Source of the DNA: a virus
Direction: 5' to 3' (one strand)
DNA length: 53,091 bases
IMG/VR virus record: IMGVR_UViG_3300002460_002974
Coordinates: 1 to 53,091 of that record
Part shown: positions 1-53,091 of the stretch, piece by piece
How positions within the stretch are numbered: the first letter of the stretch is position 1
How the letters are laid out: each line of letters opens with the position of its first letter
Made by a program: the position numbers and the translations under genes
Notes under the pieces: model-generated
What the model was told of the DNA's origin: nothing
What the model saw: the letters and a program-made list of their open reading frames with translations, nothing else
The model's database searches: none

Positions 1-531
1 CTATTTGCACACCTCGAGGTCAGGCCTCAGCTCGCACACATACCCCTGCAGATAGGCCAGCTTGGCCCGGTCGCTGATCATTCCTGCGCGGATATCCCAA
101 ACAGCTGATCCAGCTCGCTCACTGAGTTCGACGCTGGTTCCATCGACCACGCTGCCGGGGCCGGCGGTACCGGACACGACGCGGTCATTGGCGGCAAGGA
201 TGACTTCGATGCGCAGCCGCTTACGCTCAGCATCAGCGCCAGCGTAAAGACGGCGCAGGCGGTCGTTCTCGGCTTTTGCATCGGTAAGCTCCTTGTGTTC
301 TTTGCCATCGAGGGTGTCCAGGCGCTGCTCGAGCGCGAGGCGTTTGTCCTGCTGCACCCTGAGCTGCGCGGCGGCGGCGTTGGCTATCAGGGTCAGGTCA
401 GATTGATGCGCGGTCAGCGCCCTGTTGTAGCGCAACTCCCAGCGCATCCCATTTATCCACGCGCCCGTGAGGATTAGTGCCAGTGCACCGGCAGCAAGGG
501 CCATATTCCGCACGCTCATGAGGATTGGCAT
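1..531 (-). CDS. Rz: Rz-like i-spanin (lysis)
   Basis: Inner-membrane spanin subunit, which with the outer-membrane Rz1 lipoprotein fuses inner and outer membranes in the last step of lysis. The 176-residue product has one N-terminal membrane anchor (about residues 9-27) followed by a long charged helix rich in Leu, Glu, Lys and Arg (about 45-115), the usual Rz shape. Start at 531 is chosen for a GGAGG seven bases upstream; the start overlaps the end of the endolysin gene by 16 bases. A second gene with Rz1 features lies wholly inside it in another frame, which strongly supports the call. The stop codon is at bases 1-3, so the gene is complete. Confidence 0.85.
   Translation of the reverse strand: MPILMSVRNMALAAGALALILTGAWINGMRWELRYNRALTAHQSDLTLIANAAAAQLRVQQDKRLALEQRLDTLDGKEHKELTDAKAENDRLRRLYAGADAERKRLRIEVILAANDRVVSGTAGPGSVVDGTSVELSERAGSAVWDIRAGMISDRAKLAYLQGYVCELRPDLEVCK
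78..281 (-). CDS. Rz1: Rz1-like o-spanin lipoprotein, nested in Rz
   Basis: Outer-membrane spanin, 67 residues, encoded entirely within the Rz gene in a different frame. It has a short basic N-terminus, a hydrophobic stretch and the lipobox LSVSGC with the lipidated Cys at residue 23, then a Pro-rich mature part (PVPPAPAAW), as in known Rz1 proteins. The chosen ATG at 281 has AAGGAG seven bases upstream; an in-frame start 27 bases earlier lacks this. Nested Rz/Rz1 genes are typical of lambda-like phages. Confidence 0.85.
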   Translation of the reverse strand: MQKPRTTACAVFTLALMLSVSGCASKSSLPPMTASCPVPPAPAAWSMEPASNSVSELDQLFGISAQE

Positions 532-1004
532 GTGATGGCCTCCAGGGCCTGCGCGTAGTTCTCTGGCCAGTCGGCGGGCCTGGGCTTGCCGGGCCGCCAG
601 GTGCGGATGTAGAGGTCGTAGGCTCCGGCTGCATCACCCAGGGCGGGCAGGCGGAATGGATCACTCCAGAGCAGCAGTCTGGCCAGGCCAGCGGCGAGGA
701 TGTCGTCATGCTCGATGGCGGCATATACCGCGCGAGGGGTGGCAGGCACACCGCGGGCGGCGCATAGGGCCCGGGCGTCCTTTTTGGTCACCTCATGATC
801 GAGCACCAGGATCATTCCGCCGGTGAGCTCGCCCTGCCAATAGCTTCGGCCTGGACCTCCACCAAGCTGACGGCGGTGGACGAACTGGCTTTCCTGCAGC
901 CCGATGGCCAGCAAAAGCACCTCGGCCTGCGGGCTGGTCATGCGCGCAGGCAGCAGCAACAGAGCCGGCTCGATTGCCGAGCGGCGGATTTCAGAGAGGG
1001 TCAT
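516..1004 (-). CDS. Putative endolysin, lysozyme/transglycosylase-like
   Basis: 162-residue protein with the pattern IGLQESQFVHRRQ followed by a Gly-rich stretch, SYWQGE and TGGM. An ES pair followed by R-Q and G-x-x-WQ-E is the active-site layout of lysozyme-like/lytic transglycosylase folds, with the Glu of LQES as the likely catalytic acid. No signal peptide is visible, so it would need a holin to reach peptidoglycan. ATG at 1004 has TGGAG upstream. It directly precedes and overlaps the Rz gene, forming a lysis cassette. The family match is from motif reading only; a more specific enzyme class cannot be given. Confidence 0.65.
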   Translation of the reverse strand: MTLSEIRRSAIEPALLLLPARMTSPQAEVLLLAIGLQESQFVHRRQLGGGPGRSYWQGELTGGMILVLDHEVTKKDARALCAARGVPATPRAVYAAIEHDDILAAGLARLLLWSDPFRLPALGDAAGAYDLYIRTWRPGKPRPADWPENYAQALEAITCQSS

Positions 1005-1020
1005 GGGGAACTCCAGGCGT

Positions 1021-1044
1021 AAAAAAGCCCGCGCGGGGCGGGCT
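1021..1044 (-). terminator. Intrinsic terminator upstream of the lysis genes
   Basis: On the minus strand, AGCCCGC and its complement form a 7-bp stem with a 5-base loop followed by six Ts. It lies between the tail genes and the endolysin, one of a series of terminators inside the late operon. Confidence 0.8.
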
Positions 1045-1071
1045 ATTGGGTTCTATCCGTGTAGTATTTAT

Positions 1072-1088
1072 GCCCAGAAACGCTGGGC
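1072..1088 (+). other. Hairpin in the leader of the acyltransferase gene
   Basis: GCCCAG-AAACG-CTGGGC, a perfect 6-bp stem without a T-tract, 29 bases before the acyltransferase start. The role is unknown; it may stabilise the leader. No convincing sigma-70 promoter could be picked out between 1045 and 1110. Confidence 0.4.
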
Positions 1089-1116
1089 GCGAACTTAATG
1101 CAGGGAAGGAGTGATT

Positions 1117-2184
1117 ATGACAAACCCCACGCACTTTCCGGCAGCGGACGGGATACGCGGCTTCGCTTGCCTAATCGTTCTCGCACTACACACCGTGGTT
1201 ATATTCTTCGAGGCCACTAATCCTGCCCTCGCCGGCGCACCCAAGATCGGTGTCTGGCTGTTCTTCGTACTCAGCGCCTTTCTGTTGTCCAGCAAGCTCG
1301 CAAGCACCGGCTTTTCCTGGGCCACGCTGAGCGACTACGCCGGCGGCCGGGCACTCCGCATCGTTCCTCTTTTCCTGATTTCAGTGCTGGTCTATGCGCT
1401 CGCAGGCGTGATTACCTGGCAGCAGGCCGTCGAGACGATGACACTGACTGCCGGACCCATGCACTTTTGGACAATCCCTGTTGAGCTAAAATTCTACGTC
1501 GCTCTCCCTGCTGTCGTATTTGTTCTGGCCGGTGCGTTTCGATATGCCGGAACACTTGGCGTCGCCCTTACAACCCTGGCAGGCATCTACATACAGCAGA
1601 TGCTGTGGCCTTACTGGGCCACGCCGCAAAGCTCCATCATAACCAGCTGGTACTTCTCCAGCTTCTTGTGCGGAACTTGCATAGCGATCTGTTACAGGGC
1701 AACCGATGGCGCACGACTTGCGAAGTATCGAGACGTTCTTGGCTCGCTAATACTTGTCGCAATTATTGCTTCTATTCCCGGTGCTCGATATATGCTACTC
1801 GATACCCCGATGACGAATGACCTGTTAGACAAGCATCTGCCATTGAGCATTTTATGGTGCGCTTTCATTCTGCTATTTGTCGGGGGCAGCGGCACGATAG
1901 GGGAGCTGCTCCAGCATAAATGGATAGTGTTGGTCGGGGCCTGGAGTTACCCAATTTATCTCTTCCATTTTCTGATATTGGTGGTTACGGCTAAGTTCTT
2001 TCCGGGAAACTTACCGGCAGCAGCAGGGGCATTCATCGCCTCAATTATTGTTGGCGGCCTAGTCCACAAGTGGGTTGAGTTCCCCCTGAATAAACTGCGT
2101 ACTCGAACAACCGAGCGCCGTAAGGCAGCAATCACATCACAGGCTGGTCATCACGCGGTTGCCGGTGCCGGAAAACGCCACTGA
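1117..2184 (+). CDS. Acyltransferase 3 (O-antigen acetylase-like), lysogenic-conversion moron
   Basis: 355-residue integral membrane acyltransferase of the acyltransferase_3 family (OafA/WecH type), which transfers acetyl or similar groups onto surface sugars such as O-antigen. The N-terminus has the family's D-G-x-R-G-F-A pattern followed by the H in LALHTV, then about ten hydrophobic segments, including the R-RIVPLFL motif near residue 85. ATG at 1117 has AAGGAG at 1106-1111; a GTG six bases earlier overlaps that site and is unlikely. It runs opposite to the late operon and overlaps the end of the propeller gene by 48 bases, so its last ~15 residues (after ITSQ) are encoded by antisense propeller DNA. 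Lower GC than its neighbours suggests transfer. Substrate unknown. Confidence 0.85.
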   Translation: MTNPTHFPAADGIRGFACLIVLALHTVVIFFEATNPALAGAPKIGVWLFFVLSAFLLSSKLASTGFSWATLSDYAGGRALRIVPLFLISVLVYALAGVITWQQAVETMTLTAGPMHFWTIPVELKFYVALPAVVFVLAGAFRYAGTLGVALTTLAGIYIQQMLWPYWATPQSSIITSWYFSSFLCGTCIAICYRATDGARLAKYRDVLGSLILVAIIASIPGARYMLLDTPMTNDLLDKHLPLSILWCAFILLFVGGSGTIGELLQHKWIVLVGAWSYPIYLFHFLILVVTAKFFPGNLPAAAGAFIASIIVGGLVHKWVEFPLNKLRTRTTERRKAAITSQAGHHAVAGAGKRH

Positions 2185-3111
2185 AACAAGCTTTGTAAGC
2201 TCTGGCGACCACGCAATAGATCTCCAGTTGTTATCAGCCGCGCTGGTTCTTGATGTCCAGTTAATACCGTCAGGACTGGTCATCACGCGGTTGCCGGTTC
2301 CGGTGATAGATATAGCGACCAGCAACGCGGCATCTGCGGCCCACACAACGGCTACCCAGGTATTTGCAGCTGCAGCTGTGCGCAAGCTCCAGGTTATCCC
2401 GTCGGGACTCGTCATTACCCTAAATGTCCCCGTACTAGCAACCGCGACGTACAGCATGAGCGCCGGTGACCACGCGACAGAAAGATAGTCGTTATCAACC
2501 GCAGTCGAACGTATAGTCCAATTGATCCCGTCAGGACTTGTCATTACACGATTATTTACGCCAGACGCAGCCACGGCGGCAAAAAGATTTAGTTCAGGTG
2601 ACCACGCGACAGACTGCCAGTTATTGTCAGCCGCGCTGGTTCTTGATGTCCAGTTAATACCGTCAGGACTGGTCATCACGCGGTTGCCGGTTCCGGTGCC
2701 AGCTACAGCAACAAACAGGGTCAGCTCTGGCGACCACGTTACATTAAACCAGTTGTTATCAGCTGCGCTGGTTCTTGATGTCCAGTTAATACCGTCTGGA
2801 CTCGTCATCACGCGGTTGCCGGTGCCGGTGCTTGACACCGCAACAAAAAGCGTAATAGAGGGAGCCCACGCGACAGACCGCCACTCGTTATCAGCTGCGC
2901 TGGTTCTTGATGTCCAGTTAATACCGTCAGGACTGGTCATCACGCGGTTGCCGGTGCCGGTGCTTGCGACTGCGGCAAATAACCCAAGCTCTGGCGACCA
3001 CGCGACTGCGCGCCAATCATTGTCAGTCGCACTAGTTCTGGCGGTCCAAACTATACCGACATTAGGATCAACCCCGGCAGCAAAAACATATGGATCAACT
3101 ATCATGCTCAT
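2137..3111 (-). CDS. Seven-repeat beta-propeller tail/receptor-binding protein, 3' end truncated
   Basis: 324 residues made almost only of seven tandem repeats of about 42-44 residues, each carrying W-T-x-R-T-x-A-x-D-N-x-W, VAWSPEL and NRVMTSPDGINW. The S-P-D-G-x-x-W turn is an Asp-box-like signature of sialidase-type propellers; seven repeats suggest one seven-bladed propeller. The seventh repeat stops at MTS-Leu, where the others read MTSPDGINW, because one base appears lost at the corresponding codon. The gene overlaps the DUF2793 gene by an ATGA and is the last tail gene before the lysis genes, so a role in adhesion to the cell surface is likely but inferred. Near-identical DNA repeats make recombination between blades possible. 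Confidence 0.8.
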   Translation of the reverse strand: MSMIVDPYVFAAGVDPNVGIVWTARTSATDNDWRAVAWSPELGLFAAVASTGTGNRVMTSPDGINWTSRTSAADNEWRSVAWAPSITLFVAVSSTGTGNRVMTSPDGINWTSRTSAADNNWFNVTWSPELTLFVAVAGTGTGNRVMTSPDGINWTSRTSAADNNWQSVAWSPELNLFAAVAASGVNNRVMTSPDGINWTIRSTAVDNDYLSVAWSPALMLYVAVASTGTFRVMTSPDGITWSLRTAAAANTWVAVVWAADAALLVAISITGTGNRVMTSPDGINWTSRTSAADNNWRSIAWSPELTKLVSVAFSGTGNRVMTSL

Positions 3112-3875
3112 GGCTGATAACCCACGATAGTCACTTTAAGGCCCTTTGCCGTTCCGTCTCCTATCTGGTCTATATCAACAGTAATGCGGGCTCTGGCGGC
3201 TAAAGATGTGTCGGATATAACTGCTGGAGTTACAGCGGTAGCGCTGTCCGTCTCTGTGTTATCGATCGTGAGTTTGGTGGACAGGATCGAACTTCCGGAC
3301 TCATTGATATCAACGGTAAAAATAGAACCAGATGATTGCGCGGTTGTTAGTTCTGCGTAAACGGCCGTAACAGTCATGGCATAAGGCATGCGGAACGTGG
3401 TCTTGGCCACGCCAGCAGTGAGCGGTGTAGTCTCGTTGCTACAAGCAACAATAATCGGTGCCAGAACAATGACTGATCCGGTGCGTCCGTTTACCGTTGA
3501 CACTGCGCCTGCGGATGCGTCAGGAACAACCCAGGCCGAGCCAGTGTAAACGTAGGTTTTTGCTGCGCCGTTGGCGTCTGGCTCATCCAGCACCCTGACT
3601 GCGAATCCAGCTCTCGGCACCACGAATTGCCATGCATTCGTAGTGGTCAGCCAGTAGGCGAGCTGGCCCGTCTTGTCGGAGGCGGTGCCCCAGTTTCCGG
3701 AAGCAACGATGTATAGCGCCTCATCAGCTGGCGATCCCGGCGGCGCGGCCAAGTCCTTGTCGACCACTCCAGGCATGACCAGCTGATTGAGCTGGGCGAA
3801 CGTGGTGTTGGCCAGGGTCTGGTTCGCGGCCGCATTGGCAAGAAGCTCCAGCGCCAGCTTGGTGGTCGCCGTCAT
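3108..3875 (-). CDS. DUF2793-like tail fibre/tail tip-associated protein
   Basis: 255 residues. Residues about 45-120 carry the DUF2793-type pattern: DEALYIV...GNW, an aromatic-rich stretch, then P-R-A-G-F-A-V-R-V-L-D-E and a Y-V-Y-T-G-S-A-W end. The remaining half is a Thr/Ser/Ala-rich beta-type domain beginning at about residue 135 (SNETTPLTAG), like carbohydrate- or trimer-forming ends of tail fibres. It overlaps the tail-tip gene upstream and the propeller gene downstream by ATGA junctions, so the three are co-translated. Likely part of the adhesion apparatus; the exact role is not known. Confidence 0.7.
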   Translation of the reverse strand: MTATTKLALELLANAAANQTLANTTFAQLNQLVMPGVVDKDLAAPPGSPADEALYIVASGNWGTASDKTGQLAYWLTTTNAWQFVVPRAGFAVRVLDEPDANGAAKTYVYTGSAWVVPDASAGAVSTVNGRTGSVIVLAPIIVACSNETTPLTAGVAKTTFRMPYAMTVTAVYAELTTAQSSGSIFTVDINESGSSILSTKLTIDNTETDSATAVTPAVISDTSLAARARITVDIDQIGDGTAKGLKVTIVGYQP

Positions 3876-6800
3876 AGTGTTACCTCACGTGGATAGCCGC
3901 GGCCGACTGTGGCGCTGAGCTGGTAGATGCGGAAGGTGATCGATGCTTGAGGCGAGCCGAAGTCGGTCGACTGATCGGCCGCTGAGTAGGCGAACGTGGG
4001 CGTGCTGGCCGTGATGGTCCTGGCCACGACCGAGCCGTTCATCACGTCGATCTCGTAGCCCTCACTAGACTCTCCAACGGGAGCAGCTATACCGGTCGCC
4101 CACCAGCTGCTGCTGAGCCGACTGCGACGGGTGAAGGTGCCGGTGAAGTTGCTGGAGCCGTCGCGCACACCTTTGGCGTAGACCGGGCTCAGGCACTCCA
4201 GGTTGACGCCCTGGTAGGTGAACGGAACATCAGTGGCATCATCGACGGACGCGCCAGAGGTGACGCCGCGGTAGGTAGCCGGCACAGCAATGGATGCCAC
4301 GGCCATGCCGATAAATGCGTTATCTGGGTCATCCAGCAGAACGAAATAATCGTTGGCGGCATGAAGGCCTGTCGCCCACTCTGTGCCTTTTTCGCCGCGC
4401 ACGAATCCGCTCAACAGATAACTGCCGTTAGCCTGCAGATCGGCATTCTGGAATCTGACTATTTCCCACCGGCCATCCACGCCATAGGCTGCGTAGTTGG
4501 CACCCGCCAGCATCTGGTCGCGAGTGATGGATTCCGGAGCCCCGGAAATCATCCCGACAGTCAAAGTTCTCTGATCGATCAGCGTGCATGCGCTAACCGG
4601 CAGCGCGTCAACGGCATAGCCGATTGAGGGCATACCCGAATAGGCCTGCAAATCGATCCACGTTTGCCCGCCATCAGCTGATCTGACAGCCAGCGCTCCA
4701 GGCCAGCCAGCGCTATACCCAGTCATAACCCCCACAAAACCCGGGGCGTTCTGCAGGGTCTCGTCGATTACGGGGATATCCAGCGGCACGAACAGGGATT
4801 CACCAGCAAGGCCTATCGTCCCGGCCGGTGGCACTCCCTCAGATCCGCTTGCGGCTGGTGTGTAAAGCGCGGCTCGGTTCGGTAGCGCCTGGCACTCTAA
4901 TCGCCCGTCCTGGGTCTCGTTTGCCTCGGTCAGGCGGATCTCGTATGTAGCCGCCTGCGAGACCACGGTGACCACATCGCCCGCTTCCAGGTAGCGATAC
5001 GGGGGCGGCAGGGTGAATGACGCCGGAGTGCGCTCCAGCCATGGCATGAAGTTCAACATCTCCGCGATGCCGGCAGCTTCGTCGGCCGTCAGCACAAGCG
5101 CCAGATCGCGCTCAACCTTGTTGACGGCCTCGGTGTTTAACCGCTCGCTGAACTGCTCGCCAATGGCGTACTCGCGGACAGCATCAAGGTATTTGACGAC
5201 GGTCTTGGCCGGCAGTTGGGTATCCATTTCACGCGACTGCTGGAAGATATCGTCGGGCGTGTCGCCGGCGGTTGCGCCCAGGTCTTCCCATGGGATTGTC
5301 GCGACACTCGCCTGCCCGCGCGGCAGGAACTGTATTTTGTAACCATGCGCGCGCACATCAAGCGGGTAAGCCGTTTGCAGCGGCTCAAGTGCTGACCGAA
5401 TAGAGCCGCCCGAAACGCGATATCCCCGAACCATAGAATCGACCAACGTCACGTCGATATCTTCGGAAAAGAGCAGACCAGAAAAAGCGCACTCTTCTTG
5501 AATGATTTCTCCGAGCGGCTTCAGCTGTACGCTGGGATGTTGCAAATTAAACTTTCGGACTTTGAGTTTTTTCGGGGAAATAGTTTGTAGTGTTTCTATT
5601 ACCAAACCAGACTCAACATGAAAGCCTGCGCTATGGTAGGCGTCCTCCGAAAAGGGAAGACTGCCAAAAGACAAAACCTCACCAGTTGAAATGTTGAATG
5701 TGTAAATATTGCTTGTTAGCTGGCCGCCGTATATGTAAATGAGCCCATCATCAACCCATGCGCGACAATCGCTAACATCAGCAAGATCCATTACAACAGG
5801 CCACGACTCTGACTCGGTGAGCACGCCTGAAACGACTTCATATTTTTTAATTTCTGTTTCAAATATCGCGTAAGCCGCACCGCCAGTATCAAGTACAACC
5901 GCCCTGACTCCGGCCAACAAAACCGAATACTCCGGGCCGCCTAGTTGTTTATAGTAAAGCGATGTTGAAAAATCAGAATATCCAACGAACACATCGTTGC
6001 GGCGCTGGATATGCCCGTCGACTCCAGAAAAATTACCACCACCAGAAAACACTGCATCCTTGTCCCCTAGAAAGTCACCCTTAACATCGGTTTTGTAATT
6101 TGGCGGGGTGCCACTTGATAATGCGGGAAAAGCTCCGCGCGGAGTTATGGTGCCAATTCTTGCCTCATACAGATAAGCAGATACTGTAGGGGCTTCAGTC
6201 AGCGGAACAAAAAACTGAGCGAGCTGCGCATCGATATATGTGGCGCGTGCAGGGAAAGAAGTATTTGAGGTGTATTCGATATAGTCATACAGCGACTCTT
6301 CAATCAGCTGCACACCGGTCGACTGATCCTTAACAACCTCGACTTTAAACTGGGCCGCCTGCAGCGTATTGCTGTAGTCAGCCAGCTTGAAATCGTAGAA
6401 GGCAATGTAGGCCAGGCCGCGGTGAGCGCTGACATTGCCGACCCCATACTCCGCCTCATAGCGCGGGTCGGGCATCTGGTCATCGGTGCCCAGGTACAGC
6501 TTCCAGCCCTGGGCGGCCTGGTTGCTGGAGATGATCGTTTCGATGTCATCGCTGCCGGCGTTGTAGATGAGCTTGTCGCCGCACCACATGCGGCGGATGC
6601 CGGCGATGGGGCCTTCGCACAGAGCGAGCTGGAAGGTGGCGCTGTAGCTGTAGGTCTTGGTCGGCTCGGATGCACCGCCGCCACCCTTCCCGCCTGACTT
6701 CTTCTTGCGGACGGTCTCTTTGAGCTTGTTGTTCTCCAGCTGGATCACGTTGCCCATCACGGAGATGGTGCCGTAGAGCCGGGGAATATCTGCGCCGTAG

Positions 6801-6955
6801 GTGCTGGTCTGCACGGACAGATCGGACAGGCGCGGGCCTTCCGTCTCCGGCGGGCCGAACTTCTTGTCGAGCCAGCCGGGAATGCCCAGGCCGAGGATGT
6901 TGGTGGCCTTGAAAATCGCCGAGTCGCGGCCGAACAGCGTTGCGCTTAAGCTCAT
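3872..6955 (-). CDS. Tail tip/host specificity protein (J-like, Phage-tail_3 family)
   Basis: 1027-residue central tail-tip protein. N-terminus (LGLGIPGWLDKKFGPP, then LSVQTSTYGADIPRLYGT) and YSYSATFQLALCEGPIAGI are typical of the Phage-tail_3/GTA ORFg15 group. Residues about 600-740 contain the usual tail-hub sequence with GDVV and LTEANETQDGRL. Start at 6955 is chosen because ATG overlaps the TGA of the NlpC/P60 gene; an in-frame start at 6964 also exists. Residues about 210-500 are encoded by visibly more A+T-rich DNA and look unlike the flanks (Kelch/propeller-like stretches such as DDGLIYIYGGQL), suggesting an inserted or exchanged host-range domain. Confidence 0.88.
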   Translation of the reverse strand: MSLSATLFGRDSAIFKATNILGLGIPGWLDKKFGPPETEGPRLSDLSVQTSTYGADIPRLYGTISVMGNVIQLENNKLKETVRKKKSGGKGGGGASEPTKTYSYSATFQLALCEGPIAGIRRMWCGDKLIYNAGSDDIETIISSNQAAQGWKLYLGTDDQMPDPRYEAEYGVGNVSAHRGLAYIAFYDFKLADYSNTLQAAQFKVEVVKDQSTGVQLIEESLYDYIEYTSNTSFPARATYIDAQLAQFFVPLTEAPTVSAYLYEARIGTITPRGAFPALSSGTPPNYKTDVKGDFLGDKDAVFSGGGNFSGVDGHIQRRNDVFVGYSDFSTSLYYKQLGGPEYSVLLAGVRAVVLDTGGAAYAIFETEIKKYEVVSGVLTESESWPVVMDLADVSDCRAWVDDGLIYIYGGQLTSNIYTFNISTGEVLSFGSLPFSEDAYHSAGFHVESGLVIETLQTISPKKLKVRKFNLQHPSVQLKPLGEIIQEECAFSGLLFSEDIDVTLVDSMVRGYRVSGGSIRSALEPLQTAYPLDVRAHGYKIQFLPRGQASVATIPWEDLGATAGDTPDDIFQQSREMDTQLPAKTVVKYLDAVREYAIGEQFSERLNTEAVNKVERDLALVLTADEAAGIAEMLNFMPWLERTPASFTLPPPYRYLEAGDVVTVVSQAATYEIRLTEANETQDGRLECQALPNRAALYTPAASGSEGVPPAGTIGLAGESLFVPLDIPVIDETLQNAPGFVGVMTGYSAGWPGALAVRSADGGQTWIDLQAYSGMPSIGYAVDALPVSACTLIDQRTLTVGMISGAPESITRDQMLAGANYAAYGVDGRWEIVRFQNADLQANGSYLLSGFVRGEKGTEWATGLHAANDYFVLLDDPDNAFIGMAVASIAVPATYRGVTSGASVDDATDVPFTYQGVNLECLSPVYAKGVRDGSSNFTGTFTRRSRLSSSWWATGIAAPVGESSEGYEIDVMNGSVVARTITASTPTFAYSAADQSTDFGSPQASITFRIYQLSATVGRGYPREVTL

Positions 6956-7377
6956 GCCGGGCACTCCACTCGGTAGGCGCGCACAACCCTGGGCTGCCAG
7001 AGGTCGTCAAGGCGGTGGTGGGCGACTTTGCCGTGCTGTTCGCTGCCGTGGATGATGTAGACGTGACCACGCACCAGGCCGGCATGGATGGCGATGTGCT
7101 GGGGGGCCTTCTTCATGCGCATCAGCAGCACGTCGCCGCCCTCGGCCTCGCTGATCGGGATCTGGCGCAGGCTTGGCTGACCATCCAGGCTCTTCTCGAG
7201 CATCCCGTCGAAGGGGGTGCGGGCGTAGCCGTTCTGGTCGGTGTAGGGCAGGCCCAGGGTGTCCAGGCAATGCGCCAGCACGCCGGCGCAGTCCAGGGCC
7301 AGGCCAGGAACGCGCCCCTGGTGCCGGAATGGCGTGTCGAGCACTCCCATGGCGGCATCGATCATGGCTTGATTCAT
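6952..7377 (-). CDS. NlpC/P60-family tail assembly peptidase
   Basis: 141-residue cysteine peptidase of the NlpC/P60 fold, found near the tip of siphovirus tails (lambda K position), cleaving peptidoglycan peptides during entry or maturing tip proteins. The catalytic Cys is C30 in LALDCAGVL and the catalytic His H94 in QHIAIHAG; a further His follows near HGSEQH. It sits between a DUF2163 gene and the tail-tip gene with ATGA overlaps at both ends, the same gene order as in gene transfer agents and many Pseudomonas phages. Confidence 0.9.
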   Translation of the reverse strand: MNQAMIDAAMGVLDTPFRHQGRVPGLALDCAGVLAHCLDTLGLPYTDQNGYARTPFDGMLEKSLDGQPSLRQIPISEAEGGDVLLMRMKKAPQHIAIHAGLVRGHVYIIHGSEQHGKVAHHRLDDLWQPRVVRAYRVECPA

Positions 7378-8270
7378 GCGCCGCGCCCCACTTCGCCGTA
7401 CTGCGACGGGGCCGGGATATGAGCCTGGCCGCCGTTGTTGATGGCGTTGCCGAACTTGCCGATGCAGTCCTCAACCAGGCGCTTGCGGCAGCCGGGGATC
7501 ATCTTGTATTCGTCGCCAACCTGCGGGGCGTAGAACAGAGCCTCATGCAGCTCGATCTGGCCGCTGGCGAATATCTTGATCTGCGAGGGGCGCAGGCCCA
7601 CGTTGGCCCCGGTGGTGAACATGATCTCGCCGTAGGCAAACCAGTCGTCGACCTCGACGCGGGCTGAATCGGCGAACACGTTCTGACTGGTTACCGAGGT
7701 CAGCGCGCCGGTCACCAGGTAGTCGGCGATATCCGGGCCGTCCGGGTTTGCCCGGGGCCCAGTGCAACGGCTGCGCGAGGTGGCGATGATCCGGCCGTCG
7801 ATGGTCTGGTCGAACAGGGTCCAGGGGCAGGAGGCGGAATAGGTGCGGCCGACTGACTGGGACAGCACGTCCTTCGCGCCCATCAGCTGGACGGTGTAGG
7901 TGTCGCGGCTGTCGTCGAATTCCACCTTGCCCCAGAACATCAGCGACAGCGGCTCTTCGTCCTCGATCGGGGCAGCCCATGACGTGGCGAACACGTAGAC
8001 CCGGGCGTTGTCGTAGATGCCAGAGGCCAGGTCGTCACGGCTCACCGCGCCCAGCTGCAGAATGCCGTCCAGGTCCACGCTCGAAGCAGACATATCGGAA
8101 GTCTCCGACAGCCCGCTGAACTCGTAGCCGTTCTCGGTCAGGTAGACCTCGCCATTGCTCATGACCAGGTCGACCGGATAGCCGGCCAGGCGGATGACCG
8201 GATGATCACCGGCAGGCACAACGCGCGCGCAGTAAACCCGCGTCTGCCAATCTGCGACGTGTGGTTTCAT
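7374..8270 (-). CDS. DUF2163 (BR0599 family) tail tip protein
   Basis: 298-residue protein of the DUF2163/phage BR0599 group, equal to the GTA gp13 type tail-tip protein. Visible landmarks are the early YCARVVPAG...PVIRLAGYPVDLVM strand region, DMSASSVDLDGIL, and Cys-rich YSASCPWTLFD and SRCTGPRANPDGPD, then GCRKRLVEDCIGKFGN near the C-terminus; such conserved cysteines can bind an iron-sulfur or metal centre in this family. ATG at 8270 is chosen because the longer frame would run through a terminator hairpin. It is followed by the NlpC/P60 gene with overlap. Confidence 0.85.
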   Translation of the reverse strand: MKPHVADWQTRVYCARVVPAGDHPVIRLAGYPVDLVMSNGEVYLTENGYEFSGLSETSDMSASSVDLDGILQLGAVSRDDLASGIYDNARVYVFATSWAAPIEDEEPLSLMFWGKVEFDDSRDTYTVQLMGAKDVLSQSVGRTYSASCPWTLFDQTIDGRIIATSRSRCTGPRANPDGPDIADYLVTGALTSVTSQNVFADSARVEVDDWFAYGEIMFTTGANVGLRPSQIKIFASGQIELHEALFYAPQVGDEYKMIPGCRKRLVEDCIGKFGNAINNGGQAHIPAPSQYGEVGRGA

Positions 8271-8279
8271 GGGGCTCCA

Positions 8280-8308
8280 GAAACAAGAAAGCCCGCACAT
8301 GGCGGGCT
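8280..8308 (-). terminator. Intrinsic terminator between tail genes
   Basis: Stem AGCCCGC (8290-8296 with 8302-8308), loop of five bases, followed on the minus strand by TTTCTTGTTT. It sits between the DUF2460 and DUF2163 genes, within the late operon. Confidence 0.75.
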
Positions 8309-8325
8309 GTTTGGAATGGGTGGTG

Positions 8326-9192
8326 TTACGGGTTCAATATCTCGATGAGATCTACGCCGCGAGCCGTGATGGTGTCCCAGTTGGAAAACCGGCCACCCAG
8401 GTTGGCGTTAAACCTCATTGGCAGGTCGAAGGTGCAGCCGGCGGTGACCGCCTCGCCTGTCTGCGGCCGCGTGTTTACGGTGCCGCCGCTGGTGTAGTCG
8501 GAGAACGCCGCGGTATTGATCGCAACCGTGATAGACCCGGCAGTTCTGGCTGTGATCAAGGCGCGCAGGCCGTTGATCTCGGTCATGCCTGCCACGCCGC
8601 TGATCACTATCGACTCGCCCACGACATTGCTGTTGGCGACCGTGATGACGGCGCTGGATGCCTTACTGATCGCGGTAATCGTGCCGGTCTTGTTGGCGGC
8701 CATCGTCACCAGGCCGGTGGCGTTATCCACAGACCATTGCGCGGCCGGATACGCTGCCCCCGCCACGGCAATCAGGACCGAGCCCGCCACCGGCTTGCGA
8801 ATTCGGCGGCGAGCGCACTTGGCGTCGGTGTAATCGCCGAACCAGCGCATAAGTTGGTAAACCCCTGGCACGGTCGGATTGACCAGTGGCAGGTGCTGGT
8901 CAAGCATGGTCGGCGTGTCGCGGTAGTTGTTGGTGGAGAAGTCGACCGGGTGCATCACCCGAAAGCCGCGCAGGGTTCCGCCGGCGCGGTTGTTCAGGTC
9001 GATCACCTCGCTGACGACGAAGTTGGTCTGGCGCTCGAACTCGATACCAAGGCGCGCCACCACGAACGGATGGCGCTGGCTGCGGTACTCATCGCCGCCG
9101 ACCGTCTCCACGACGCTGTTGGAGTACTCGCTGGAAAAATCACTGCCGTAGTCGATGTTCTCGTACAGACGCTCTTCCATAAACATGGCCAT
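8326..9192 (-). CDS. DUF2460 (TIGR02217-type) distal tail protein with inserted module
   Basis: 288 residues. The N-terminal half (MEERLYENIDYGSDF, RHPFVVARLGIEFERQ, GTLRGFRVMHPVDF) and the C-terminal FDLPMRFNANL...DLIEILNP match the DUF2460 distal-tail group (GTA gp12 type). Residues about 172-262 interrupt the family core with a beta-rich module (TGTITAISKASSAVITVANSN, ESIVISGVAGMTEINGL, FSDYTSGGTV) of the kind that recurs as a mobile domain in phage structural proteins. The gene starts within one base of the end of the tape-measure gene and precedes DUF2163. Confidence 0.85.
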   Translation of the reverse strand: MAMFMEERLYENIDYGSDFSSEYSNSVVETVGGDEYRSQRHPFVVARLGIEFERQTNFVVSEVIDLNNRAGGTLRGFRVMHPVDFSTNNYRDTPTMLDQHLPLVNPTVPGVYQLMRWFGDYTDAKCARRRIRKPVAGSVLIAVAGAAYPAAQWSVDNATGLVTMAANKTGTITAISKASSAVITVANSNVVGESIVISGVAGMTEINGLRALITARTAGSITVAINTAAFSDYTSGGTVNTRPQTGEAVTAGCTFDLPMRFNANLGGRFSNWDTITARGVDLIEILNP

Positions 9193-12100
9193 CAGTTGTA
9201 TCTCCCGGCGCTCTGTACCGCCCTGGCCACATCGCGCGCGACTTTCGCCGCCGATTCGCGCATACCTCGCGCCTCGGAGATTCCCGTCACGTTCACGTTG
9301 ATATTGTTCACCTGCTGGTTGGACTGCATCGGCCCGGGTGCTGGCTGACCAACGGCGACGCCGTTGTTCACGATGTTTTGGCCGGCCCGCATAGCCTCAA
9401 CAGCATCAACGCCTCCGGCGCGTCGAATGTCAGCCTGGCTCCAGACGACCTCGCCCTTGTGGACGGTACCAGCCGGCTGATTGACGCCGCCAGGTCCGGT
9501 GTATCCGCCCTGGGCGAAGCCAACGCCGGCGATGCTGGCGATGTTTGCCGCGGTCACAACCCCGGCCGACACGGCCAGGGCCAGGCCGACTGGATATGGC
9601 GGCACCGCCAAGGCATTCTGAATGGCCGTGAACCCGGAGATCGTGGCCTGGGCGATTGCCGCGGCCTTGCCTACCGCGCCAAGCTTCTTGTTGCCGGACT
9701 GACTGAGAATCGCCATCTGCCCGAAGAACTCGCCACTGCTGGCCAGGATGGCCTGGTTCTTCGCGGTTTCGATCTTGCTGAGCTGGTCTCTGGTTTGCGC
9801 GTTAATGTTCTTCTCGCGCTCGGCGAACTCTTCCGAGTTGATCGCCCGGGCTTCGAGGAATGCGCGCTGCTTCTCCAGCTCAATTGCGCGCCACTCTTCG
9901 ATCTCATCCGCCTCTTCCTGCAGGCGCTCAAGTTCGCTATTTGCCCCACCGACAGATGCATCAAGGCCTGTACTGCCTGGCGCTTTCGATACGCCCTCAA
10001 CAGTTCCAGGCTCGACCTCCGAAGCCTGTATCTCGCGGATCTGGCGCAGCGTCTCCAGGCGCTGGAGCGCTTCGACGTTGCCCTGCTTTTCGTATTCGGC
10101 GATTTTCTGGGCGTAATCCAGCTCAAACTCGGCGTCGTTGGCCGCCTTGAGCTGGCCAGTGGCACGGAGAATCTCCAGGCGCACACCATCCTGCTCTGCC
10201 AAGTCCTTCTTGGCGTCCAGCTCTTCCTGTAGATCGATCAGCCGGGCTTTTTGCAGGGCACTAAGGCCGGACAGGTCGCCTTTCTCCAGGTCGTAACTAA
10301 GTTGGGCGACGCCGGAGACTTTTCCGAACAGCGCTATCTCCCGGGACAGCGCGGCTGCAGTCGAGTTGTAGGAATCCAGCAACTGCTCGCTGGCCCGCAG
10401 CCTTCTTTCTGCGGACTGCTCGCCCGCCCTGGCGTTTTCCTCTGCCGCCCGGGTGGATGCCTCGTAGGCATCAACCTCGGCAGCAAGCGCGAGCACCTGC
10501 TTTTCCTCTTCCGGGGATATCTTCAGCAGACCTGCCTTGATCTGTGCGCGGATGCGCTCCTGTTCGGTTACAGCGCCAAGCAGGGCGCGCTGTTCGGTCA
10601 GTCGTTCGACGTAGCGCTTTCCGTCCTTGGTAGAAGCTGCGCCCTGGTCGACCTGCTCCTTCCCGAGCCGCTCCAGTTCGTCACGGAGGGTCTTGATGGC
10701 CGCTTTTGCCCCATCAATCTGGCCCTGAGATCCTACGCCTCGCTCAAACTGGCGCTCAAAGCTCTTCAGCTGCCGCTCAGCACCCTTGAGCTGCGATTCG
10801 AGCTCATTGGTGCGCACCTGCAGTTCGGCCTTGTTCAGGTTCGACACGTCGCCGAGCAGCCCGGCAAATCTTGCCCGAGCCCTATCTGCAGCATCCCCCA
10901 GGCGGTCAACGCTGCCAGTCAGGGCGTCTGCTGCAACCTTTGCGTCGCCCGCATCATCTGAAAAATCCACAAACGAAAGTGCGACAGCGCCGACACTCAG
11001 GGCCAAACCGAGCGGGCCGCCGAGCAGGCCAAGTAGTCGCCCGCCAACGGCCGTAACCCCAGTCATCGCCCGCGAGGCGAGGCTTGACGATGCTGCGGCC
11101 GCGACATTGGCGGCGGTCGATGCGGTGGTCGCCTTGGCAAGGGCCCCGGACGCGGTTGCGGCGGCAGCGGTAGCTGCTGTTCGATTTGCGGTAGCCAAGG
11201 CCACGGCCTGCTCAGAAGCCGCAAGCTCTCTGTCTACAACAGCAAGGCCACGGCTCAGTGCGGCGTATTCAGCCGTACCGCGCGACAGTGCAACCTGGAT
11301 GGCAAACAGTTGCTGATTGGCCCGAGCATGCGCGAGAGCCGCTATCGCGGCAGCCTCGGAGGCTCGGGCTTTTTCAAGGTCGGACAGCGCGGATGCTTTT
11401 GCCGCTGCTGTTTTCCTGACTTCAAATGCGGCGCTTTCCGCAGCCAGGGCGTTGTTCTTGGCCTGCTGGATGGCCTGGGCGATCAGCGCCCCGGTATTGG
11501 TTGCGATAACCGTGGTGCCGCGCGCGATGGCGACGTAAAGGCCGGCCTCCAGAACCTGGACGACGCCCTCAACGTTGCTCGAGAGGAATTTCAGCGACTG
11601 ACTGTAGGCGGTAACGCCCTGCGCGAAGGCCGGCTGAAATGCGGCCCCGAGCTTGACCTGGAAATCTTCCAGATACCTGGTGGCGGACTGCAGCTGCTTG
11701 CCTGCGTTATCCAGCGAGGCTTCATAGGACCCAGCGATGTTGCGGCCAGCCTCAAGCGCGGCATTTGTGGCAGCCTGAGTTTTCTCGACAGTTGTCAGCT
11801 CTTTGGCAGTCTTGCCCAGCTGATCAGCGAGCCTCTCGTAGCTCTGTTGGAAGTTGACGTTAAGGCCAAGGGTTTCGAGGGTTTCCTTCTCGGCAGACTG
11901 AATGCCCCTGACCAGGCGCGCGAAGGCTTCAGATGAGCTGGTTCCGGCTACAGCAGCAGCATCCTGGGCAAGTCGGGCAAGGTCGGTTGCTTTCGACAAA
12001 TCAATATTTGCCGAAATCATCTTGATGATGTTGTTGCGTGACTGAATCGCGGAGATACCAGTCTTCTGTAGGTTGGCCTGCAACTCATCGAGCGACGCTG

Positions 12101-12362
12101 ACGAGCGTCCCACGTTCTTGCCTACCACGTTCATGATCAGGCCGAGCTGATCATATCGGGAGGCGAGTAGCGTAGACTCCTGGATCAGCTGCCCGACCTT
12201 GAGACCGGCAAAGGCTGCAGCCAGGGGTTTGAATGCGGACGCAAGAGAGCCGGCCGACTTTTCTGTCTTGCTCGACTGGGCGTCAAGCTGCCTCAGGTCG
12301 TCCGTTGCTTTCTTGGCTGACGTAGAGTCAACCGCCAGCACAAGGCGCGCGTATTCAGTCAT
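9192..12362 (-). CDS. Tail tape measure protein
   Basis: 1056 residues, the longest gene in the window. It sets tail length and helps DNA passage through the host envelope. It is largely helical: an N-terminal part typical of phage tape measures (residues about 1-260), an Ala-rich region with a hydrophobic segment (LLGLLGGPLGLALSVGAVAL), long coiled coils rich in Glu/Arg/Lys, then a second hydrophobic stretch and FAQGGYTGPGG near residue 960, a common tape-measure C-terminal motif. It follows the G/GT chaperone genes (start overlaps the GT end by 8 bases), the standard siphovirus order. No lytic domain was recognised. Confidence 0.93.
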   Translation of the reverse strand: MTEYARLVLAVDSTSAKKATDDLRQLDAQSSKTEKSAGSLASAFKPLAAAFAGLKVGQLIQESTLLASRYDQLGLIMNVVGKNVGRSSASLDELQANLQKTGISAIQSRNNIIKMISANIDLSKATDLARLAQDAAAVAGTSSSEAFARLVRGIQSAEKETLETLGLNVNFQQSYERLADQLGKTAKELTTVEKTQAATNAALEAGRNIAGSYEASLDNAGKQLQSATRYLEDFQVKLGAAFQPAFAQGVTAYSQSLKFLSSNVEGVVQVLEAGLYVAIARGTTVIATNTGALIAQAIQQAKNNALAAESAAFEVRKTAAAKASALSDLEKARASEAAAIAALAHARANQQLFAIQVALSRGTAEYAALSRGLAVVDRELAASEQAVALATANRTAATAAAATASGALAKATTASTAANVAAAASSSLASRAMTGVTAVGGRLLGLLGGPLGLALSVGAVALSFVDFSDDAGDAKVAADALTGSVDRLGDAADRARARFAGLLGDVSNLNKAELQVRTNELESQLKGAERQLKSFERQFERGVGSQGQIDGAKAAIKTLRDELERLGKEQVDQGAASTKDGKRYVERLTEQRALLGAVTEQERIRAQIKAGLLKISPEEEKQVLALAAEVDAYEASTRAAEENARAGEQSAERRLRASEQLLDSYNSTAAALSREIALFGKVSGVAQLSYDLEKGDLSGLSALQKARLIDLQEELDAKKDLAEQDGVRLEILRATGQLKAANDAEFELDYAQKIAEYEKQGNVEALQRLETLRQIREIQASEVEPGTVEGVSKAPGSTGLDASVGGANSELERLQEEADEIEEWRAIELEKQRAFLEARAINSEEFAEREKNINAQTRDQLSKIETAKNQAILASSGEFFGQMAILSQSGNKKLGAVGKAAAIAQATISGFTAIQNALAVPPYPVGLALAVSAGVVTAANIASIAGVGFAQGGYTGPGGVNQPAGTVHKGEVVWSQADIRRAGGVDAVEAMRAGQNIVNNGVAVGQPAPGPMQSNQQVNNINVNVTGISEARGMRESAAKVARDVARAVQSAGRYN

Positions 12363-12645
12363 CGTTTCGAACCTTGGTGGCGATTGAGTCCAGGCGCATG
12401 ATTGCCTCGACCTCCAACGGCTCTAAGTCCGTGGCGGTCATCAGCGACCAGTTACGCAGCTCGGTGTAGGTGAGCGGATCCGGCGTGCGCCGGATCTGAA
12501 AGAACGTGCCCCAGAGGTAGGCGAGCGACTCGGGCAGCGGAGGTGTGTCTAGCTCGGGTGGATTTGACCCTGAGACCCTGGCGACCTGCTCCAGGTGCTG
12601 GCGAACGGTTCGGTCGGTTCCCGGGGCCCTCTTGAGCAGCCGCAA
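12355..12645 (-). CDS. Tail assembly chaperone T part, reached by -1 frameshift (GT)
   Basis: This frame carries the C-terminal half of the frameshifted chaperone. It has no good start of its own (only a TTG at 12645), but is open upstream to the slippery heptamer at 12687-12693. A -1 slip there joins the G protein to this frame, giving ...FF-RARLGELERHAEAEL, then the residues of this entry, which ends in RLDSIATKVRNDD. Known siphovirus GT proteins bind the tape measure and recruit tail tube protein. It overlaps the tape-measure start by 8 bases. As a separate protein it is doubtful. Confidence 0.75.
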   Translation of the reverse strand: MRLLKRAPGTDRTVRQHLEQVARVSGSNPPELDTPPLPESLAYLWGTFFQIRRTPDPLTYTELRNWSLMTATDLEPLEVEAIMRLDSIATKVRNDD

Positions 12646-12665
12646 CTCCGCTTCGGCGTGCCTCT

Positions 12666-13046
12666 CTAGCTCTCCGAGGCGAGCCCGAAAAAACGCGCAC
12701 GGTCCGCCGCCGCCGTGTCAACGGCATTGGCAACCTGAGGTGCGCTGGAAAGGAATTCGCGCACCGCTTCATCGGTGAACGGCTCATCAAAGGACCAGCC
12801 GGCGACAAGGGACACCAGGTTGTCCAGAATCACGCCATCCATGGCCTTGGCACGCTCCCATTCCCCCATCTTTTCCGGCAGGTCACGGATCACCCGGGAA
12901 CCCTCAAAGCGCGCCTTGCGGAACGCATCGGACTCGGTGCCGCGTACCATCAGCCAGTGGCCAGAATCCGTGCCGTCTGCCGTCAGCAATGGCATCTTCA
13001 CGCCCTTGTCGGCATTCGGCTTGGTGTAGAAGTCTTCTTTTTTCAT
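12666..13046 (-). CDS. Tail assembly chaperone G
   Basis: 126-residue tail assembly chaperone in the slot between major tail protein and tape measure. The sequence begins MKKEDFYTKPNADKG and contains GHWLMVRGTESDAFRKAR and LVAGWSFDEPFTDEAVREFL, like gpG-type proteins of Pseudomonas phages. ATG at 13046 is chosen for its GGAG; a TTG five codons earlier is less likely. Near its 3' end the run CGT TTT TTC is a canonical -1 slippery site, so a minority of ribosomes make the longer GT protein. Confidence 0.85.
   Translation of the reverse strand: MKKEDFYTKPNADKGVKMPLLTADGTDSGHWLMVRGTESDAFRKARFEGSRVIRDLPEKMGEWERAKAMDGVILDNLVSLVAGWSFDEPFTDEAVREFLSSAPQVANAVDTAAADRARFFGLASES
12687..12693 (-). other. 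Programmed -1 ribosomal frameshift site (TTTTTTC)
   Basis: The heptamer T-TTT-TTC is in the correct register of the G gene (codons CGT TTT TTC) and 19 bases before its TAG. A -1 slip enters the GT frame, which stays open to 12355. This is the form X-XXY-YYZ used by many siphoviruses at this gene pair. Confidence 0.85.
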
Positions 13047-13062
13047 GCTTGCTCCGGGCAAT

Positions 13063-13082
13063 AAAAAACCGCCCGAAGGCGG
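13063..13082 (-). terminator. Intrinsic terminator between major tail protein and G
   Basis: CCGCC-TTCG-GGCGG followed by TTTTTT on the minus strand; a stable UUCG tetraloop terminator directly upstream of the chaperone gene start. Confidence 0.8.
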
Positions 13083-13123
13083 CTTGATATGGCCGGCGGT
13101 GTCTGCGCCGGCCTGGTGCGTTA

Positions 13124-14272
13124 TCAGCTACGGGTAATCCGCATCGAGGTCGTGCCGTCATACCCGGCCGACATGGTGTACTGCGGGATGATCGCGCCCG
13201 GGCCGCCGACCTGCTTCTGGCCCTGCGTGTAGCGGACCTTCGGCAGCTCAATGGTGTAAGAGTCGGCACCTTCTTCCAGCACCACTACATGGCTGGTTTC
13301 GGCTTCGTTCAGCACCTTGGCCCACAGGGTGCCGTCTTTGAGGTAGGCGCTCATGGTGCCACTGACCGTGGCAATTCCGTTGCTGATGCAGTAGGCCTCG
13401 CGCTGGAACAGCGAGAACGCCGCCTCCATGCCGTTATCGATGGTGACGTTCCACTCGGTGGCATAGGCGATTGCCGTGCCGTCCTCGGTAAAGGAGCCGT
13501 TGGTGGTGACCATCATGTCGGTGGTGGTCGCGGCGTCGAACGTTGCGCCGCCGGGCACGGTGTATTCCTCGGCCTTAGTACCGAGGATACCGAAGGTGAC
13601 GCCCGCCTTGTCGCCCAGCGGGGCCGCGATATTCATGGTCGCCACGCGGCTGCCGCGGTAGATGTAATCGACGCCGATGTCGGTGTGGCGCTCAAGGATG
13701 GCGAAACTGCGCTCGGTCGAACCCACGACCAGCACATCCGTGGTCCAGGTGCCTTGCAGCGCCGCCTCGATCAGGTCTTCGAAGCTGCCAAAGCTCACTT
13801 CTGCCGCCACTTCGCCGGTCACGTTGTAGGTGCCGCCGCGGCTCGGCGCACGCTGGCGGGCCTGATTGATCTCGGCCGACTCAATCTGGTTGATGGCAGG
13901 GCTCAGGCCTTCCGACACGAAGCGGATCGGCTTGAACACCGGATTGCCTGGAATCGAGCCTTCCATGGTGATGGTAACCGCGTCGCCGGCTGCCTCGTCG
14001 ACCAGGACCACGGCCGCGCCATCGATGTCGGTGACGGTGATCTTGCCGGCGGCAATCGTGGCAATCTTGAACTTGCCGTTGTTGGCTGCGGTGGTGAAGC
14101 CGGCAACGGTGATGATCTGGCCGACTGCAAGCTGGCCGGTGATGAAGCCGTTTGCCGAGTCATTGAAGCTGGAGTCACTGGCCACAACGCTGAATGTGGC
14201 GTCGGCGATCAGCGCGTACTCGCGCACATAGTAGAGCTTTACGGCCGAGCCGTTGCCGAAACAGGAAGACAT
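13124..14272 (-). CDS. Major tail (tube) protein
   Basis: 382-residue tail tube subunit of the Phage_tube_2 type. Typical segments are AINQIESAEINQARQ, GGTYNVTGEVAAEVSFGSFEDLIEAALQGTWTTD, then RSFAILERH and YRGSRVATMNI. Residues about 25-108 before the core hold an inserted beta module (TFSVVASDSSF, GQIITVAGFTTAANNGKF, LVDEAAGDAVTIT) like the one in the DUF2460 protein, which probably decorates the tail surface. It lies between the tail terminator-like gene and the G/GT chaperones. Confidence 0.88.
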   Translation of the reverse strand: MSSCFGNGSAVKLYYVREYALIADATFSVVASDSSFNDSANGFITGQLAVGQIITVAGFTTAANNGKFKIATIAAGKITVTDIDGAAVVLVDEAAGDAVTITMEGSIPGNPVFKPIRFVSEGLSPAINQIESAEINQARQRAPSRGGTYNVTGEVAAEVSFGSFEDLIEAALQGTWTTDVLVVGSTERSFAILERHTDIGVDYIYRGSRVATMNIAAPLGDKAGVTFGILGTKAEEYTVPGGATFDAATTTDMMVTTNGSFTEDGTAIAYATEWNVTIDNGMEAAFSLFQREAYCISNGIATVSGTMSAYLKDGTLWAKVLNEAETSHVVVLEEGADSYTIELPKVRYTQGQKQVGGPGAIIPQYTMSAGYDGTTSMRITRS

Positions 14273-14275
14273 AGG

Positions 14276-14695
14276 TCAAACCTCCGGGCGCACCGTGTGC
14301 GCGCTGTAGTAGATGGAAACGTTGATTTGCTGCCAGCCACCAACGGGCCGGAGGTTGTTGCGGGTGACGCGTTCGACCTTCACGCACTGGCCCTGGTAGA
14401 CCAGGCGGCGGCCGGCATAGAAGTAGTCGCGCAGCTTCTGGACTGCGGCCAGGGCGTTCGCGGTACCATCGTTGAGCGGGTAATTCAGATCAACTTGGAA
14501 AACGCCGAGCGTTTCGTCCATGCCGCCCGATCCGTTGCTTGCCACATCGGTGGATGACGGCAGATTGAACCAGGCCGCCCATGGCGATGTGACGGCAGGT
14601 GGCGTGAAGTTCTTCCCCTCATTCCCCATTGGCAGGCCGAGCGCGGCCGCCGTCAGCCCAGACACCAGGGCGGCGTTGATCTTCACTTCGGACAT
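14276..14695 (-). CDS. Tail terminator-like protein (DUF4128-like)
   Basis: 139 residues (MSEVKINAALVSGLTAAAL). The region YFYAGRRLVYQGQCVKVERV and the overall size fit the DUF4128 / lambda U-like tail-terminator proteins that cap the tail tube and join it to the head. ATG at 14695 follows the stop of the preceding gene by one base; a longer frame upstream only shadows the neighbouring gene. Position just before the tube gene agrees with a terminator role. Confidence 0.7.
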   Translation of the reverse strand: MSEVKINAALVSGLTAAALGLPMGNEGKNFTPPAVTSPWAAWFNLPSSTDVASNGSGGMDETLGVFQVDLNYPLNDGTANALAAVQKLRDYFYAGRRLVYQGQCVKVERVTRNNLRPVGGWQQINVSIYYSAHTVRPEV

Positions 14696-14696
14696 G

Positions 14697-15092
14697 TCAG
14701 ACCCTGAATTTGGCGATGGCGATGTTGACGATTCGCTGAACGCGGGCGAGGTTGCGGCGAACCATGCCGGCCGGAGCCTGCTGGCTGCTGCCGTTTTCGA
14801 GGGAGTCGATGTGGGGCAGGTTGTTGGCCATGAAGGTTTCTTGTCCGGCACCCGCTGGCGTCTTGGCCTCGACCTCGGCAATGGCAGCAGTGCCGCCCTT
14901 GTCGTCGCGGTCAATCTCGCCAGACACCGGGGTTCCGACTGAGGTCTGCCAGTTGCCCCTGGCTCGTCCAGTGTCAACCGGGGTGTCCTTGATCGTGCCG
15001 CTAAAATAGTCGAGCGTTGCCGCCCGAGCGATCTTGTTGTGGGCGTCCTCGATGCGCTTGGTGGCGCTGCGCATATCGCTACCGAAACCCAT
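14697..15092 (-). CDS. HK97 gp10-like neck protein
   Basis: 131 residues. The sequence has FSGTIKDTPVDTGRARGNWQTSVGTP, the PVDTGRAR-NW signature of HK97 gp10-like/tail completion proteins, which join the head connector to the tail. The start overlaps the upstream stop as TGATG. It is followed by the tail terminator-like gene, the usual order. Confidence 0.82.
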   Translation of the reverse strand: MGFGSDMRSATKRIEDAHNKIARAATLDYFSGTIKDTPVDTGRARGNWQTSVGTPVSGEIDRDDKGGTAAIAEVEAKTPAGAGQETFMANNLPHIDSLENGSSQQAPAGMVRRNLARVQRIVNIAIAKFRV

Positions 15093-15472
15093 CACTTGCG
15101 CCCGTGAATTTCGTAAACCAGCGGAGTGCCCGCCGGATTCGATACCTTGATGTTGACGACCTGCCAGACCGCGCTGTCGGCCGTAATGCGACTGGTCATC
15201 TTCGGAGCCCACGCCAGGCCCTGCGCGGCGATCACTATCTTCTTGTCGCCGGCGAGCACCTGAGTGCCTTCGTTGTATTTCGCGCCCGACTCCTGCAGCG
15301 AGTAGTCGAGCAGGATCAGCTGGGCGGATTGGCTGATCGGCGTGTCGCCGGTAGTTGCGCCGGTCGCCGGGTCGTAGGTGCCAGGGGTCACGTCACTGAT
15401 CGTGCCAGCCTGCCCAAACTGGGCGATCAGGCGCAGAGCTGTGGCGGCCATGCGCTCGTAGAATGTGGCCAT
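15092..15472 (-). CDS. Head-closure/head-tail joining protein
   Basis: 126 residues (MATFYERMAATALRLIAQFG). It contains the motif YDPATGATTGD, common in neck proteins of lambda-like phages, and a beta-rich remainder ending VYEIHGRK. It sits between the DnaT-like adaptor and the gp10-like protein with single-base overlaps, the position of a head-closure (stopper) protein. No further family could be named with certainty. Confidence 0.65.
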   Translation of the reverse strand: MATFYERMAATALRLIAQFGQAGTISDVTPGTYDPATGATTGDTPISQSAQLILLDYSLQESGAKYNEGTQVLAGDKKIVIAAQGLAWAPKMTSRITADSAVWQVVNIKVSNPAGTPLVYEIHGRK

Positions 15473-15969
15473 CAGCCGCGCACCAGCTGAACCTGGCTCG
15501 AAGACTCCAGGAACCCAGCAAACTGGGCGTAGGACTGACGGGTTGCAGCTGGCTTGGATGCGCGAGCCGACGCGGGGCTGTACTGCACCTCAACTGCACC
15601 CTCTACGCGTTCCTTGGTGACAGCTCCGGTCTTGGTTTCAGGATCAACCAGGTCGTCAGCGTGAATCTCGGTGGCCAACGCCATTTGCCCGGCCTTGATC
15701 TGCGCCGGGATGATGTCGGAGGCGACCAGCCACTTATCGCGCTTCACGTCATAGCGCGGCCATGCGCCGGTCTGGTCTGGACTGACTGCGCCACCCTTCC
15801 ATGGCAGTGCGATCATCTGCAGGTAGGCGCGGCGCAGAAGGGATTCCTGCGCGCCCTCGGTCGCCGGGATCGTGCGGCCGAAGTTGGCAGCGTAGGTGAC
15901 CAACTCAGAGGCAAGGGCGAACGAGTCCGCACCAGGCACCACGCTGCCGTCTTCGATGGTCAGAGCCAT
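15472..15969 (-). CDS. Head-tail adaptor, DnaT-like domain family
   Basis: 165 residues. The start MALTIEDGSVVPGADSF and the pattern RRAYLQMIALPWKGG...YDVKRDKWLVASDIIPAQIKAGQMALATEI are typical of the phage protein group labelled DnaT-like ssDNA-binding (DnaT_2). In this place, directly after the coat genes, such proteins are thought to be head-tail adaptors forming a ring below the portal, rather than replication proteins. Confidence 0.8.
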   Translation of the reverse strand: MALTIEDGSVVPGADSFALASELVTYAANFGRTIPATEGAQESLLRRAYLQMIALPWKGGAVSPDQTGAWPRYDVKRDKWLVASDIIPAQIKAGQMALATEIHADDLVDPETKTGAVTKERVEGAVEVQYSPASARASKPAATRQSYAQFAGFLESSSQVQLVRG

Positions 15970-15971
15970 GG

Positions 15972-16289
15972 TTACACCTCAACCCAGCCGAGGCGCTTGT
16001 GATCTGCCAGGCAGGCCGGGTGCACGTCCAGCTCGACACCTTCCTTGCTGACCTTGATCAGGTGGGAGTTGTCGGCTTCTGGCTCCCGCGCCTTGGCGGC
16101 AGCAGCTTCATCGGCAATGCGTTTTGCCTCAGCTGCAGCGGCATCGATAGCATCCTGCGCCTTGGCGGTGAAGGCGGCCTGCTCTTCGGCAGACAGCTTG
16201 GCGAATTCTTCGGCGGTGACGCCGCTCAGCTCCACAGCCTTGGCCAGTAGGGCCTTGGCAGCTTTCTGTTCTTTGGTAAGTCCAGCCAT
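15972..16289 (-). CDS. Ala/Glu/Lys-rich small virion-region protein
   Basis: 105 residues: two thirds are a highly charged, Ala-rich helix (residues about 5-70), then a compact end DNSHLIKVSKEGVELDVHPACLADHKRLGWVEV. It lies between the major capsid and adaptor genes. No family was recognised with certainty; the compact C-terminus resembles small proteins found beside P22-like coat genes. A head decoration or connector-accessory role is only a guess. Confidence 0.6.
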   Translation of the reverse strand: MAGLTKEQKAAKALLAKAVELSGVTAEEFAKLSAEEQAAFTAKAQDAIDAAAAEAKRIADEAAAAKAREPEADNSHLIKVSKEGVELDVHPACLADHKRLGWVEV

Positions 16290-16306
16290 TTCACTATCTC
16301 CAGAAA

Positions 16307-16333
16307 CAACGCAGGGGCCGAAGCCCCTGGTTG
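16307..16333 (-). terminator. Hairpin after the coat gene (weak terminator)
   Basis: CAGGGGC-TTCG-GCCCCTG on the minus strand, a 7-bp stem with a TTCG loop extended by four more pairs past one bulge. The T-tract is weak (GTTGTTT), so it may act as a partial terminator or mRNA stabiliser. Confidence 0.55.
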
Positions 16334-16346
16334 TCGTTGTGGTGGA

Positions 16347-17495
16347 TTAACCCATCAGCAGGCTGATGTGTTCCGACTTGATGGCGCGGTAACCCCAAGC
16401 CAGGCGGACGTGGTACACGGTCTGCAAGAACTGGCGGTAAACAGCCACTTCGAACGACAGGCCGGTGCGCGGGTCGGTGATCATCATCACGTCATCGGCC
16501 GAGTCACCACCTTCCGGCAGCGCTGGGGCGCGAGTAGCGAGAACGATTGCCGAGCGGGCAAAGGCCACGTTCGGGGTGTAGCTGTTGCCGACAGTCAGAG
16601 CGTTCGCAGTCGGGATGACCACGCGAGCGCCCGGCTTGCCGAGGCTGATGGTGCCAGGGGCCGCAACACCGGTATTGACGATGTACTTGTTGGCGCTGTC
16701 CGCGGCAAAGGTCACCACGTCACCAGCAAGCACAGTTCCGGTGCCGGCGATCAGCGCCACATTGCTCGCACCAACCGCGGTCGAGCCGTCGGTCACGTAG
16801 TTCGCGCCAGTGCCTTTGGTGTGCAAGCCGATCTGGTGCGAGTGACGGATGGCCATGCCCATGATGCGGTCGGTCATGCCGTTGCGGAGCATGTCGCTGG
16901 AACCAGCCTCGTTCACCTTGAACAGGCCAGACTGCTTGCCGCGCAGGTTACCGATTGCGGCGTGGCCCAGAACCATCTGCAGGTCGTTGGTCGGTGCGCC
17001 GTTCTCTTCCAGGATGCGCAGCACGCCGGCAAAGTCGGTCATGTCGGCAGCAGTAGCGAACGGAGTGGTGCCGGCTGCACCGTAGGCGCGGCTGGCGTTC
17101 TTGTAGGCTTCACCCCAGAGGTCGGCCTCGATCTCGTTCACCAGGGTGCGCATCGCCTGGTAGAAGCGATCGGCCTGGATGGTGGAGAAGGTGCCGGCAT
17201 TCTGCAGGCCGCGGGTTTCCTCGCCATTCCAGCGAACCGGAACGTGCTTGGACTTGGTGATCGATACCGCGACGTTGTCGACGGTGGTGTCACCAGTGTT
17301 GGGCGCGGTAACGCCCGGGGTGTTGTCGGCAGAGCTGGCGGCGGTGGTAACCGGCACCAGGACTTGCTGATTGAGTGCGGCGCGCTCTACACCGGAGTTG
17401 CGGGAGACGGCCGGGATAAAACCGGTCAGCTCGCGCGACACCTGGTCGATCGCTTCGAACATATCAGGGATGAGGCTTGTCAGAGTGTTAGCCAT
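16347..17495 (-). CDS. Major capsid protein, P22 coat-like
   Basis: 382-residue coat protein of the P22 gp5-like group with the HK97 fold. It starts MANTLTSLIPDMFEAIDQVSRELTG, typical of this family (coat monomer with long N-terminal helix), and contains LQNAGTFSTIQADRFYQAMRTLVNEIEADL, VLGHAAIGNLR and DPRTGLSFEVAVYRQFLQTVYHVRLAWG near the end. It is flanked upstream by the scaffold gene and on both sides by terminator hairpins, which may help set its high expression. A P22-like coat here is combined with a long non-contractile tail. Confidence 0.93.
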   Translation of the reverse strand: MANTLTSLIPDMFEAIDQVSRELTGFIPAVSRNSGVERAALNQQVLVPVTTAASSADNTPGVTAPNTGDTTVDNVAVSITKSKHVPVRWNGEETRGLQNAGTFSTIQADRFYQAMRTLVNEIEADLWGEAYKNASRAYGAAGTTPFATAADMTDFAGVLRILEENGAPTNDLQMVLGHAAIGNLRGKQSGLFKVNEAGSSDMLRNGMTDRIMGMAIRHSHQIGLHTKGTGANYVTDGSTAVGASNVALIAGTGTVLAGDVVTFAADSANKYIVNTGVAAPGTISLGKPGARVVIPTANALTVGNSYTPNVAFARSAIVLATRAPALPEGGDSADDVMMITDPRTGLSFEVAVYRQFLQTVYHVRLAWGYRAIKSEHISLLMG

Positions 17496-17513
17496 TGCGG
17501 GCTCCTTGGAATG

Positions 17514-17533
17514 AAAAAACCCGCAAATGCGGG
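17514..17533 (-). terminator. Intrinsic terminator between scaffold and coat genes
   Basis: CCCGC-ATTT-GCGGG followed by TTTTTT on the minus strand, located 18 bases before the coat gene start. Confidence 0.8.
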
Positions 17534-17554
17534 CCAGGGGTCACTGATGGGTTG

Positions 17555-18307
17555 TCAGTCCGTGATAGTGGCTTCCTTGGCCGCGGTAGCCTGTTCGGCT
17601 GGGCTCAAGGCAGTGAACTGCGCACGGGTGTAGGTTTTCTTGCCACCGTTACCGCCAGCGCCAGGCAAAGCACCCGAGCCAGACTGGCCGGAGCTTTTCA
17701 GGATGCTGTCGCGGTGCGGATACTGCTCAACGAGTGCTTCCAGGGCCTCGTCGAAGTCAGCGATCTCGCCAGGACGCACGCGGCTGTAAATCTTGTTGCC
17801 GTGCTGGTCATAGGCGACGGTCTTGCCGTCTTCGATCTTGAACGCCTGGCCGAATCGGGCCTGTACGAGGTCTGCGGGGATGGCCAGCTTGTCCGCGATG
17901 AGCTTGGAACGGCTGAACGAGCCGCCGATCTTCTCTTCGTAGAGCTGCTGTTCGAATTTGGTCGCCTTGGTGCCGAGCTCGTCGAGTTGGGCCTGATAGC
18001 CCTTGCTGATTTCACCCTTCACCCGCTCGATCTCGCCGGCATCCACCAGCTTCTTCGCGTCGAGGTTTGCTACCAGTTCGAGCGCCTTCTTGGCGGCAGC
18101 GCCGTCCTCGATCCCCTCGAAGCCCTTCAGCAGCTTCTCAGCGGCCTCTTTGCCTTCGCGGTGAACCTTGGCTTCGCCATTCAGCCGGGTGATCGTGGCG
18201 ACAGTGGCGGGGGCGTCGAATGCCACCTCCTTACCGTCGTCGTGGATATAAACCGGCTTGCCGTCTTGCAGTACCACGTGGCCTTGCTCGTCGAGTTTCA
18301 ATTTCAT
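17555..18307 (-). CDS. Scaffolding protein
   Basis: 250-residue, very charged, helix-rich protein directly upstream of the coat gene, the scaffold position. It starts MKLKLDEQGHVVLQDGKPVYI, has a long helical middle (ITRLNGEAKVHREGKEAAEKLL, then QLDELGTKATKFEQQLYEE), and ends in a Gly-rich linker plus a basic tail (GGKKTYTRAQF). Scaffolds guide procapsid assembly and then leave. ATG at 18307 is used; a start six codons earlier exists. Two terminators lie just upstream. Confidence 0.82.
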   Translation of the reverse strand: MKLKLDEQGHVVLQDGKPVYIHDDGKEVAFDAPATVATITRLNGEAKVHREGKEAAEKLLKGFEGIEDGAAAKKALELVANLDAKKLVDAGEIERVKGEISKGYQAQLDELGTKATKFEQQLYEEKIGGSFSRSKLIADKLAIPADLVQARFGQAFKIEDGKTVAYDQHGNKIYSRVRPGEIADFDEALEALVEQYPHRDSILKSSGQSGSGALPGAGGNGGKKTYTRAQFTALSPAEQATAAKEATITD

Positions 18308-18382
18308 GGGTTGGTCTCCGGGCATCCGCCCATCAGTAGTGCATCCGCACCGGTCGCCCTACGACATCCGCCGATCAGGCAT

Positions 18383-18409
18383 AAAAAAGCCCCGGCGAGT
18401 GCCGAGGCT
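18383..18409 (-). terminator. Intrinsic terminator upstream of the scaffold gene (distal of two)
   Basis: A 9-bp stem with one mismatch (AGCC/GGCT outside, CGGC/GCCG inside, loop ACTC on the minus strand) followed by TTTTTT. Confidence 0.75.
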
Positions 18410-18423
18410 GAAAATTGGGTATG

Positions 18424-18446
18424 AAAAAGCCCGCTCAGTGGCGGGC
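18424..18446 (-). terminator. Intrinsic terminator upstream of the scaffold gene (proximal of two)
   Basis: GCCCGC stem of 6 bp, loop of six bases, followed by TTTTT on the minus strand. Two terminators in a row separate packaging/portal genes from the capsid genes. Confidence 0.78.
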
Positions 18447-18462
18447 CTGGGTGTTCGGTTTG

Positions 18463-18729
18463 CTATTCGGCCAACCTGTACTCCCCGCCGCACTCAGTGC
18501 ACAGCGCAGGCGCGGTCTGGCCCATATCGGTTTCGCCGCAGAAGGACCACCACTGACCTGGAGCTAGCTTCTTGCGGCATGGCTGGGGCTTATGAATAAC
18601 GCCGTTGCCTGGGCGTAGACGCTTATCCCAAGACTCCATCATGCGCGTGTGCTCAGCGCTACCGGAATGGGTATAGCCGCCATCTGCATAGCCGCTACCG
18701 AATAACGCGCGAATCAGCTTTCTGATCAC
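18463..18729 (-). CDS. Small cysteine-containing phage protein
   Basis: 88 residues from a GTG start (MIRKLIRALFGSGY). The N-terminus is basic and amphipathic. The second half has four cysteines (PCRKK, SFCGE, LCTEC), of which C-T-E-C-G-G-E-Y could bind zinc. It overlaps or abuts the gene upstream by four bases and ends before the double terminator. Function unknown. Confidence 0.6.
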   Translation of the reverse strand: MIRKLIRALFGSGYADGGYTHSGSAEHTRMMESWDKRLRPGNGVIHKPQPCRKKLAPGQWWSFCGETDMGQTAPALCTECGGEYRLAE

Positions 18730-18732
18730 CCA

Positions 18733-18963
18733 TTACGCCTCTGGCAGTTGAAAATTGGGCGGAAGGAACTGGGCGGCTGGAGTCGCGGCCATGGCCTCCA
18801 ATTGAAAGTAATCGGATATTGCTTGAGCTTTGGTAGTAGCCCTCGCGCTAAAGATGCATTGCTCTGCAATCCTCAGGGCTTTAAAGGTGTTTTCGATTAC
18901 TTTCTTCTGCTGGTCATTTGCAGCCACATAGGCCTGGCGACTTATATCTGGAATATCAATCAT
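18733..18963 (-). CDS. Hypothetical protein between head and scaffold genes
   Basis: 76 residues (MIDIPDISRQAYVAANDQQKKVIENTF), helical in outline, with one Cys and no recognised motif. A start seven codons upstream is also possible. It is packed between two small cysteine-rich proteins in the portal-to-scaffold interval. Confidence 0.55.
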   Translation of the reverse strand: MIDIPDISRQAYVAANDQQKKVIENTFKALRIAEQCIFSARATTKAQAISDYFQLEAMAATPAAQFLPPNFQLPEA

Positions 18964-18984
18964 TCGATCACCGCTCCCACGCAC

Positions 18985-19218
18985 TCAGGTCATCACAATC
19001 CGTTCGCCGCCGAGCAGGCAGAGCACGCAAAGCCGCTGCTTTGTCGCCCCCTTCCCTGCACCGATCTTCGACTCTATGTACTCACGCCCGCCGCACCTGA
19101 CGCACTGTGGCATACCTGGCGGCCTGGCCATCGCCCGCACGCGCTTGCGCACCTTCTCCTGAGCAGTGTCAGGGGCTGGCGTGCCTTGGATGACGTGGAA
19201 GGTTGGGCGGTCAGTCAT
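18985..19218 (-). CDS. Small zinc-ribbon protein
   Basis: 77 residues (MTDRPTFHVIQGTP). Two Cys pairs, QCVRCGGREY and LCVLCLLGGE, about 28 residues apart, form a likely zinc ribbon; between them is a basic loop (GAGKGATKQR). It lies directly after the Mu F-like head protein gene. This kind of small ribbon protein is frequent in Pseudomonas phages but its role is unknown. Confidence 0.65.
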   Translation of the reverse strand: MTDRPTFHVIQGTPAPDTAQEKVRKRVRAMARPPGMPQCVRCGGREYIESKIGAGKGATKQRLCVLCLLGGERIVMT

Positions 19219-19228
19219 GCGGTTGATC

Positions 19229-20344
19229 TTACGCCGCAATCCTCTCGAATGCAGCCGCATCTCGCTCGCGCAGCTGGTCGATGGTCAGGTATTTGCCCTT
19301 GTCGTTGTAGAACCGATCCAGCTCCAGGCCGCCGCTGCGAAACAGCTTGCCGCGCGTAGGGCCTAGCACTTCATCCTGCCGTGCCGCTGGCTGATCTTTC
19401 AGCCATTTGCCGTAGGTGGTCGACTCCGGCACATACCCATCCAGGCTGGCGCGGGTGCCTTCCCCGATTTCCTCTGCAGTCAGGCCCAGCTCTTCCCATG
19501 CCTTGATGATCGGCGTCGAGGTGCTGCGGCATTGCCAGTGCAAGCGGCCAGGGCCCGAGAGCCAGGGAACGCTGTGGCCGACCGGGCGATGCGTGTCGTT
19601 GGTGTAAGCCAGCCCATCGCGAAGCCTGCAAGGCTCTGAGGTGCGGCCGTCCAGTGTACTCAGCCACTTAACGCCGGCCATCAAATCGTCGTTGGCCAGG
19701 TAGAACGCATCACGCGCGCCCTGGGCAACATGGCTGATCGCTGTTCTGACGACCGCTTCGATATCCTGCCGGCTGCGGTTCAGCAGACCGTCAACGTAGC
19801 CATTCGAACGCAGGCCCATAATGCCGCGCACGATCTCGGCAGTTGTCTGCCCGCTGACCATGCCGATGCGTATCGAGTCGCGGATCTGCGCCGCCCTGCC
19901 CACCTCCACATCGGCCAGCCACTCGCTGAGCAGCTTGCCCTGGAATGGCCGGCTGAACGCCGCGGCGCGCACCTGGTCAAGGGTCACGCCTACCAGCGGC
20001 ACGGCCGAGAACACCGGGGCAGGAATCACTGTGGTGAACAGTTGCTGCTGGTAGCTCAGCTCATACTCGGCCAAAGCCTGCAGGTCGGTCGTAACCTGCG
20101 CTGCAACCTCGGCGTAAATCTGGCGGTTCAGGTCGCGAACCGAGGCCAGCATCGCTTCCATGTACTGAACGGTGAATCGATCCTCGCCCAGGCGCTCGAC
20201 TGCCGCTGTCAATCTGGCAGCCAGATCAGTATCGACACGATTGAGCAAGGCAACGATCTTGGCGACCTCTGCATTACTCAGGTGCTGCAGGTCGATCTGG
20301 TGGTTTATGGATGCCGATTGCAGCTTCTGGTTAACCGTTGCCAT
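19229..20344 (-). CDS. Minor head protein (Mu F/SPP1 gp7-like)
   Basis: 371 residues. The second half carries the Mu F-like head-morphogenesis signature: RSRQDIEAVVRTAISHVAQGAR, VKWLSTLDGRTSEPCRLRDG, then GRLHWQCRST, with conserved C-x-R-x-x-D-G and H-x-x-C-R residues. Such proteins are carried in few copies inside the head and may protect or eject with DNA. The gene overlaps the portal gene by 14 bases, the usual neighbour. Confidence 0.88.
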   Translation of the reverse strand: MATVNQKLQSASINHQIDLQHLSNAEVAKIVALLNRVDTDLAARLTAAVERLGEDRFTVQYMEAMLASVRDLNRQIYAEVAAQVTTDLQALAEYELSYQQQLFTTVIPAPVFSAVPLVGVTLDQVRAAAFSRPFQGKLLSEWLADVEVGRAAQIRDSIRIGMVSGQTTAEIVRGIMGLRSNGYVDGLLNRSRQDIEAVVRTAISHVAQGARDAFYLANDDLMAGVKWLSTLDGRTSEPCRLRDGLAYTNDTHRPVGHSVPWLSGPGRLHWQCRSTSTPIIKAWEELGLTAEEIGEGTRASLDGYVPESTTYGKWLKDQPAARQDEVLGPTRGKLFRSGGLELDRFYNDKGKYLTIDQLRERDAAAFERIAA

Positions 20345-21752
20345 TGGTCCGGCCTATCGCGCCCAGACCCGGCCCTTGTTCGGCGATCTTCTCGCGCTCG
20401 TCATCCCACTTCAGATCGCCATTCAGCACACCGCGGCGCTGGACCTCGCCGAACAGCGTCTGCTGCGACAGGTAGCGCGCGTCGACCATGCCCTTGAGCA
20501 GCGGCAAGGTCGTTTCTGGTGCGTAATCGACATCGAAGTTCCCATTCACCTGGCAGTTGCCGCCGCTCGGCAGCTTCATCCACTCGGCGAACAGCTGCAG
20601 CACCTGGTCAAGGCAGTCTTCTAGCTGGCCAGCCATGGTCTCCAGCGGGCTCATCTCCTGGGCGGCCTCTTCCTCGGCCTGGGCCGCAGTCTTGGTCGCC
20701 TGCTTCTCCTTGTGCAGCAGCTTGGCACCAGCGATGCGCATGTCGTCGAGCAGGTCCTGCAGCGATTGGCGGCCGGCCTCGATGGCCTTGCCGGTATGCT
20801 CGACCCACTTCATGTCGCCTTCACGCGGGAGTTTGGTGGCGGTACTTGTGCCGACCTTCATCTCCCAGCTCTCGTCCTCGATGCCGATCACGGCGAGCAT
20901 CGGCACCCGGGCGACGTGCAGGATGTTGTCCTGATCGCTCTGGGACTGCCAGTGCTTGATATTCAGGTGCGCCAGCTCCATCAGGGGAGGCGTGGCGGTC
21001 ATAAAGCCGGTGCGCTTGGTGTAGAGCGTGGCGAGCGGGATCTTGTCGAGGGTGGTAGTGCCCCTTTCGTGCTCCTGCCACTCTTCTTTGCCGCCTTCGG
21101 TCTTCACTTTGCGGTAGGTGAACCACAGGCCGGGTTCCAGGACGCGGACCTGATCGACCTGCTTGGTCAAGAATTCGTTTTCGGGGTCTGGCTCTTCGAC
21201 CGACTCCATGAAGCGGAACTGGGTCAATACATGCTCGCCGCCCGCGGTCTTGGCCTTCCAGCCGAGAACCTGGCTGTGGCGAATGATGACCGTATAGGGG
21301 CGGACTCCGGCCTTGATCTCGTCAGCCTTGGTGACCAGGCGGGTGGAGCCATCCGGGGCAGCCGTCTGCGGGTAATCGACAAGCACATGGCACAAGCCGT
21401 AGCCCAGGCCGCCACTGAACAAGGTCTGCGCCCAGACCTGCAGGTTGTTGCCCTGGCGGTCGATGTTCTCTGCGTAGGTCTTGATCTGCGCCGGCACGGT
21501 CTCGCCAAGCACGATTGGCTCGGCAAACACGCGGCCGGTCATGTTCTGCACGGTCTCGCTGTACGCCGGCAGCAGGGTCGAAGCGTCGCGGCGCGATTCG
21601 TAGGCGTCCTGCTCCTCCTTCGGCCACTTCGGCAGGAACTTGGTGCCCGCCTTGCGAATGGCCTTAGTGCCGCCCAGCAGCGCGTCAACGATTACCCAGT
21701 CTTCCTGCATGTCTACGACTGCGGGAATGGCTGTACTTGGGTCGTTGGCCAT
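20331..21752 (-). CDS. Portal protein (DUF4055 family)
   Basis: 473-residue dodecameric head vertex protein of the DUF4055 group. It contains RRDASTLLPAYSETVQNMTGRVF near the start, LQVWAQTLFSGGLGYGLCHVLVDYP, IIRHSQVLGW, and a charged helical region (KQATKTAAQAEEEAAQEM) before the C-terminal MKLPSGG..CQVNGNFDVDY. ATG at 21752 is used; the longer frame upstream is only a shadow of the terminase gene. It follows the large terminase with a four-base gap. Confidence 0.9.
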   Translation of the reverse strand: MANDPSTAIPAVVDMQEDWVIVDALLGGTKAIRKAGTKFLPKWPKEEQDAYESRRDASTLLPAYSETVQNMTGRVFAEPIVLGETVPAQIKTYAENIDRQGNNLQVWAQTLFSGGLGYGLCHVLVDYPQTAAPDGSTRLVTKADEIKAGVRPYTVIIRHSQVLGWKAKTAGGEHVLTQFRFMESVEEPDPENEFLTKQVDQVRVLEPGLWFTYRKVKTEGGKEEWQEHERGTTTLDKIPLATLYTKRTGFMTATPPLMELAHLNIKHWQSQSDQDNILHVARVPMLAVIGIEDESWEMKVGTSTATKLPREGDMKWVEHTGKAIEAGRQSLQDLLDDMRIAGAKLLHKEKQATKTAAQAEEEAAQEMSPLETMAGQLEDCLDQVLQLFAEWMKLPSGGNCQVNGNFDVDYAPETTLPLLKGMVDARYLSQQTLFGEVQRRGVLNGDLKWDDEREKIAEQGPGLGAIGRTNGNG

Positions 21753-21756
21753 GCGG

Positions 21757-23052
21757 TTACATCCTGAGTGGGGTGCTGGAGGCGGTGCGTTTGACGATTG
21801 GGTATTCTTTGTGGATGAAATAGCCTCCGGCGTCTGGCCGGTGGTCGTTACCTTGGCTCTTGTCCGGTTCGCCGTTAGCGCCCCACACCTGCTGCTCGAG
21901 GTCGTCGGCATAGGTCGGGCACTTGTCGGCGTTCACCCGATAGCGGCGCTCCTGCTGTGCGTTGCAGAACATGCCGTTCATGGCGTTAATTCGGTCTTTC
22001 ACTGGCGGGTTGGCCGCCGGCGCGATGACCTTGAAGCCTGCCTGCTTGAGCAGCGCGATGTCCGTCTCGCTGGCGTTCACCGACTTGCGTGAATCGCCCG
22101 ATGCATCTGGGTAGATCCTGATTTCCCGCGTCGGCTTGTACTGGCCTTCGGCATACAGCCAGTACCGCTCTTTGAGCTGCCTGATCATGTCCGGCGTGTC
22201 GTAGGCGTTCACGATCTCATCGACCGCGTGCGGCAAGCCAAGGCGCTTGACGTGGGTTATTGCCGCCATCTTGCCGACGTTGAAGTCCATGCCGACGAAT
22301 ATCGGCTCGCCAGGCTCGACCACCTCCATGCTCGCGTTCAGCTTGCGGTTGTAGGTGTGGTAGATCGTCCCACTGGTCAGGTTGACGAACTGGCCTCGCA
22401 GATAGGCCTGAATCAGCTGCTCGGGATATGACTCCAGCAGCGACGGTATGTAGTCCTCTGGCAGGTTCAGCTCGTTGTCGAACGTGCTTGCCTGCACCAG
22501 TCCGTACATCGCCTGTGCCGCTGGCTTGTCGCGCAGCTGCTTCACGAACTGCTGGAAGACGAACTTGAAGCCCTCCGGTGTGGTCGTAACGTCGACCCCG
22601 TTCTTCAACCCGTCCAACTTGTAGCGCATCCGGGCGATGATCTTGCGCCAGGCCTGCTGCGCCTTGATGGCGGTCAGCACGTCCAGCTCATCGACCAGCG
22701 CGTGGCCGATCTTGAAGCCGACAATCGTCTGCGGCTTCTCCATCGACCGGCATATCACAGTGCCGCGGTACCGCCGGCCTCCGTACAAGTGAACTTCGTG
22801 GTTCGCCTGGTTGACCTTCGTCTTCAGCCCCCAGTCGAATGCCACCTCGTCGATGGTCGGGTAGAAGATGTCGCGGATCTGCGGGTAAGTCGGAGCGAAG
22901 TACCCAGCGTTCACGCCAGGCCACTCCATGAAGTGCCGGCAAAGCGCCGAACAACCGACCCAGGTTTTGCCCGACCCGAACCCGGCAACGAATGCCCGGA
23001 ACTTGTGTGGCAGCTGGATGAACTCAGCCTGCGGGACGTTAAGCGTCGGCAT
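21757..23052 (-). CDS. terL: Terminase large subunit
   Basis: 431-residue packaging motor. ATPase part: Walker A GFGSGKT at residues 24-30 and Walker B ALVDELD with D121-E122. Nuclease part: VGMDFN (D256 region), an Asp in IYPDASGDSRK near residue 317, and HRPDAGGY near residue 410, giving the metal-binding acidic residues of the RNase H-like nuclease. It overlaps the small terminase gene by 14 bases. Headful or cohesive-end packaging cannot be decided from sequence alone. Confidence 0.95.
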   Translation of the reverse strand: MPTLNVPQAEFIQLPHKFRAFVAGFGSGKTWVGCSALCRHFMEWPGVNAGYFAPTYPQIRDIFYPTIDEVAFDWGLKTKVNQANHEVHLYGGRRYRGTVICRSMEKPQTIVGFKIGHALVDELDVLTAIKAQQAWRKIIARMRYKLDGLKNGVDVTTTPEGFKFVFQQFVKQLRDKPAAQAMYGLVQASTFDNELNLPEDYIPSLLESYPEQLIQAYLRGQFVNLTSGTIYHTYNRKLNASMEVVEPGEPIFVGMDFNVGKMAAITHVKRLGLPHAVDEIVNAYDTPDMIRQLKERYWLYAEGQYKPTREIRIYPDASGDSRKSVNASETDIALLKQAGFKVIAPAANPPVKDRINAMNGMFCNAQQERRYRVNADKCPTYADDLEQQVWGANGEPDKSQGNDHRPDAGGYFIHKEYPIVKRTASSTPLRM

Positions 23053-23500
23053 CAGGCTTTCTCGCGTCCACCACCGTCACCTCAACTCGGCTCGGGAGTG
23101 GTTCGTCGTCGTCCTGATCGGCTTTCTTGTGGCGATTCACGTAGACATCGCCGCACTCCTTGGCGGCCTGCTCCAGCAGCTGAGCAGTCAGCGCCATGTT
23201 GCGCATGTTCTCGGCCTTCTCGGCCATCCTGCCCAGGGCGCGTAGCCGGAAGGCGCGGTTGGCTATCGGGATATCTGCCGTGTCCTCGCGAAAGCGCTTG
23301 CGAGTGTCGTGGAACAGGGTCTGCCACCTTGCCGCGAGCGTCCTGCTTGCCCGCTTTGTTGGGTCATGCGACTCAACCAGCTGCCGGGTGACATCGATGT
23401 CAAATTCTTGCTTGACGGCTTGCACCACCTGCGACGGGGTGTCAAAGCAGGCCAGCGCCTGAACGATGAAGGCCTTCACCTCGTTATTCAGGGTTGCCAT
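23039..23500 (-). CDS. terS: Terminase small subunit (DUF2280 family)
   Basis: 153 residues. It starts MATLNNEVKAFIVQALACFDTPSQVVQAVKQEF and continues DIDVTRQLVESHDPTKRASRTLAARW, the typical DUF2280 opening with a helix-turn-helix for recognising the packaging site, then a helical middle (RALGRMAEKAENMRNMALTAQLLEQAAKE). It overlaps the large terminase gene. Confidence 0.9.
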   Translation of the reverse strand: MATLNNEVKAFIVQALACFDTPSQVVQAVKQEFDIDVTRQLVESHDPTKRASRTLAARWQTLFHDTRKRFREDTADIPIANRAFRLRALGRMAEKAENMRNMALTAQLLEQAAKECGDVYVNRHKKADQDDDEPLPSRVEVTVVDARKPDADA

Positions 23501-23531
23501 AGTTTGGATTCCGTCTAGTGCCTGTCAAATT

Positions 23532-24143
23532 TCAGGCCGACTTGAGCAGACAGGTTCCGCAAGCCCTCGCAATATGCAGTTTGGCGACCTCGGCAGGCTG
23601 ATTTGCGGCGTCTACCAAGGCCTGAACCTCAGTGCTCGCGCCGTAGCGGCGAACGACACCAATGAACTCTTCGACGTCATGCCCGCGCATCTCAAGCTTG
23701 GGCATTCCCTCTTCCGTGAACTTGGGGGAGCCTTCGTTATCTGTCGCCTGGGCGATGTGGTACAGCTCATGCTCCACCAGGGCGCAGAACTCAAGGTCAG
23801 TGCAGGTGGCGCAGAAGTCGGCGGCCAGGGTGATAATGAAGGCCGGCACTTCGCCGAACCAATCCAGCATCTGCTGCTCCATCCGGGCTTTCTGCCAACC
23901 GCCTGCGCGGAACGCAACCTGTTCGGCCTGGCCCAGCACAACCCTGCCCTGCTTCGCGAACCCGCTTGATGCCCACATGATGCGAATGTCGCCATCAATC
24001 AGGTGGGCGTGATCTTCGTTATGGATGCTGCCTGTGTCGGCAAGGATCTCGGCAGTGAGCCATTCCCATACTTCAGGGGCTGGGCTTAACCGTATGCCCG
24101 GGCATTCCAGCAGGTCGGCGGGCGGCATTGGCCTGGTGTTCAC
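23532..24143 (-). CDS. Putative phage metallopeptidase
   Basis: 203 residues with the zinc-peptidase helix ALVEHELYHIAQA (H-E-x-x-H: H129-E130-x-x-H133 approximately) and a preceding stretch CTDLEFC. The start contains LLECPGIRLSPAPEVWEWL, as in the putative phage metallopeptidase group (SprT-like size). GTG start at 24143 overlaps the previous stop. A substrate is not known; proteins of this group sit next to terminase genes in many Pseudomonas phages. Confidence 0.82.
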   Translation of the reverse strand: MNTRPMPPADLLECPGIRLSPAPEVWEWLTAEILADTGSIHNEDHAHLIDGDIRIMWASSGFAKQGRVVLGQAEQVAFRAGGWQKARMEQQMLDWFGEVPAFIITLAADFCATCTDLEFCALVEHELYHIAQATDNEGSPKFTEEGMPKLEMRGHDVEEFIGVVRRYGASTEVQALVDAANQPAEVAKLHIARACGTCLLKSA

Positions 24144-24313
24144 TTGGACGCCTTGAAGTGAATTGTCGCTGCTTTACGAAACCAGTAGTCCAGCTTTTCC
24201 GGGCAAACGCCCAGGCCGGTCAGGCGAGCCATTGCAACAACGCCGACAACGTAGAACTTCCACCACCAGGCAAACTTCACCTCAGCGATGAGTGTGTGCT
24301 TGGTTCTGGCCAC
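24140..24313 (-). CDS. Small one-segment membrane protein
   Basis: 57 residues from a GTG start that overlaps the preceding stop by one base. A hydrophobic, Trp-rich segment (FAWWWKFYVVGVVAMARL, residues about 15-32) is followed by GLGVCPEKLDYWFRKA. It overlaps the metallopeptidase gene downstream. Function unknown. Confidence 0.7.
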   Translation of the reverse strand: MARTKHTLIAEVKFAWWWKFYVVGVVAMARLTGLGVCPEKLDYWFRKAATIHFKASK

Positions 24314-24516
24314 TACTCATCCCCCGCAGCCAGCATGTTGGCCGTCTCTTGGTGGAAGTGCCCGGCCAGTGTGGCGACCAGAAAGCCTTGAAGTATCCCG
24401 GCCTGCTTGGCCTTGTTTATCGCGGCCGCCATCTCGTTGGCGAACTCCACAAGAGCGGCGTTCGCCTCTTCGCTCACCGGCCGGGCCGAGTAGATGCGGC
24501 TGATAGTGCCTGTCAC
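24313..24516 (-). CDS. Hypothetical protein
   Basis: 67 residues (MTGTISRIYSARPVSEEANAA) with an amphipathic helix (LVEFANEMAAAINKAKQAG) and GFLVATLAGHFHQE. It overlaps both neighbours by one to four bases and is probably co-translated with them. No family recognised. Confidence 0.6.
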   Translation of the reverse strand: MTGTISRIYSARPVSEEANAALVEFANEMAAAINKAKQAGILQGFLVATLAGHFHQETANMLAAGDE

Positions 24517-24773
24517 TGGACGCCGCCTTCACGTGGACCGTCTTTCAGCTCTGGCCCACGAACAAGATTGATGGTCTTCCCTTCAGCGTTCTCGATGTAA
24601 ATGGTTGGGTAGTCCATGGTGCTGAAGTGGACGCCCTCATCGCAGTCGAGGACCAGCATATAACCTGAGCATTGCTGGCTATCGTCGCGCTCAACCCGAT
24701 ATGGGCCGCAGCATGGGTGGCAATACTGATCACCGTTCTGGCTGATGCATTTGATGGTGTACATAAGGCTCAT
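24513..24773 (-). CDS. Hypothetical cysteine-rich protein
   Basis: 86 residues (MSLMYTIKCISQNGDQYCHPCC). Five cysteines are in the first half (KC, YC-HPCC, QQC), and the second half looks beta-rich. ATG at 24773 has AAGGAG seven bases upstream. It begins a run of small genes that ends at the metallopeptidase gene. Function unknown. Confidence 0.65.
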   Translation of the reverse strand: MSLMYTIKCISQNGDQYCHPCCGPYRVERDDSQQCSGYMLVLDCDEGVHFSTMDYPTIYIENAEGKTINLVRGPELKDGPREGGVQ

Positions 24774-24837
24774 TGCGTATCTCCTTTCTCTCTACTAAAG
24801 GCCTTCCCGATCGCTCAAGAGGCCCAAATTCTACAAA

Positions 24838-25011
24838 TCACGACATCATCCAACGCACAGTCAGCGCCACGGCATAGATCAGGGCCAGCAGCAACAGGAA
24901 GCAGGCCAGCAGGAAGCGGCACCAGGCGACCAGCTCATCAGTGGCGCGGTGGGATAGCGCCCAGAAACCCACCGCCAGCGCTATGAGAACTGCGGGGATT
25001 GTCCAGGCCAT
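24838..25011 (-). CDS. Small two-segment membrane protein
   Basis: 57 residues (MAWTIPAVLIALAVGFWAL) with two hydrophobic segments separated by a short charged loop (SHRATDELVAWCR), ending VRWMMS. It lies among the holin-like genes, so an accessory lysis or antiholin role is possible, but this is inference from position and shape only. Confidence 0.6.
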   Translation of the reverse strand: MAWTIPAVLIALAVGFWALSHRATDELVAWCRFLLACFLLLLALIYAVALTVRWMMS

Positions 25012-25026
25012 CAGCTCACTCCAGGG

Positions 25027-25143
25027 CTACCAGATCCAGCCAATTGTGATATGAGAGACGACCCACAGGACGGCTTCGATAGCCACCCATCCGGCGAGCG
25101 CAGAAAGGACAATCACAAGCTCAAGTACGCCTTTAGCGTTCAT
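25027..25143 (-). CDS. Very small membrane protein next to the holin gene
   Basis: 38 residues (MNAKGVLELVIVLSALAGW), one long hydrophobic segment and a Trp-rich end (HITIGWIW). The ATG overlaps the TGA of the holin-like gene, so translation is coupled to it. Possibly an antiholin or second holin, by position only. Confidence 0.55.
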   Translation of the reverse strand: MNAKGVLELVIVLSALAGWVAIEAVLWVVSHITIGWIW

Positions 25144-25529
25144 TTCCACACCACCGCTTTAAGCTCACGGATCATGTCGGGCAGGCTCATGTGCTTACTC
25201 AGCTCGGCATAGACGAACCAGCCGCGAACCATGACCCAGGCCGGGAGGCCGCAGACGAAGATGATGCCGGCCAGCGCAATCACGCCGATGTCATCGTTCG
25301 CGAAGTGCTGCAGCTCGAACCAGCGGATGACGAACGCGCCACCGGCGATGCTCGACACCACCGTGCAGATCATCGCCACAACGAACTCGCGCACGGTCTT
25401 CGGCAGGGTCATGGCCATCACCACAATGGTGACCAGGACAGCAGCACCTGCGCCCAGGACGCCCAGCTTGTACAGCGCGATCCCGCCGAATGCGGTAGAT
25501 GCTGGCTCTGTCATGTCTCTGGCTCTCAT
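25140..25529 (-). CDS. Putative holin
   Basis: 129-residue integral membrane protein with three hydrophobic segments (YKLGVLGAGAAVLVTIVVMAM; FVVAMICTVVSSIAGGAFVI; IGVIALAGIIFVCGLPAWVMV) and a charged C-terminus (LSKHMSLPDMIRELKAVVWK). Size, topology and place at the head of the late operon fit a class I-like holin that forms the membrane hole for the endolysin. ATG at 25529 has AAGG upstream; a second ATG lies five codons later, the sort of dual start seen in holin/antiholin pairs. The endolysin itself is at the other end of the operon. Confidence 0.65.
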   Translation of the reverse strand: MRARDMTEPASTAFGGIALYKLGVLGAGAAVLVTIVVMAMTLPKTVREFVVAMICTVVSSIAGGAFVIRWFELQHFANDDIGVIALAGIIFVCGLPAWVMVRGWFVYAELSKHMSLPDMIRELKAVVWK

Positions 25530-25625
25530 AGGCGTGACCTTGGCCTTCGCCGGCCGGGCTTGCGTTTGTTTGGCGGCACCGATTTGAGCATGCCTATCGA
25601 ACCGGCAGAGGCGTGGTGCCTTGCT

Positions 25626-25701
25626 TGGTGCCACTCCAAGGATTCGAACCTTGTGTCGTTCGCTTACGAGGCGACTGCATCACCATCAATGCTTGAGTGG
25701 C
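25626..25701 (-). tRNA. tRNA-Thr (CGT)
   Basis: 76 nt including encoded CCA. Perfect 7-bp acceptor stem GCCACTC/GAGTGGC, D arm GCAT/ATGC, anticodon loop CTCGTAA giving anticodon CGT, T arm CAAGG-TTCGAAT-CCTTG. Oddities are A instead of T at position 8 and a G-A pair at the top of the anticodon stem, so it is phage-like and might be weakly functional. It lies five bases after the tRNA-Asn. Confidence 0.82.
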
Positions 25702-25706
25702 GTAAT

Positions 25707-25781
25707 TGGCTGGCAAACTTGGGATCGAACCAAGGACCGCCCGGTTAACAGCCGGGTGCTCTACCGCTGAGCTACATGCCA
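25707..25781 (-). tRNA. tRNA-Asn (GTT)
   Basis: 75 nt including encoded CCA. D arm GCTC-AGCGGTA-GAGC, anticodon stem CCCGG/CCGGG with loop CTGTTAA (anticodon GTT), T arm CTTGG-TTCGATC-CCAAG. The acceptor stem TGGCATG/TTTGCCA has one T-T mismatch. It is transcribed within the late operon, just after a terminator. Confidence 0.9.
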
Positions 25782-25787
25782 AGGAAT

Positions 25788-25811
25788 AAAAAGGCCGGGT
25801 GTGACGCCGGC
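25788..25811 (-). terminator. Intrinsic terminator just before the tRNA genes
   Basis: GCCGG stem of 5 bp, 8-base loop, then CTTTTTA on the minus strand. Passage to the tRNAs and all head genes from the late promoter would need read-through. Confidence 0.65.
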
Positions 25812-25832
25812 AAGGCGCTGGGGAGCAGCGGA

Positions 25833-26042
25833 TCAGATAGTCGCGTTGTTCTGCACCAGGCAGCGCTGGTAGTGCCAATCGGCCTGATCTGGCGGCAGCA
25901 TGAAGGACAGCTGCGCGATGATCGCGGCGCACTGCTCCATCACCTGGCGGACGTGGTCGGCCTGAGCGGTGTTGAATTGGCGCAGTGGAGGATTGGCGCA
26001 GCCGCACAGAAGGATCGCCGCAAGAACCAGTGTCTTGTGCAT
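25833..26042 (-). CDS. Small lipoprotein at the start of the late operon
   Basis: 69 residues (MHKTLVLAAILLCGCANPP). A signal peptide ends in the lipobox LLCGC, so the mature protein would start at the lipidated Cys (residue 15) and be anchored in an envelope membrane. ATG at 26042 has a strong GGAGGT. The mature part has QADHVRQVMEQCAAIIAQL. It is the first gene after the late promoter. It could be a second o-spanin-like or envelope factor, but nothing more specific is visible. Confidence 0.7.
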   Translation of the reverse strand: MHKTLVLAAILLCGCANPPLRQFNTAQADHVRQVMEQCAAIIAQLSFMLPPDQADWHYQRCLVQNNATI

Positions 26043-26076
26043 GGCGACCTCCTGCCGTTTGGCTGGAGCAGAAACG

Positions 26077-26104
26077 AAAAACCCCAGCGCAACGGCCGGG
26101 GTTT
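26077..26104 (-). terminator. Leader terminator downstream of the late promoter (tR'-like)
   Basis: AAACCCC/GGGGTTT, 7 bp, with extra partial pairing inside the loop, followed by TTTTTCG on the minus strand. It lies about 45 bases after the predicted late transcription start, like lambda tR' after pR'. Confidence 0.8.
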
Positions 26105-26108
26105 CTGG

Positions 26109-26135
26109 GTGGCTTTGCCTTGGGGGCAGAGCCAC
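26109..26135 (-). other. Leader hairpin of the late operon
   Basis: GTGGCT-x-TGCC pairing with GGCA-x-AGCCAC, a 10-bp stem with one mismatch, directly between the late promoter and the leader terminator. Could be part of a Q-type antitermination site; inferred from position. Confidence 0.55.
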
Positions 26136-26147
26136 AAACTAGAATCC

Positions 26148-26176
26148 AGTATCAACTAGCCGAACGGGAATGTAAA
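26148..26176 (-). promoter_or_regulatory. Candidate late promoter (pR'-like)
   Basis: On the minus strand TTTACA, 17-base spacer, GATACT: five of six and four of six matches to the sigma-70 boxes. It lies upstream of the lipoprotein and the whole late operon and just after the end of the Q-position gene. Confidence 0.6.
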
Positions 26177-26203
26177 GCGTGTGTTTACGACATTTTTATG
26201 CCG

Positions 26204-26803
26204 TTATGCTGCATGCGCTTCATCCTTCATCTGGTTGACCACAACGGCCACAGGGCCCAGAGCCATCCTGTCTATGTCGTTGCACACGTCAAAGCATATC
26301 TGCACGAACGGCTGCCATTCACGCGCCCAGTTTTCCGACACCAGGTGCACCCCGTAAACGTCCAGCAGCGCGGCACGGAAACCCTCCGGCGACGACAGCG
26401 GGTCAGGTGCCGACGATTGGCCGCCCTGGTGCATGCGGCGGTACCGGTAAAGAACGCCCCGGGCGACATACTCAGCGCGCTCGGCCTTCTTGGCAGTCAT
26501 CCGGGCGATACGCGACATAGCCCCGGCGAATACCAGAGCCTCTGCCGACTCGCGGTGATCGTTGTTCGCCAGCGGGTTGTACATCCAGTGACCGAAGGCG
26601 CGCACATCGCTGCGCAGGGTGTCGATTGCCTGTTGGATGTAGCCTGCCAGGGCCTGGTGCGCGGCGTGGTTCGCGTTGATCCGCTTGGCGGTCTTCTGGA
26701 CCGAGCACTCGAGCTGGGCCAGTTCCAGGGAGTGCGCCATGGTCGAATCCCACGGCATGTAGAAAGCATCGTGCCACCCGCTGCGTGCGCTGTTCAGTAT
26801 CAT
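26204..26803 (-). CDS. Last gene of the early right operon, Q-position protein of unknown family
   Basis: 199 residues (MILNSARSGWHDAFYMPWDS). Mostly helical and basic in the middle (RIARMTAKKAERAEYVARGVLYRYRRMHQGGQSS), with a C-terminal half containing LLDVYGVHLVSENWAREWQPF. No family is recognised. Its ATG overlaps the TGA of the metallophosphoesterase gene. It is immediately upstream of the late promoter and leader terminators, the place of lambda Q, so it is the best candidate for the late antiterminator; that is inference from position and basic composition only. Confidence 0.7.
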   Translation of the reverse strand: MILNSARSGWHDAFYMPWDSTMAHSLELAQLECSVQKTAKRINANHAAHQALAGYIQQAIDTLRSDVRAFGHWMYNPLANNDHRESAEALVFAGAMSRIARMTAKKAERAEYVARGVLYRYRRMHQGGQSSAPDPLSSPEGFRAALLDVYGVHLVSENWAREWQPFVQICFDVCNDIDRMALGPVAVVVNQMKDEAHAA

Positions 26804-27939
26804 GCTGCATCCCCCTTGAGCATGTCCGGGCTCACCGTATGGCGGGCCACTTCGCCGAATTCGCTGTGCATGACGATGCACTTCATGTTCTGCCGCGCAC
26901 GGTAGCCGCCGAATGCTGCATAGGCATCCTTCGCGGTCAGGGTGTTGAAGCTCTCGACGGTGACGCCGGCGTATTCCTTGACGCTCTGGTGATGGACGTG
27001 GCCCAGGTACCAGTAGCGGAACTCGGTTCGGCCCCATGCCTTGGCCTGGTCTGCCGCCATGACGCCGGGCAGACGCTCGATCTTGCAGGTATGGCCGTGG
27101 TGGGTACCGATCAGCACCTTGCCGTGCTCGATGTAGTGAAATGCCGCCGGTGCCTTGTCGATCAGGACGCGGGGCTCGTTCTCGTAGGTGTGGCGCAGGG
27201 CCACGCTCATCCAGAGCGCCCCGGTGTCGTCGTGATTGCCCACCACATTGATCACACGGACGGTCTTGTGCTTGCGCAGCGCCGAGGTGATGCACTGCCT
27301 CATGACCATCATGCCTACGTCGATCATCTTGGCGTAGCGGCCATCCAGATCCATGACGTGGCCCGAGCGGCTGGTCATGCCTTCCATGTTGTCTGCGTGC
27401 AGCCAGTCGCCAAGGTTGATGATCACCGCCTGCTCTGCCGGTGGGGCCAGGTCTACCAGGGCCGCCATCGCGCCACACTGCACGCGCACGGCCTCGGTCA
27501 TGTCCCAGCTGTCGCCCTGCGTTTCCTCGCCCCAAGCCCTCATTCCAATGTGGGCATCACCGATGGGGTAGATGGCCATCAGGTGCGCCAGGGTGATCAG
27601 CGGCCCGGAAACCGATTCGACCTGCGGCAGTTCGGCGGCCATTGCCTCGGCCGCGGCGATGAACAGCTCGCGCTGGCGCTCATGATCGATGTTGGTCTTC
27701 ACCCACTGGAGCTTCTGCTTGCCGTCGTCGCCGTACAGGGTGGAAGTACCCTTGAGGTGGAAGCCATCAGGGACAACCTTGGTCATGTCGTGTTCAGGAC
27801 TCCACCCCTGGCGCGCAAACCGGGCCTTATGGGCGTACAGGTTCCGCTCATGCAGGCCGAGCAGCTTGGCGGCCTGGGCAACCGTTCGACCGGTCAGCGC
27901 TTCCTTCATCTGCTCATCCGAGTGCTTGCGGGCTGTCAT
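26800..27939 (-). CDS. Metallophosphoesterase with N-terminal helix-turn-helix
   Basis: 379 residues. Residues about 15-45 (TVAQAAKLLGLHERNLYAHKARF) look like a helix-turn-helix. The rest is a calcineurin-like two-metal phosphoesterase: GDAHIG (127-132), GDWLHADN (177-184), GNHDD (234-238), GTHHGH and GHVHHQ. Mre11-like nucleases share this layout. It sits in the replication operon between a dNTP diphosphohydrolase and the Q-position gene, overlapping both. Nuclease or phosphatase activity on DNA is likely but the substrate is unknown. Confidence 0.88.
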   Translation of the reverse strand: MTARKHSDEQMKEALTGRTVAQAAKLLGLHERNLYAHKARFARQGWSPEHDMTKVVPDGFHLKGTSTLYGDDGKQKLQWVKTNIDHERQRELFIAAAEAMAAELPQVESVSGPLITLAHLMAIYPIGDAHIGMRAWGEETQGDSWDMTEAVRVQCGAMAALVDLAPPAEQAVIINLGDWLHADNMEGMTSRSGHVMDLDGRYAKMIDVGMMVMRQCITSALRKHKTVRVINVVGNHDDTGALWMSVALRHTYENEPRVLIDKAPAAFHYIEHGKVLIGTHHGHTCKIERLPGVMAADQAKAWGRTEFRYWYLGHVHHQSVKEYAGVTVESFNTLTAKDAYAAFGGYRARQNMKCIVMHSEFGEVARHTVSPDMLKGDAA

Positions 27940-28382
27940 TGGGCTTGCTCCTGTGCGGCATCGGCGATGGTGTAATGCTTGGGTGACTTTCCGGCGTGAA
28001 TGTCCAGCAGGCGTGACATATGAGGCTCCATAAGCGCCCTCGCCTCGCGCCACCCCGCCCCATTGAAGTTCCGGTCATCCACCAGCTTCCCGGTGACCTT
28101 GGCGTCCACCAGAATCGCCAGACAGGCCAGCGCGCCGGCCAGGTTGTGCACGCCGTCTTCGGGATCTACTTCATTGCCTTCAAACCAGTCAGTCAGGTGG
28201 CGCATTGCAGCGTCCACGTAGATCGATGGCCGCACACCCGCATGCCGCCAGTTCGACCGGCCGTACTTGAGCATGCCGTTGGCCAGGCCGATGCAGCCGA
28301 ATGCCGTGGCGGACATTGGCCAGAGGTGCAGCGGAAGTTTCAGGCTGCCCAGCTGGTCCTTCGGGTTGGTTTCCTTGCTCAT
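27936..28382 (-). CDS. dATP/dGTP diphosphohydrolase-like protein (DUF5664)
   Basis: 148 residues. It begins NPKDQLGSLKLPLHLWPMSATAF, followed by GMLKYGRSNWR and DAAMRHLTDWFEGNEVDPEDGVHNLAGALACLAIL, the all-alpha MazG/DUF5664 pattern with E and D residues for Mg binding. Relatives hydrolyse dATP or dGTP to the monophosphate and shape the nucleotide pool during phage replication. Overlaps both neighbours by ATGA. Confidence 0.8.
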   Translation of the reverse strand: MSKETNPKDQLGSLKLPLHLWPMSATAFGCIGLANGMLKYGRSNWRHAGVRPSIYVDAAMRHLTDWFEGNEVDPEDGVHNLAGALACLAILVDAKVTGKLVDDRNFNGAGWREARALMEPHMSRLLDIHAGKSPKHYTIADAAQEQAQ

Positions 28383-28600
28383 GCAGGCTCATCCCCATCA
28401 AAGATCATGGCCAGCGGCCCCATGCGAGCCTCTGCGTCTACTTCGGCGAACGCATCCGAGATGAAAATCTGCATCAGGCCGAGGTCGGTGTATTTTGCCA
28501 ACACCTGGCGCAGCTCTTCCTGCATGGCTTCGTGCATGTTCAGCTGCTGGCCGAGACGGTCGACCTTGGTGCCTATTGGGGTGACTTTGCTGTCGCTCAT
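28379..28600 (-). CDS. Small hypothetical helical protein
   Basis: 73 residues (MSDSKVTPIGTKVDRLGQQL). Predicted helices LNMHEAMQEELRQVLAKYTDLGLMQIFISDAFAEV; acidic end. It overlaps the dNTP diphosphohydrolase gene by four bases. Function unknown. Confidence 0.6.
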   Translation of the reverse strand: MSDSKVTPIGTKVDRLGQQLNMHEAMQEELRQVLAKYTDLGLMQIFISDAFAEVDAEARMGPLAMIFDGDEPA

Positions 28601-28611
28601 GGCCTGGCCCT

Positions 28612-29337
28612 CTAGCGGTTGAATTTCCGGTCGCGCTCCATGCGGCGCAGGCATTCCTCTGGCGCTTCGCCTGGCAGTAGGTCGTAGCCACAACCCATAG
28701 TGCCGCCCTTCCAGGATCCAGTTCCCTCGCCCACCTCACCGCTGAACTCAACCCAGATAGAGCGCGTGACGCGGGCGAACAGAGGGCACCACTTCAACCA
28801 GCGTCGGCGACTTTCCCATTCCTCAACACGAATGACGGCCCGGCGCTCCTGCACCTCTCCAGAGCTCAGAACGTAGGTGTATGGCAGGTCTTTCTTCCAG
28901 AGATCGAGCGCCTTCTGCTCTTCCCAGCTGAGCCGGCCTCCCTTCCTGAAGAACTCATGCGACCACGACTCATCGGCCAGCAGCTGGCTCTTGCGGTGAA
29001 CACTCCATGACCAGGGCAGGTCAATGATCTTGGTCTTATCGCGCCAGTTGAGGTGGATCGCATGGCCGTCTACGAGAGAAAACCCCCAACGGTCGCCCAT
29101 GCAGTCCCGCGCCTCACCCATCCAGCGCTCGAAGAAGCGCAGGCGGATGTAAAAAACGGGCCAGCCCAAGCAGAAATTGAGCAGGAACCGGCGATCATTC
29201 AGCACAAAGCCGAATGCGAGTCCAGGGCGACCTGCAACCTCGCCCCAGCTAGCGCGCGCAGACCAATAGCTCTTCCGACCCTTGTTGCTTGGCTCGTAAC
29301 TCCAGATGCCCATAAACCGCATAATCGATTCTTTCAC
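28612..29337 (-). CDS. Hypothetical protein with hydrophobic N-terminal segment
   Basis: 241 residues, GTG start (MKESIMRFMGIWSYEPSNKGRKSYWSARASW). Residues about 47-65 (FLLNFCLGWPVFYIRLRFF) are hydrophobic and may associate with the membrane. The rest is Trp- and Arg-rich without known motif. The start overlaps the stop of a 24-codon frame. Function unknown. Confidence 0.6.
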   Translation of the reverse strand: MKESIMRFMGIWSYEPSNKGRKSYWSARASWGEVAGRPGLAFGFVLNDRRFLLNFCLGWPVFYIRLRFFERWMGEARDCMGDRWGFSLVDGHAIHLNWRDKTKIIDLPWSWSVHRKSQLLADESWSHEFFRKGGRLSWEEQKALDLWKKDLPYTYVLSSGEVQERRAVIRVEEWESRRRWLKWCPLFARVTRSIWVEFSGEVGEGTGSWKGGTMGCGYDLLPGEAPEECLRRMERDRKFNR

Positions 29338-29408
29338 GCTGACTTCCTCTTCATCTGGCGCACCAGGGCGCGGTAATGGGCCTTGATGCCCTGCAGGTCT
29401 TCGGTCAT
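29334..29408 (-). CDS. Tiny coupled reading frame
   Basis: 24 codons (MTEDLQGIKAHYRALVRQMK and four more), basic helix. Its TGA overlaps the GTG of the next gene, suggesting translational coupling. It may be a real micropeptide or a leader that drives the following gene. Confidence 0.35.
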   Translation of the reverse strand: MTEDLQGIKAHYRALVRQMKRKSA

Positions 29409-29412
29409 CGTC

Positions 29413-30045
29413 CTAAGCCCTTGTGTGCGGCAGTTCATTGGCGACCAAGTAATCGTTTCTTGCCTTTACGGCGTCTTCGATCTTTTTGAAGCGCCCCAGG
29501 TGGATCTGCTTCTTCTTCCACTGAACCTTTGCCGCCCACTTTCCTTTGCTCCAAGAAACCCCTACGTGGCCGCTTGTGTTCTTGTCTGTCAGCTTCCTGT
29601 TTGCTGCCTGCACGTTGTAATCGGCATATCGGCAATTTCCAGGCTCATAGCCTTTGCTCGATTCAATGCGATCAAGCGTTAACTGATCGGTGTATCCGTT
29701 CGCGAGAGACCACTCCATGAATGGCTCAAAGCTCATCCATTCCTCGCAGAGCGTTACCCCGGCGTACTTCTCAACCTCGGGACCTCTCGGGCTAAGGCAT
29801 CGGCGCTTCATGTTTGCCCAGGTGACGTGGAGCCTGCTGTTTGCGTTGTTAAGCCCATGAGTCGAACGCTTCTTGCCTGCGCGCTTGTTCACGCACGGAG
29901 TGCAGAATCCCGTCATGACAGTCAGTCTTTCCATGCGCGACTCAAATTCAGCAGAGCAGTCGGGGCAGCGAAACAGCCCCATCGATCTTTTGTAGCCACT
30001 CACCTCAGCAACAAATTCTCGAATCAGATTCACATTGCTATCCAT
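29413..30045 (-). CDS. HNH/AP2-type homing endonuclease
   Basis: 210 residues. A zinc-like N-terminus (FRCPDCSAEF...FCTPCVNKR), then an HNH-type core (TWANMKRRCLSPRG; LTLDRIESSKGYEPGNCRYADYNVQAANRK) and an AP2 DNA-binding domain (GHVGVSWSKGKWAAKVQWKKKQIHLGRFKKIEDAVKAR). This layout is that of free-standing phage homing endonucleases. Its DNA is visibly more A+T-rich than neighbouring genes. It lies right after ninG, whose last codons it overlaps by 16 bases, suggesting insertion at the ninG 3' end. Confidence 0.88.
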   Translation of the reverse strand: MDSNVNLIREFVAEVSGYKRSMGLFRCPDCSAEFESRMERLTVMTGFCTPCVNKRAGKKRSTHGLNNANSRLHVTWANMKRRCLSPRGPEVEKYAGVTLCEEWMSFEPFMEWSLANGYTDQLTLDRIESSKGYEPGNCRYADYNVQAANRKLTDKNTSGHVGVSWSKGKWAAKVQWKKKQIHLGRFKKIEDAVKARNDYLVANELPHTRA

Positions 30046-30641
30046 GAATGGGCCTCCCCTGCTCGCCGCTGAAGACGATTGGCTTTTTTGGTGAAAATGG
30101 CCTTGAGCCTTTTCAAGTACGCAATGTCATGGCCTGCCCGCCCCTGACAGGACTCAAGCCACTCGACTCGCGCCTGGCCGATCCTTTCAATCAGTCGAGG
30201 CCGGTAGCCAGCGATGTTTCCGCTTAGGTGGTTGTTACAAACAGAGCAGGCCTTATGCATGTTCAGCAGGTTGAAGCGCAGGTGCGGGGCCGCGCCAACA
30301 CTACGGAAATGCGAGCAGTGCCACTGGCCAGCCCAGCTGGCAGGTTTATCGCAGCTGACGCAGCCAAGTCCGGAATCGCGCAGGCGGACATAGCGGTTGA
30401 TTGCCACCTGTGCTTCCTTGGCGTAATCGCCGCGAGACTTGACCCGCTCCTTGGCCGCGCGAATCTGCTTGCGCTCCACCTGATCAATTGCCTTGCGGGC
30501 CTTGTCCTTGTTCACGTCCTTGATGGCTAGGCCGCACTTGGGGCTGCATACGGCTTGGCCCAAGCGTTGCGGGGTGAATTTGGCGGCGCAGGCTGGGTTG
30601 CGGCAGGTCTTCGGGCGTGGGGGCTTGGTTGGGAGGCTCAT
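30030..30641 (-). CDS. ninG: NinG/Rap-like recombination protein
   Basis: 203 residues. N-terminal zinc part (KTCRNPACAAKF...VCSPKCG), basic helices (KQIRAAKERVKSRGDYAKEAQVAINRYVRLRD), then GCVSCDKPASWAGQWHCSHFRSVGAAPHLRFNLLNMHKACSVCNNHLSGN, the His/Asn/Cys-rich HNH-like core of NinG. NinG (Rap) is a Holliday-junction endonuclease helping lambda recombination. ATG at 30641 overlaps the previous gene's stop. It belongs to the nin-like block. Confidence 0.92.
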   Translation of the reverse strand: MSLPTKPPRPKTCRNPACAAKFTPQRLGQAVCSPKCGLAIKDVNKDKARKAIDQVERKQIRAAKERVKSRGDYAKEAQVAINRYVRLRDSGLGCVSCDKPASWAGQWHCSHFRSVGAAPHLRFNLLNMHKACSVCNNHLSGNIAGYRPRLIERIGQARVEWLESCQGRAGHDIAYLKRLKAIFTKKANRLQRRAGEAHSWIAM

Positions 30642-30805
30642 GCACCGTCTCCCCAAAGGAAGCAGCAGACGCCAATGGCATCAGCAAGCGCCACGATTGC
30701 CCACCACTCGGGATTCTTCGGGGTGAAGCCAATGACGCCAAGTACGAAGATCAGCGCGAGAGTGAGAATGCAGGCAAGCATGAAAAACGCCGTGTTGTTT
30801 CTCAT
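30638..30805 (-). CDS. Small two-segment membrane protein
   Basis: 55 residues (MRNNTAFFMLACILTLALIF) with two hydrophobic segments and a short polar turn (FTPKNPEWW). ATGA overlaps join it to the phosphatase gene upstream and ninG downstream. No family recognised. Confidence 0.65.
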   Translation of the reverse strand: MRNNTAFFMLACILTLALIFVLGVIGFTPKNPEWWAIVALADAIGVCCFLWGDGA

Positions 30806-31542
30806 GCGGCCTCCCAGTCGATCTTGGCCGGCATCGGCGGGATGGTTTCGAGCGTGTTCAGGTTCAGCAGGGTGAAGTAGCCACCCTTCCCCGGCATCCA
30901 GCCGGCGGTGTCGATGTGGTGCACGTTGCCCAGCACGACCGGGTGCTTGAGCGGCGTGTGGCCACAGACCAATGCGCGCAGACCCTCAACATGGTCTTCG
31001 TCGTTCTGCTCGATCCGGCTGCGCGACCACATGAGCGTGTTCTTCACCAGTTTCAGGCGCTTGGCTGACTCAGGATTGCCCAGTTCGTCGATCAGCTGCG
31101 CCCAGCTCGGGAAAGGGCAATCGGCGTGCACAATGCCAACCAGGCCGCCGGCCGTCTCGACTTCAATGGCCACGGGCAGATCACGGAACTGCGCCGCGAA
31201 CTCGCGCTGCTCATCCCAGTTCAGACCGGCAAACCAGGTGCCGCCGTTGTAGATCCAGTTGTCCACGTCGCAGGTGTCGAAGCGGCACACGTAGTCGTCG
31301 TGGTTGCCGCGCACCGGGTGAAACCAGGGCTTTGCCAACCAGTTGAGCACCTGGCGGCACTCCGGCCCACGGTCGACCAAATCGCCGACGGAGAACAGGC
31401 GGTCAATCTCTGGATCAAACTCGACCCTATCCAGCGCCTCCTGCAATAGCGTGAAGTGCCCGTGAATGTCGCCGACAGCGAAGTCTCGGCCCTTATCGTT
31501 TGGCGGGTAGCGGTGAACAAGGGTGTGCATTGGCTCGATCAT
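30802..31542 (-). CDS. ninI: NinI-like serine/threonine phosphatase
   Basis: 246 residues, related to lambda protein phosphatase. Metal-binding motifs are GDIHGHF (24-30), GDLVDRGPE (about 53-61), RGNHDD (about 77-82) and CGHTPLKHP near residue 215. Two metal ions are expected in the site. ATG at 31542 overlaps the ninB stop; a second ATG is four codons later. In lambda this gene also lies in the nin region, but its role in infection is unknown. Confidence 0.9.
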   Translation of the reverse strand: MIEPMHTLVHRYPPNDKGRDFAVGDIHGHFTLLQEALDRVEFDPEIDRLFSVGDLVDRGPECRQVLNWLAKPWFHPVRGNHDDYVCRFDTCDVDNWIYNGGTWFAGLNWDEQREFAAQFRDLPVAIEVETAGGLVGIVHADCPFPSWAQLIDELGNPESAKRLKLVKNTLMWSRSRIEQNDEDHVEGLRALVCGHTPLKHPVVLGNVHHIDTAGWMPGKGGYFTLLNLNTLETIPPMPAKIDWEAA

Positions 31543-32015
31543 GCGGCCTCCTGACTCAGCAAATCATCAAAGACCACACCCTTGGCGCTGAACTCGGCCA
31601 CGATCTGATCGGTGTATGCGATGCCCTGCGCGCGATTGAACAGGCGGGTGACTGGGAAACCATCAGGGCCGAACAGCGCGCAAGGCCCCATCAGCTCCAG
31701 CTTGGTTTCGTAGGTCAGCAGCAGGAATGACACGTTCCAGGCGTGGCGGAAGTCCTCGCACGCCTTGCGCATGATCGGCACGCCGAAGTGCAGCTTGCAG
31801 TAGCGGCGGGCATCCTCTACGTCGCCGATCTGCGTCATCTGGGCGATACGCTGGTACATGGCGAACCAGAGGGCGTTCTGGTCGAGGGTGCGGTCCTTGC
31901 CTGGGCGATAGCTCACCACGACGAACTTATGCTCACGGAAGGCAGCGGTCAGCTTGGTGATCGCCTCCGACAGCCTGGCCGCGCTGTTCACGCTGACTTT
32001 TTCGCAGCTAGCCAT
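31539..32015 (-). CDS. ninB: NinB-like recombination protein
   Basis: 158 residues. The segment VVSYRPGKDRTLDQNALWFAMYQRIAQMTQIGDVEDARRYCKLHFGVPI is the NinB signature (R-x-L-x-Q-N-x-L-W, Y-C-K-x-x-F-G). In lambda NinB (Orf) binds single-stranded DNA and SSB and replaces RecFOR functions. Here it lies upstream of the phosphatase and ninG genes. Confidence 0.9.
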   Translation of the reverse strand: MASCEKVSVNSAARLSEAITKLTAAFREHKFVVVSYRPGKDRTLDQNALWFAMYQRIAQMTQIGDVEDARRYCKLHFGVPIMRKACEDFRHAWNVSFLLLTYETKLELMGPCALFGPDGFPVTRLFNRAQGIAYTDQIVAEFSAKGVVFDDLLSQEAA

Positions 32016-32175
32016 TGATCAGCGCTCCCCCGCGAACCTGCATAACCCGGCCGCAGCACTCAAGGCGCACAGGGTCACGGCCTGAAATGCTCCAGCCCTG
32101 GCGTACCATCTTTTCGATCTGGGCGCGGAGAGCGTGGTATTGGCGGGTGTATTCGATTGCGGGGAGGTCACGCAT
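32008..32175 (-). CDS. Small hypothetical protein upstream of ninB
   Basis: 55 residues (MRDLPAIEYTRQYHALRAQ) with helix IEKMVRQGWSI, then RLECCGRVMQV. The stop overlaps the ninB start by 8 bases and the start overlaps the upstream gene. Likely real from packing; function unknown. Confidence 0.6.
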   Translation of the reverse strand: MRDLPAIEYTRQYHALRAQIEKMVRQGWSISGRDPVRLECCGRVMQVRGGALING

Positions 32176-32497
32176 GGGCCACCTCCTTATCCAGTCGCGC
32201 CAGCTCGGTGCGCGACACCGGGAGGTGCAGGATGGTTTTCAGGTCTTGCCAGCTGTATTCGCCGGGCTGGTGGCGCTTTCTAAGGGCCGATTCACACCAC
32301 CATCCAGAATGGCCCACTGCACGCACGCCAAGGCTGTAACCAAACCTGCTTTGGGAATTGACCATCAGCACACCATCAACCAGCGTGCTTTCGCCGGGAG
32401 CCAGCACATCAACAACCGGGTACTCGCCGTTCAACTCTGGAAACCTTTTGCTCTGCAAAATAACTATTTCGCCAATCGCGAACTTTGGCTGGTCCAT
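32168..32497 (-). CDS. Hypothetical protein with SH3-like N-terminus
   Basis: 109 residues (MDQPKFAIGEIVILQSKRFP). The first 35 residues look like a small SH3/KOW-type beta barrel (KFAIGEIVILQS..FPELNGEYPVVDVLAPGE). The rest contains SGWWCESALRKRHQPGEYSW and ends LDKEVAHA. It is packed with one- to ten-base overlaps between genes of the early right operon. Function unknown. Confidence 0.6.
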   Translation of the reverse strand: MDQPKFAIGEIVILQSKRFPELNGEYPVVDVLAPGESTLVDGVLMVNSQSRFGYSLGVRAVGHSGWWCESALRKRHQPGEYSWQDLKTILHLPVSRTELARLDKEVAHA

Positions 32498-32724
32498 CAC
32501 GCCACCTCCACTGGAGCCAGCCACGCCTTGCTGGAACTCGGCGAGTTCAGGGTGCCGCCATCGGCCTTCGAGAACCGGCGCGTCTCCTTGCCGTAGCGGA
32601 TGAACAGAACCTTGTCGGTCATGCGAGTGACCTTGGCGCGGACAAAACCGGCTGAGCCGTTGTCGACGTTTACGGCGCTGCCGACTTCAAGGCTGGCGAT
32701 GAATTCACGGGATGGCTTAGGCAT
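32497..32724 (-). CDS. Small hypothetical basic protein
   Basis: 75 residues (MPKPSREFIASLEVGSAVNV). Beta-type sequence VRAKVTRMTDKVLFIRYGKETRRFSKADGG, like a compact nucleic-acid-binding barrel. ATG at 32724 overlaps the end of the P-like gene. Function unknown. Confidence 0.6.
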   Translation of the reverse strand: MPKPSREFIASLEVGSAVNVDNGSAGFVRAKVTRMTDKVLFIRYGKETRRFSKADGGTLNSPSSSKAWLAPVEVA

Positions 32725-33499
32725 GGGTCTGCTCCTGCTTCGCGTTGATGGCATCGGCCACAGCCCGCTTCTTGGCGGCGAGCGCGCGGCGTTCCTTCCG
32801 GGCATCCCATAGCCGCTGGACTTCTCGACGGCGGCGGGCGGCCTGGATGTCGTTTTTCACGGCCTGCCACTTGGCGCGCAGAGCCTCAGATGGCGCAGGG
32901 CCTTTCCCGGTCAGCAGGCCGGCGATGGCCTGGCCGTCCCGGGTGATCGGTTCGTGAGTGAGCTGGGCGACGTGCTCGCGGACAATGTGCGCAGGCAGGC
33001 GGCCAAGGCGGCCGGCTTCCTCGACTGCGACCAGGCGGCGCTGGGCGTCGAATCCAGGCGACAGCGACCACTTCACCGGGGTGCCTTCGCGGCGGGCGGT
33101 GTCGACCAGGCGCTGGTAGGCCGACAGGAACGACATGCGCGCCCCGATCTTGTCGCCCGCTTCCAGCACGGCCCGGGCAGCGCCGAGGGCCAGCTGGATT
33201 TCGTCGGTCAGCACCACGCTGTCGTGTTCGTCCGATGCGGCCAGGGCTAGGGCCCATGCCTCGTTCGGCTCTGGTCGGCCATCGGCAGCCTGGACGCGCT
33301 GCAGGATAGCGGCCAGGGTGAGCTTGCCGGTCAGCTCCCGGCGGCAGGCCTGCAGCGCGGCGGCGATGTCGGCGATTGGATAACAGGCCAGGTCCTGGGC
33401 CATCAGGTCGGCAGCGTTCGCGCTTAGCGTCTGGCCGAGGGTTTCAGCCGTTGCACACACCGCGGCGGCGAGCTGGGCCTGTTCTTCAAAGGAAAACAT
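32717..33499 (-). CDS. Replication accessory protein, P-position (helicase loader candidate)
   Basis: 260 residues (MFSFEEQAQLAAAVCATAET). The N-terminal half, LACYPIADIAAALQACRRELTGKLTLAAILQRVQ, is typical of Pseudomonas phage proteins downstream of the replication initiator; the C-terminus is a very basic helix (AARRRREVQRLWDARKERRALAAKKRAV). It overlaps the O-like gene by 14 bases. In lambda the same place holds P, which loads the host helicase. No Walker A motif is visible, so the loader role is inferred. Confidence 0.65.
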   Translation of the reverse strand: MFSFEEQAQLAAAVCATAETLGQTLSANAADLMAQDLACYPIADIAAALQACRRELTGKLTLAAILQRVQAADGRPEPNEAWALALAASDEHDSVVLTDEIQLALGAARAVLEAGDKIGARMSFLSAYQRLVDTARREGTPVKWSLSPGFDAQRRLVAVEEAGRLGRLPAHIVREHVAQLTHEPITRDGQAIAGLLTGKGPAPSEALRAKWQAVKNDIQAARRRREVQRLWDARKERRALAAKKRAVADAINAKQEQTHA

Positions 33500-34445
33500 T
33501 GCGCTTACTCCCTTCGGCACGCTCACGGATCAGCCGTGCGGCTTCCTGCGCTGCGTTGACGTTGGCTTGGGTGTCTTCAAGTTGGCGGGCTGTGCGGCCG
33601 TTCATCTGGCGGCCGGTTGCCCATTGGGTGCGGATGGCTTCGGCCTTGCTCACCAGCAGACCGAAGTCATGCAGGCTGCGCAGGTAGAACTGGTCGTTGA
33701 TGGATACGAAGTAGGCGGCAACGTGGGGCGCTTCCTCTGCGCCAAGCCGAGAGACCAACTGGCCTATCTGCGCATTGACCTTGGCGTTGCGGACTGGCTC
33801 GACGCTGTAGCGGTCGAAGTAAGCGGCGGCATAGGCTTGCCAGGTAGCTGCGTTCGCTTGCTGCTGCTCGGTCTTTGCCTTGGGCGGCCTCTGCTTTGGC
33901 TCAAGCGTCTTGACGTTCGACTGCGGCGCAGGAGCGGCAGCGAGCTGCAAGGGCTTTTCTTCCGGAATCGGAGAATCAGGAATCAGAGAATCAGAAGAGA
34001 GGGAATCAGGAATCAGAGAATCAGGGGTTTTTCCATCGTTAATGGACGGTGAAACCACCGTTAATCCACCGTTAACCACTGTTTCCGGGGCCTGCGAGGG
34101 TGCTGGTGTCTCGCTCCCCTCTACAAATGCAGGCAGGGTTGAAGCCTTCTCGGTGTTGTGCGGCGCTTGGTGTTTCTTGAAATTCAGCACCTCAACTACG
34201 GATACACCGGCAGTAACGTATCGACGCACGAAGCCTAACCGTTGAAGAACGGTTAACTCACCGTTAACGTCGCAGTCGTAGTAAGGGAACAGCTCGGCCT
34301 TGATCAGGCGCGGCTTGTCTTCCAGGCGGCCTTCACGATCAGCCAGGCACCAGAGACCAGCAAAAAGAATTTGTGCAATCGGCCCGGCGTCAGCCAGTTC
34401 GTAGTTCTTGAAAAACGCCGGCTTGATGTTTCTTGCCCTTGCCAT
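33486..34445 (-). CDS. Replication initiator (lambda O-like, winged helix)
   Basis: 319 residues. The N-terminal domain (MARARNIKPAFFKNYELADAG, LWCLADREGRLEDKPRLIKAELFPYYDCDVN, LQRLGFVRRYV, VEVLNFKKHQ) is a winged-helix replication domain common in phage O/DnaD-like initiators. A long Ser/Pro/Asp linker (residues about 105-185) contains the repeats SLIPDS, encoded by iteron-like DNA. The C-terminal domain starts near residue 195. As in lambda, the origin probably lies inside the gene. Confidence 0.85.
   Translation of the reverse strand: MARARNIKPAFFKNYELADAGPIAQILFAGLWCLADREGRLEDKPRLIKAELFPYYDCDVNGELTVLQRLGFVRRYVTAGVSVVEVLNFKKHQAPHNTEKASTLPAFVEGSETPAPSQAPETVVNGGLTVVSPSINDGKTPDSLIPDSLSSDSLIPDSPIPEEKPLQLAAAPAPQSNVKTLEPKQRPPKAKTEQQQANAATWQAYAAAYFDRYSVEPVRNAKVNAQIGQLVSRLGAEEAPHVAAYFVSINDQFYLRSLHDFGLLVSKAEAIRTQWATGRQMNGRTARQLEDTQANVNAAQEAARLIRERAEGSKRNVFL
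33973..34024. repeat. Iteron-like repeats inside the O-like gene (candidate origin)
   Basis: Six copies of GAATCAG (one further GAATCG at 33965), arranged as two exact 22-bp blocks at 33973-33994 and 34003-34024, spaced 30 bp. Next to them are two CCACCGTTAA copies at 34055 and 34066. In reading direction the blocks code for the SLIPDS-type linker. Confidence 0.7.
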
Positions 34446-34474
34446 TAGGATTACCTCAGTTCGTTACACCATCT

Positions 34475-34501
34475 AAGCCACCCTGCCCGGTGGCTTTTTT
34501 G
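34475..34501 (+). terminator. Plus-strand terminator between cII-like and O-like genes
   Basis: AAGCCACC/GGTGGCTT, 8 bp, loop CTGCCC, followed by TTTTTTT on the plus strand. It would stop transcription running against the early right operon. Confidence 0.7.
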
Positions 34502-34511
34502 TGCCTGAAAT

Positions 34512-34934
34512 TCAGGCGGCCTTAACCGATGCTTCGAGCACTTCGAGGCTCTTGCGCGCACCGGCCAGCTCACGGTTGATCAGGCCCTTCTCGGTCTGCG
34601 AGACATGGCCGTCGTCCAGGGCGTCGGTGACGGCTCGGGTCACGTCGGCGACCTCGGCGGACATGTGCAGCAAAGCGCTGGTCAGCGTTGTGGCCGCGGT
34701 CTTCTCCTTCGCTACCAGATCGAAACCGAACTCGCCGGCCAGGGCCTGGAGCGGGCGCATATCACCGGAGTGCAGCAGCAAGGCATACAGGTGCTTGGCG
34801 TTCATCCAGTGCCCGTCGTTGTCCGGGTTCACGCGCTGCAGCAGGCTTATCTGCGGCATGTTCATCAGGGCTGCGAGCTTCTTGGTATCGGCGTCTTTCA
34901 CCACGTCGTGGCACGCCCTCAGAAAGTCTTCCAT
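34512..34934 (-). CDS. CII-like regulator (phage CII family)
   Basis: 140 residues. The start MEDFLRACHDVVKDADTKKLAALMNMPQISLLQRVNPDNDGHWMNAKHLYALLLHSGDMRPL is the helix-turn-helix of the phage regulatory CII family (CP76-like), followed by a helical end (ALDDGHVSQTEKGLINRELAGARKSLEVL). ATG at 34934 has GAGG upstream. It lies between cro and the replication genes, the cII place, and may favour lysogeny. Confidence 0.85.
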   Translation of the reverse strand: MEDFLRACHDVVKDADTKKLAALMNMPQISLLQRVNPDNDGHWMNAKHLYALLLHSGDMRPLQALAGEFGFDLVAKEKTAATTLTSALLHMSAEVADVTRAVTDALDDGHVSQTEKGLINRELAGARKSLEVLEASVKAA

Positions 34935-35020
34935 CCGTAAATCCTCGATTTTCTTTCCGTGGAGCCATCGACTTCGCGCTGGCAACCTGTCACCACTCGA
35001 TCAATGACAGGGACTTACCC

Positions 35021-35293
35021 ATGCAACCGACCGTTGAATCACTCCAGGGCGAACTGCTTGCCCTTCGCGGCTTTGTAGCCTCCCTGCTGGAGGTGATGCC
35101 GCTTGCTACGCGGGTCCAGTTCGCTGCGCGGCTGGACCGTAATCTGTTGCTGCTCAAGCCTTGCCAGGGCTCAGAACTCAGGGCTGGATTTGAGCGAGGT
35201 GTCTCGGCTCTTTTTGCTAAGCAGCGGATTCGGCCGGGTACAGATCAGGCCGTAGTTCGTGGCGAGGAACGCCGCTCGCAGCCTCGATCTTGA
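35021..35293 (+). CDS. Small helical protein on the strand opposite to cro/cII
   Basis: 90 residues (MQPTVESLQGELLALRGFVA), helical, with LEVMPLATRVQFAARL and GSELRAGFERGVSALFAKQ; this resembles small helical proteins common in Pseudomonas phages, but it is not a recognised family. It fills an otherwise empty interval between the cII-like and cro genes and overlaps cro by 77 bases on the other strand. AGGGA lies nine bases before the ATG. It may be a real gene facing cro, or noncoding. Confidence 0.5.
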   Translation: MQPTVESLQGELLALRGFVASLLEVMPLATRVQFAARLDRNLLLLKPCQGSELRAGFERGVSALFAKQRIRPGTDQAVVRGEERRSQPRS

Positions 35294-35426
35294 TAACCCT
35301 TTCGGCTGGCACGTTTCCGGTTGCGCACATGCGCTGTACCGCCTGAGGCGTGCACCCGAGAGCACGGGCCAGGGCTGATTGCCCGCCTGCCGCTTTTGCT
35401 GCTCGCTGAATGGCGCTGTCTTCCAT
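35217..35426 (-). CDS. cro: Cro-like repressor (YdaS-like helix-turn-helix)
   Basis: 69 residues. KAAGGQSALARALGCTPQAVQRMCATGNVPAERVIKIEAASGV is the helix-turn-helix typical of YdaS/Cro proteins of Pseudomonas and enteric phages. It is the first gene of the early right operon, starting 20 bases from the first operator, and faces the CI-like gene. GGAG lies eight bases before the ATG. It should bind the same operators as CI and favour lytic growth. Confidence 0.88.
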   Translation of the reverse strand: MEDSAIQRAAKAAGGQSALARALGCTPQAVQRMCATGNVPAERVIKIEAASGVPRHELRPDLYPAESAA

Positions 35427-35445
35427 TGTCGGACTCCGCTGTTAT

Positions 35446-35522
35446 CTACAATTTAAAGTTACAGCTCAAGCGGCAATTTTACAAGTGAGAATTGCAATGC
35501 TTGCTACAACGCATGGTTGTAT
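35446..35522. promoter_or_regulatory. Right operator region (three CI/Cro sites)
   Basis: Three 19-bp sites of the form YTACAA-N7-TTGYAR: 35446-35464 (CTACAA-N7-TTACAG, weaker second half), 35479-35497 (TTACAA-N7-TTGCAA) and 35504-35522 (CTACAA-N7-TTGTAT). They fill the space between cro and cI, as OR1-3 of lambda. A minus-strand promoter TTGAGC-17-GATAAC overlaps the first site and could be pR. Confidence 0.8.
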
Positions 35523-35532
35523 GTTTTCCGCC

Positions 35533-36216
35533 ATGGAAAAGATTGGTCGCCGCATCGCCGCGGCAAGAGAAAAGAAAGGGCTTAATCAGTCTGAGCTGGG
35601 CCGCCTCCTGGGCGTCTCACCTCAGTCCGTGCAGGCGTGGGAGTCTGATAAGAACGTGCCCCGGCCACGGCGGCTGTCGGAAATTGCTGCTGCCATAGAT
35701 CTGGATTTGGGCGACCTACTCAGAACAACACATCGCACGGGCGACGACTTCGTTCAGGCGCTCGGCGAAGTGGTCGGCGCGCACAGCAACTTGCGAGCAG
35801 TTGCGCAACCGCACAGGGATGCTAAGGGGTACCCATTGATCAGTTGGGTGGCGGCAGGGTGCTGGGAAGAATCTTGCGATAACTTCAACCCCGGCGACGC
35901 AGATGAGTGGCTTACTTCAAGCGCCAATGCGGGTGATTTTGGTTATTGGCTGGAGGTAAGCGGCCCGTCGATGGAGCCTACCTTTACAAGCGGAATGCGA
36001 ATTCTGGTAAAGCCGGAGGGCTTCGACCTTACGAGCGGCAAGTACTACGTTGCCAAATTACTGGATACCGGCGAGACCACTTTCAAGCAGTACCTGCGCG
36101 ACGGTGGCCATAGCTTCCTGCGGCCACTGAATCCTGCCTTCCCCGTTATTCCAGTAACTGACAACGTGGCGATCATCGGCTACGTCATTGACGCCAAGCT
36201 CCCGCCAATCTTCTAG
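35533..36216 (+). CDS. cI: CI-like repressor (LexA/S24 type)
   Basis: 227 residues. N-terminal helix-turn-helix (IGRRIAAAREKKGLNQSELGRLLGVSPQSVQAWESDK, residues 4-40). The C-terminal S24 domain has the cleavage site Ala108-Gly109 in SWVAAGCW, catalytic Ser146 in VSGPSMEPT and Lys185 in ETTFKQYL. RecA-stimulated self-cleavage would therefore induce the prophage. Start at 35533 is chosen at MEKIGRR; an ATG at 35521 lies within the third operator and would add four residues. Downstream genes on the same strand follow closely, so they are likely expressed in the lysogen. Confidence 0.93.
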   Translation: MEKIGRRIAAAREKKGLNQSELGRLLGVSPQSVQAWESDKNVPRPRRLSEIAAAIDLDLGDLLRTTHRTGDDFVQALGEVVGAHSNLRAVAQPHRDAKGYPLISWVAAGCWEESCDNFNPGDADEWLTSSANAGDFGYWLEVSGPSMEPTFTSGMRILVKPEGFDLTSGKYYVAKLLDTGETTFKQYLRDGGHSFLRPLNPAFPVIPVTDNVAIIGYVIDAKLPPIF

Positions 36217-36239
36217 GTATCGGTTACGAGGAGGTCACC

Positions 36240-36518
36240 ATGCGCACACTGATTGCTGCATCCCTACTGGCGCTGTTGGCTGGCTGTGCCGGCACCAACT
36301 TCAGCTACGACAGCGCGCGCCAGGTGAAGGTCGGCATGACTGAGGCCGAGGTCACCCGATTGATGGGGCCACCCTACTCCGTAGCATCGCGTGGCGACGA
36401 GCAGATGTGGGTGTGGAGTCGCGCCAACGGCTTCACCGGTGCAAGCCGTGCCGTATCCTTCAAGATGAAGAACGGCCAGGTCATCGAAGTGCCGCAGATC
36501 CCCGAGTCATTCAAATAG
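36240..36518 (+). CDS. BamE/SmpA-like lipoprotein
   Basis: 92 residues. Signal peptide with lipobox LLAGC (Cys near residue 16), then VKVGMTEAEVTRLMGPPYSV, WVWSRANGF and FKMKNGQVIEV, the SmpA/BamE-like fold of small envelope lipoproteins. GAGGT lies before the ATG. It is 23 bases downstream of cI and probably made in lysogens. Prophage lipoproteins can block receptors or change the envelope; that role here is inferred. Confidence 0.82.
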   Translation: MRTLIAASLLALLAGCAGTNFSYDSARQVKVGMTEAEVTRLMGPPYSVASRGDEQMWVWSRANGFTGASRAVSFKMKNGQVIEVPQIPESFK

Positions 36519-36538
36519 CCAGCACAAGGAGAAAATCC

Positions 36539-37180
36539 GTGCGCATATTAATTTATGTGGCCGCTGCGATCCTGCTGGCCGGCTGCGGTCATTCGCAGAT
36601 CGGTTACAGCCCAGTGGCACCGCAGGGCATCACAATTCAGCAGGCCGCATCTGTGGTCGAACAAGGCTTCTATGAGGACTACAGCCAGGAGAAGCCGCAG
36701 ACCGCCATGGTCACCGAGGAGTTTATCGGGCTATCAAATGGCACCGTTACACGCGGCCTTACCACAGGCACAGCACAGATGTTCGGCGGCGTAGCGTTAG
36801 GCCTGGGCTCCACCTTCTTGCGAACTGAAGAGATCAACCAGCGCATCTACTTCCGGGCACTGGGCGTGCCAATAGTCTCGAAGCGCAACGGGCGAGAGAA
36901 CCGTTACGCCGTGACCATCCGCCTGGCCGAGGGTGTGACAGCCCGCAACGTGTACTTTCGCTCCGAGCAGCGCGCCCGCGAGTTCGCCGACGCCCTGGTC
37001 TACCTGCGCGACTCTAGCGCCAGGGGCACACTTCGCGCTCAGCCAGCAGCAACCCCTTCTGGCATGCCAACAGAGAGCGCCTACAAGGAGCAACAAATCC
37101 GCGAACTTAGCCAGCAGAACCTGCCCTACGAGGAATACCAGAAGCGCTACCGGCAGATAATGGGGGGCCATGATGAGTGA
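36539..37180 (+). CDS. Second lipoprotein of the repressor operon
   Basis: 213 residues from a GTG start (MRILIYVAAAILLAGCGHSQ). The lipobox LLAGC has its Cys at residue 16. The mature part has TTGTAQMFGGVALGLGSTFL, RYAVTIRLAEGVTARNVYFRSEQRAREFADALVYLR, then a flexible linker and a helical end. No family recognised. AAGGAG is seven to eight bases upstream. It follows the BamE-like gene by 20 bases, so the two form one unit with cI. Confidence 0.75.
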   Translation: MRILIYVAAAILLAGCGHSQIGYSPVAPQGITIQQAASVVEQGFYEDYSQEKPQTAMVTEEFIGLSNGTVTRGLTTGTAQMFGGVALGLGSTFLRTEEINQRIYFRALGVPIVSKRNGRENRYAVTIRLAEGVTARNVYFRSEQRAREFADALVYLRDSSARGTLRAQPAATPSGMPTESAYKEQQIRELSQQNLPYEEYQKRYRQIMGGHDE

Positions 37181-37514
37181 CGAAGATCGGGCGGAAAGGG
37201 AGCCCTGGCGCGTAAGTATTGCCGAGTTCAAAGGGTTCTTGGGTCATGTTCAGCGGAGCACCTCATGTCCGGTCTGCCCGCACCGGGGCGACTGGACGAT
37301 CCATGTTGACGCTGAAGCCCCGAATTTTGGCCTTGACCCGAATCTACTGGTCTACGTGATACCAGGCTTCTCGCCAGACAACCTCGACAAGGCCAAATAT
37401 CGGCAAGGTCACTTTGCGATGGAGTGCCCAAACTGCGGCACGGTGCAGTTTGTTTCCTGCTTGTCCGTGGCTCGGCACCTTGGTCTATTCCCGGAGCAAA
37501 AAACTGATGGCTGA
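37170..37514 (+). CDS. Zinc-finger-like protein of the repressor operon
   Basis: 114 residues (MMSDEDRAEREPWRVSIAEF). Two Cys clusters, SCPVCPHRGDWTIHV and MECPNCGTVQFVSC, are about 50 residues apart and likely bind one zinc. It overlaps the lipoprotein gene by 11 bases. It may be a soluble partner of the membrane proteins around it. No known family. Confidence 0.7.
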   Translation: MMSDEDRAEREPWRVSIAEFKGFLGHVQRSTSCPVCPHRGDWTIHVDAEAPNFGLDPNLLVYVIPGFSPDNLDKAKYRQGHFAMECPNCGTVQFVSCLSVARHLGLFPEQKTDG

Positions 37515-37812
37515 ACACACTATGCCACTGGCGTGGCGTGACAAGGCGCTGCGTCAAGGTGATACTGGTAACGGTAATCCACCTGGAGGCGGCGACATGG
37601 AATCCAGAATCATCAACCTAGAGCATGCCATGACGGACGTTAAAGTGGCCCTCGGCAAGGTTGAGACTCGCCTAGAGCATATTGAGAGAACCATGCTTAC
37701 CAGGGGGCAGATGGCGGTATATGCCCTATTGGCCGGGATCGCAGTGTTTGGGGCTGGCTGGTGGGTAGTCCAGCAATATCTTGCGCCGCTTGTGGCTAAC
37801 CTACCGAAGTAG
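37507..37812 (+). CDS. Coiled-coil plus membrane anchor protein
   Basis: 101 residues (MAEHTMPLAWRDKALRQGDTGNG). A coiled coil (MESRIINLEHAMTDVKVALGKVETRLEHIERTML) precedes one membrane segment (AVYALLAGIAVFGAGWWVVQ) and ends QYLAPLVANLPK. The shape is like XhlA-type or superinfection-exclusion proteins; which applies is unknown. ATG overlaps the previous gene by eight bases. It is the last gene before two terminators. Confidence 0.75.
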   Translation: MAEHTMPLAWRDKALRQGDTGNGNPPGGGDMESRIINLEHAMTDVKVALGKVETRLEHIERTMLTRGQMAVYALLAGIAVFGAGWWVVQQYLAPLVANLPK

Positions 37813-37880
37813 CTGGCTTATCGAGCTCTAAGTCCTCCACCGGAGGCCGGCGCATTCCGGTTTAACCGAAGCGCTGTCTG

Positions 37881-37906
37881 AGCCCCGCCACCGAGCGGGG
37901 CTTTTT
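37881..37906 (+). terminator. First terminator after the repressor operon
   Basis: AGCCCCGC-CACCGA-GCGGGGCT followed by TTTT, a strong 8-bp stem. Confidence 0.9.
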
Positions 37907-37943
37907 GTTTCCGCCTCCTGAAATAGCATCCGACTGAAACCAG

Positions 37944-37966
37944 GCCCGCCGTGCGCGGGCTTTTTT
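37944..37966 (+). terminator. Second terminator after the repressor operon
   Basis: GCCCGC-CGTGC-GCGGGC followed by TTTTTT. Together with the first, it isolates lysogenic transcription from the left operon. Confidence 0.88.
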
Positions 37967-38007
37967 GTGCCTGCGATTTGAGGTTTCTTTGTGCGCAAAC
38001 TGAAAAA

Positions 38008-38046
38008 TTACAATTACCGCTTGCAGACTACAATTTTCAGTTGTAG
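38008..38046. promoter_or_regulatory. Left operator region (two CI/Cro sites)
   Basis: 38008-38026 reads TTACAA-N7-TTGCAG and 38028-38046 CTACAA-N7-TTGTAG; the second is a perfect inverted repeat. Centres are 20 bp apart, so the two sites face the same side of the helix. They match the sites around cI. Confidence 0.82.
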
Positions 38047-38049
38047 ATT
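38021..38049 (+). promoter_or_regulatory. Early left promoter (pL-like)
   Basis: TTGCAG, 17-base spacer, TAGATT on the plus strand, lying across both operator sites. It points into the left operon (39191 onward) and would be blocked by the repressor. Confidence 0.65.
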
Positions 38050-38404
38050 TACCTCAACGCCGGCAAACACCGGCAGCGACACCGGGCTCTGGCCCCCACT
38101 CTTTAAAAACTTGATGGACGCCGAGCTGGCCGATGCATAGCCAGCGGACGTACCGCGCAACGGTACGCAGCGATTCGACCTTATGTCGGCGCTGGGCATA
38201 GGAGACCTCATTCGGAGGGCGTGGCTGGAGAGGCTGCGTGGTGACAAGTAGGTGTATGGCTAATGGCGGCATGACCCCAGGCACACCGAAAAGCATCAAC
38301 GGGAAAGCGACCGTTGGCCTATGCAAGGAATAGAGATTACCTGCCCGTTACCAGCGGGCAGGATGCTCTCCAGAACGCCATTGAGAATGGCTTTGCGGAA
38401 AGCA
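38050..38404. other. Leader interval of the left operon without a clear gene
   Basis: 355 bases. On the plus strand there is a protein-like frame FKNLMDAELADA-stop-PADVPRNGTQRFDLM...LERLRGDK-stop, ending at 38250, interrupted by a TAG and without a good ribosome site, possibly a decayed gene. At 38337-38359 CCTGCCCG-N7-CGGGCAGG forms a perfect 8-bp hairpin without a T-tract. An antiterminator (N-type) gene or nut-type site could be expected here, but none is recognised. Confidence 0.4.
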
Positions 38405-38638
38405 TCATTTTCGTCGGTTAGAACCAGGCGCGCCGCCTGAGACGGGGTGTCGAGGTTTCCGGTAGCCAGATATGGAATGCAGCTCTTCGCGTTTGATGCG
38501 CTGTTCCATGGAGTGGATTGCGAGAGCTAGACCAGCGCCTTTGCCGGGCGGCATTTCATCCAGGTCGCGCTGCATTTTGCGCAAGACACGCTTCAAGCGC
38601 TCGATCATCTGAGCGTGAGTCTCTGGCTTGCTGCTCAT
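38405..38638 (-). CDS. Hypothetical coiled-coil protein (minus-strand pair, second)
   Basis: 77 residues (MSSKPETHAQMIERLKRVLR), basic helix followed by AGLALAIHSMEQRIKREELH and a polar tail. ATG overlaps the stop of the zinc-cluster gene. It reads against the surrounding left operon. Function unknown. Confidence 0.6.
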   Translation of the reverse strand: MSSKPETHAQMIERLKRVLRKMQRDLDEMPPGKGAGLALAIHSMEQRIKREELHSISGYRKPRHPVSGGAPGSNRRK

Positions 38639-39015
38639 TTGCGCTTTCCTAGCCCGGGTGATCCACCCTTGAAGACTGTTACCTCAGAAAAGTGGTCATG
38701 CGCCCTGGGATGAATTCCCAGGTCGATATCGCGAGAGCGATCCTTACATTTCTGGCATAGGACGGGGTTTAGAAAGAACTCGGGGTCAGCCCTGGTTGGC
38801 TTTCTGCATTCGCTGCAAGGCCTTGTCTTCATGGACTCATCAAACGCCTCAGAGGCAGCCCTTGCCTTTGCAGTCGCAATAAGGCGGCTTTTAGCGTTCT
38901 TTGCCCTCTCCTCTTTTCGCCGCTTTCTGAGAGCTGCTTTATCGGCCTTTTCGGCCGCTTTATTGATTGGGATGAAAGCTATTCGTAGCTGCTCAGTTAT
39001 CCAGTCTACCGACAT
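38635..39015 (-). CDS. Basic zinc-cluster protein (minus-strand pair, first)
   Basis: 126 residues (MSVDWITEQLRIAFIPINKA). A long basic helix (KAALRKRRKEERAKNAKSRLIATAKARA) is followed by PCSECRKPTRA and VLCQKCKDRSRD, two C-x-x-C pairs for one zinc. ATG at 39015 has AGGAAGG upstream. With the next gene it forms a divergent minus-strand unit inside the plus-strand left operon. Possibly a regulator; no family recognised. Confidence 0.65.
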   Translation of the reverse strand: MSVDWITEQLRIAFIPINKAAEKADKAALRKRRKEERAKNAKSRLIATAKARAASEAFDESMKTRPCSECRKPTRADPEFFLNPVLCQKCKDRSRDIDLGIHPRAHDHFSEVTVFKGGSPGLGKRK

Positions 39016-39190
39016 AGACAGGCCCTTCCTTTGGACATCCATCGCCCGATCATACGCCTGCCAATCGCCAGCAGCGAACGGTGGGATATCGACGGTGAGA
39101 GTCGAGCGCAGGGATGGCCTGGGAGAACGGAAATTTTCACTGATGCGCCTCTAGCTGGGGCGCATTGGAAAACGACCGGAGGTAATGAAC

Positions 39191-39448
39191 ATGCAAGCGC
39201 ACTGGCTGAAATTTGAAGGCAAGCCGTCCGGCTGTGTTGAGGCGGACAGCGAAGAGGAAGCAAAGCGTATTGGCGCTGAGTTGATGGGTGCCGAGGTTCT
39301 GGAATGCAGTCGCCTTCCATACCCGGCGAATCCGCGAATCAACAAGCATGCCTATCGCGACGGCATTACTTGCCCTTCCTTCTGTTATCGACCCGAGCAA
39401 TGCAAGGGCAAGACCTGCTGCCCTGAGCGCCGCTCCTGCTGCGACTAA
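39191..39448 (+). CDS. Small protein with cysteine-rich C-terminus
   Basis: 85 residues (MQAHWLKFEGKPSGCVEADS). The first half looks like a small beta/alpha fold (SEEEAKRIGAELMGAEVLEC); the last 25 residues hold seven cysteines (CPSFCYRPEQCKGKTCC, then RRSCC). ATG at 39191 has GGAGGT seven bases upstream; an ATG six bases earlier is too close to it. First clear gene after pL on this strand. Function unknown. Confidence 0.7.
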   Translation: MQAHWLKFEGKPSGCVEADSEEEAKRIGAELMGAEVLECSRLPYPANPRINKHAYRDGITCPSFCYRPEQCKGKTCCPERRSCCD

Positions 39449-39642
39449 CGAATCCCCCACCGACAAATCGGGGGAGCCACCCAGCCAACGCAGGAGCGAA
39501 AGCTGGGGCCATTCAGGCTGGCCACCTGGGCAGTTCGGCCCATTATCCCAACCCGTGCCTGCTCGGCATGCGGCAGTGTTTGCGGCTTTTTATGCATTAA
39601 GCCAGATCAGCGAGTCGCTACGCCGGATCAAAGCGCACTGCC

Positions 39643-39774
39643 GTGAGTAAACAGGAAGCCAAGGTGGCCGGTGAATTCCGGTTTCCGTACCCAGCTGTAG
39701 ACGCGCAGCTAGCGAAAGAGCGTCCCGATCACCTCGAAAGAGGCTGCATCGGTCAGCACCATCCACGCAACTGA
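39643..39774 (+). CDS. Small hypothetical protein next to the structured RNA
   Basis: 43 residues from a GTG (MSKQEAKVAGEFRFPYPAVD). GTG overlaps the stop of an upstream open frame (from about 39555), which argues for coupled translation. The last ten codons run into the first arm and first hairpin of the structured element that follows, so translation could control its folding. Function unknown. Confidence 0.45.
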   Translation: MSKQEAKVAGEFRFPYPAVDAQLAKERPDHLERGCIGQHHPRN

Positions 39775-40008
39775 CTTGCGTGCTGTGCCCCGGACGATAG
39801 TGCCGGTGCCCGAGCGTAGACCTGAACAGTCTGCGTCAGGGTTTGCGAACTCCCGGTCAGCGGGCGTTCCTGCCGATGGTGCTGACCGATGCAGATGGAT
39901 GAACAGGCGAAAGCCGGGGTTATTCCTGGAAGCCTCCCGACTCACAAAGGGATCAAGGCCGTAAATGGTGCCCGCGCCGGGATCAGCCCGGCCTTCTGCA
40001 TCAACCAC
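39709..40008 (-). CDS. Possible Ash-like reading frame opposite the structured RNA
   Basis: 99 codons on the minus strand, containing FIHLHRSAPSAGTPA, FANPDADCSGLRSGTG and ARKSVAWMVLTDAASFEVIG. The SAPxAGTP pattern recalls Ash-family frames of phage P4-like elements, which also lie over immunity RNAs. It covers the whole structured element, whose palindromic arms encode TDAA and PSAGTP. It may be a real small protein, or the protein-like look may simply reflect conserved RNA on the other strand. Confidence 0.3.
   Translation of the reverse strand: MVDAEGRADPGAGTIYGLDPFVSREASRNNPGFRLFIHLHRSAPSAGTPADREFANPDADCSGLRSGTGTIVRGTARKSVAWMVLTDAASFEVIGTLFR
39744..39894 (+). ncRNA. Candidate structured RNA, 20-bp closing stem with four hairpins
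   Basis: A perfect 20-bp inverted repeat (39744-39763 with 39875-39894) encloses 111 bases that fold into four hairpins: 39764-39782 (7 bp, perfect, loop CTGAC), 39787-39809 (6 of 7 bp), 39814-39836 (8 bp with two G-T) and 39847-39869 (8 of 9 bp, loop GTCAG). This is a large multibranch shape. Because the arms are palindromic, the complementary strand could also fold. It resembles in position, not in detail, the immunity RNAs (C4, CI RNA) of P1 and P4. No Rfam family could be assigned. Confidence 0.65.
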
Positions 40009-40024
40009 CTAACCGGAGACAACC

Positions 40025-40159
40025 ATGCTCCACATCATCCTGATCGGCGCAATGCTCGAAGAATCGCGGCCAGAACCGCAGCTGCAGGGCGCGCCAACCA
40101 CTGACACCGCCGCCGGCCGAGAGGTCTGGCGCTGGCGATGTACCAGCGGGGTCGCCTAG
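40025..40159 (+). CDS. Small hypothetical protein between two structured regions
   Basis: 44 residues (MLHIILIGAMLEESRPEPQL) with GGAG seven bases before the ATG. The N-terminus is hydrophobic, the rest polar, ending WRWRCTSGVA. It lies between the two hairpin-rich stretches. Function unknown. Confidence 0.55.
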   Translation: MLHIILIGAMLEESRPEPQLQGAPTTDTAAGREVWRWRCTSGVA

Positions 40160-40197
40160 CGTTCTGGCGCTGACTCCCCCGCCAAGAAACCCCGTGC

Positions 40198-40356
40198 GGC
40201 GCAGTAAGCCTGAAGACTGCGCCCAACGCCGGACAGGCAGCGGCCAAATGTGGCGTCCATGTCACCGCGCATGGGCCGGGTAACCGGTAGCCCACCCGAG
40301 TACGACGACCACCGCTGACGCAACACACCCAGGCCGACGCCAGTAGCGGGCCTGGG
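40198..40356 (+). ncRNA. Second candidate structured RNA region
   Basis: At least three strong hairpins in 159 bases: 40198-40223 (GGCGCAGT/ACTGCGCC, 8 bp), 40273-40293 (GGG-CCGG, GTAA loop of GNRA type, CCGG, bulge, CCC) and 40328-40356 (CCCAGGCC/GGCCTGGG, 8 bp). No good plus-strand gene covers 40160-40462, a 303-base interval. A minus-strand open frame (40156-40449) exists but looks non-coding. Confidence 0.45.
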
Positions 40357-40462
40357 CCCCCTTCCCTCGTACCTATAAGCAGCCAATCCAGCACGCAGCC
40401 TTGCGGAAGTCTGGCGCGTTGGTGCGGCTGACTTATGGGTATGGCCCACCTAGGTAACTGAC

Positions 40463-40798
40463 ATGAGCGAATCAGTAGAGCAGGCACGACGTGCGCTGTT
40501 TGAGGCCTGGCACCGCAAAAACTTCAGAACCAAGTACAGCAATGGCCAACCGACCCGCGACATGCACAACGGCCAATACGCAGAGCGCTACACGATTCAG
40601 GCGGAGCAAGAGCGCTGGGAGTGCTTCAACGCAGCCCTTGATGCCGTGGCGATTGAGCTGCCGGTGCTGGTTGAGCCAGAGCCGCCGGAGGATGCCTTTG
40701 ACGATAGCTGGCGCGATGGATACAGCGCCGCCGACCGTTACCGCAAGAAGTGCCGCGCCGCCATCGCATCCACCGGCCTGGGGATCAAAATCAAATGA
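40463..40798 (+). CDS. Hypothetical early left protein
   Basis: 111 residues (MSESVEQARRALFEAWHRKN). Helical N-terminal half with GQYAERYTIQAEQERWECFNAALDAVAIELP, acidic linker (EPEPPEDAFDD), then a basic end. It overlaps the next gene by ATGA. Common type among Pseudomonas phages; function unknown. Confidence 0.7.
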   Translation: MSESVEQARRALFEAWHRKNFRTKYSNGQPTRDMHNGQYAERYTIQAEQERWECFNAALDAVAIELPVLVEPEPPEDAFDDSWRDGYSAADRYRKKCRAAIASTGLGIKIK

Positions 40799-41214
40799 GC
40801 GAGCTATTCGTTCCAACCGCCCGCAACAGCGAGCGCTTCGTGAATCGGTCTGCGCCAGACTACGGCCGAGCCGACAAGTATGTGCCCGGTGCACACCTCA
40901 CCGCTCGCAAGGAAGATCGCCAGGCTGCATTGCGCAAAGCCGCGGCACTGCGCCAAGCCTTCCGCCTTGAGCGGCACTGCGATATTGCATTCAGAGGAAA
41001 CGCCTTCGACCGCGGCTGTCTGCGCATTCTGGAGCAGCTGCTGACCGTGCGCGAAGCCGAGAACATCGACGTGCTTTACCTGCGCGACCGGGTTCTGACT
41101 GGCCTGATCGACGGAGCCTGGGCGTTTGAGTCCATCACCAAGGAGGCTTACGGCCGCCTGCGCGACCTGCACAGCAACGCCTTTGACCTTCGCCACAAGG
41201 AGCTTATGCAGTGA
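40795..41214 (+). CDS. Hypothetical early left protein
   Basis: 139 residues (MSELFVPTARNSERFVNRSA). Contains GADKYVPGAHLTARKEDRQAALRKAAALRQAF and a helical remainder with REAENIDVLYLRDRVLTGLIDGAWAFES. Starts by ATGA overlap with the previous gene and ends overlapping a GTG. No recognised family. Confidence 0.65.
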   Translation: MSELFVPTARNSERFVNRSAPDYGRADKYVPGAHLTARKEDRQAALRKAAALRQAFRLERHCDIAFRGNAFDRGCLRILEQLLTVREAENIDVLYLRDRVLTGLIDGAWAFESITKEAYGRLRDLHSNAFDLRHKELMQ

Positions 41215-41342
41215 CCACCAAAGCCCCTACCCGCCCCCAGCTGATCCAGGCCCTGCAATCGCAGGGCTTTTTATTGGTCGCCGATCTGCCCAAGCCGGTC
41301 AAGGTCGTGCGCCAGGCGAAGGTGCTGGAGTTGCGGCAATGA
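41211..41342 (+). CDS. Very small hypothetical protein
   Basis: 43 residues from a GTG (MTTKAPTRPQLIQALQSQGF), with LVADLPKPVKVVRQAKVLEL. GTGA overlap with the gene before and ATGA with the gene after make it a likely member of the operon. The first half could be a helix-turn-helix-like pair, but this is uncertain. Confidence 0.55.
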   Translation: MTTKAPTRPQLIQALQSQGFLLVADLPKPVKVVRQAKVLELRQ

Positions 41343-41443
41343 CCCGCTACCAGCGAGCCAAGCGCTTCCACACCTGGGCCGCCTGCGCTGGCGTCGCCTT
41401 CCTTCTAATCCTCGTAACCGTGGTTGGCCCATCACTGGGGTGA
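41339..41443 (+). CDS. Very small membrane protein
   Basis: 34 residues (MTRYQRAKRFHTWAACAGVA) with one membrane segment (ACAGVAFLLILVTVVGP) after a basic start. Overlaps the previous gene by four bases. Function unknown. Confidence 0.55.
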   Translation: MTRYQRAKRFHTWAACAGVAFLLILVTVVGPSLG

Positions 41444-41470
41444 CCTATGCGCAACGCGCAGGGAGAGAGC

Positions 41471-41632
41471 ATGCAGGCCATCAACAGCAACACCCCTCCC
41501 GCCCTTGCCGCCCAGCTCGACTGGATGATGCAGGGGCAGTTCAACCCAGACCAATTCGATGGCGAGCAGCGCAAGGCTTACGAGCAGGAAGCGGCACGAA
41601 TCGAACAGCAGTGGGATAACCAACCGGAGTAA
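41471..41632 (+). CDS. Small hypothetical protein upstream of the Sak4 gene
   Basis: 53 residues (MQAINSNTPPALAAQLDWMM) with an acidic/Gln-rich helix (GEQRKAYEQEAARIEQQ). ATG at 41471 has GGGAGAG upstream; a start at 41447, right after the preceding stop, would add eight residues. Followed after five bases by the Sak4-like gene. Function unknown. Confidence 0.55.
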   Translation: MQAINSNTPPALAAQLDWMMQGQFNPDQFDGEQRKAYEQEAARIEQQWDNQPE

Positions 41633-41637
41633 CAACC

Positions 41638-42492
41638 ATGTTCAAGAAGGCAGAACGCAAGCAGGCCAAGCTACGGCTGGCACTTGCCGGGCCAAGCGGC
41701 GCGGGCAAAACCTACTCAGCCCTGCTGATCGCAAAGGGGCTTGGCGGGAAAATCGCCGTGCTGGATACCGAGAAAGGCAGCGCTTCGCTGTATTCCGATC
41801 TAGTCGACTTCGATGTGGTCGACCTGACTGCGCCTTTCACCCCCGAGCGCTATACCGAAGTGATCACCGCCGCCGAAGCTGCAGGCTATGACACGCTGAT
41901 CATCGACAGCTACTCGCATGAGTGGACGGGCCCGGGCGGATGCCTGGAAGAGAACGAAAAACTGGCCCACTCCAAGTTCAAGGGCAACACCTGGGCGGCC
42001 TGGAACGAAACCACGCCCCGCCACCGCAAGCTGACCAACAAGATTCTGGGCAGCTCGCTGCACATCATTTGCACTATGCGCAGCAAGACGGAAACGGTTC
42101 AGGGGGAAGGCAAGAAGATCATCAAGCTCGGCATGAAAAGCGAGCAGCGCGATGGCACCGATTACGAGTTCACGGTGGTGCTGGATGTTTCGCATGACAC
42201 GCACGAAGCCGTGGCCAGCAAGGACCGGACGCGCCTGTTCAATGGCTACGAGGTAATCACCGAAGAAACCGGCCGCAAGCTGATCGCCTGGCTGAACGGT
42301 GGCACTTCGGTGAAGGATCAGCTGGTTGACCTGATCGCCGACATTGCCACGGCCAAGAATATTGAGGCGTTGCAGTCAGCATTCAGCGCGGCATGTGCCA
42401 CGGCGCGCGGCGACGACCAATCGCTGGCCAAGATCGTTGATGCCAAGGACAAGCGCAAAGCAGAGTTACAGCCGCAGCAGGCCAGCGCATGA
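41638..42492 (+). CDS. Sak4-like RecA-family ATPase (single-strand annealing)
   Basis: 284 residues. Walker A GPSGAGKT at residues 18-25, VLDTEKGSASLY, and Walker B TLIIDSYSHEW near residue 86, then WNETTPRHRKLTNKILGSSLHIICTMRSK, a RecA-core pattern typical of Sak4/AAA_24 phage ATPases. Sak4 proteins pair single strands with help from a phage SSB; an SSB gene is two genes downstream. The C-terminal end from residue about 220 is helical and variable. Confidence 0.88.
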   Translation: MFKKAERKQAKLRLALAGPSGAGKTYSALLIAKGLGGKIAVLDTEKGSASLYSDLVDFDVVDLTAPFTPERYTEVITAAEAAGYDTLIIDSYSHEWTGPGGCLEENEKLAHSKFKGNTWAAWNETTPRHRKLTNKILGSSLHIICTMRSKTETVQGEGKKIIKLGMKSEQRDGTDYEFTVVLDVSHDTHEAVASKDRTRLFNGYEVITEETGRKLIAWLNGGTSVKDQLVDLIADIATAKNIEALQSAFSAACATARGDDQSLAKIVDAKDKRKAELQPQQASA

Positions 42493-43196
42493 CAGCGATC
42501 ATCTTCGACACCGAAACCACCGGCCCAGACCCAGCGGTCGATCAAGTCATTGAGGCGGCCTGGTTGGTACTCCCTGGCACGGTTGACGAGTTCGCAGCTC
42601 GCCACCCGAATGTGCTGCCGAGTACCTGCCAACGCTTCAAGCCTTCGATCCCGATCACAGTGGGCGCTCAGGCAACGCACCACATCCTCGCCGGCGACCT
42701 TGTTGCCTGCCCCGACTACAGCGAGTTCGCTTTGCCGGATGGGGTGACTTATCTGGTTGGGCATAAGGTCGATTTCGACTGGAGCATGGCCGGGCAGCCT
42801 GACGTCAAGCGCATCTGCACTCTCGCCATGAGCCGCTACCTGTTCCCCAATGCCGGCAGCCACACCCTAAACGCGATGATGTACCTGTTTGCCCGAATGA
42901 CGGGGCGCGAGGCGGCGGCGCGCGATGCTCTGCGCAATGCACACGCAGCGCTGGACGATGTAATCAACTGCGGGCGGGTGCTGCAGTTCCTGATCCGGCA
43001 GGCCAGAGTGACCGGCCATGTGTGTGGCTCCTGGGCCGATGTTTACGAGCTGAGTGAGCTGGCGCGCATACCGCTGGTGATTGGCTTCGGCAAGCACAAG
43101 GGGACACCCATTGCCGATCTGCCAGAGAGCTACAAAACCTGGCTCGCCGCGCAAGACAACATCGACCCCTATCTTCTCAAAGCAATTTCAGCGTAA
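42489..43196 (+). CDS. ExoX-like 3'-5' exonuclease with DUF3820-type C-terminus
   Basis: 235 residues. DEDDh motifs: FDTETTG (Asp7, Glu9), GHKVDFDW, and HAALDDV near residue 155. The C-terminus VIGFGKHKGTPIADLPESYKTWLAAQDNIDPYLLKA is a small DUF3820-like module also present in bacterial ExoX-type proteins. It overlaps the Sak4 gene by four bases and probably produces single-stranded DNA for it or trims recombination ends. Confidence 0.88.
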   Translation: MTAIIFDTETTGPDPAVDQVIEAAWLVLPGTVDEFAARHPNVLPSTCQRFKPSIPITVGAQATHHILAGDLVACPDYSEFALPDGVTYLVGHKVDFDWSMAGQPDVKRICTLAMSRYLFPNAGSHTLNAMMYLFARMTGREAAARDALRNAHAALDDVINCGRVLQFLIRQARVTGHVCGSWADVYELSELARIPLVIGFGKHKGTPIADLPESYKTWLAAQDNIDPYLLKAISA

Positions 43197-43205
43197 GGAG
43201 GCCTT

Positions 43206-43682
43206 ATGGCCCGTGGCGTTAATAAAGTCATCCTGGTCGGCACCTGCGGCCAAGACCCAGAAACCCGCTACCTGCCGAATGGCAACGCGGTCACCAACCT
43301 GAGCCTGGCCACCAGCGAGCAGTGGACGGACAAGCAGACCGGCCAGAAGGTCGAGAAGACCGAATGGCACCGCGTCTCGCTGTTCGGCAAGGTCGCTGAG
43401 ATTGCCGGCGAATACCTGCGCAAAGGCTCCCAGGTCTATATCGAGGGCAAGCTGCAGACCCGCGAGTGGGAGAAGGACGGCATCAAGCGCTACACCACCG
43501 AGATCATCGTCGACATGCAGGGCACCATGCAGTTGCTGGGTGGCCGTCCGGACAACGCCGGTGGCGAATCTGCACCACGCCAGCAGCGCCAAGCACCACA
43601 ACGCGAACCGCAGCGCGCGCCGCAGCAGGCGGCCCAGCCCGCCCCTGACTTCGACAGCTTCGACGACGACATCCCCTTCTAG
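43206..43682 (+). CDS. ssb: Single-stranded DNA-binding protein
   Basis: 158 residues. It starts [22 protein letters not shown] and has the OB fold ([55 protein letters not shown]), a Gln/Pro-rich linker and the conserved acidic tip SFDDDIPF. It protects phage single strands and recruits partners through its tail. AAGGAGG lies upstream. It forms a recombination set with the Sak4 and ExoX-like genes. Confidence 0.96.
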
Positions 43683-43693
43683 GAGAGGCTTCC

Positions 43694-43969
43694 ATGATCA
43701 CAGAAGCCATCCGCACCGAGCCGTGGCACTTCGGCCCCGAGCGCCGCATCGTCCTGCCCCGCCGCCGCGAACAGCTCAAGCGGGCGCGACAATTGACCGA
43801 GTTCATCACCGCCAACCGTTTCGGCCGGGTCAAGGGCTTCACCCGCCTGCGCACGCCGAACGAACTGGCCAAGCTCGGCCGCGAGCAGGGCCACGACTTC
43901 AAGCCCATGGAAATCGAGTACGCCGCCGCCCGCGCAATGCTGGCCATAGGCGAACCCGTCAAGAACTGA
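43694..43969 (+). CDS. Hypothetical protein downstream of ssb
   Basis: 91 residues (MITEAIRTEPWHFGPERRIV). Very basic N-terminal half (LPRRREQLKRARQLTEFITANRFGRVKG), then helices. Could bind nucleic acid. It ends just before a terminator. No family recognised. Confidence 0.65.
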   Translation: MITEAIRTEPWHFGPERRIVLPRRREQLKRARQLTEFITANRFGRVKGFTRLRTPNELAKLGREQGHDFKPMEIEYAAARAMLAIGEPVKN

Positions 43970-43990
43970 CCCGCACCCCATGAACACCAC

Positions 43991-44013
43991 AGGCGCTACG
44001 GCGCTTTTCTTTT
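43991..44013 (+). terminator. Terminator inside the left operon
   Basis: AGGCGC-TACG-GCGCTT followed by TTCTTTT on the plus strand; a 6-bp stem with one G-T pair. Confidence 0.65.
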
Positions 44014-44029
44014 GCCCGAGGTATTTGTC

Positions 44030-44707
44030 ATGAGCACAGACCTTGCACCTATCGCCGAACCAGCACTCCCCGCCGACGCCTGGGCGCGCTCTGCCGAAGA
44101 ACTGAACGATCACCACTTCAAGGTAAAGGGCCGCATCAGCCAGGCCGAGATTGACCGGCTGGAGGCTGAGTTTCTGGCCGCCGGCGGCGAGATTCAGGCG
44201 ATCCCGACCGGCGTGAGCGGCGAAGACAGCAGCCAGTTCAACAACCGCACCGTGGCCATCCTGGGGCCATCGCAGTTCAGCACCGCAGAGCAGATAGCGC
44301 ACGCGGCCGAGCTGACCAAGAAGGCTTACGCCGCCGATGCCGACCTGATCGCCCTGGTGAAGGAGCATCTGCCAGACGCCAAGAGCATCAAAGGGCTGTG
44401 CCAGGCCTGCAGCTGCCACGCGGACAAGCTCGACCGGATACTGCGCACCTACTTCGCCGACGATGCCCGGGCCAAGCCATTCCGGCGAGTAAGCAGCGAA
44501 GAGCGGGAAGCTCACATCGTCAAGCAATACCCGGCAATTGCCGGAACGATGGGCCTGCGCCAAGCGGCGTCCACCCTGCATGTCAGCATGAACGAGCTGA
44601 AGCGAATCATCGCCCTGTACCGGCTCAAGCCAGCACCCACCACCGCGCAGGTCTGGAACAACCCTAACCGCCCGGCTACGCGAGAAGCGGCAGAAGCTGC
44701 GGCGTAA
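44030..44707 (+). CDS. Hypothetical early protein with Cys pairs and helix-turn-helix-like end
   Basis: 225 residues (MSTDLAPIAEPALPADAWAR). N-terminal helices contain NDHHFKVKGRISQAEIDRLE; the middle has SIKGLCQACSCHADKLDRILRTYF, which may bind metal; the C-terminal GLRQAASTLHVSMNELKRIIALY is helix-turn-helix-like. An ATG six codons upstream is also possible. It stands alone between a terminator and the methyltransferase genes. Possibly a regulator; not recognised. Confidence 0.6.
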   Translation: MSTDLAPIAEPALPADAWARSAEELNDHHFKVKGRISQAEIDRLEAEFLAAGGEIQAIPTGVSGEDSSQFNNRTVAILGPSQFSTAEQIAHAAELTKKAYAADADLIALVKEHLPDAKSIKGLCQACSCHADKLDRILRTYFADDARAKPFRRVSSEEREAHIVKQYPAIAGTMGLRQAASTLHVSMNELKRIIALYRLKPAPTTAQVWNNPNRPATREAAEAAA

Positions 44708-44767
44708 ATCACCCACCCAAGCCCAGCGCCAGCAGCGCAACGGGCTGCTATTGCCTGGAGAAAGCCG

Positions 44768-45274
44768 ATGTCAGGAATGATCGGGCACCGCGAAACGCAG
44801 CCCAAGCGCAAAAGCGTTGAGTGGTACACACCGGCCTGGATCTTCGAACGGCTTGGCCTGGAGTTCGACACCGACCCTTCCAGCCCGCACGACTTCGTGA
44901 CGGCGGTGCCGGCAAAGGTGAAGTACACGATATTCGACAACGGCCTTGCCAAGCCATGGGATGGCAAAGTCTGGATGAACCCGCCTTATGGGCCGGACAC
45001 GGGCTTCTGGATGCGCCGCCTGATTGATCACGGCAACGGGATAACGCTGGTCTTCAGCCGAACCGATGCCGCTTGGTTCCAGGAAGCAATGGCTGCAGCC
45101 GACGCAACGCTGCTGATATCGGGGCGCATTGAGTTCGTGCCTGGCCATGAGAACAGCCACAAGAAAGGCCGGTCAGGCGCAGGCAGCGCAATGTTCGCTT
45201 TCGGCAGTGAATGCGCCTCGGCGCTTCGCAATCTGGCGGATCTAGGCATTTTCATTCCAAGGCTGAGCGCATGA
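44768..45274 (+). CDS. Phage DNA N6-adenine methyltransferase (Dam-like)
   Basis: 168 residues. WYTPAWIFERLGLEFDTDPSSP near the start, the catalytic motif NPPYG at residues 71-75, then MRRLIDHGNGITLVFSRTDAAWFQE and GRIEFVPG, as in the phage Dam family (DNA N-6-adenine-methyltransferase). It methylates adenine in the phage DNA and can protect it from host restriction enzymes. It is followed by a zinc-type protein and a second methyltransferase. Confidence 0.9.
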   Translation: MSGMIGHRETQPKRKSVEWYTPAWIFERLGLEFDTDPSSPHDFVTAVPAKVKYTIFDNGLAKPWDGKVWMNPPYGPDTGFWMRRLIDHGNGITLVFSRTDAAWFQEAMAAADATLLISGRIEFVPGHENSHKKGRSGAGSAMFAFGSECASALRNLADLGIFIPRLSA

Positions 45275-45468
45275 CCTGCCACCCCAAGCGCAGCCGCTGC
45301 CAATCCTGCGCCAAGCGCCTGGACAACTGCAGCCACCTTCCCTTCCACGCCATGCCGGTGCACCGGCAGGACGGTGTGGACGTGGTGGTCATCTGCACCG
45401 AGTTCGCCACGGCAAACGGTGAGGTGGGCAAGCCGTTCATCAATCCCAGAAGAGGCCGCAGGCTATGA
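45271..45468 (+). CDS. Small Cys/His-rich protein between the methyltransferases
   Basis: 65 residues (MTCHPKRSRCQSCAKRLDNC). C-x-6-C-x-x-C-x-6-C near the start with His residues following suggests a zinc site; the end is basic (NPRRGRRL). Overlaps both methyltransferase genes by four bases. Function unknown. Confidence 0.65.
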   Translation: MTCHPKRSRCQSCAKRLDNCSHLPFHAMPVHRQDGVDVVVICTEFATANGEVGKPFINPRRGRRL

Positions 45469-47168
45469 ATGCGATCACCCAGACCATTGCCGGCGAAGTG
45501 GCCGATGAAGCCCAGTTCTTCGCCCCGATGTCCGCCGACCTGGTGGACAGCCTGATCGGCCAGTACGGCGCGACCAGGAAGCGGATAGAGGCCCTGGCCG
45601 CGGCTGTGCGGCTGGACGATATCGGCAGCGTTCTGCACTACTTCGTCGAGGGCAACGTGCAGGACCAGCGCTTTAGCATGCCGGCAACGGTAGACGCCCT
45701 GTTCCGCGCTGAGGGTGCCATTGCCAAGCTGAATGCCGACTTCTGGAACCGGGCCCTGCAGCTGACTGACGTGTTCGACTACATGCCTCAGGCGCGGCGC
45801 GAGCAGTGGCATGACCAGATCCGCAACCCGGAGGGCCGCAAAGAAAACCGGCACACCGGCGAGAAGGACATGCCGCCGCTGCCCGCCTTCGAGGAAGACA
45901 CTGTTCGCTCCACCCTGAACGGCCTGCTGAACAGCCGGGCGCAGTTCCTGGCCGAGCGGGTAGACGGCATCTTCCGCTCGCTCAGCCGGCAGCACGTCAC
46001 CAACACCCCGCAAGGCTTCAACAAGCGAATGATCATCCAGGGCGTGTTCAGCTATGGCACTGCCGGGCAGATCAACGACCTGCGCTGCGTGATTGCCAAG
46101 TTCATGGGGCGCGATGAGCCGAAGCACTGCGGCACGGACCCAGTGATCAAGGCAGCCCGGCGGCGCAACGGCGAGTGGCAGAATGTCGACGGCGGCGCGC
46201 TGCGCATCCGTGTGTATGGCGGCGTTGGCACCGCACACCTGGAAGTGCATCCGGACATGGCCTGGCGGCTCAATGCCATCCTGGCCAGCCTTTACCCTCT
46301 ATCCATCCCTGCCGAGTTCCGCGAGAAGCCGAAGCGCGCCAAGAAGATCAAGGACTTCGAACTGTTCGACAAGCCGCTGCCATTCGTGGTCGTCGCCCAG
46401 CTGGCGGCCATGCGCGAGGGCTGGCGCAAGGGCAAGGACGGCTGGCGTGATATCCACATCGCCATCCCGAACACCCGCTGCTTTGACTATGGCGACTACG
46501 ACAAGGCCGCGCGCAAGCAGGCCGAGGACGTGCTGCGCGCCATTGGCGGTGTGTGGGTGGATAGCGTGGCCGGTGAGCGCCTGCAGCACTGGCAGTTCGA
46601 CTACGAGCCCACCGCGGTCCTCGACCAGGTCGTCTGCACGGGCTGCATCCCTGACCAGAAGTCGCACCAGTTCTACCCGACGCCTTCGGCGGTGGCTGAG
46701 TTCGCTGTCAGCGTGGCCGATATCGAAGGCCACCACGGCGTGCTTGAGCCAAGCGCAGGCATCGGCGGCCTGGCTGACTACCTGCCAAAGCTGCAAACCA
46801 CGTGCATCGAGATAAGCCCTCTGCATTGCCGGGTTCTGGAAGCCAAGGGTTTCAAGGCCATAGAGGCCGACTTCCTGAAGTGGGCACCAGGACAGGCGCA
46901 GGCGGATCGCATCGTGATGAACCCTCCTTACTCTGAGGGCCGCTGGCAGGCGCACCTGCAGGCCGCCTCCGACATGCTCAAACCCAACGGCCGCCTGGTC
47001 GCCATCCTCCCCGCCAGCGCCAAGGGCAAAGACGTGCTGCCGGGCTGGCAACTGGATTGGGCTCGCACCTTCGACAACGAGTTCGCAGGCACCAGCGTGT
47101 CGGTAGTGGTCCTGATCGCCCAGCGGGCAAGCGCAAACGACCAGCTCGACATATTCAGCGCCGCCTAA
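45465..47168 (+). CDS. DUF4942-containing adenine methyltransferase-like protein
   Basis: 567 residues. Residues about 150-400 fit DUF4942 (RQHVTNTPQGFNKRMIIQGVFSY; DPVIKAARRRNGEW; GGVGTAHLEVHPDMAWRLN; FVVVAQLAAMREGWRKGKDGWRD). The C-terminal domain is a Rossmann methyltransferase: motif I VLEPSAGIGGLADYL near residue 427 and motif IV DRIVMNPPYSEGRW near 485. N6-adenine methylation is probable. The long N-terminal part may recognise DNA. Ends just before a large hairpin that separates it from a minus-strand gene. Confidence 0.85.
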   Translation: MNAITQTIAGEVADEAQFFAPMSADLVDSLIGQYGATRKRIEALAAAVRLDDIGSVLHYFVEGNVQDQRFSMPATVDALFRAEGAIAKLNADFWNRALQLTDVFDYMPQARREQWHDQIRNPEGRKENRHTGEKDMPPLPAFEEDTVRSTLNGLLNSRAQFLAERVDGIFRSLSRQHVTNTPQGFNKRMIIQGVFSYGTAGQINDLRCVIAKFMGRDEPKHCGTDPVIKAARRRNGEWQNVDGGALRIRVYGGVGTAHLEVHPDMAWRLNAILASLYPLSIPAEFREKPKRAKKIKDFELFDKPLPFVVVAQLAAMREGWRKGKDGWRDIHIAIPNTRCFDYGDYDKAARKQAEDVLRAIGGVWVDSVAGERLQHWQFDYEPTAVLDQVVCTGCIPDQKSHQFYPTPSAVAEFAVSVADIEGHHGVLEPSAGIGGLADYLPKLQTTCIEISPLHCRVLEAKGFKAIEADFLKWAPGQAQADRIVMNPPYSEGRWQAHLQAASDMLKPNGRLVAILPASAKGKDVLPGWQLDWARTFDNEFAGTSVSVVVLIAQRASANDQLDIFSAA

Positions 47169-47171
47169 ATC

Positions 47172-47220
47172 ACCACCCTACCCGCCCACTCCCTGCCTGA
47201 TGCTCGGGCGGGAGGGTGGT
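47172..47220. terminator. Large hairpin between convergent genes
   Basis: ACCACCCT-(A)-CCCGCCC pairs with GGGCGGG-AGGGTGGT, 15 bp with one bulged A and an 18-base loop. No T-tract on either side, so it may be a weak bidirectional terminator or a processing signal. Confidence 0.55.
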
Positions 47221-47232
47221 TAATACCAGGCC

Positions 47233-47505
47233 TTACGCTTTAACTGCTGAGGCCATGCTTTTGGCGCGCTCGGTACCCCAGCTAATCGCCTGCTGAGCAG
47301 TCATGTTATCCATCACTGGGTGGTACTCCTCCATAAGCATGCGGCCATCAGCTCCGTATGCGCCGACAAAAAGCTGGGTATCGCCATGCGCAGCGACACG
47401 GGCTCGAATATCAAGCTGTGCGCCGTTATCAAGCGTTTCGTCGTGGCCAAAGTGGTCCTGTCTAGATTGCGCCCAATCGAAATACACCTTGCTTCGCGTA
47501 AGCAT
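47233..47505 (-). CDS. Minus-strand hypothetical protein inside the left operon
   Basis: 90 residues (MLTRSKVYFDWAQSRQDHFG). Contains RVAAHGDTQLFVGAYGADGRMLMEEYHPVM and ends SMASAVKA. ATG at 47505 has AAGGAG upstream, which marks it as real although it reads against all its neighbours. Possibly a separately regulated accessory (moron) gene. No family recognised. Confidence 0.65.
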   Translation of the reverse strand: MLTRSKVYFDWAQSRQDHFGHDETLDNGAQLDIRARVAAHGDTQLFVGAYGADGRMLMEEYHPVMDNMTAQQAISWGTERAKSMASAVKA

Positions 47506-47587
47506 TGCCTTCTCCTTGATCCGGCCCCATGCCGGGCCCTCGAACCTACCCCACATCCAACCTTCACGCCACTGGCGAGGGATAACC

Positions 47588-48205
47588 ATGCCTGATCTTT
47601 TCTACCTACAGGACAGCCGCAGCAACGTAGGCAGCCGGGCAATGTTCTGGCGCGACGGTGGCGGCTATACCTCCAACCTGGACGAGGCCGAGCAGTTCAC
47701 TCGCGAGCAGGCGGTAAAGCAGTACGAGTGCCGCGAAACCGACCTGCCGTGGCCGGTGGAATACGTTTGTGCTCGAGCACAGGTAGGCGTCGATCACCAG
47801 TACCTGGAGCAAGGCAATGCGACCTACTCCGCGCCTTTCTATGTGTCCATGCCTCGCGAGTGGGACGGCAACGACCTCTACTGGAAGCGGCCCTTAGACA
47901 CTGGCGGCCTGACCTCAAATCTCCTCGACGCTGGCGTCTGGGAGTCGGAGAGCGCTGAGCTGCTCGCCTATCAGGGCTACCAGGTATGGCCAAAGGCGTA
48001 CATCGACGGTAAGTCGCGGCGCGTAGTGCCGGCGGCACTGCTCCACCACAAGCAGGCACTGCGCTCGGTTGGCCTAAAGCTGGCCATGGCAAAGCCCCAG
48101 AAAGCCAGGCGGTACCGCTATCGCTGCGAGCCGTGCGGGCGGTTCCTGACCGAATACCAGAACTACACCGAATGCCCGAACTGCGGCGCGGAGAACCGCC
48201 CATGA
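47588..48205 (+). CDS. Hypothetical protein with C-terminal zinc ribbon
   Basis: 205 residues (MPDLFYLQDSRSNVGSRAMF). N-terminal part FWRDGGGYTSNLDEAEQFTREQAVKQ is common in phage early proteins; the C-terminus YRCEPCGRFLTEYQNYTECPNCG is a zinc ribbon. GAGG lies before the ATG. Overlaps the next tiny gene by four bases. Function unknown. Confidence 0.7.
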   Translation: MPDLFYLQDSRSNVGSRAMFWRDGGGYTSNLDEAEQFTREQAVKQYECRETDLPWPVEYVCARAQVGVDHQYLEQGNATYSAPFYVSMPREWDGNDLYWKRPLDTGGLTSNLLDAGVWESESAELLAYQGYQVWPKAYIDGKSRRVVPAALLHHKQALRSVGLKLAMAKPQKARRYRYRCEPCGRFLTEYQNYTECPNCGAENRP

Positions 48206-48288
48206 CCGCCGAAATCTACTGCAGAACCACCCGCCTACCAGTAGCCCAGTGCCCGTGCCTGCGCTGCAAGCCCATTAAGCCGGAGTAA
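48202..48288 (+). CDS. Tiny Cys-rich protein
   Basis: 28 residues (MTAEIYCRTTRLPVAQCPCL and RCKPIKPE). Four cysteines. ATGA overlap with the gene before. May be a real micro-protein; function unknown. Confidence 0.45.
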   Translation: MTAEIYCRTTRLPVAQCPCLRCKPIKPE

Positions 48289-48294
48289 CCCGCC

Positions 48295-48552
48295 ATGCAA
48301 ACCCGAATCGGCTCCCTCTTTGAGTCCGCTGTAAATCTAGTGATCGGCTTCTCTGTGGCGATCGTTTCGCAGCTGCTGGTCTTCCCGCTGTTCGGAATTG
48401 ACGTGCCGTTTTCCTCGAACCTGGGGATCAGCGCCTGGTTTACGGCGATCAGCCTGGTGCGCAGCTACGTGATCCGCCGCTGGTTCAATGCCCGGATACA
48501 GGCCGCGGCGCAGGCGGTTTCTGACTTTACCGAACAGGAGCGTAGAGCATGA
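48295..48552 (+). CDS. Small membrane protein (DUF7220-like)
   Basis: 85 residues (MQTRIGSLFESAVNLVIGFS). Two membrane segments (NLVIGFSVAIVSQLLVFPLF and ISAWFTAISLVRSYVI) with the turn GIDVPFSSNLG, then RRWFNARIQ. The sequence type is common in phages and labelled DUF7220. Function unknown. Confidence 0.75.
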   Translation: MQTRIGSLFESAVNLVIGFSVAIVSQLLVFPLFGIDVPFSSNLGISAWFTAISLVRSYVIRRWFNARIQAAAQAVSDFTEQERRA

Positions 48553-48761
48553 ACGGCATGAGCATCAGCGCCCAACAGCAGCGCATCGAACGCGCCTGCG
48601 GCATCCACCGCCCGCGCTACCACCACAAGCCAACCGGCAAGCGCTACATCCTGATCGGCGAGGCCGGCGGGGCCTGCGAACTGGAAGGCCTGGACGGCCG
48701 CAGCACCTACGCCATGCGCGAGAGCCTGGACGACAACGAGATATGGGAGCGCCTGCCATGA
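48549..48761 (+). CDS. Small hypothetical protein
   Basis: 70 residues (MNGMSISAQQQRIERACGIH). RYHHKPTGKRYILIGEAGGACELEG suggests a small beta sheet. ATGA overlaps on both sides. Function unknown. Confidence 0.6.
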   Translation: MNGMSISAQQQRIERACGIHRPRYHHKPTGKRYILIGEAGGACELEGLDGRSTYAMRESLDDNEIWERLP

Positions 48762-49735
48762 GCCTGTCACTTATTGAAGAGCTGCGCGCGAATGCCGCCG
48801 CGCATCCGCTAGACGTTCGCCAGCAGGTCTTGGCGGATGCCGCCGAGGCCCTCGAATCGCAGGTGCGGGAGATTCATCGACTTGGTTTGATGGTTTCCCA
48901 GGCCGATTTCAACTATGACTGCGACCGCTCAAACTGGCAGCGCGAGCTTGCCGCCCTGAAAGCCCAGCCGGCCGCGGTAGCTTGCGCAAACGACTGGTTT
49001 CTCTCGCTTGAGCCAGGCCGCCAGGCCGTGCTGCGCGAAGACAAGTGGCTTCTGGCTGACGCGGCTTTTAAGGCAGGGCAAAGCCTCAACTCATCCCTTG
49101 TCAGCGCTGGCGAGTCCGCTTTGCGCGCAGCAGTTACGCCTGATGTCTTGGAGTGGGTGCGGTGCGGCCTTGCTGCAAACAACCGCCTTGTAGATGGCGA
49201 CCATCCTGCTCTGCAGAAGCTGCGCGCCGCCCTCACAGCCCCAGCGCCTAACCATGGTGAGCAGGTGCGGGTGCCGGAAGGCTATGTGCTGGCACCGCAA
49301 GAAATCAACCTGAGCGCATCTGATATTGAGCTGATCAACGGGATGTGCGGCGACGGCAACGAAGAAAGCGGATATGGGCCATATCAGGACGGAACGCTCT
49401 ACATCGGTTACGCGCAGCAGGACGATGGCTCACAGGTATTCGGCCTGCACATCAGCTGCGATGAGTGCCCGGAAGAGGGCGTAACCACGCTGGCAGAGTT
49501 CGCCACCACGCCATCAGCAGGCCCCGCGCCCGGCGAGTGTGTGGCGGTGCCGGTTGAGGCACTGGAGCAGGCAGAGGAAGGGCTGCAGGTTCTGGATAGC
49601 CTGATCGAGAACATTCAGGAGAGCGGGAATTATAGCTCGGCCGCAACGGTGAATTTTCTTAATCAATCGGCTGGATGCTTTTATCAACTCCGCGCCCTTC
49701 TCGCCCAGCATGGCAAGGGGGTGGGTGATGAGTGA
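48758..49735 (+). CDS. Large variable early left protein
   Basis: 325 residues (MSLSLIEELRANAAAHPLDV). Helical N-terminus (QQVLADAAEALESQVREI, then NWQRELAALKAQ), a middle with GEQVRVPEGYVLAPQEINLSASDIELINGMCGDG, and another helical end. The composition looks like a joining of short modules often found in Pseudomonas phage early proteins (a VPEGYVL-type element). No enzyme motif is visible. Confidence 0.65.
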   Translation: MSLSLIEELRANAAAHPLDVRQQVLADAAEALESQVREIHRLGLMVSQADFNYDCDRSNWQRELAALKAQPAAVACANDWFLSLEPGRQAVLREDKWLLADAAFKAGQSLNSSLVSAGESALRAAVTPDVLEWVRCGLAANNRLVDGDHPALQKLRAALTAPAPNHGEQVRVPEGYVLAPQEINLSASDIELINGMCGDGNEESGYGPYQDGTLYIGYAQQDDGSQVFGLHISCDECPEEGVTTLAEFATTPSAGPAPGECVAVPVEALEQAEEGLQVLDSLIENIQESGNYSSAATVNFLNQSAGCFYQLRALLAQHGKGVGDE

Positions 49736-49916
49736 AGAACTGAAACCGTGCCATTGCGGTTACTCAGGAGCACTGGCCGGCATGAATTGCGGCACCCACC
49801 TGTCGCTTAGTTGCCCGGAGTGCAAGCGCGAAGTTACCGCGTTCACGATGGGCGGACTTGTCGATAACTGGAACAAGCCAAGTGCCGCCCTGGCCGGCAG
49901 CAAGGAGGGTGAGTGA
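49728..49916 (+). CDS. Lar-like restriction alleviation protein
   Basis: 62 residues. LKPCHCGYSGALAG at the start, SCPECKREV in the middle and GGLVDNWNKP at the end match the small Lar-type zinc protein pattern (KPCPFCG...C..C......WN). Lar alters host type I restriction-modification to protect unmodified DNA. ATG overlaps the previous stop. Close to the methyltransferases, so an anti-restriction role is plausible; the name is tentative. Confidence 0.65.
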   Translation: MSEELKPCHCGYSGALAGMNCGTHLSLSCPECKREVTAFTMGGLVDNWNKPSAALAGSKEGE

Positions 49917-50104
49917 TGCGATGCACGTTTTTCAAATCATCAATTGTGGCCATTACCTTAACCCTGCATGCCAACACGTCTTGCGCTTGGGAGGGAAGCG
50001 CGTTGCTGCCAAAAGAAACAGGCGACCCATTCACGCCGCGTCCTCGCAGTAAAGGCGAGAAAGCGCGCAACCGTAAGCATCGAAATCAGCAGAGGAGTAT
50101 CTAG
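49916..50104 (+). CDS. Small secreted basic protein
   Basis: 62 residues (MRCTFFKSSIVAITLTLHAN). A signal peptide ends near SCAWEG; the mature part is short and strongly basic (TPRPRSKGEKARNRKHRNQQ). Likely periplasmic. ATG overlaps the stop of the Lar-like gene. Function unknown. Confidence 0.6.
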   Translation: MRCTFFKSSIVAITLTLHANTSCAWEGSALLPKETGDPFTPRPRSKGEKARNRKHRNQQRSI

Positions 50105-50106
50105 CC

Positions 50107-50400
50107 ATGACAATCAACCGAGAGCATCTGGCAGGGCTGGAGCTGGCCCTTGACCGCTGGAATGACGGCGGCCCATCAGTTCAATACGCCGCGTTACTTC
50201 ATGATCTGATCGCCCAAGCCCAGGCCGCCCCGGAGGCTGAGCCGGTGGAGTTGCGCGGCTTGCGCCCGGTGTTGGCGATGATCTTGAACGCGCTTGACCG
50301 TGATGCGGCAGAAGGAAAAGCAGCTCGCGGGGAGATGGCGGAAGAGCTCCGCGCCAAGCTCGCCACCCTGAGCGCCAAGAACGAAGGAGGGAAGGCATGA
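50107..50400 (+). CDS. Hypothetical helical protein
   Basis: 97 residues (MTINREHLAGLELALDRWND). Helices with LIAQAQAAPEAEPVELRGLRPVLAMILNALDRDAAEGKAARGEMAEELRAKL. Starts two bases after the preceding stop and overlaps the next by four. Function unknown. Confidence 0.6.
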   Translation: MTINREHLAGLELALDRWNDGGPSVQYAALLHDLIAQAQAAPEAEPVELRGLRPVLAMILNALDRDAAEGKAARGEMAEELRAKLATLSAKNEGGKA

Positions 50401-50606
50401 GAGATGGCAAGTTTCTGACCCATGAGCAAATGCTGGAACGGTACAGCACTGGCATAGAGGTGACGCTGCTGGCCGAGCGCAACACCGCCATAAACCAGGC
50501 CGCCACCCTTCGCGACCTGCTCACCCGCTGCAAGGAACAACTCGACCCGCACCGCGACGCCGCACTCTGGAGCGATGTCTGCGCCGCACTCGGGCCGAAG
50601 CCGTGA
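50397..50606 (+). CDS. Hypothetical helical protein
   Basis: 69 residues (MRDGKFLTHEQMLERYSTGI), with EVTLLAERNTAINQAATLRDLLTRC. Short and helical, overlapping neighbours at both ends. Function unknown. Confidence 0.6.
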   Translation: MRDGKFLTHEQMLERYSTGIEVTLLAERNTAINQAATLRDLLTRCKEQLDPHRDAALWSDVCAALGPKP

Positions 50607-50812
50607 GCGCCCTACCGCTGCCGCTTGCTTCCCAAGTCGGCGCGCACACCTGGCACCTCTACTCCTTCAACTACACAACCCAGGACTCCGATAGCGGACA
50701 GCTCAGCGGCTACATCTACGCCACGTCCGCCGATCACGCCCAGCTGCTGATTGAGGATATGAAGGCAAGCGCGGTTCTCGCCCACCAGGTAGCCGGCTCA
50801 ACCCCTACCTAA
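50603..50812 (+). CDS. Hypothetical small protein
   Basis: 69 residues from a GTG (MSALPLPLASQVGAHTWHLY). A beta-type core SFNYTTQDSDSGQLSGYIYATSADHAQLLIEDMKASA. It overlaps the previous gene. Function unknown. Confidence 0.6.
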   Translation: MSALPLPLASQVGAHTWHLYSFNYTTQDSDSGQLSGYIYATSADHAQLLIEDMKASAVLAHQVAGSTPT

Positions 50813-50863
50813 ACCCAACCCCCTATTCAACTGTGCCGGCGCGAGTCGGTGGAGAGCTTAGCT

Positions 50864-51274
50864 ATGGCCTTGAAAAAGTCAGAACGCGAACTTGTGCGCA
50901 TGAAGTACGGCGGGCGCTGCGCCTACTGCGGCTGCGAGCTGCCAAAGGTTTGGCATGCTGATCACTTCGTCGCCTGCCGCCGGGATTTGGTCGCCGTGAC
51001 CATATCGACCGGCACCTACAAGCTTCAGTCAGTCGGAAGCGGTAAACCGGAAGCGAACACGATTGAGAATTTCATGCCGTCCTGCGCGCCATGCAATATC
51101 AGCAAAGCCACCTATAGCCTGGAGGGCTGGCGCTTATACCTAGCGCAGCAGATCGAATTCCTTAATGAGTACAACAAGAAATACCGGATGGCCAAGGCCT
51201 ACGGGCTGATTGAAGAAACGGGCGCACAGGTCGTTTTCTATTTCGAAAGGCTTGCTCAGCAGCAGACCCCCTAA
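50864..51274 (+). CDS. HNH endonuclease
   Basis: 136 residues. RMKYGGRCAYCGCELPKVWHADHFVACRRD carries a zinc CxxC and the A-D-H catalytic pair of HNH nucleases; NFMPSCAPCNISKATYSLEGWR completes the motif with the second CxxC and Asn. ATG at 50864 has GGAGAG upstream. It is near the right end rather than the terminase genes, so a role in packaging is unlikely; it may be a mobile or anti-host nuclease. Confidence 0.88.
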   Translation: MALKKSERELVRMKYGGRCAYCGCELPKVWHADHFVACRRDLVAVTISTGTYKLQSVGSGKPEANTIENFMPSCAPCNISKATYSLEGWRLYLAQQIEFLNEYNKKYRMAKAYGLIEETGAQVVFYFERLAQQQTP

Positions 51275-51315
51275 CCCCTTCCCACCCTCCCCGGCACAGG
51301 GGTAGAGAGGTATCC

Positions 51316-51537
51316 ATGAGCAATCTTCATATCCATGCGCCGGCGGGGAAGTATTACGGCCAGATCCGCCTGCGCGGCCATCGCCTCTGGACAACGGTCG
51401 GGGGCGCTCATAAATCTGCCAAGGCAGCAATGATCAAGGCAGTAAGCGCCATGGGCGAAAACCACAAGAGGGCTCGCGTGCTGTTCGATGTCGAATGGTA
51501 CGGGCCGACCATTGTTATGGAGGCATCCAAGCCATGA
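51316..51537 (+). CDS. Hypothetical protein before the DUF4224 gene
   Basis: 73 residues (MSNLHIHAPAGKYYGQIRLR). GHRLWTTVGGAHKSAKAAMIKAVSAMGENHKRARVLF suggests a small DNA-binding alpha/beta protein. ATGA overlap with the DUF4224 gene. Function unknown. Confidence 0.65.
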   Translation: MSNLHIHAPAGKYYGQIRLRGHRLWTTVGGAHKSAKAAMIKAVSAMGENHKRARVLFDVEWYGPTIVMEASKP

Positions 51538-51788
51538 GCGCAGCAGAGCAAATCGGTCACCAGACCGAAACCCTGGAAGACGACGAACTGGTTGCGATCA
51601 CCGGCTATCGTCTACCCTCAAAACAAATCGCCTGGCTCAAGCTGAAAGGCTGGGAGTTCGTCACCAGCGGGGCCAATCGCCCTGTTGTTGGCCGGGTATA
51701 CGCCCGCCTGAAGCTGGCCGGCGTCAGACCATCAACCACAAACGCAGTGGCCGAGCCCTGGTCGCTGGACTTGTCACGCGTGGGGTAA
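51534..51788 (+). CDS. DUF4224-like protein (candidate excisionase)
   Basis: 84 residues. LEDDELVAITGYRLPSKQIAWLKLKGWEFVTSGANRPVVGRVYARLKL is the DUF4224 pattern, a small winged-helix-like DNA-binding protein. Members are usually encoded directly before a tyrosine integrase and are thought to help excision. Here it is three bases from the integrase gene. Excision function is inferred from position. Confidence 0.85.
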   Translation: MSAAEQIGHQTETLEDDELVAITGYRLPSKQIAWLKLKGWEFVTSGANRPVVGRVYARLKLAGVRPSTTNAVAEPWSLDLSRVG

Positions 51789-51791
51789 AGC

Positions 51792-52838
51792 ATGCGCCCG
51801 AAGAAACCCGCTAACCGAGACCTGCCGCCACGGATGATCCGGCGGGTGCGCAAGCTGAAGTCAGGCGAGGAATGGATCGGCTATTACTACGCCGGGCGGG
51901 ATGATGCAGGGAAGCGAAAGGAGATACCGCTGGGGACAGACGCCGATGAGGCGCGGGTGAAGTGGGCGCAGCTGGAGCGCAAGCAGGTGCCGCTGGCAGC
52001 CAAGACAGTTGGCGATCTGCTGCGGCGCTATGACAGGGACGTGATCCCAGGTAAGGGCGTGAAGACTCAAAACGATAACCGCAAGTGCCTGACCCAGCTG
52101 TACAAAGCGTTCGACAGTGCGCCGCTGGATGCCATGACCCCGCAGATTATCGCCCAGTACCGGGATGCCAGAACGGCACCAGTGCGGGCAAACCGCGAGA
52201 TTGCGCTGCTCTCACATGCCTTCAACATGGCCAGGGAATGGGGCATCTACAACAAAGAGAACCCGACTCGGGGCGTCAGGCGCAACAAGGAAGAGCCGCG
52301 GGACGTGTATGTAACCGACGAGGTTTGGCAGGCACTGTATAGCGAGGCACCGAAAGACCTGCGCCTGGCGATGGATATTGCCTACCTCACCGGGCAGCGT
52401 CCGGCGGACGTGCGCAAGATGCGCTGGTCTGACGTGGGTGCTGATTTCCTGATGGTTGGCCAGGGCAAGACATCGACCAAGCTGCGCATCCGGCTGCATA
52501 TCGACGGCCTGCGCACCGGCCTGGGCCGCCTGCTGGATCAACTCGACCGTAGCCGGCCACACCTGATCACCAACGACCAGGGCGAACAACTGACAGAGAG
52601 CATGCTGCGGCTTCGGTTTGAACCAGCAAGGAAGCGCGCCGCGGCGAAGGCGATCGCCAACAAAGACCCAGACCTGGCCGCGGCCATCATGCAGTTCCAG
52701 TTCCGCGACATCCGGCCCAAGGCGGCATCGGAAATTGTCAGCCTGGAGGATGCATCGGACCTGCTCGGGCACACCACTCAGGGCATGACCCAGCGGGTCT
52801 ACCGGCGCGTCGGCAAGGTGGTGAATCCGGTGAAATAG
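51792..52838 (+). CDS. int: Tyrosine integrase
   Basis: 348 residues. N-terminal arm-binding part (RRVRKLKSGEEWIGYYYAGRDDAGKRKEIPLG), core-binding part (AKTVGDLLRRYDRDVIPGKGVK) and catalytic domain with Arg in TGQRPADVRKM, Lys in GQGKTSTKLRI, the box R-D-I-R in QFRDIRPKAAS, LLGHTT and Tyr in QRVYRR. The usual His of the H-x-x-R box is Arg here, which also occurs in related phage enzymes. It recombines attP with a site near the fimV end, whose last codons are 130 bases downstream. Confidence 0.95.
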   Translation: MRPKKPANRDLPPRMIRRVRKLKSGEEWIGYYYAGRDDAGKRKEIPLGTDADEARVKWAQLERKQVPLAAKTVGDLLRRYDRDVIPGKGVKTQNDNRKCLTQLYKAFDSAPLDAMTPQIIAQYRDARTAPVRANREIALLSHAFNMAREWGIYNKENPTRGVRRNKEEPRDVYVTDEVWQALYSEAPKDLRLAMDIAYLTGQRPADVRKMRWSDVGADFLMVGQGKTSTKLRIRLHIDGLRTGLGRLLDQLDRSRPHLITNDQGEQLTESMLRLRFEPARKRAAAKAIANKDPDLAAAIMQFQFRDIRPKAASEIVSLEDASDLLGHTTQGMTQRVYRRVGKVVNPVK

Positions 52839-52845
52839 CCGCCTA

Positions 52846-52877
52846 GTTGCGGAAATGGCAGGAATGGTTGCGGAAAT
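52846..52877. repeat. Direct repeats after int (candidate arm-type integrase sites)
   Basis: GTTGCGGAAAT occurs at 52846-52856 and 52867-52877, 21 bp apart, two helical turns. They start right after the integrase stop, on the phage side of the host junction. Confidence 0.5.
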
Positions 52878-52910
52878 CGCGTGGCGCAAGGCCCCGTAAT
52901 TACTGGCATC

Positions 52911-52943
52911 CACAAACAACAACGGCAGCCGAATCGGCTGCCG
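52911..52943 (-). terminator. Terminator of the fimV-like gene
   Basis: CGGCAGCC-GATTC-GGCTGCCG, a perfect 8-bp stem, followed on the minus strand by TTGTTGTTTGT. It belongs to the host gene and sets an inner limit for the attachment site. Confidence 0.8.
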
Positions 52944-52968
52944 CTGTAGTGAGACCATCAGACATGTA

Positions 52969-53091
52969 TCAAACCAGTTTAGCGATCAGCTCGCGGGCTT
53001 CCTGCTGCTGACCATCGTTACCTTCAGCGATGACTTCATCGAGGATGTCGCGAGCACCTTCGGTGTCACCCATATCGATATAGGCGCGTGC
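52969..53091 (-). CDS. fimV: C-terminal end of FimV-like pilus/peptidoglycan protein (host, partial)
   Basis: Last 40 residues and stop: ARAYIDMGDTEGARDILDEV followed by IAEGNDGQQQEARELIAKLV. This matches the tetratricopeptide-like C-terminal FimV domain, which helps type IV pilus assembly and twitching in Pseudomonas. The gene continues past the window edge. It marks host chromosome and places the prophage directly downstream of fimV. Confidence 0.85.
   Translation of the reverse strand, partial: ARAYIDMGDTEGARDILDEVIAEGNDGQQQEARELIAKLV

Follow-up and report, generated by a model that had tools for sequence, protein, structure and literature searches.

Gene order and leader region of the window

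The window, that is, the whole stretch of 53,091 nt analysed here, is part of a virus record of 55.8 kb and shows a lambda-like plan. Its genes are arranged in the order repressor, replication initiator, NinB, NinI-like phosphatase and NinG, followed by an ORF whose predicted length of 199 residues (plus stop) was verified. A small lipoprotein-like gene, two tRNAs and the packaging genes lie 3' of this ORF on the same strand, and an Rfam scan returned tRNAs only. The features considered are as follows:

35410-36216, repressor gene of the lambda-like plan
26204-26803, minus strand, proposed antiterminator gene (ORF 26803-26204), a member of PHROG 3373
26171-26176, minus strand, -35 box TTTACA of the putative late promoter, aligning with TTGAC(N) of relatives
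26154-26170, minus strand, 17-nt spacer TTCCCGTTCGGCTAGTT, proposed binding element with the core CGGCT at 26162-26158
26148-26153, minus strand, -10 box GATACT of the putative late promoter
26136-26141, minus strand, TAGTTT, a candidate element for sigma-dependent pausing, located 12 nt beyond the start of the -10 box
26109-26135, minus strand, first hairpin of the leader RNA, GTGGCTCTGCCCCCAAGGCAAAGCCAC
26077-26106, minus strand, intrinsic terminator hairpin with T-tract, AGAAACCCCGGCCGTTGCGCTGGGGTTTTT, tR'-like and the proposed target of antitermination
25836-26042, minus strand, small lipoprotein-like protein (match to phrog_22235), first gene beyond the terminator
25626-25781, minus strand, tRNA-Asn and tRNA-Thr, within the proposed late transcript

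The promoter TTTACA-17-GATACT named in the original prediction was found on the minus strand at 26176-26148, and the two hairpins expected after it, the second a T-tract terminator, were located on the same strand at 26135-26109 and 26106-26077. Transcription is predicted to start near 26141. Both promoter boxes are imperfect, and the interval 24500-28500 yielded one promoter match where 1.3 were expected in shuffled sequences, which is chance level. Terminator-like sites were found five times in this interval (2.2 expected), with the strongest at 26106-26077. A profile built exclusively from the leaders of relatives, terminator included, had its best match within the 53 kb in the window leader (E = 2.7e-9); a profile of relatives lacking the terminator columns did not pick out the window's own leader. 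The window promoter alone stands at chance level; the case was decided by comparison among relatives.

The protein family and its conserved leader

The 199-aa protein was assigned to PHROG 3373, a family of unknown function (E 5.4e-70 over residues 1-197). The claim that it belongs to no recognised family therefore holds for Pfam and NCBIfam, neither of which gave a match, and falls for PHROGs. Its description as basic was not borne out either, given a pI of 6.75 and 20 Lys and Arg versus 21 Asp and Glu residues. The profiles PF06530 (Q21) and PF03589 (Antiterm) matched nothing in the virus record or among 43 family members, and no paper naming PHROG 3373 was found. Relatives are present in 37 Pseudomonas phage records, none of which names an antiterminator, at 266 confirmed IMG/VR loci and in Pseudomonas genomes (47 of 199 sampled); a distant relative, L037, derives from Neptuniibacter. 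NinG or a Holliday-junction resolvase is encoded directly before the gene in five annotated phages, and holin-like (lysis), tRNA or terminase genes are found downstream of it, consistent with its predicted location in the Q place. The window gene likewise closes the delayed-early region, directly upstream of the putative late promoter. The record of phage phi297 annotates a rho-independent terminator just downstream of the family gene. Pseudomonas phage Marin carries Gly, Asn and Thr tRNAs at the site that corresponds to the tRNA-Asn/tRNA-Thr pair of the window (25626-25781).

Dereplication at 90% protein identity left 46 loci, 44 of which share a leader composed, in this order, of a -35 box, a spacer of 17-18 nt with a motif, a -10 box, one or more -10-like boxes and an intrinsic terminator. 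The counts of CGGCT and of -10-like boxes given below refer to 46 leaders (these 44 plus L002 and L005), with the -35 box and spacer of 13 leaders placed by hand; as the leaders are related by descent, all locus counts are not fully independent. The -35 box of relatives reads TTGAC and often overlaps the stop codon of the proposed antiterminator gene. Spacers measure 17 or 18 nt (16 nt in one leader), and many relatives combine this spacing with near-consensus TTGAC boxes. One or two -10-like boxes are located in the initially transcribed region, at offset 11 in 24/46 and at offset 17 in 20/46 leaders (expectation ~2.4 of 46, shuffle maximum ~10), with enrichment at offsets 11-12 and 17-20. 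Two marks of the Q class, a terminator shortly after the late promoter and, at the sequence level, a -10-like pause element in the initially transcribed region, are thus both present.

Downstream of the family gene, no shared motif was stronger than the intrinsic terminator, which was also the only one returned by a de novo motif search of the 1200 nt following the gene. A strict automatic rule demanding a promoter and a perfect stem missed most leaders and was rejected. For a leave-out profile search, relatives of less than 70% protein identity were used and the terminator columns were removed; for 41 of 44 loci, the top-scoring match within the locus was the leader itself (E < 1e-3 in 36), the failures being L016, L021 and the window. 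Among 20 newly fetched genome loci, ten matched the leader profile at E 3e-6 or better, and in nine more, inspection showed a separate promoter and terminator directly behind the gene, with different spacers (for example TTGACA-TGACGGGGTTTTGCGCG-TACTTT); in the remaining locus, no promoter-terminator leader was found within 420 nt. No such leader was seen in the stretch examined of L037, L036 and L126. The leader was retained across loci down to ~50-60% protein identity, even beyond inserted genes. In L002 and L003, a gene for an HNH-type endonuclease, which the window lacks, stands straight after the proposed antiterminator gene (just after 3588) and before the leader. In L021, the two are separated by toxin-antitoxin genes of the opposite strand (YoeB/YefM pair, 6930-7488).

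The motif CGGCT occurs within the spacer of 35/46 leaders, 9-11 nt before the -10 box, and its exact form is absent from the other 11. Spacer motifs differ by protein subfamily: the main group has CGGCT, the L038/L021 group GAAGAGCATTTGGG and the L110 group GACGGGGTTTT, with a similar transcribed region and terminator throughout. Such a pattern is expected if the protein reads the spacer, as a DNA-binding protein and its site would diverge together, and the protein may bind this promoter element. A counter-example is provided by the closest relative, L002 (92% amino acid identity), in which the transcribed region is the same and the spacer has diverged to ACATGTCCGAGATATGG, without CGGCT. All three matches that the pattern TTGACN{5,9}TGTSCGGCTSRNG gave in 7 genomes fall at the gene end; in 199 genomes it gave 12, only two of them at a family gene. 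Its reversed control matched more often than the pattern itself in the 199 genomes. On account of the few matches at family genes and the richer control, the pattern was judged not to be specific genome-wide and was not used as a test.

The 50-nt segment containing the first hairpin of the window folds with -18.1 kcal/mol (z = -3.0), and a tendency to form structure immediately ahead of the terminator is shown by the leaders in general (46 leaders, mean z -1.46). L002 has the hairpin of the window with one G-C to G-U change. A hairpin close to TTTGCC-NNN-GGCAAA was seen in 27 loci, with a paired change to TTCGCC/GGCGAA in three, and its sequence and position vary between subgroups. Covariation was weak, the observed pairing being reached in 191 of 2000 shuffles, and was discounted as evidence for this reason. 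The hairpin may aid pausing or act as a second element. That the family uses, besides the promoter spacer, a second cis element in the form of a conserved hairpin within the first ~35 nt of its leader RNA appears doubtful to us; in that event, loading or pausing would depend on RNA structure, unlike in lambda Q, Q21 and AlpA.

Predicted fold and likeness to known antiterminators

An AlphaFold model was generated from an alignment of family members only (pLDDT 83, pTM 0.80) and searched against 350,542 solved chains. Foldseek placed lambda Q in its loading complex (7ubn, probability 1.00) and AlpA (7xyb, 0.87; 7xya, 0.84) at the head of its PDB matches, all other listed matches having a probability of 0.15 or less. 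The structural comparison with lambda Q and Q21 proposed earlier was carried out with VIA and gave Z scores of 10.5 for lambda Q (over 158 residues), 7.4 for AlpA and 4.8 for Q21, the last of which is near the background of ~4 to 4.7; for helical folds, middling Z scores can arise by chance. A second model, of L038 (~30% identical), gave 10.8 for lambda Q, 9.6 for lambda Q bound to its DNA element and 7.6 for AlpA, over a background of 5 to 6. Both models thus place lambda Q first and also find AlpA, so that the Q fold is obtained on predicted models of two distant members. The best match among predicted viral structures is named 'Antitermination protein Q' (E 1.9e-4).

The deep homology search that had been suggested detected no solved Q protein with a similar sequence. 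Up to E 10, the family profile retrieved no chain from the PDB, not even AlpA, and hhalign against lambda Q returned a probability of 0.1; the lambda Q relatives fetched for a profile were nearly identical and lent it no depth. A common fold and mechanism in the absence of similar sequences has been proposed for AlpA, Q21, lambda Q and Q82 (PMC9371919), and a Q-like fold lacking sequence similarity in the present family agrees with that proposal.

AlpA of Pseudomonas aeruginosa (PMC7969949, PMC9371919) belongs to the same host genus and has its binding element between the -35 and -10 boxes, where the element of the family is proposed to lie. It also has a -10-like box at -1 to +5, where CATnnT stands in the family, and the alpB promoter that it controls is followed by an intrinsic terminator just downstream, as in the family leaders. 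The predicted fold of the family is similar to AlpA (Z 7.2-7.4). No sequence similarity between the two was found, however, the AlpA spacer motif is GGGACG rather than CGGCT or the other family motifs, and AlpA is a chromosomal regulator of cell lysis, whereas the family member is encoded by a phage and occupies the Q place. Lambda Q, the best fold match, shares with the family the position at the end of the nin region, and lambda pR'-tR' shows the same arrangement of promoter, pause box and terminator; by contrast, the 199-aa protein offers no candidate for the lambda Q zinc finger (three cysteines, no CxxC pair), and the family leader has a strong hairpin in the initially transcribed region. 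The Q protein of phage 21 (PF06530), listed as a structural match, is of the molecular-nozzle class, to which the family would belong as well; the 199-aa protein is longer and has no Pfam match. For Pseudomonas phage YA3, an antitermination Q protein has been described that HHpred linked to that of SfI (PMC7326022). It is likewise encoded in the Q place, with a promoter and then a terminator, but has 139 aa and belongs to a separate, already recognised family.

Proposed mode of action and alternatives

Three largely independent lines, namely gene position, the anatomy of the cis elements and the predicted fold, agree in supporting the notion of an undescribed antiterminator family. From these comparisons of sequences and models, we consider it likely, with a probability of about 0.88, that gene 26803-26204 encodes a processive antiterminator of the Q type whose sequence family is apart from those of Qlambda, Q82, Q21 and AlpA. 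The novelty lies in the sequence family; the kind of protein is already known. On the model of lambda Q and AlpA (PMC7969949, PMC9371919), sigma-70 RNA polymerase would start at the promoter at 26176-26148 and normally stop at the terminator at 26106-26077. The -10-like box TAGTTT (26141-26136) would hold sigma region 2 and thereby pause the polymerase, onto which the protein, positioned on the promoter spacer (core CGGCT), could load. Its N-terminal part would then line the RNA exit channel and prevent terminator hairpins from forming, and the modified polymerase would read through 26106-26077 into the tRNAs and the lysis, packaging and structural genes.

Alternatively, the protein could be a classical activator of late genes that recruits polymerase to 26176-26148, with the terminator merely ending the early operon or limiting leakage. 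The motif inside the promoter and the imperfect -35 and -10 boxes of the window would fit this explanation, which we nevertheless regard as unlikely: the near-consensus boxes and spacing of many relatives need no activator, nearly all loci have a terminator after the promoter, -10-like boxes recur in the transcribed region and the predicted fold is that of Q proteins. Still less probable is an RNA-directed mechanism of the N/nut or put type, in which the protein, or the RNA alone, would act via the first leader hairpin and not via promoter DNA. The recurrence of a hairpin in the leaders (mean z -1.46), the paired exchange of TTTGCC/GGCAAA for TTCGCC/GGCGAA in three loci and its retention in the window and L002 despite diverging spacers speak for such a role. 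Against it stand the weak covariation, the variation of the hairpin between subgroups, the conservation of a spacer motif that is not transcribed and a fold that matches Q proteins, not N. The chance-level score of the window promoter would also be compatible with an unrelated protein of the nin region, located by accident next to an ordinary operon boundary with promoter, hairpins and terminator; this is very improbable in view of a leader conserved down to ~50-60% protein identity, even past the HNH gene or the YoeB/YefM pair, and a Q-like fold obtained twice.

With its assignment as a Q-type antiterminator, a PHROG of unknown function that is present in about a quarter of the sampled Pseudomonas genomes would gain a testable function. 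In addition, a late promoter and terminator are supplied for dozens of Pseudomonas phages, making their late gene control annotatable. The AlpA structure paper expects further Q-like antiterminators to be discovered by structure (PMC9371919), an expectation that the PHROG 3373 family would answer, and its subfamilies with different spacer motifs provide ready-made pairs in which to map DNA reading by Q proteins.

Elsewhere in the window, 27936-28382 encodes a dATP/dGTP diphosphohydrolase-like protein (PF18909), for which the PHROGs label 'endolysin; inhibits RNA polymerase' probably reflects a mislabelled cluster. A DNA methyltransferase of 567 aa (phrog_6263) is encoded at 45465-47168 on the strand opposite to the nin region, and an ORF in the tail region (2137-3111) contains several repeats of a motif like MTSPDGINWTSRTSAADN.

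Follow-up and report, generated by a model that had tools for sequence, protein, structure and literature searches.

A predicted coiled-coil membrane anchor with a conserved second start and interchangeable partners in the immunity region of a Pseudomonas-type prophage

The DNA analysed here (the window; 53,091 nucleotides, part of a 55,797-base virus record) belongs to a temperate Pseudomonas-type prophage, in which the cI repressor gene is followed by four open reading frames, g1 to g4, on the same strand; 23 bases separate cI from g1 and 20 bases g1 from g2, and the last two junctions are overlaps. Our main proposal concerns the last two. We read g3-g4-type pairs, with moderate confidence, as partner-docking membrane modules of cI operons that most likely act in the lysogen as exclusion or abortive defence systems. 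In related loci the g4-like anchor is found behind three classes of partner and contains a conserved internal start codon, and its short N-terminal extension follows the partner class while the anchor itself swaps between classes. Both this behaviour of the extension and the conserved second start in g4 relatives appear to be undescribed.

The region is organised as follows (window coordinates).

35217..35426, minus strand: cro-like HTH gene, divergent from cI (PF15943 YdaS_toxin, E 1.7e-17; phrog_35, 1.1e-18)
35446-35464, 35479-35497 and 35504-35522: right operator-like cluster, three copies of a 19 bp palindrome
35533..36216, plus strand: cI repressor, HTH_3 and Peptidase_S24 domains (PF00717, 8.2e-23; PF01381, 1.4e-13; phrog_4, 1.3e-45)
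36240..36518, plus strand: g1, 92-residue lipoprotein, BamE/OsmE-like (phrog_3135, 2.8e-15)
36539..37180, plus strand: g2, 213-residue lipoprotein with a GTG start, N-terminal beta domain and helical-hairpin C-terminal tail
37170..37514, plus strand: g3, 114-residue zinc-ribbon-type protein, class A partner; its start overlaps the g2 stop
37507..37812, plus strand: g4 long form, 101 residues, N-terminal extension, Gly/Pro linker, coiled coil and C-terminal TM helix; overlaps the g3 stop
37516..37566, plus strand: putative docking peptide of g4, residues 4-20, within the extension that follows the partner class
37585..37589, plus strand: Shine-Dalgarno sequence GGAGG of the g4 internal start
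37597..37812, plus strand: g4 short form, 71 residues, from the internal start codon; coiled coil and TM helix only
37880..37903, plus strand: intrinsic terminator 1, 9 pairs, 7 of them GC
37942..37962, plus strand: intrinsic terminator 2, 8 pairs, 6 of them GC
38008-38026 and 38028-38046: left operator-like cluster, two copies of the right-cluster palindrome

An alternative in-frame ATG for cI is possible farther upstream, at 35521. The original prediction had described a same-strand run of four genes directly 3' of cI, expressed with the repressor and closed by double terminators. All four frames are real and both terminators are good, although these lie beyond the interval 36240-37812 to which the run had been assigned. 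Its placement of the genes was likewise right: the space from cI to a second cluster of operators is taken up by them. Using a palindrome seed chosen by eye within the window (38028-38046) and scoring sites at up to 6 mismatches, we found three sites in the cro-cI gap, where dinucleotide shuffles gave a mean of 0.04 and none of 2000 reached three; across the 53 kb there are 11 sites in total, six of them elsewhere than the two clusters. Because the palindrome recurs on both sides, the unit formed by cI, g1 to g4 and the terminators is bracketed by two operator clusters. The cI operon would thus fill the immunity region in the order right operators, cI, cargo, terminators, left operators. The pattern is weak outside the window, since in a crude comparison of 29 loci, the window among them, only 10 scored an own operator distance no greater than 3; a 17-mer present, with at most 2 mismatches, both around the cI start and in the sequence that follows g4 was seen in 8 of the 29 loci and in 22 of 812 mismatched locus pairs. 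Past the left operators lie two minus-strand ORFs (38405-39042), neither with a clear Pfam or PHROG family, the smaller of which (38405-38638) shares 87% identity with an ORF of locus L008.

In lambda, rexAB follows cI on the cI strand ahead of the left operators, is closed by a terminator and encodes one soluble and one membrane protein. Genes g1 to g4 occupy this place of a lambda-type immunity region, with the same strand and the same terminator closure, and the slot is a classic home of exclusion genes. Known examples are few: a published account counts five RexAB-like systems, places rexAB downstream of CI in lambda and reports experiments in which the RexAB-type pair that P. putida prophage P1 carries behind its CI-like repressor protects against phages (PMC12894663). 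Because the slot is the rexAB place of both lambda and P1, it was reasonable to expect g1 to g4 to be expressed with the repressor, probably by co-transcription with cI, and to suspect exclusion.

The product of g4 matches phrog_6136 (E 7.5e-32, residues 19-99). The statement that g2, g3 and g4 resemble no family therefore fails for g4; g3 matches phrog_4293 weakly and g2 matches phrog_29962 by its tail only. The description of g4 as a coiled-coil membrane protein is borne out by a coiled coil and a single C-terminal hydrophobic helix (residues 70-88 of 101, mean Kyte-Doolittle 1.9). A C-terminal TM-like segment is present in 40 of 41 anchors, and several kinds of TM tail recur across partner classes. 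Profiles built from g4 retrieved 147 g4-like ORFs in 146 of 153 loci, with a copy of the window stretch (L001) left out; the start, Shine-Dalgarno and docking statistics given below draw on 76 partnered ORFs, reduced to 42 with distinct extensions. Of the 147 ORFs, 70 are without a recognised partner, many of them solo chromosomal relatives, and among the 398 genomes searched (genus of G001) phrog_6136 matches occur in 112, again with many solo, chromosomal and partnerless copies. The loci L089-L153 hold such chromosomal-looking relatives of the MEPRVxELETHLKYIRRDM type, partnerless and mostly with ATG at the internal position. One locus (L039) carries tandem g4-like ORFs, the second without an extension.

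Absent from the original prediction is a second in-frame start of g4, an ATG at 37597 that follows GGAGG at a distance of 7 bases. A start codon is present at this position, three residues before a conserved arginine, in all 42 partnered loci (22 ATG, 14 TTG, 6 GTG; in five rows it was found by pattern, having been missed by the initial search). Leucine is always encoded here by TTG, which accounts for 46 of 371 leucine codons in the core, and valine always by GTG, which accounts for 67 of 302 core valine codons. Shine-Dalgarno runs of at least 5 nt precede the internal start in 32 of the 42 loci, compared with 6.4% of control codons. The 71 remaining g4-like ORFs, which entered the start-codon count only, have 57 ATG, 4 TTG and 3 CTG at the position in 66 distinct sequences, with no such codon in two. 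Because the second start is conserved and has a strong Shine-Dalgarno sequence, both a long and a short form of g4 are predicted. It offers a concrete and cheaply testable prediction for genes to which databases assign no function.

The long frame of g4 also looks real from its sequence conservation. In all 42 non-redundant partnered loci it extends without interruption upstream past the stop codon of the partner, and differences between extensions (44 pairs) number 263, 213 and 448 at the first, second and third codon positions, the third being the most variable. We do not take this third-position excess as proof of translation, since the selection of alignable pairs biases it; in a control in which the DNA was aligned in the other two frames, the most variable base was unchanged.

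Immediately upstream of the g4-like ORF, the 42 non-redundant loci carry a class A zinc protein in 19 cases, a class B beta-type protein in 11 and a class C small helical protein in 12, the labels 'beta' and 'helical' having been given by eye from sequence. Partner classes and cI-like genes were called with profiles built and iterated in this analysis rather than with curated families. The upstream sequence contains a cI-like gene in 34 of the 42 loci and reaches back only about 1.5 kb in the other eight; 13 of the 34 have extra cargo between cI and the partner. Sources of the partnered loci are Pseudomonas phages and genomes, one genome each of Stutzerimonas and Shewanella, and viral contigs; the module stands beside cI in many Pseudomonas prophages. 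In locus L019 a class A zinc protein directly follows cI and a class B partner precedes the anchor. Class B partners, which by eye we had presumed to be DUF3467-like, were not retained under that name: at E 0.1, two of three proteins had no Pfam family and the third matched an unrelated one weakly. Two partners precede proteins that are not g4-like: a class A partner at L180:291-650 has no g4-like ORF after it, and the protein downstream of a class B partner at L188:1474-1815 is a coiled coil of another family that contains a hydrophobic stretch. Partners may for this reason plug into other anchors as well.

The class A partner of the window, g3, had been called a zinc-finger protein, and both CxxC pairs are indeed present (C33, C36 and C86, C89); the four cysteines and G90 are invariant in alignments of 8 and 9 g3 relatives. 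Its match to phrog_4293 is weak (E 0.0022), with the relatives in L009 and L060 reaching 4.7e-8 and 1.9e-7. An AlphaFold2 model from 9 sequences (pLDDT 61.6, pTM 0.52) gave weak zinc-ribbon-type matches, none of them at E 0.001 or better in the fold searches and the best VIA-align Z being 2.9; a g3 profile against PDB sequences gave weak, mostly zinc-binding matches, the best at 0.013. Because all these matches are weak, no fold is claimed for g3 past 'zinc-ribbon-type'. Viral contigs scanned with g3 alone yielded no relative. The g3 sequence has neither a detectable signal peptide nor a lipobox.

The link between partner and anchor would lie in the N-terminal extension of the long form. Only residues encoded after the partner stop were compared, in sets of 38, 29 and 24 sequences at three redundancy cut-offs, the 38 of the first docking test being what was left once identical and near-identical post-stop extensions had been removed. 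In this comparison extensions resemble one another more inside a partner class than across classes (0 of 20,000 permutations at each cut-off), and the anchor has no partner-class association (7573, 15371 and 16786 of 20,000 permutations), figures that are not strict probabilities because the loci are related by descent. The nearest neighbour is of the same class for 27 of 38 extensions and for 17 of 38 anchors. By eye, the extensions carry motifs of the approximate form VVxxRWxxK in class A, IxDSSGxVxxGHPSW in class B and VRLLQxQY in class C. A locus located via its class B partner and not via its anchor (L192) bears the class B peptide (0 of 2000 shuffles), whereas the extension in L188 gave no significant match to that peptide (1112 of 2000 shuffles).

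Some class association is given by linkage alone, because the peptide adjoins the partner gene. Recombination in the linker could thus carry the extension along with the partner gene, with only the short g4 being functional. The extension abuts the partner gene, the conserved linker DNA is a natural exchange point and the Shine-Dalgarno sequence is better placed for the short start. We nevertheless consider such hitch-hiking unlikely: in none of the 42 partnered loci is the long frame interrupted before it passes the partner stop, it has the third-position excess described above, and the class-specific motifs are kept between diverged members.

A membrane tether is the simplest model for the pair. 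The soluble, zinc-type g3 would bind the short N-terminal peptide of long g4 and thereby be tethered to the inner membrane via the g4 coiled coil and C-terminal TM helix. The internal start would make anchor subunits devoid of the peptide, and the proportion of these to partner-binding subunits would dilute or tune the tether. In different phages the anchor is combined with three kinds of soluble partner, every one of them with a peptide of its own; the variable partner would act as sensor or as determinant of specificity, and the anchor would supply the membrane component. Position and architecture make exclusion or abortive defence in the lysogen the most likely, and exclusion our leading, function for the pair. 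More tentatively, we suggest that dual-start, tail-anchored coiled coils with interchangeable soluble partners, each recruited to the membrane by a class-specific peptide, may constitute a widespread, undescribed immunity-region class that confers exchangeable exclusion specificities. A constant membrane part with swappable soluble parts would give natural chimeras for testing exclusion specificity.

Small membrane proteins with a dual start are typical of holin/antiholin genes, and the same two-component membrane module might instead serve the prophage itself, as a membrane-held regulator, in antiholin-like damping of lysis or in sensing the membrane state for induction. Besides the dual start, expression from the cI operon would suit lysis control, and g4 is weakly similar to the hemolysin-annotated phrog_1193 (E 0.11). 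The module is located in the immunity region, away from the lysis genes, however, and has solo chromosomal relatives; three unrelated partners on one anchor would also fit specificity better than fixed regulation. We therefore regard a service role of this kind as rather improbable.

Comparison with RexAB places the proposed exclusion function in context. As predicted for g3-g4, lambda RexAB combines a soluble with a membrane protein; g4 differs in that its 101 residues contain one TM helix instead of the four of RexB, and it has no RexB-type match. Searches of Pfam, NCBIfam, PHROGs and PDB sequences gave no match between g3 and RexA, the g3 fold model itself being weak. We know of no Rex system with three alternative partner types and a dual start. 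In the P1 report, RexABpp (PP_5643-5644) likewise has a CI-like repressor gene upstream of it in a Pseudomonas prophage, with two other genes in between, and pairs a soluble with a membrane protein: RexApp is a DNA-binding RexA relative (37.5 kDa when His-tagged) and RexBpp has four predicted TM helices, whereas g3 is a 114-residue protein with two CxxC pairs and g4 a single-TM tail anchor (PMC12894663). The two genes between cI and rexAB in P1, PP_3897 and PP_3898 of the same operon, did not sensitise the host to the tested phages when deleted singly (PMC12894663). Exclusion by g3-g4 is thus a prediction: g4 is not RexB, g3 has no detectable RexA likeness, and these single deletions, should the two genes be relatives of g3 and g4, were silent. 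Close to the tether model is the mycobacteriophage Butters pair Gp30/Gp31, in which a membrane protein is thought to hold a soluble partner; according to the same source the pair differs in that Gp30 is toxic and is said to be sequestered by Gp31 (PMC12894663). None of the four proteins matched a defence family in PADLOC-DB 2.0.0 at E up to 1.

The two genes between cI and g3 encode independent lipoproteins. Both g1 and g2 have signal peptides, each with the lipobox LAGC, in keeping with the lipoproteins that had been predicted. The BamE likeness of g1 is seen in its similarity to PF04355, although at 22.6 bits this lies just under the Pfam gathering cut-off of 23.2. The family match of g2 (phrog_29962, 6.7e-6) is limited to a C-terminal tail of about 35 residues (about 37079-37177) that is common to otherwise different lipoproteins, two of which are encoded immediately or shortly behind a cI-like gene (L005, L006); the remaining g2 relatives have no such tail. 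Five tails of this type gave no Pfam SHOCT match at E up to 10. An AlphaFold2 model of g2 from 2 sequences (pLDDT 65.7, pTM 0.56) comprises a beta domain and a C-terminal helical hairpin. Fold searches with it produced no hit with an E of 0.001 or below; the weak matches repeatedly include PH-like domains and 'Short C-terminal domain' proteins, the latter three times in the top nine from BFVD, which is a lead only. The envelope destination predicted for all products therefore holds for g1, g2 and g4, which look envelope-bound, and not for g3: three products rather than four are expected there because the g3 sequence has neither signal peptide nor lipobox.

The distribution of relatives speaks against a single four-gene module. 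A g2 relative of 69% identity directly follows another cI in L154/L166, with g1, g3 and g4 absent. Among the 12 g2-relative loci L154-L165, a cI-like ORF was detected in two, a strong one in L154 and a weak one in L164, and in none of the other 10. For g1, a cI-like ORF is present in four of eight loci with a relative (L178, L179, L180, L182), and in two of these, L178 and L182, the g1 relative comes immediately after it and g3-g4 are absent. The g3-g4 pair has a swapping pattern of its own, and the four window genes occur together in none of the relative loci examined. That all four act jointly as one envelope exclusion system would agree with their common strand, tight spacing and shared terminator pair, but relatives of g1 and g2 follow other cI genes on their own, and a lipoprotein, recognised by pattern, occurs in only 4 of 34 cI-bearing loci, most g3-g4-type pairs having none before them; we consider a joint system very improbable. 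Instead, g1 and g2 may be separately acquired lipoproteins for lysogenic conversion, next to g3-g4 as a module in its own right. After the cI and the g2 relative, L166:4613-6303 carries a pair that by eye resembles an XRE/ImmA-type protein and a short PIN-like protein.

PHROGs lists the g4 family (phrog_6136), the class A zinc partners (phrog_4293) and the class B partners (phrog_28590) separately and with function unknown, and the displayed records contain neither the pairing, nor the swapping, nor the internal start. A search of the PMC literature, a scope that leaves out most subscription papers, returned no paper on a g3-g4-type pair. Exclusion genes beside a repressor, one of them co-transcribed, are described for the P. 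aeruginosa B3-like phages (Fc02 olg1 and gene 10); in the excerpted account these lie upstream of repc, their ORFs overlap in different frames and a zinc/TM pair is not described (PMC9936078). When the DNA of the whole cassette was compared with named phages, only g4 stretches matched, in 4 of 50,697 records, all from Pseudomonas phages. Protein searches of the same 50,697 records recovered no relative of g1 or g2; for g3 they gave two records, both from a single phage (27% identity), and for g4 four. Other possible cargo of immunity regions was also seen: the cI operon of Pseudomonas phage phi1 (L024) carries at 3808-4458 a BRCT-type protein annotated as NAD-dependent DNA ligase, and L039 contains at 3497-4393 an ORF that by eye is exonuclease-like.
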